Source of the DNA: an uncultured Eubacterium sp.
Lineage (GTDB): Bacteria; Bacillota; Clostridia; Peptostreptococcales; Anaerovoracaceae
Assembly: GCA_946614405.1 (NCBI GenBank)
Contig: CAMOGZ010000033.1
Location: 1-10,579 of the forward strand
Direction: 5' to 3'
DNA length: 10,579 bases
How positions within the stretch are numbered: position 1 is the first letter of the stretch; each line of letters opens with the position of its first letter. The position numbers were made by a program, and so were the translations under genes. The notes beneath the pieces were generated by a model. The model had not been told where the DNA came from. It ran no database searches and worked only from the letters and a program-made list of their open reading frames with translations. This document shows positions 1 through 10,579 of the stretch, piece by piece.

Positions 1-51
1 CCCACGCTCCGGCTGTCGTCATTTTTGCATCATATTGAAAAAGGTGAACCG

Positions 52-103
52 ATTTTGTATCACCCGATTCATGTATACAAAATATCAGGAAACCGATATT
101 TTG
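52..103. promoter_or_regulatory. Two overlapping inverted repeats in the rnf leader
   Basis: ATTTTGTAT (52-60) is the exact reverse complement of ATACAAAAT (75-83). CAAAATATC (78-86) is the exact reverse complement of GATATTTTG (95-103). The central arms share 78-83, so as folded nucleic acid the two pairings exclude each other; as DNA they could be paired operator half-sites. Both lie upstream of the TATAAT box at 130-135, which favours protein binding sites over an attenuator unless transcription starts further upstream. The binding factor is unknown. Confidence 0.45.
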
Positions 104-120
104 GTGGTGATTTTTTTGTT

Positions 121-140
121 GATTCATTGTATAATGAATC
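121..140 (+). promoter_or_regulatory. Candidate rnf promoter -10 box inside a perfect palindrome
   Basis: A consensus TATAAT lies at 130-135, about 58 bases before the rnfC start. It sits inside a perfect inverted repeat, GATTCATT (121-128), loop GTAT, AATGAATC (133-140). There is no good -35 hexamer at 16-18 bases; the region upstream (TGGTGATTTTTTT) matches TTGACA only weakly. A weak -35 with an operator over the -10 would fit regulated transcription, with a repressor or an activator, but this is inference. Confidence 0.5.
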
Positions 141-192
141 CGTATGGTTATTAGGACTAATCAAATTACTATTTAGAAAGGAAGGTTTCAAT

Positions 193-1515
193 ATGAGTTC
201 AAGTGCAAAGCATTTGCATAGCATTGACGCCGGTCACTATAAGCACACGGCCGGTTGTGAAACCGAAGTCATGCCGATTCCTGATGTTGTGAAGATCTCA
301 ATGTCACAGCACATCGGCGCACCTTGCAAGCCATTGGTTAAGAAGGGCGACGAAGTAAAGGTAGGGCAGGTCATCGGAGACACCGATGCCTTTGTAAGTG
401 CACCGATTCATTCCAGCGTTTCCGGTAAGGTCACCGGAATCGAGACCCAGCGTAATGCAATGGGTGGCATGGATACTTTGGTCGTCATCGAGGCGGACAA
501 AGAACAGACGCTGGCAGAGGACATCAAACCACCTGTGATCACCGACATGGAAAGCTTTGTTAAGGCAACCAGAGCCAGTGGTCTCGTGGGACTGGGAGGA
601 GCATCCTTCCCGACCCATATTAAGTTCAATCCTAAGAACAAGGATGAAGTTAAGACATTCATCGTCAACGGAGCAGAGTGCGAGCCGTTCATCACATCCG
701 ACCACAGAACCATGCTGGAGGATGCCCAGAACGTGATCGACGGAGCCCTGGAGATCATGAAATGGCTGGAGACCGATATGGGCTACATCGCCATCGAGCA
801 GAACAAGCCGGATGCCATTGCTAACTTTGACAGACTGATCGCAGAGCAGGGGATCAAGAATCTGAAGACGTTCAAGCTTCTGGACAAGTATCCGAAGGGA
901 GCAGAGCGTGTTCTGATCTACGAGATCACCGGTAAAGAGTGTCCTGCAGGCGTACTGCCGGCAGAACTGGGATGCATCGTATCCAACGTTACATCCGTGG
1001 CCTTCTTTGGACAGTATCTGAAGGACGGCATTCCACTCATCAAGAAGAGAATGACCGTAGACGGAGACGCTGTCAAGGAGCCGAAGAACATCATCGCACC
1101 GCTGGGAACCCAGATCCACGATATCATCGAGTTCTGCGGCGGCTACAAGACACCGGAAGGACCTGAGAAGATCCTGATGGGCGGACCGATGATGGGAAGA
1201 GCTATCTTCTCCGATCAGATGCCGATCGTGAAGAACAATAATGCCATTCTGGCTTTCTCTAAGAATCAGGCTTATATTCCGGAAGAGACCGCATGCATCA
1301 ACTGCGGACGCTGCCACAAGGCATGCCCGTTCAACCTGCTGCCCACCGGTCTTGCAGAAGCATATGAGCGCAGAGACGCACAGAGACTGTCCGACCTTCA
1401 GGTCATGCAGTGCATGGAGTGCGGAAGCTGCTCCTTCGTATGCCCGGCAAGAAGACCGCTGGCCTTCATGAATAAGCTTGGAAAAGGAATCGTAAAGGAG
1501 GCTGGGATCAAATAA
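193..1515 (+). CDS. rnfC: RnfC, ferredoxin:NAD+ oxidoreductase (Rnf) subunit C
   Basis: Peripheral cytoplasmic subunit of the Rnf complex that carries the NADH/FMN site and passes electrons between NAD and the Fe-S chain. The product is 440 aa, the usual clostridial length. Visible features are GLVGLGGASFP at 130-140 (glycine-rich nucleotide/flavin motif), NGAECEP at 159-165, and two [4Fe-4S] motifs near the C-terminus: C368/C371/C374/C378 (CINCGRCHKACP) and C407/C410/C413/C417 (CMECGSCSFVCP). The start at 193 is chosen because AAAGGAAGG lies 7 bases upstream and the protein then begins MSSSAKHLHS; an in-frame ATG at 25 would add 56 residues with no family match. First gene of rnfCDGEAB; its TAA overlaps the rnfD ATG (TAATG). 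Identification is very secure. Confidence 0.97.
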   Translation: MSSSAKHLHSIDAGHYKHTAGCETEVMPIPDVVKISMSQHIGAPCKPLVKKGDEVKVGQVIGDTDAFVSAPIHSSVSGKVTGIETQRNAMGGMDTLVVIEADKEQTLAEDIKPPVITDMESFVKATRASGLVGLGGASFPTHIKFNPKNKDEVKTFIVNGAECEPFITSDHRTMLEDAQNVIDGALEIMKWLETDMGYIAIEQNKPDAIANFDRLIAEQGIKNLKTFKLLDKYPKGAERVLIYEITGKECPAGVLPAELGCIVSNVTSVAFFGQYLKDGIPLIKKRMTVDGDAVKEPKNIIAPLGTQIHDIIEFCGGYKTPEGPEKILMGGPMMGRAIFSDQMPIVKNNNAILAFSKNQAYIPEETACINCGRCHKACPFNLLPTGLAEAYERRDAQRLSDLQVMQCMECGSCSFVCPARRPLAFMNKLGKGIVKEAGIK

Positions 1516-2519
1516 TGGATAAGAAGTATTTTGACAATTTGACCGTATCCTCATCACCGCATCTGGTCACACCGCTGGACACCCAGAAGACCATGCTGAT
1601 GGTGTTGATCGCCATGGTACCGGCTTTCGTGATGAGTATCGTGGTCTTCGGCGTACGGCCGATCATTCTCACTGCAGTCTGCGCAGTGTCCGCTGCATTC
1701 TTTGAGTGGGCATTCAACGCACTGCTGAAGAGACCTCAGACAGTCAGCGATCTTTCTGCCTGCGTAACAGGTGTGATCCTGGCTATGAACCTGCCTTCCA
1801 ACTTCCCGTATTGGATGGCAATCATCGGAACATTCACCGCCATCGTCATCGTTAAGGGACTGTTCGGCGGACTGGGCAAGAACATTGCAAACCCGGCTAT
1901 CGTCGGACGTATCGTTCTGCTGCTGTCCTTCACCACCCAGATGACCACATGGCCGGTCACCAACATGGACGACACCGACGCCACCACCGGAGCAACTGCA
2001 CTGGGCATTCTGGCAGAGGTATCCAAGGGCAAGATGGAAATCGGCGAGCTGCCTACCAACTACGAGCTGTTCCTCGGCTTCTGCGGAGGATGCCTGGGTG
2101 AGGTAAGTGCCATTGCCATCCTGATCGGCGGACTCTTCCTGATCTGGAAGAAGATCATCTCACCGATCATCCCGTGCGCGTTCATTGCTACAGTATTCGT
2201 ATTCGCGCTGATCTACTATTCCGTCAAGGGCGGCGACTTCAACGCATTCCAGATGGCTATCTTCCACGTCTGCGCAGGCGGCGTGATGTTCGGAGCATTC
2301 TTCTGTGCCACCGACTATGTCACATCACCGATCATGGATCGTGGTAAACTCATCTTCGGTATCGGCTGCGGACTGGTCACCATGATCATCCGTATCTGGG
2401 GTTCCTATCCGGAAGGCGTATCCTTCGCCATTCTGTTTATGAACATGCTGACCCCGCTCATCGACAATGCTGTGATCAAGAGCTACTACGGAGGAGGTGC
2501 AAAGAAAAATGAAAAGTAA
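1515..2519 (+). CDS. rnfD: RnfD, Rnf complex membrane subunit D (flavinylated)
   Basis: Integral membrane subunit of the NqrB/RnfD family, 334 aa, thought to take part in electron transfer linked to ion translocation. Long hydrophobic stretches run through the whole chain (for example residues 27-46, 49-71 and 90-115). The conserved segment GLFGGLGKNIANPAIVGR follows. The covalent FMN motif is TGATALG at 158-164, with Thr161 as the expected phosphoester-linked residue, by analogy with the SGAT threonine in NqrB and RnfD. Attachment would need an ApbE flavin transferase, which is not in this window. The start overlaps the rnfC stop by one base; the ribosome binding site AAGGAGG lies at 1495-1501, rather far (13 bases), so translational coupling is likely. 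The 3' end overlaps rnfG by 11 bases. Confidence 0.96.
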   Translation: MDKKYFDNLTVSSSPHLVTPLDTQKTMLMVLIAMVPAFVMSIVVFGVRPIILTAVCAVSAAFFEWAFNALLKRPQTVSDLSACVTGVILAMNLPSNFPYWMAIIGTFTAIVIVKGLFGGLGKNIANPAIVGRIVLLLSFTTQMTTWPVTNMDDTDATTGATALGILAEVSKGKMEIGELPTNYELFLGFCGGCLGEVSAIAILIGGLFLIWKKIISPIIPCAFIATVFVFALIYYSVKGGDFNAFQMAIFHVCAGGVMFGAFFCATDYVTSPIMDRGKLIFGIGCGLVTMIIRIWGSYPEGVSFAILFMNMLTPLIDNAVIKSYYGGGAKKNEK

Positions 2520-3078
2520 TACTTATAAAGAATACATTGCACCGATCGTTGTCCTGGTATGCATCTGCCTGGTCGCTTCCGCACTGCTGGGCGTCGTATA
2601 CGGCATTTCCAAGCCGATCATCGACGTGAACTCCCAGAAAGCGGCTGACGAGGCAAGAGCAACCGTACTGGCGGACGCTGATGCGTTCACACCGTACGAG
2701 GGCGAGCTCGTTGAGAGCGCACCGGGAAGCGTCTATGCAACCGAAGCATACATCGCAAACAATAAGGCCGGCGTTGTCGTCACCGTGCAGTCCAAGTCCT
2801 TCGGCGGCGCGCTGACCGAGATGGTTGGAATCAACGCCAATGGTGAGATCACCGGCGTCGTTGTCACCGATCACGCTGACACCCCGGGCCTTGGTACCAA
2901 GGACTTCGAGCCGAAGTACCTGGACCAGTACAAAGGCCTGACTGAAATGAAATCCACCAGCGTCAAGGAAGACGGACAGATCCAGTTCATCAGTGGAGCT
3001 TCCGTTTCCGGTTCCGCCGTACACTATGGCGTCTACTGCGCGCTGGATCAGTTCGCTAAGATGGGAGGTGTACAGTAA
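2509..3078 (+). CDS. rnfG: RnfG, Rnf complex subunit G (FMN-binding domain)
   Basis: NqrC/RnfG-family subunit of 189 aa. It has one N-terminal membrane helix (about residues 9-33, YIAPIVVLVCICLVASALLG) and an extracytoplasmic FMN-binding domain with the typical segment HADTPGLGTKDFEPKYLDQY. The covalent flavin motif near the C-terminus reads ISGASVSGSAV (161-171). The residue expected to carry FMN, threonine in the usual SGAT, is Ser165 here, and the upstream Asp of the ApbE recognition pattern is Gln159. The start ATG at 2509 is preceded by GGAGGAGG; a GTG at 2497 is in frame but is part of that ribosome binding site. The gene overlaps the end of rnfD and is joined to rnfE by a TAATG overlap. 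The family call is secure; whether the site is flavinylated is open. Confidence 0.94.
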   Translation: MKSNTYKEYIAPIVVLVCICLVASALLGVVYGISKPIIDVNSQKAADEARATVLADADAFTPYEGELVESAPGSVYATEAYIANNKAGVVVTVQSKSFGGALTEMVGINANGEITGVVVTDHADTPGLGTKDFEPKYLDQYKGLTEMKSTSVKEDGQIQFISGASVSGSAVHYGVYCALDQFAKMGGVQ

Positions 3079-3773
3079 TGAATAAAAAGAGTAAACTGGC
3101 CATCCTGACCAACGGTTTCATCAAGGAGAACCCGGTACTGGTACTGGTTCTGGGAACCTGCCCGACACTGGCGGTAACCACATCCGTCTTCAACGGCGTC
3201 GGAATGGGAATCTCTGCGACTGCGGTACTGATCTGTTCCAACATCGTTATTTCGATCCTGAAGAACATCATTCCGGATAAAGTCAGAATTCCGTGTTACA
3301 TCGTCGTTATTGCAAGCTTTGTAACCATCGTACAGCTGCTGCTGCAGGCCTTTGTTCCGGCACTGTACTCATCCCTGGGCTTGTTCATCCCACTGATCGT
3401 AGTTAACTGCATCATCCTGGGAAGAGCAGAAGCCTTCGCAAACAAGAACTCCGTGATCGACTCCGCACTGGACGGAATCGGCATGGGAATCGGATTTACC
3501 GTAGCTCTGTTCTTCATGGGAGCCATGAGAGAACTGCTGGGCGCTGGCACCCTGTTTGCCGGAACCCCGATCGAGATGCACATCCTGGACAACTTCATCC
3601 CGGGCATGGGTATCTTCAACCTGGCACCGGGCGGATTCTTCGCCTATGCCGTAATCATGGCAGCCGTTGCGTTCCTGACAAGAGACAAGAGCAAGATCAA
3701 GAAAGACTTTGGAACCGGCGCTGTAGTACAGCCGCCTGCTCCGGAGAAGACTGAGGAAGGAGGAGCAGCATGA
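3078..3773 (+). CDS. rnfE: RnfE, Rnf complex integral membrane subunit E
   Basis: Membrane subunit of the NqrD/RnfE family, 231 aa with about six transmembrane helices. Together with RnfA it forms the membrane core; paired cysteines from the two proteins hold a [2Fe-2S] cluster in the membrane in solved Rnf/Nqr structures. The candidate ligands are Cys28 (LGTCPTLAV) and Cys111 (VVNCIILGRAEAFA), both in the expected places. The segment GMGIGFTVALFFMGAMRELLGAGT is typical of the family. A short polar C-terminal tail (from about 200) is rich in Lys, Pro and Glu and probably lies in the cytoplasm. GGGAGG lies 9 bases before the start, which overlaps the rnfG stop; the 3' end overlaps rnfA as ATGA. 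Confidence 0.96.
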   Translation: MNKKSKLAILTNGFIKENPVLVLVLGTCPTLAVTTSVFNGVGMGISATAVLICSNIVISILKNIIPDKVRIPCYIVVIASFVTIVQLLLQAFVPALYSSLGLFIPLIVVNCIILGRAEAFANKNSVIDSALDGIGMGIGFTVALFFMGAMRELLGAGTLFAGTPIEMHILDNFIPGMGIFNLAPGGFFAYAVIMAAVAFLTRDKSKIKKDFGTGAVVQPPAPEKTEEGGAA

Positions 3774-4348
3774 TCACCAATATGTTTGTCATCGTACTGA
3801 GCATGGTATTGGTAAACAACTACCCGCTGGCTCAGTTCCTCGGAATCTGTCCGTTCCTGGGCGTATCCAAAGACCTGGATTCTGCTAAGGGTATGGGAAT
3901 TGCCGTAACCTTCGTTATGGTACTGGCTACTGCAGCCACATGGCCCATCATGCAGGTCCTGAACAAGTTTGAGATCGCATACCTGCAGACCATCGTATTC
4001 ATCCTGGTCATCGCATCTCTGGTACAGCTGGTTGAGATGTTCATGAAGAAGAGCATGCCCGCACTGTATAAGTCCCTGGGTATCTTCCTTCCGCTGATCA
4101 CCACCAACTGCGCAGTACTGGGTGTATGTATCACAAACATCGACAACAACTATAACTACATTGAGGCACTGGTCAACTCCTTCGGAGCTGGTATCGGATT
4201 CCTGGTCGCTATGATCATCTTTGCCGGTATCCGCAGCAAGCTGGTAGACCAGAGCAAGATGCCGAAGTCCTTCCAGGGCGTTCCTATCGCACTGATCACA
4301 GCTGCGATCCTGTCCCTGAGCTTCATGGGCTTCCAGGGTCTGGTATAA
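3770..4348 (+). CDS. rnfA: RnfA, Rnf complex integral membrane subunit A
   Basis: Membrane subunit of the NqrE/RnfA family, 192 aa, homologous to RnfE and inserted in opposite topology in known structures. About six hydrophobic helices fill the chain. The candidate [2Fe-2S] ligands are Cys27 (LGICPFLGV) and Cys114 (TTNCAVLGVC), mirroring Cys28 and Cys111 of RnfE. The segment NYNYIEALVNSFGAGIGFLVAM is family-typical. The ATG overlaps the rnfE TGA (ATGA) and is preceded by AAGGAGGAG about 6 bases away, so the two membrane partners are translationally coupled. Nineteen bases separate it from rnfB. Confidence 0.96.
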   Translation: MITNMFVIVLSMVLVNNYPLAQFLGICPFLGVSKDLDSAKGMGIAVTFVMVLATAATWPIMQVLNKFEIAYLQTIVFILVIASLVQLVEMFMKKSMPALYKSLGIFLPLITTNCAVLGVCITNIDNNYNYIEALVNSFGAGIGFLVAMIIFAGIRSKLVDQSKMPKSFQGVPIALITAAILSLSFMGFQGLV

Positions 4349-4367
4349 GGAAGGAGGCGAGCTAGTT

Positions 4368-5510
4368 ATGATGAATTTGATTCCGATTGCTGTAGCAGTT
4401 GTAGTTGCAGTCGGCATAGTAGCAGCTTGTATCCTGAGCTATGCTTCCAAGGTATTCTTTGTGCCTGTAGATGAACTGTTCACCAAGATCCGTCCGGAAC
4501 TGCCGGGCGCCAACTGCGGCGGATGCGGCTATGCAGGATGTGACGACTACGCCAACGCACTGGTGGAGGACCACAGCCTGAGCACAGCCAAGTGCCCTGT
4601 AGGAGGCCCGGATCTGGCAGCCAAACTGGCTGAGATCATGGGAGTCTCTGCAGAAGTAGGTGAGAAGAACGTCGCCGTGGTTCAGTGTAATGGAACCAGG
4701 GATGCCGTCAAGTCCCTCCTGCAGTACAAAGACATCGCGACCTGTAAGGCCGCAAAGAGCCTGTTCGGCGGAATGAACGCATGCCCCTACGGATGTATGG
4801 GACTGGGCGACTGCGAAGCTGCCTGCGATTTCGACGCCATCCAGGTCGTAAATGGTGTGGCTACCGTTAACCGTGACGCCTGCGTATCCTGCGGCGCCTG
4901 CGCTACGGCATGCCCGAACCACCTGATCCGTATTTCCCCGGCCAAGAACCTGGTCATCGTTCAGTGCAGCAACACTGATAAGGGCGGCGTAGCACGCAAG
5001 GCTTGCTCCAACGCCTGCATCGGCTGCATGAAGTGCACCAAGGTCTGCAAATTCGAGGCCATCACTGTTGAGAACAATCTGGCATCCATCGATCCGACTA
5101 AGTGCAAGAACTGCGGACTGTGCCAGAAGGAGTGCCCGACCGGCGCTATCATCAACCTGAGACCGAAGAAGAAGGCCGCTCCGAAGAAGAGCCCGGAAGA
5201 AATCGAAGCTCTGAAGAAGGCTGCTGCTGAGAAGAAGGCAGCTGCTGCCAAGGCTAAGGCTGAGGAAGAAGCTCCTGCAAAGGAAGAAGCTCCGAAGGCT
5301 GAGGCTCCTGCAAAGGAAGAGGCTCCGAAGGCTGAGGCTCCTGCAAAGGAAGAGGCTCCGAAGGCTGAGGCTCCCGCTAAGGAAGAGGCCGTCGAGGAAG
5401 CTCCCACCGCAGCTGAGACTGAGGCAAAAGCCGAAGAGCTGAAGAAGGGTGCAGAAGAGATCAAGGAAAAGATCGACAAGATCGCAGCAGAAGAACCTGC
5501 TGAGAAATAA
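4368..5510 (+). CDS. rnfB: RnfB, Rnf complex polyferredoxin subunit B with long Ala/Glu/Lys/Pro tail
   Basis: Entry subunit that takes electrons from reduced ferredoxin. The order is: an N-terminal membrane helix (about 5-25); a [4Fe-4S] motif C50/C53/C58/C76 (CGGCGYAGC then AKCPVGG); the RnfB-typical segment C139/C143/C149/C153 (CPYGCMGLGDCEAAC); and three ferredoxin-type motifs at C172/C175/C178/C182, C217/C220/C223/C227 and C246/C249/C252/C256. After about residue 264 comes a tail of some 116 residues with no cysteines, rich in Ala, Glu, Lys and Pro, containing an 11-residue repeat (302-341) and a final charged helix-like segment. At 380 aa it is longer than many RnfB proteins because of this tail. 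The start at 4368 has AAGGAGG 10 bases upstream; a second ATG follows directly. Last gene of the operon, 31 bases before a terminator. Confidence 0.96.
   Translation: MMNLIPIAVAVVVAVGIVAACILSYASKVFFVPVDELFTKIRPELPGANCGGCGYAGCDDYANALVEDHSLSTAKCPVGGPDLAAKLAEIMGVSAEVGEKNVAVVQCNGTRDAVKSLLQYKDIATCKAAKSLFGGMNACPYGCMGLGDCEAACDFDAIQVVNGVATVNRDACVSCGACATACPNHLIRISPAKNLVIVQCSNTDKGGVARKACSNACIGCMKCTKVCKFEAITVENNLASIDPTKCKNCGLCQKECPTGAIINLRPKKKAAPKKSPEEIEALKKAAAEKKAAAAKAKAEEEAPAKEEAPKAEAPAKEEAPKAEAPAKEEAPKAEAPAKEEAVEEAPTAAETEAKAEELKKGAEEIKEKIDKIAAEEPAEK
5271..5390 (+). repeat. 33-bp tandem repeat within rnfB (about 3.6 copies)
   Basis: Three consecutive 33-base copies begin at 5271, 5304 and 5337, followed by a 21-base partial copy at 5370-5390. 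Each full copy encodes APAKEEAPKAE. Copies 2 and 3 are identical, and copy 1 differs from them at one silent third position (GAAGAAGCT against GAAGAGGCT). The repeat stays in frame, so changes in copy number would lengthen or shorten the RnfB tail without a frameshift. Confidence 0.95.
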
Positions 5511-5540
5511 GAATGATTTCTAAATAGTAACCTTACATAA

Positions 5541-5577
5541 GGACTGTTGCAGATCATTGCAGCAGTCCTTTCCTTTT
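5541..5577 (+). terminator. Rho-independent terminator after the rnf operon
   Basis: An 11-bp stem pairs GGACTGTTGCA (5541-5551) with TGCAGCAGTCC (5558-5568), with one G-U pair and a 6-base loop. It is followed by TTTCCTTTT. It lies 31 bases after the rnfB stop, so it ends the rnfCDGEAB transcript. The T run is interrupted by CC, so some read-through is possible. Confidence 0.85.
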
Positions 5578-5630
5578 GTCAGCGTTTCCTCAAAGGAAAA
5601 GAATGTACGAAAAAGTCAATAAATACGACC

Positions 5631-5659
5631 TTGCGGTCAGGACACTACGCAGGTACAAT
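5631..5659 (+). promoter_or_regulatory. Candidate promoter for the DUF5714-lipoyl gene
   Basis: TTGCGG (5631-5636) and TACAAT (5654-5659) are separated by 17 bases, giving a predicted start near 5666 and a short leader of about 35 bases. The -35 match is only partial. The perfect TATAAT at 5679-5684 is less likely because its start point would fall in or beyond the ribosome binding site GGAGG at 5689-5693. Confidence 0.4.
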
Positions 5660-5700
5660 AAATGTAGATGAAGTCTACTATAATGACCGGAGGTTGCAGT

Positions 5701-6597
5701 ATGGCATTCGAACTGAAACAAGAAGTATATGATGCCCTGATCGAGACCTGTGTGGAGACGCTGAAGAAGCGCTCGGTCTCCCGGGTGGATGAGATGATCA
5801 ATAAACTGATGGACGTGGACGGCGTGATCATTCATTGCCCTTACCATCATTTTATCGTGCCGGCCTGTCTTTTGACCATGGCGGCCATGGAGAAATACAA
5901 GAAAGAAGAGACTTTGCGGGAGTGGCTGGAGCTGGCAGAAGCCCGGGCCAAGGATGTCCCCGGCGGCGTCTGCGGCAACATGGGAAACTGCGGATCCTCC
6001 GTGGGAGCCGGCATCTTCCTCTCTGTCTATACCAACGCATCCCCGCTGTCGGTGGAAAACTGGAAGTGGGCCAACGAGCTCACGGGCCACTGCCTGATCC
6101 GGATCTCCTCCTACGGCGGTCCCCGCTGCTGCAAGCGGACCTGCTACCTGGCTTTGATGGAGGCAGTGCCCTTTATCAATGAGAAGCTGAGGCTGAACCT
6201 GCGTTTCAACGAGTCCGTGATCTGCAAGTATTCCGACCAGAACGCGGAATGCCTCAAGGAGAACTGCCCCTTCTACGAGCGGAATCCCAGAAACTGCGAT
6301 CCGGGACTTGCCATCGTAGTCCCCGGGGAGAAGCTTCCTAAGAAGGACCCGAAGAAGGATCCCAACTGCGCCTGCCAGACCGATCCTGTAGAGATCGAAG
6401 GCAGCGACTGCTACATCTCCTGGCTGGCGGAGACCGGAGAGAAAGTCAGGCGGGATCAGGTGATCTGCGAGGCCGAGGTGGACAAGCGGACCATCGAATT
6501 TACCGCTGAGACCGACGGCATCCTGACCCACTGCATCGAGAACGGAGACCGTTTCCGGCCCGGCACGGTGCTGGGTTACATCCGCGCCCCGAAATAG
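5701..6597 (+). CDS. DUF5714-type Cys-rich domain fused to a C-terminal lipoyl-type domain; function unknown
   Basis: Soluble protein of 298 aa with no signal peptide or membrane helix. Residues 1 to about 205 look like DUF5714, a family of unknown function with conserved Cys/His: HCPYHHFIVPA (45-55), GGVCGNMGNCGSSVGAG (88-104), GGPRCCKRTCYLAL (139-152), then C175, C184, C189 and C199, which suggest metal or redox chemistry. After a charged linker (KKDPKKDPNC), residues about 225-298 match a lipoyl/biotinyl domain: ISWLAETGEKVRRDQVICEA, the hairpin motif EVDKRT with Lys262 where E2 lipoyl domains carry lipoate (ETDKA), then TDGILTHCIENGDRFRPGTVLGYI. The ATG at 5701 has GGAGG 7 bases upstream; an earlier in-frame ATG at 5668 has none. 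It stands alone between a terminator on each side. The fusion is clear; lipoylation is inferred. No reaction can be assigned. Confidence 0.85.
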   Translation: MAFELKQEVYDALIETCVETLKKRSVSRVDEMINKLMDVDGVIIHCPYHHFIVPACLLTMAAMEKYKKEETLREWLELAEARAKDVPGGVCGNMGNCGSSVGAGIFLSVYTNASPLSVENWKWANELTGHCLIRISSYGGPRCCKRTCYLALMEAVPFINEKLRLNLRFNESVICKYSDQNAECLKENCPFYERNPRNCDPGLAIVVPGEKLPKKDPKKDPNCACQTDPVEIEGSDCYISWLAETGEKVRRDQVICEAEVDKRTIEFTAETDGILTHCIENGDRFRPGTVLGYIRAPK

Positions 6598-6608
6598 CAC
6601 AGAAACTG

Positions 6609-6640
6609 CGGCTGGTGTTTGCAACACCAGCCGTTTTGTT
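6609..6640 (+). terminator. Rho-independent terminator after the DUF5714-lipoyl gene
   Basis: A perfect 11-bp stem, CGGCTGGTGTT (6609-6619) with AACACCAGCCG (6623-6633), has a 3-base loop and is followed by TTTTGTT. It lies 11 bases after the stop codon. Its 3' part overlaps a candidate promoter for the next gene. Confidence 0.88.
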
Positions 6641-6647
6641 ATACAAT
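6618..6647 (+). promoter_or_regulatory. Candidate promoter for the sirtuin-surE-DUF2156 unit, embedded in the terminator
   Basis: TTTGCA (6618-6623, four of six matches to TTGACA) and TACAAT (6642-6647) are 18 bases apart. The -35 falls in the loop and 3' arm of the terminator hairpin. The predicted start near 6654 would sit just before the AAAGGAGG ribosome binding site (6656-6663), leaving a very short leader. Confidence 0.35.
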
Positions 6648-6671
6648 GGAAAGACAAAGGAGGTAACAACC

Positions 6672-7400
6672 ATGGATGCAAGATTACAGAAGATCATAGA
6701 TGAAAGCAATAACATCGTATTCTTTGGCGGCGCCGGCGTCTCCACCGAGAGCGGCATTCCGGACTTCCGCTCTGAGAGCGGCCTGTACCACGCCCAGGAG
6801 GTCTACGGCTACAGCCCGGAGACCATGCTGTCCCACAGCTTCTATGTGCGGCAGACCAAGATGTTTTTCAAGTACTATAAGGAGAACCTCATCCACCAGG
6901 AGGCCCAGCCGAACAAAGCCCACCTGGCCCTGGCTGCTCTGGAGCAGGCGGGTAAGCTGAAGGCGGTGGTCACCCAGAACATCGACGGGCTGCACCAGAA
7001 GGCCGGAAGCAAGCAGGTCTACGAGCTTCACGGATCCGTGCTGCGCAACTACTGCCAGCGCTGCGGCAAGTTCTACGACCTGGACTACATCATGGATGAG
7101 AGCAATTGTGAGGAGGGGATCCCCAAGTGCAGCTGCGGCGGCACCATCAAGCCCGACGTGGTACTCTACGAGGAATCCCTGGACGACGCCTGCATCGAAG
7201 GCGCCGTGGAAGCCATCTCCAGAGCGGATACACTGATCATTGGCGGAACCTCGCTGGTGGTATATCCTGCGGCAGGACTGATCCATTACTTCCACGGGAA
7301 GAACCTGGTCCTCATCAACAAAGACAAGACGCAGTATGACAGCAAAGCCGACCTGGTGATCAACGACTCCATCGGCAAGGTAATGGAGATGACAGAATGA
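6672..7400 (+). CDS. Sirtuin (SIR2 family), NAD+-dependent protein deacylase
   Basis: Removes acyl groups from protein lysines using NAD+, yielding nicotinamide and O-acyl-ADP-ribose; cytoplasmic. The 242-residue length is typical of small bacterial sirtuins. All core motifs are present: GGAGVSTESGIPDFR (19-33) of the Rossmann NAD site, TQNIDGLHQKAGS with Asn103 and Asp105, catalytic His120 (ELHGS), a structural zinc site C128/C131/C153/C155 (CQRC and CSC), KPDVVLYEE and GGTSLVVYPA. Such enzymes are often called CobB or SrtN; the substrate range cannot be read from sequence. The ATG at 6672 has AAAGGAGG 8 bases upstream; an in-frame ATG at 6615 lies inside the terminator hairpin. Its stop overlaps the surE start (ATGA). 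The preceding gene encodes a lipoyl-type domain, a possible acylated substrate, but this is only inference. Confidence 0.95.
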   Translation: MDARLQKIIDESNNIVFFGGAGVSTESGIPDFRSESGLYHAQEVYGYSPETMLSHSFYVRQTKMFFKYYKENLIHQEAQPNKAHLALAALEQAGKLKAVVTQNIDGLHQKAGSKQVYELHGSVLRNYCQRCGKFYDLDYIMDESNCEEGIPKCSCGGTIKPDVVLYEESLDDACIEGAVEAISRADTLIIGGTSLVVYPAAGLIHYFHGKNLVLINKDKTQYDSKADLVINDSIGKVMEMTE

Positions 7401-8155
7401 ATATATTAGTAGTAAATGATGACGGGATCCGCTCCGTCGGGCTGAGAGCATTGGTGGATGCTTTGAACCAGGTGGGTGACGTGTACGTCTGCGCGCCGGA
7501 AAACCAGCGCAGCGGATTCAGTCAGGCCATCACCATAGGAAGAGGGCTTCGGGTCTTCCCTGTGGAATATCCCGGTGCCAAAGGCGCCTACATCACCTCA
7601 GGAACTCCCGCAGACTGCACCAAAGCCGGACTGCAGTTCTTTGCGAAAGACGGCGTGAAAATGGACATCGTCTACTCCGGGATCAACCTGGGGAGCAACC
7701 TTGGGATGGACACCCTGTATTCCGGCACCGTCGGCGCGGCCATAGAGGCTGCCATGGACGGCATCCATGCCGTGGCCGTTTCAGCAGACAGCCACGAGGC
7801 CACGCATTTCGAAACAGCCTGCCAGCTGGCAGTGGATGTGATCCCCTACGTGATGGAGAAGATCACGGCCAATACGATTTTGAATATCAACGTGCCCGAC
7901 CTTCCGCCGGAAGAGATCAAAGGACTGCGATATACCAGACTGGGAGCCCGGTTTTACGACGATTCCTACGTGCTTCAGGAGAACGGAGCCTATCGTCTCA
8001 CCGGAGAGCCGGACAAGATCGAGGAGGAGCACCCGGATTCCGACGTCCGGGCGTCCATGGACGGCTACGCCACCATCACGCCGCTGCAGTTTGACTACAC
8101 ACAATTTGAGAAAATCAAAGAAGTCTCCGACTGGGGACTGACAATAAGGAAGTAA
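7397..8155 (+). CDS. surE: 5'/3'-nucleotidase SurE
   Basis: Metal-dependent phosphatase acting on nucleoside 5'- and 3'-monophosphates (and short polyphosphate in some species). The 252 aa fit the family. Signature parts are NILVVNDDGI at the N-terminus with metal ligands Asp8 and Asp9, Ser39 (NQRSGFS), Asn97 (SGINLGSNLG), plus TSGTPADC (68-74 region) and YSGTVGAAIEA (108-118). The ATG overlaps the sirtuin stop codon (ATGA), with GGAG 8 bases upstream, which implies translational coupling. In proteobacteria surE often neighbours pcm and rpoS; neither is present here. The next gene starts 2 bases after its stop. Confidence 0.95.
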   Translation: MNILVVNDDGIRSVGLRALVDALNQVGDVYVCAPENQRSGFSQAITIGRGLRVFPVEYPGAKGAYITSGTPADCTKAGLQFFAKDGVKMDIVYSGINLGSNLGMDTLYSGTVGAAIEAAMDGIHAVAVSADSHEATHFETACQLAVDVIPYVMEKITANTILNINVPDLPPEEIKGLRYTRLGARFYDDSYVLQENGAYRLTGEPDKIEEEHPDSDVRASMDGYATITPLQFDYTQFEKIKEVSDWGLTIRK

Positions 8156-8157
8156 AA

Positions 8158-9108
8158 ATGAGCATACTAAAACACAGCCTGGAAGAAGTGACTCCGGCAG
8201 ATGAGAAGATCCTGCAGGAGTACTTTCATGGATACGACTATCAGGGTGCCGGCTACACCTTCCTGGCCAACTATATCTGGCGAGACAGCTACTGCCTCAG
8301 CTGGGAGAGAATCAGCGACTACCTGGTGCTGGCGGGAACCGACTGCATGACCGGGACGCCCAAGTCCATCATTGCTATGCCCCTGACCCGGGACGGTTCC
8401 TACGACCCGGAGAAGGTGCGCAAGGTGATCCTGGAGACCCGGCGCCGGTTCGAGGAGCAGGGAGCAGCCTTCCGCATCGTCCAGATCCCCGGCCACATGG
8501 TGCCGGTATTAGAAGAAGCCTTCCCGGAAGGCTTTGTGCTGGAACGGGACCGGGACTATGACGAGTACGTCTACGAGCGGGAGAAGCTGACCTACCTCAG
8601 CGGCCGCGCCCTCCACAAGAAAAAGAATCACCTGAACTATTTCTACAAGAACTATCGCTACGAGACCCGCCCCCTGCAGCGGGAGGACCTGAAGGAGGTC
8701 CTGGACTTGTCCGACGAGATCCTGGCGGCCCGGAGCTACACCGAGGACGAGGAACAAAGCCTCACCATCGAGAAGGCGGCGATCTGGGAGATGATGGAGC
8801 ACCTGGGGGATCCCGATGTCTACTCCGTGGGCATCTACATCAAAGGCAAGCTGGAGGCCTTCGCCATCGGCGAGCGCCTGAACAAAGACACGGCGGTGGA
8901 GCATTTTGAGAAGGCCAACGACCATATACGGGGGCTGTATCAGGCCGTCTGCAGTGAATTCTGCAAGATCCTCCCGGAGGACATCGTATATGTAAACCGG
9001 GAAGAAGACATGGGCCTGGAGAATCTGCGGCAGGCCAAAGAGGCCCTGCGGCCCCATCATATGGTGGAGAAATATAATGCTTGCTTTTTCGGAGAGAGTA
9101 GTGTATAA
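8158..9108 (+). CDS. DUF2156 / LPG-synthase C-terminal-like protein (GNAT-type fold)
   Basis: Stand-alone soluble protein of 316 aa resembling the DUF2156 or phosphatidylglycerol lysyltransferase C-terminal domain, the catalytic part of MprF-type aminoacyl transferases, but without the membrane flippase part. Family-like segments are YLSGRALHKKKNHLNYF (146-162), RLNKDTAVEHFEKAN (from about 240), the stretch around GLYQAVCSEFC, and YVNREEDMGLENLRQAKEALRP (from 278). Stand-alone clostridial members have no established substrate, so lysyl transfer to lipid should not be assumed. The ATG lies 2 bases after the surE stop, with AAGGAAG about 5 bases upstream, so it is in the sirtuin-surE unit. Its TAA is part of a TATAAT that may serve as the -10 of the thiolase promoter. 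Arg codons are mostly CGG and CGC, unlike the thiolase gene. Confidence 0.85.
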   Translation: MSILKHSLEEVTPADEKILQEYFHGYDYQGAGYTFLANYIWRDSYCLSWERISDYLVLAGTDCMTGTPKSIIAMPLTRDGSYDPEKVRKVILETRRRFEEQGAAFRIVQIPGHMVPVLEEAFPEGFVLERDRDYDEYVYEREKLTYLSGRALHKKKNHLNYFYKNYRYETRPLQREDLKEVLDLSDEILAARSYTEDEEQSLTIEKAAIWEMMEHLGDPDVYSVGIYIKGKLEAFAIGERLNKDTAVEHFEKANDHIRGLYQAVCSEFCKILPEDIVYVNREEDMGLENLRQAKEALRPHHMVEKYNACFFGESSV

Positions 9109-9109
9109 T
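9081..9109 (+). promoter_or_regulatory. Candidate thiolase promoter overlapping the end of the DUF2156 gene
   Basis: TTGCTT (9081-9086) and a consensus TATAAT (9104-9109) are 17 bases apart, with a predicted start near 9116. The DUF2156 stop codon (9106-9108) lies inside the -10 box. The leader would be about 77 bases and would contain the Rex-like operator at 9135-9152, a position suited to blocking elongation or initiation. Confidence 0.5.
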
Positions 9110-9127
9110 ATATGTGTATGATAATTT

Positions 9128-9152
9128 TTTAACAATGTTAAATGTTTGACAA
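9128..9152. promoter_or_regulatory. Rex-like redox operator upstream of thiolase, with adjoining palindrome
   Basis: Positions 9135-9152 read ATGTTAA-ATGT-TTGACAA. This matches 12 of the 14 defined positions of the Rex operator TTGTTAA-N4-TTAACAA. A second, overlapping perfect palindrome, TTTAACA-A-TGTTAAA, covers 9128-9142 and contributes a further TTAACAA half-site at 9129-9135. Rex is the NADH/NAD+-sensing repressor known in Clostridia to bind upstream of thiolase and other fermentation genes. The site lies between the candidate promoter and the ribosome binding site (9176-9182). Assignment is by consensus match only. Confidence 0.65.
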
Positions 9153-9192
9153 TATGCCGTAATGGCGTTTTTATCAAGGAGGTACACGTAAA

Positions 9193-10380
9193 ATGAAAGA
9201 TGTAGTAATCGTCGGTGCTGCTAGAACAGCGATCGGAACCTTTGGCGGATCCCTGAAGGACGTACCGGCACGCAAGCTGGGTGCCATCGTTATCAAGGAA
9301 GCTCTGAACAGAGCTGGTGTCAAGCCTGAGGACGTAGATGAAGTCATCATGGGTGATGTTCTGCAGGGCGGACTGGGACAGAATGTTGCAAGACAGATGT
9401 CTCTGGACGCAGGTCTGCCTGTAGAAGTACCGGCAATGACTATCAATAAAGTTTGCGGTTCCGGTCTGAGAGCAGTTGAGCTGGCAGCACAGATCATCAA
9501 GGCTGGAGATGCTGATATTATCGTAGCAGGTGGTGCTGAGAACATGTCCGCTACCGCTTATGCCCTGCCGAAGGCAAGATGGGGACAGAGAATGTTCGAC
9601 GGAAAGATGGTCGACATGATGGTAAATGACGGACTGTGGGACGCATTCAATAACTATCACATGGGAATCACTGCTGAGAACGTTGCTGAGCAGTGGGGCC
9701 TGACCAGAGAGCAGCTGGATGAGTTTGCTCTGGCTTCTCAGCAGAAGGCAGAAGCAGCCATCAAGGGCGGCAAATTCAAGGATGAGATCGTACCGGTTGA
9801 GATCCCGCAGAGAAAGGGCGATCCGATCGTATTCGATACCGATGAGCATCCTAAGTTTGGATCCACTCTGGAGAAGATGGGCAAGCTGAAGCCGGCATTC
9901 AAGAAGGACGGCGGAGTTGTTACCGCAGCTAACGCTTCCGGAATCAACGATTCTGGTGCTGCTGTTGTCGTAATGAGCGCTGACAAGGCTGCTGAGCTGG
10001 GTCTGAAGCCGCTGGTTAAGATCGTAAGCTACGCAACCGGTGGTGTTGATCCGAGCATCATGGGAGTTGGACCTGTTCCGGCAACCAGAAAGGCTCTGGA
10101 GAAGGCTGGCCTGACCATCGCTGATATGGACCTGTACGAAGCAAACGAAGCATTTGCAGCACAGTCCCTGGCAGTTGGTAAGGAACTGGGATTCGATACT
10201 GAGAAGCTGAATGTAAACGGTGGTGCCATTGCTCTGGGTCACCCAATCGGAGCATCCGGCTGCAGAATCCTGATCACCCTGATTTACGAGATGCTGAGAA
10301 GAGACGACGCCAAGAAGGGTCTGGCTACCCTGTGCATCGGCGGCGGAATGGGAACAGCTGTCATCGTAGAGAAGTGCTAG
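9193..10380 (+). CDS. thl: Acetyl-CoA acetyltransferase (thiolase)
   Basis: Condenses two acetyl-CoA to acetoacetyl-CoA and CoA, the first step of C4 (butyrate-type) fermentation; cytoplasmic, usually a tetramer. The 395 aa length is standard. The catalytic residues are in place: nucleophile Cys88 ([11 protein letters not shown]), His350 (GHPIGASG) and Cys381 (LCIGGGMG); NEAFA and [10 protein letters not shown] are also intact. The biosynthetic (AtoB/ThlA) role is preferred over beta-oxidation because it stands alone as a clostridial thl with a Rex-like operator and not beside a fadB-type gene. AAGGAGG lies 10 bases before the start. Arginine is encoded almost only by AGA, a bias consistent with high expression. 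It is followed by a repeat-rich 3' region and a strong terminator about 170 bases downstream. Confidence 0.96.
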
Positions 10381-10404
10381 TTTCTGCAAGCTGACAGACG
10401 CGTC

Positions 10405-10498
10405 CGCCAGCCGGCAAGCATTAACTAGCTGGCAAAGCATACGCCAGTTGGTAAAGCATTCGCCAAGCGGCAAGCATACGCCAGTTGGTAAAACAATA
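10405..10498 (+). repeat. Degenerate 18-20 bp tandem repeat downstream of thiolase (five units)
   Basis: Five head-to-tail units begin at 10405, 10424, 10442, 10461 and 10479, lengths 19, 18, 19, 18 and 20. The rough consensus is CGCCAGYYGGYAAAGCATA. Most units hold a small dyad of the type CCAG-YTGG. Within the array, GCATACGCCAGTTGGTAAA occurs exactly twice, at 10437-10455 and 10474-10492, 37 bases apart, which suggests a two-unit duplication. It lies after the thiolase stop and before the terminator, so it would be in the mRNA 3' region. No coding role is apparent. Confidence 0.85.
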
Positions 10499-10551
10499 AG
10501 GCGCCGACGCGAGACTGTTACTTGAACAAGATCACGACATAGGAAGAAGAA

Positions 10552-10577
10552 CCCCGGAGGGAACTCCGGGGTTTTTT
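10552..10577 (+). terminator. Strong Rho-independent terminator after thiolase
   Basis: CCCCGGAG (10552-10559) pairs perfectly with CTCCGGGG (10564-10571) around a GGAA loop and is followed by six T. Two upstream A residues can also pair with the T run, so it may work in both directions. It would close the thiolase transcript about 170 bases after the stop. The stretch 10499-10551 between repeat array and terminator shows nothing recognisable. Confidence 0.93.
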
Positions 10578-10579
10578 GA

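Follow-up and report, generated by a model that had tools for sequence, protein, structure and literature searches.

The window analysed here, a stretch of 10,579 nucleotides from an uncultured Eubacterium sp., carries on its forward strand a gene (5701..6597, 298 aa, stop codon TAG) in which a DUF5714 domain is fused to a lipoyl domain, and the locus raises the question of what chemistry such a combination would serve. In the open literature searched, no paper discussing DUF5714 was found, and neither this name nor PF18978 appears among the matches listed. The original prediction held that a dithiolane tethered to Lys262 could act as a swinging arm in a cysteine- or metal-based redox or transfer reaction, and that the gene is a self-contained unit.

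The fusion gene and its two domains

A Shine-Dalgarno-like GGAGG (5689..5693, + strand) favours ATG 5701 as the start over the upstream ATG 5668. The gene had been credited with a promoter and a terminator of its own. Intrinsic terminator-like hairpins do occur on both sides (5539..5570, between rnfB and the fusion gene, and 6608..6634, 3' of it, both + strand), but the promoter-like site (5576..5604, + strand) is a weak sigma-70-like match, 9/12. In the window the fusion gene looks monocistronic. An rnfCDGEAB-like operon (Rnf, window 190-5510) lies upstream; scanning one genome per species gave 137 relatives, and among the best 80 loci kept (numbered with L below) adjacency of Rnf to DUF5714 is not conserved.

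Both halves of the predicted DUF5714-lipoyl architecture scored over their cut-offs in profile searches. The DUF5714 domain (about residues 1-199, 5701..6297, + strand), all-helical in an AlphaFold2 model, matched PF18978 over residues 23-192 (E 2.2e-53, 180.8 bits vs a gathering cut-off of 26.2). The lipoyl domain (about residues 200-298, 6298..6594, + strand) matched PF00364 over residues 238-293 (E 1.8e-8, 34.5 bits vs 22.1), and the C-terminal region therefore did not fail as a lipoyl or biotinyl domain. The motifs HCPYHH (residues 45-50), CGNMGNCG (91-98), GGPRCCKR (139-146) and EVDKRT (259-264, with Lys262) were all confirmed in position.

Conservation was followed in a wider alignment of 102 rows, of which 91 were counted as DUF5714 rows and 54 as lipoyl rows (43 fused proteins and 11 of the 21 separate ones). 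Within HCPYHH (5833..5850, + strand), H49 is kept in 89/91 and H50 in 90/91 DUF5714 rows, and C91 and C97 of CGNMGNCG (5971..5994, + strand) are each kept in 90/91, the exception for H50, C91 and C97 being one fragment row that is gapped there. Every residue of GPRCCKR (residues 140-146, 6118..6138, + strand) and the cysteines of C175-x8-C184-x4-C189 (6223..6267, + strand) occur in 91/91 rows, and C175, C184 and C189 are possible ligands of an Fe-S cluster or of Zn. The invariant residues of the protein look like those of a metal or Fe-S site combined with a modified lysine, from which we infer the metal; most likely DUF5714 holds a metal or Fe-S centre, a candidate metal-thiolate site.

For the C-terminal part, the best PDB sequence matches were lipoyl domains of 2-oxoacid dehydrogenase E2/E3BP (1ghj, E 1e-6), and the NCBIfam matches at E 0.01 were lipoyl domains of 2-oxoacid or acetoin dehydrogenases; biotin carriers were not among these sequence matches (NCBIfam at E 0.01; PDB, chance-level rows aside). 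That this is a true lipoyl domain is well supported by sequence. Most of the stretch first described as a charged linker falls inside the domain, which in the model starts at about residue 200 (strand 203-206), and where relatives have a separate lipoyl gene, it starts at roughly the corresponding position. An insertion of the domain bears a CxC motif, C223-A-C225 (6367..6375, + strand), which is present in all 29 lipoyl-bearing loci (from the best 80 of 137); C223, C225, W241, K262, G273 and G292 are each found in 54/54 lipoyl rows.

Lys262 (6484..6486, + strand), the predicted lipoylation site, was expected at the tip of a beta-hairpin, and AlphaFold2 places it in the turn that joins strands 254-260 and 263-268 (pLDDT 95.9). 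It is conserved in 61/61 rows reaching the lipoyl part, the window's own included (63 rows aligned, of 120 listed relatives, of 189 found; 61 reach the C-terminus). Among the 29 lipoyl-bearing loci (from the best 80 of 137), 27 have Lys at this site. The motif ExxK occurs in all 21 loci with separate genes and in the fused L007, L008, L009, L012 and L032, the exceptions being L006, with QVDK, L015, which is cut by a contig end, and L039, with Leu at the lysine site followed by Lys and a frameshifted DUF5714. The last (L039:2295-3190) is a second DUF5714-lipoyl copy, apparently decaying; its assembly (DBTX01) also holds the intact pair of L021.

Fused and split forms and their lipoate ligases

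With profiles built from fused proteins, a CxC lipoyl domain was detected in 29/80 loci (best 80 of 137). The fusion recurs, in 8 loci (L006, L007, L008, L009, L012, L032, the contig-end cut L015 and the frameshifted L039), but the split form, in which a separate lipoyl gene of about 95-110 residues stands behind the DUF5714 gene, is commoner (21 loci). The majority of the split pairs overlap or lie no more than about 20 bases apart, in many of them a GGAGG falls in the final part of the DUF5714 gene, and about 170 bases separate the genes in L022 and L024. The idea of a self-contained unit found no support for the module as a whole: the fusion is the minority form (8 fused vs 21 split in 29 loci), and many relatives have rows of lpd-lplA-DUF5714-lipoyl genes or corrinoid genes around it. 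In a DUF5714 tree of 81 rows, which omits L039, the lipoyl-bearing rows fall into one 34-row group (99/98) together with 5 lipoyl-less rows, and fusion requires three changes.

In an even sample of the class, DUF5714 exceeded its cut-off in 34/391 genomes; it is also present in Chloroflexota, Actinomycetota, Myxococcota and one archaeon. A CxC-lipoyl profile at E 1e-8 had matches in 36/391 genomes, and the three strong ones (E < 1e-20) are each fused to or directly beside DUF5714; the other 33 are at 4e-13 or weaker and stop short of the CxC end of the profile. It is well supported by these sequence comparisons that DUF5714 and the CxC-bearing lipoyl domain are functional partners, encoded in fused or adjacent genes.

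Four split pairs are separated by an in-frame TAG (L010:2536-2538, L011:1992-1994, L014:2991-2993, L023:8586-8588), so that pyrrolysine read-through could give a fused protein; the genomes concerned hold a TAG-bearing MTTB. Against read-through as a rule, the stop is TAA in L013 and is TAA and out of frame in L017.

The co-occurrence of lipoate ligase genes with the pair was borne out in the best 80 of 137 loci. With the 51 lipoyl-less DUF5714 loci as control for neighbour counts, LplA flanks 15/29 lipoyl-bearing vs 0/51 lipoyl-less loci (chance expectation 0.16 loci; Fisher p 1.2e-8) and an Lpd-like gene 13/29 vs 1/51 (p 2.3e-6), these p-values being indicative only because the loci are related, 7 of the 15 with LplA belonging to a single close group. 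Where at least 3 kb were available on both sides, the LplA counts are 10/18 vs 0/26. Clustering of neighbours took in the window and 32 loci, annotated with Pfam and NCBIfam. The L013 ligase matches TIGR00545 (319 bits vs a cut-off of 280) and has PF21948 and PF10437, the L017 ligase (L017:6986-8005, with the lipoyl gene at L017:8599-8886) has 5iby as its best match (E 9e-54), and the Lpd-like protein of E. timonensis has Lpd 2eq6 as its best PDB match (E 2e-41). A C-x4-C redox pair in GGxCxxxGCxPT is kept in 11/11 Lpd-like genes whose start is in view.

Gene order varies around the pair. The order lpd-lplA-DUF5714-lipoyl, with genes overlapping or nearly touching, was found in L013, L014, L017, L020 and L023 (Emergencia and relatives); L010 and L011 are of this type and begin inside lpd, and in L032 lpd and lplA precede the fused protein. 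The position of the ligase differs nonetheless between these related loci: before DUF5714, directly behind the lipoyl gene (L022, L024), behind CobW (L018, L019) or about 6 kb off (L021, L031). In an LplA tree of 35 selected rows (15 adjacent to the module and 20 from elsewhere or other contigs; L098 is omitted because it repeats the gene already taken from L027, a Sporomusa ovata locus, and the L024 and L101 rows have under half of the columns), the 15 module-adjacent rows fall into two groups, one of 9 rows (98/97) and one in which they make up 6 of 10 rows (89/99), the remaining 4 being non-adjacent. Of the 18 rows from elsewhere, 12, including the LplA of the window genome, form a third, weakly supported group (88/74); E. 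timonensis has one module-adjacent LplA and one in this general group. A lipoate-protein ligase and an Lpd-like flavoprotein accompanying the pair in many relatives are well supported at the level of sequence. None of the partner genes (LplA, Lpd, corrinoid-type) is present in the window, and a dedicated LplA is missing from the window genome, where the single LplA (L089:2495-3664, - strand) groups with general LplAs and lies beside a canonical Lpd.

Which proteins such ligases would serve was surveyed in 28 lipoyl-bearing genomes (numbered with G) and the genomes of 22 of the 51 lipoyl-less loci, several of them drafts. Genomes devoid of lipoate metabolism, which had been named as counter-evidence, did not turn up as such: LplA occurs in the window genome and in 26/28 relatives, being missing in G003 and G010. 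A clear GcvH (E < 1e-20) was found in 13/28 lipoyl-bearing genomes, leaving 15/28 without, and a clear E2 core (PF00198, E < 1e-50) in 6/28. Neither a clear GcvH nor a full E2 core is present in 14/28, each of which has exactly one LplA, in 12/14 on the same contig as the module and no more than 7 kb from it (exceptions G021 and G028). The 14 include Schaedlerella arabinosiphila DSM 106076, with the locus on a 6.3 Mb contig. This count disregards two kinds of match. In G013, G014, G017 and G019, GCV_H matches weakly (E 3e-4 to 7e-4) at places that also match PF00364 in frames of 139-176 aa, biotin-carrier-like in size; in G005, G009, G015 and G026, PF00198 matches in part, over 55-90 of its 232 positions (E 6e-8 to 1e-4), in frames of about 300 residues. 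The window genome has a separate GcvH, and PF00198 has no match in the fusion protein or in that genome.

Because of the enrichment of LplA and Lpd and the 14 genomes with a single LplA, 12 of them near the module, the C-terminal domain is very probably lipoylated and a client of the module's ligase, as judged from sequence. LipA exceeded its cut-off in only 2/29 genomes, the window genome counted, and lipoate is therefore probably mostly salvaged. None of the three outcomes named against a tethered dithiolane as swinging arm (failure as a lipoyl domain, a variable Lys262, absence of lipoate metabolism) occurred, and the predicted arm is well supported.

Corrinoid and other neighbours of the module

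An MtaA-like UroD lies near 8/29 lipoyl-bearing loci (0.67 expected), with 3 of the 8 matches short (83-206 aa; those of L018 and L030 run off the end of the locus and that of L021 is fragmentary) and the UroD-bearing L021 and L039 from one assembly. Other neighbours of these loci are a corrinoid protein (5/29, the one in L012 being MetH-like), a RACo-type activase (5/29), a CobW GTPase (10/29), NMT1-type importers (4/29) and, in a small number of loci, MTTB, a hydantoinase-like protein or DUF1638. The enrichment of UroD and corrinoid protein over lipoyl-less DUF5714 loci is modest (p ~0.02). UroD, corrinoid protein and activase occur together in L018, L024 and the lipoyl-less L029. The fetched flanks of L006, L009, L025, L028 and L033 hold no LplA, Lpd, UroD, corrinoid protein, activase or CobW, and those of the lpd-lplA rows L010, L011, L013, L014, L017, L020, L023 and L032 hold no UroD, corrinoid protein or activase.

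All five UroD proteins examined have a thioredoxin-like tail (L007:10306-11676, - strand; L016:5512-6960; L022:11028-12470; and, in lipoyl-less loci, L029:4235-5644 and L036:1697-3061), and these loci also have CobW. The tails match Thioredoxin_3 at E 5e-7 to 0.004, over the cut-off in 2/5, and CxxC spacing was seen; the L007 protein also matches thioredoxin 1fo5 (E 5.5e-6). It keeps both MtaA-type active-site cysteines and has Phe in place of the MtaA His next to CGN, which we take to be a zinc ligand.

L007 is the nearest relative by DUF5714 identity (82% in tree columns). There PadR-CobW-UroD stands opposite the fused gene, and next come a corrinoid protein and, at a distance of about 4 kb from the fusion, a TAG-interrupted MTTB gene. 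In the window genome, contig C26 carries UroD (464 aa), CobW, PadR and a hydantoinase-like gene, contig C74 has an activase and a corrinoid protein together with PylB, a partial PylC and a TAG-containing MTTB frame, and contig C54 has a second MTTB. The window organism probably uses pyrrolysine, as these genes suggest. On C74 (genome G000, L088:1-3150, - strand), PylB scores 450 bits, over its cut-off, the start of PylC is present and the MTTB frame has one in-frame TAG; MTTB frames with one TAG were also seen in several lipoyl-bearing relatives.

A different set of neighbours is found in L026, L031 and L035, which have a DVU_1556-like methyltransferase, an Lpd-like protein, DUF5714, the lipoyl protein and HGD-D proteins, with a BcrAD activase seen in L035 (cluster L035:1-10199). 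The L026 methyltransferase resembles DVU_1556 at 115 bits, below the cut-off of 155, and one L035 HGD-D protein is like the double-cubane model at 179 bits, below the cut-off of 350. The genomes of these three loci gave no MTTB and no UroD match. This cluster is another unexplained system, probably reductive in nature.

Possible roles of the lipoyl arm

On balance, the sequence evidence makes it fairly probable that a lipoyl domain partnered with DUF5714 would carry lipoate at Lys262, with redox control by Lpd, a metal in DUF5714 and a role in corrinoid-linked thiol chemistry. DUF5714 would be the catalytic partner domain of the swinging arm. Lys262 would be charged with lipoate by LplA, Lpd would set the dithiol/disulfide state of the arm with NAD(H), and the invariant His/Cys set of DUF5714 would bind a metal or Fe-S centre. 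More tentatively, the arm might shuttle between the metal-thiolate site of DUF5714 and corrinoid methyl-transfer partner proteins, and the lipoyl thiol might be a protein-bound counterpart of coenzyme M that accepts or donates a methyl or other one-carbon group. The reaction first suggested, redox or one-carbon transfer based on cysteines or a metal, agrees with the invariant Cys/His residues and with the corrinoid and Lpd neighbourhood, but it does so in outline only, with the chemistry putative.

As to what the arm would carry, a methyl or one-carbon cargo is slightly favoured, at somewhat under an even chance, because the thiol acceptor of bacterial MtaA-like clusters is still unsettled (PMC10418091). 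Electrons alone are nearly as likely because of Lpd, the CxC motif and the thioredoxin-like tails; sulfur or selenium would be an improbable cargo, and anything else a slightly less probable one. In its most explicit form, dihydrolipoamide would replace coenzyme M, so that a thiol activated by DUF5714 takes or gives the corrinoid methyl fed by MttB-type demethylases, with a private ligase and Lpd. We consider this explicit form rather unlikely, and the simple analogy with MtaA is weakened because the L007 UroD has Phe for the MtaA His. A pure electron relay, in which Lpd and NADH reduce the lipoyl disulfide and the arm then passes the electrons to the DUF5714 centre or to the thioredoxin tail of UroD, carrying nothing else and thereby maintaining or activating a low-potential methyltransferase or dehydratase-type enzyme, is somewhat unlikely, though a serious alternative. 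It agrees with the Lpd-like gene in 13/29 loci, the CxC of the lipoyl domain, the CxxC of the UroD tails and the two kinds of reductive activase nearby, RACo and, beside HGD-D in L035, BcrAD. A dedicated lipoyl protein would, however, seem over-elaborate where thioredoxin would suffice, and 16/29 loci have no Lpd-like gene in their flanks, including the corrinoid-type loci except L022 and L024.

The arm might instead bind sulfane sulfur, selenide or their methylated forms, as proposed for LbpA, a reading that we hold to be quite improbable. DUF5714 has a relative in MbdU, a double selenoprotein with a CU motif (E 1.7e-17), a DVU_1556-like methyltransferase and HGD-D proteins (one of them double-cubane-like) occur in L026, L031 and L035, and ligases adjoin the lipoyl gene as they do for LbpA (PMC6067878); the CC pair, however, is Cys and not Sec in the aligned rows. 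A 'dicubane cluster protein' is provisionally tied to selenium metabolism in PMC10418091, and in our reading it is of the same kind as the double-cubane-like protein of L035. Very improbable is an unmodified or biotinylated docking domain. Lipoyl and biotinyl domains alike fill the lists of similar folds, and the window genome is without a dedicated ligase. The motif, however, is ExxK and not the MKM of biotin domains, and the sequence matches are to lipoyl domains of 2-oxoacid and acetoin dehydrogenases, with no biotin carrier (NCBIfam at E 0.01; PDB, chance-level rows aside). The LplA counts (15/29 vs 0/51) also speak against it, as do the 14 genomes in which a single LplA occurs although neither a clear GcvH nor a full E2 core does. 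In SirTM/GcvH-L operons a sirtuin controls a lipoyl protein, and a Sir2 gene (6672-7400) begins with its ATG 74 bases behind the fusion gene. Control of this kind is hardly credible here, as Sir2 scores 350 bits (cut-off 221) with NF001752, a model of NAD-dependent deacylases, a terminator-like hairpin lies between the two genes and no Sir2 relative was found at E 1e-15 in the best 80 of 137 DUF5714 loci.

The favoured reading, a lipoyl arm serving DUF5714, describes a system apparently distinct from 2-oxoacid dehydrogenases, acetoin dehydrogenase and glycine cleavage. With 2-oxoacid dehydrogenase E2 the domain shares the fold (PF00364) and the local lysine motif, but the fusion protein has no acyltransferase core or other E2 domain. 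Glycine cleavage (GcvH/T/P/L) likewise has a lipoyl arm, an Lpd partner and a possible one-carbon theme; in contrast, the fusion protein has no GCV_H (PF01597) match at E 0.01, no aminomethyltransferase was among the annotated neighbours and 15/28 lipoyl-bearing genomes are without a clear GcvH. Five characterised multienzyme complexes depended on lipoate as of 2018, to which LbpA was added (PMC6067878), and the DUF5714-lipoyl system is absent from the lipoate-dependent systems listed there. LbpA of Hdr-like sulfur oxidation is comparable in being a lipoyl protein outside central metabolism with swinging-arm logic; it has LplA-like ligases encoded next to it, as do 15/29 lipoyl-bearing loci here but not the window. 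It differs in that the partner here is DUF5714 and the context corrinoid and Lpd; the LbpA system has single-domain LplA-like proteins and LbpA resembles GcvH (PMC6067878), whereas PF21948 and PF10437 occur together in the L013 ligase and the present domain is nearest to E2 lipoyl domains. No hdr-like genes were among the annotated neighbours.

Also comparable are the type 1 mlp clusters of anaerobes, mostly Firmicutes, with UroD-family MtaA homologues (Mlp2 and Mlp3 types), a corrinoid protein and an activase, for which methyl-sulfur or methyl-selenium metabolism was proposed and the final thiol acceptor is unsettled (Kountz and Balskus, PMC10418091). Some of the loci studied here have a similar set, an MtaA-like UroD with corrinoid protein and activase; they differ in that UroD may have a thioredoxin-like tail and that CobW, DUF5714, the lipoyl protein and LplA are added. 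A word search of PMC10418091 gave neither 'lipo' nor 'CobW', and among the papers listed from the open literature searched none is, by its title, on a lipoate-corrinoid methyltransferase system. The sequence comparisons point to a lipoate-dependent system not described before, with a private ligase in many lineages and an uncharacterised catalytic partner. A further lipoate client with its own ligase would broaden the known roles of the cofactor, give DUF5714 its first testable function and explain why anaerobes in which GcvH and E2 are not clearly present have lipoate ligases. Through its connection with MttB and corrinoid proteins, the module would be tied to methylamine and quaternary-amine metabolism and to the thiol-acceptor question of bacterial MtaA-like enzymes.

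MbdU (NF045648) shares the DUF5714 region with the fusion protein but is a selenoprotein model of 468 positions, to which the fusion protein scores 63.5 bits vs a cut-off of 600. MbdU is tabulated with a 'CU' motif, where the fusion protein has Cys143-Cys144, and the CU would align with this CC pair. Long DUF5714 frames of 585-704 aa also occur (L051:6705-8543, L060:2060-3814, L044:6393-8504); their N-terminal ~350-470 residues gave no Pfam match at E 0.001, and their last ~230 residues resemble MbdU.
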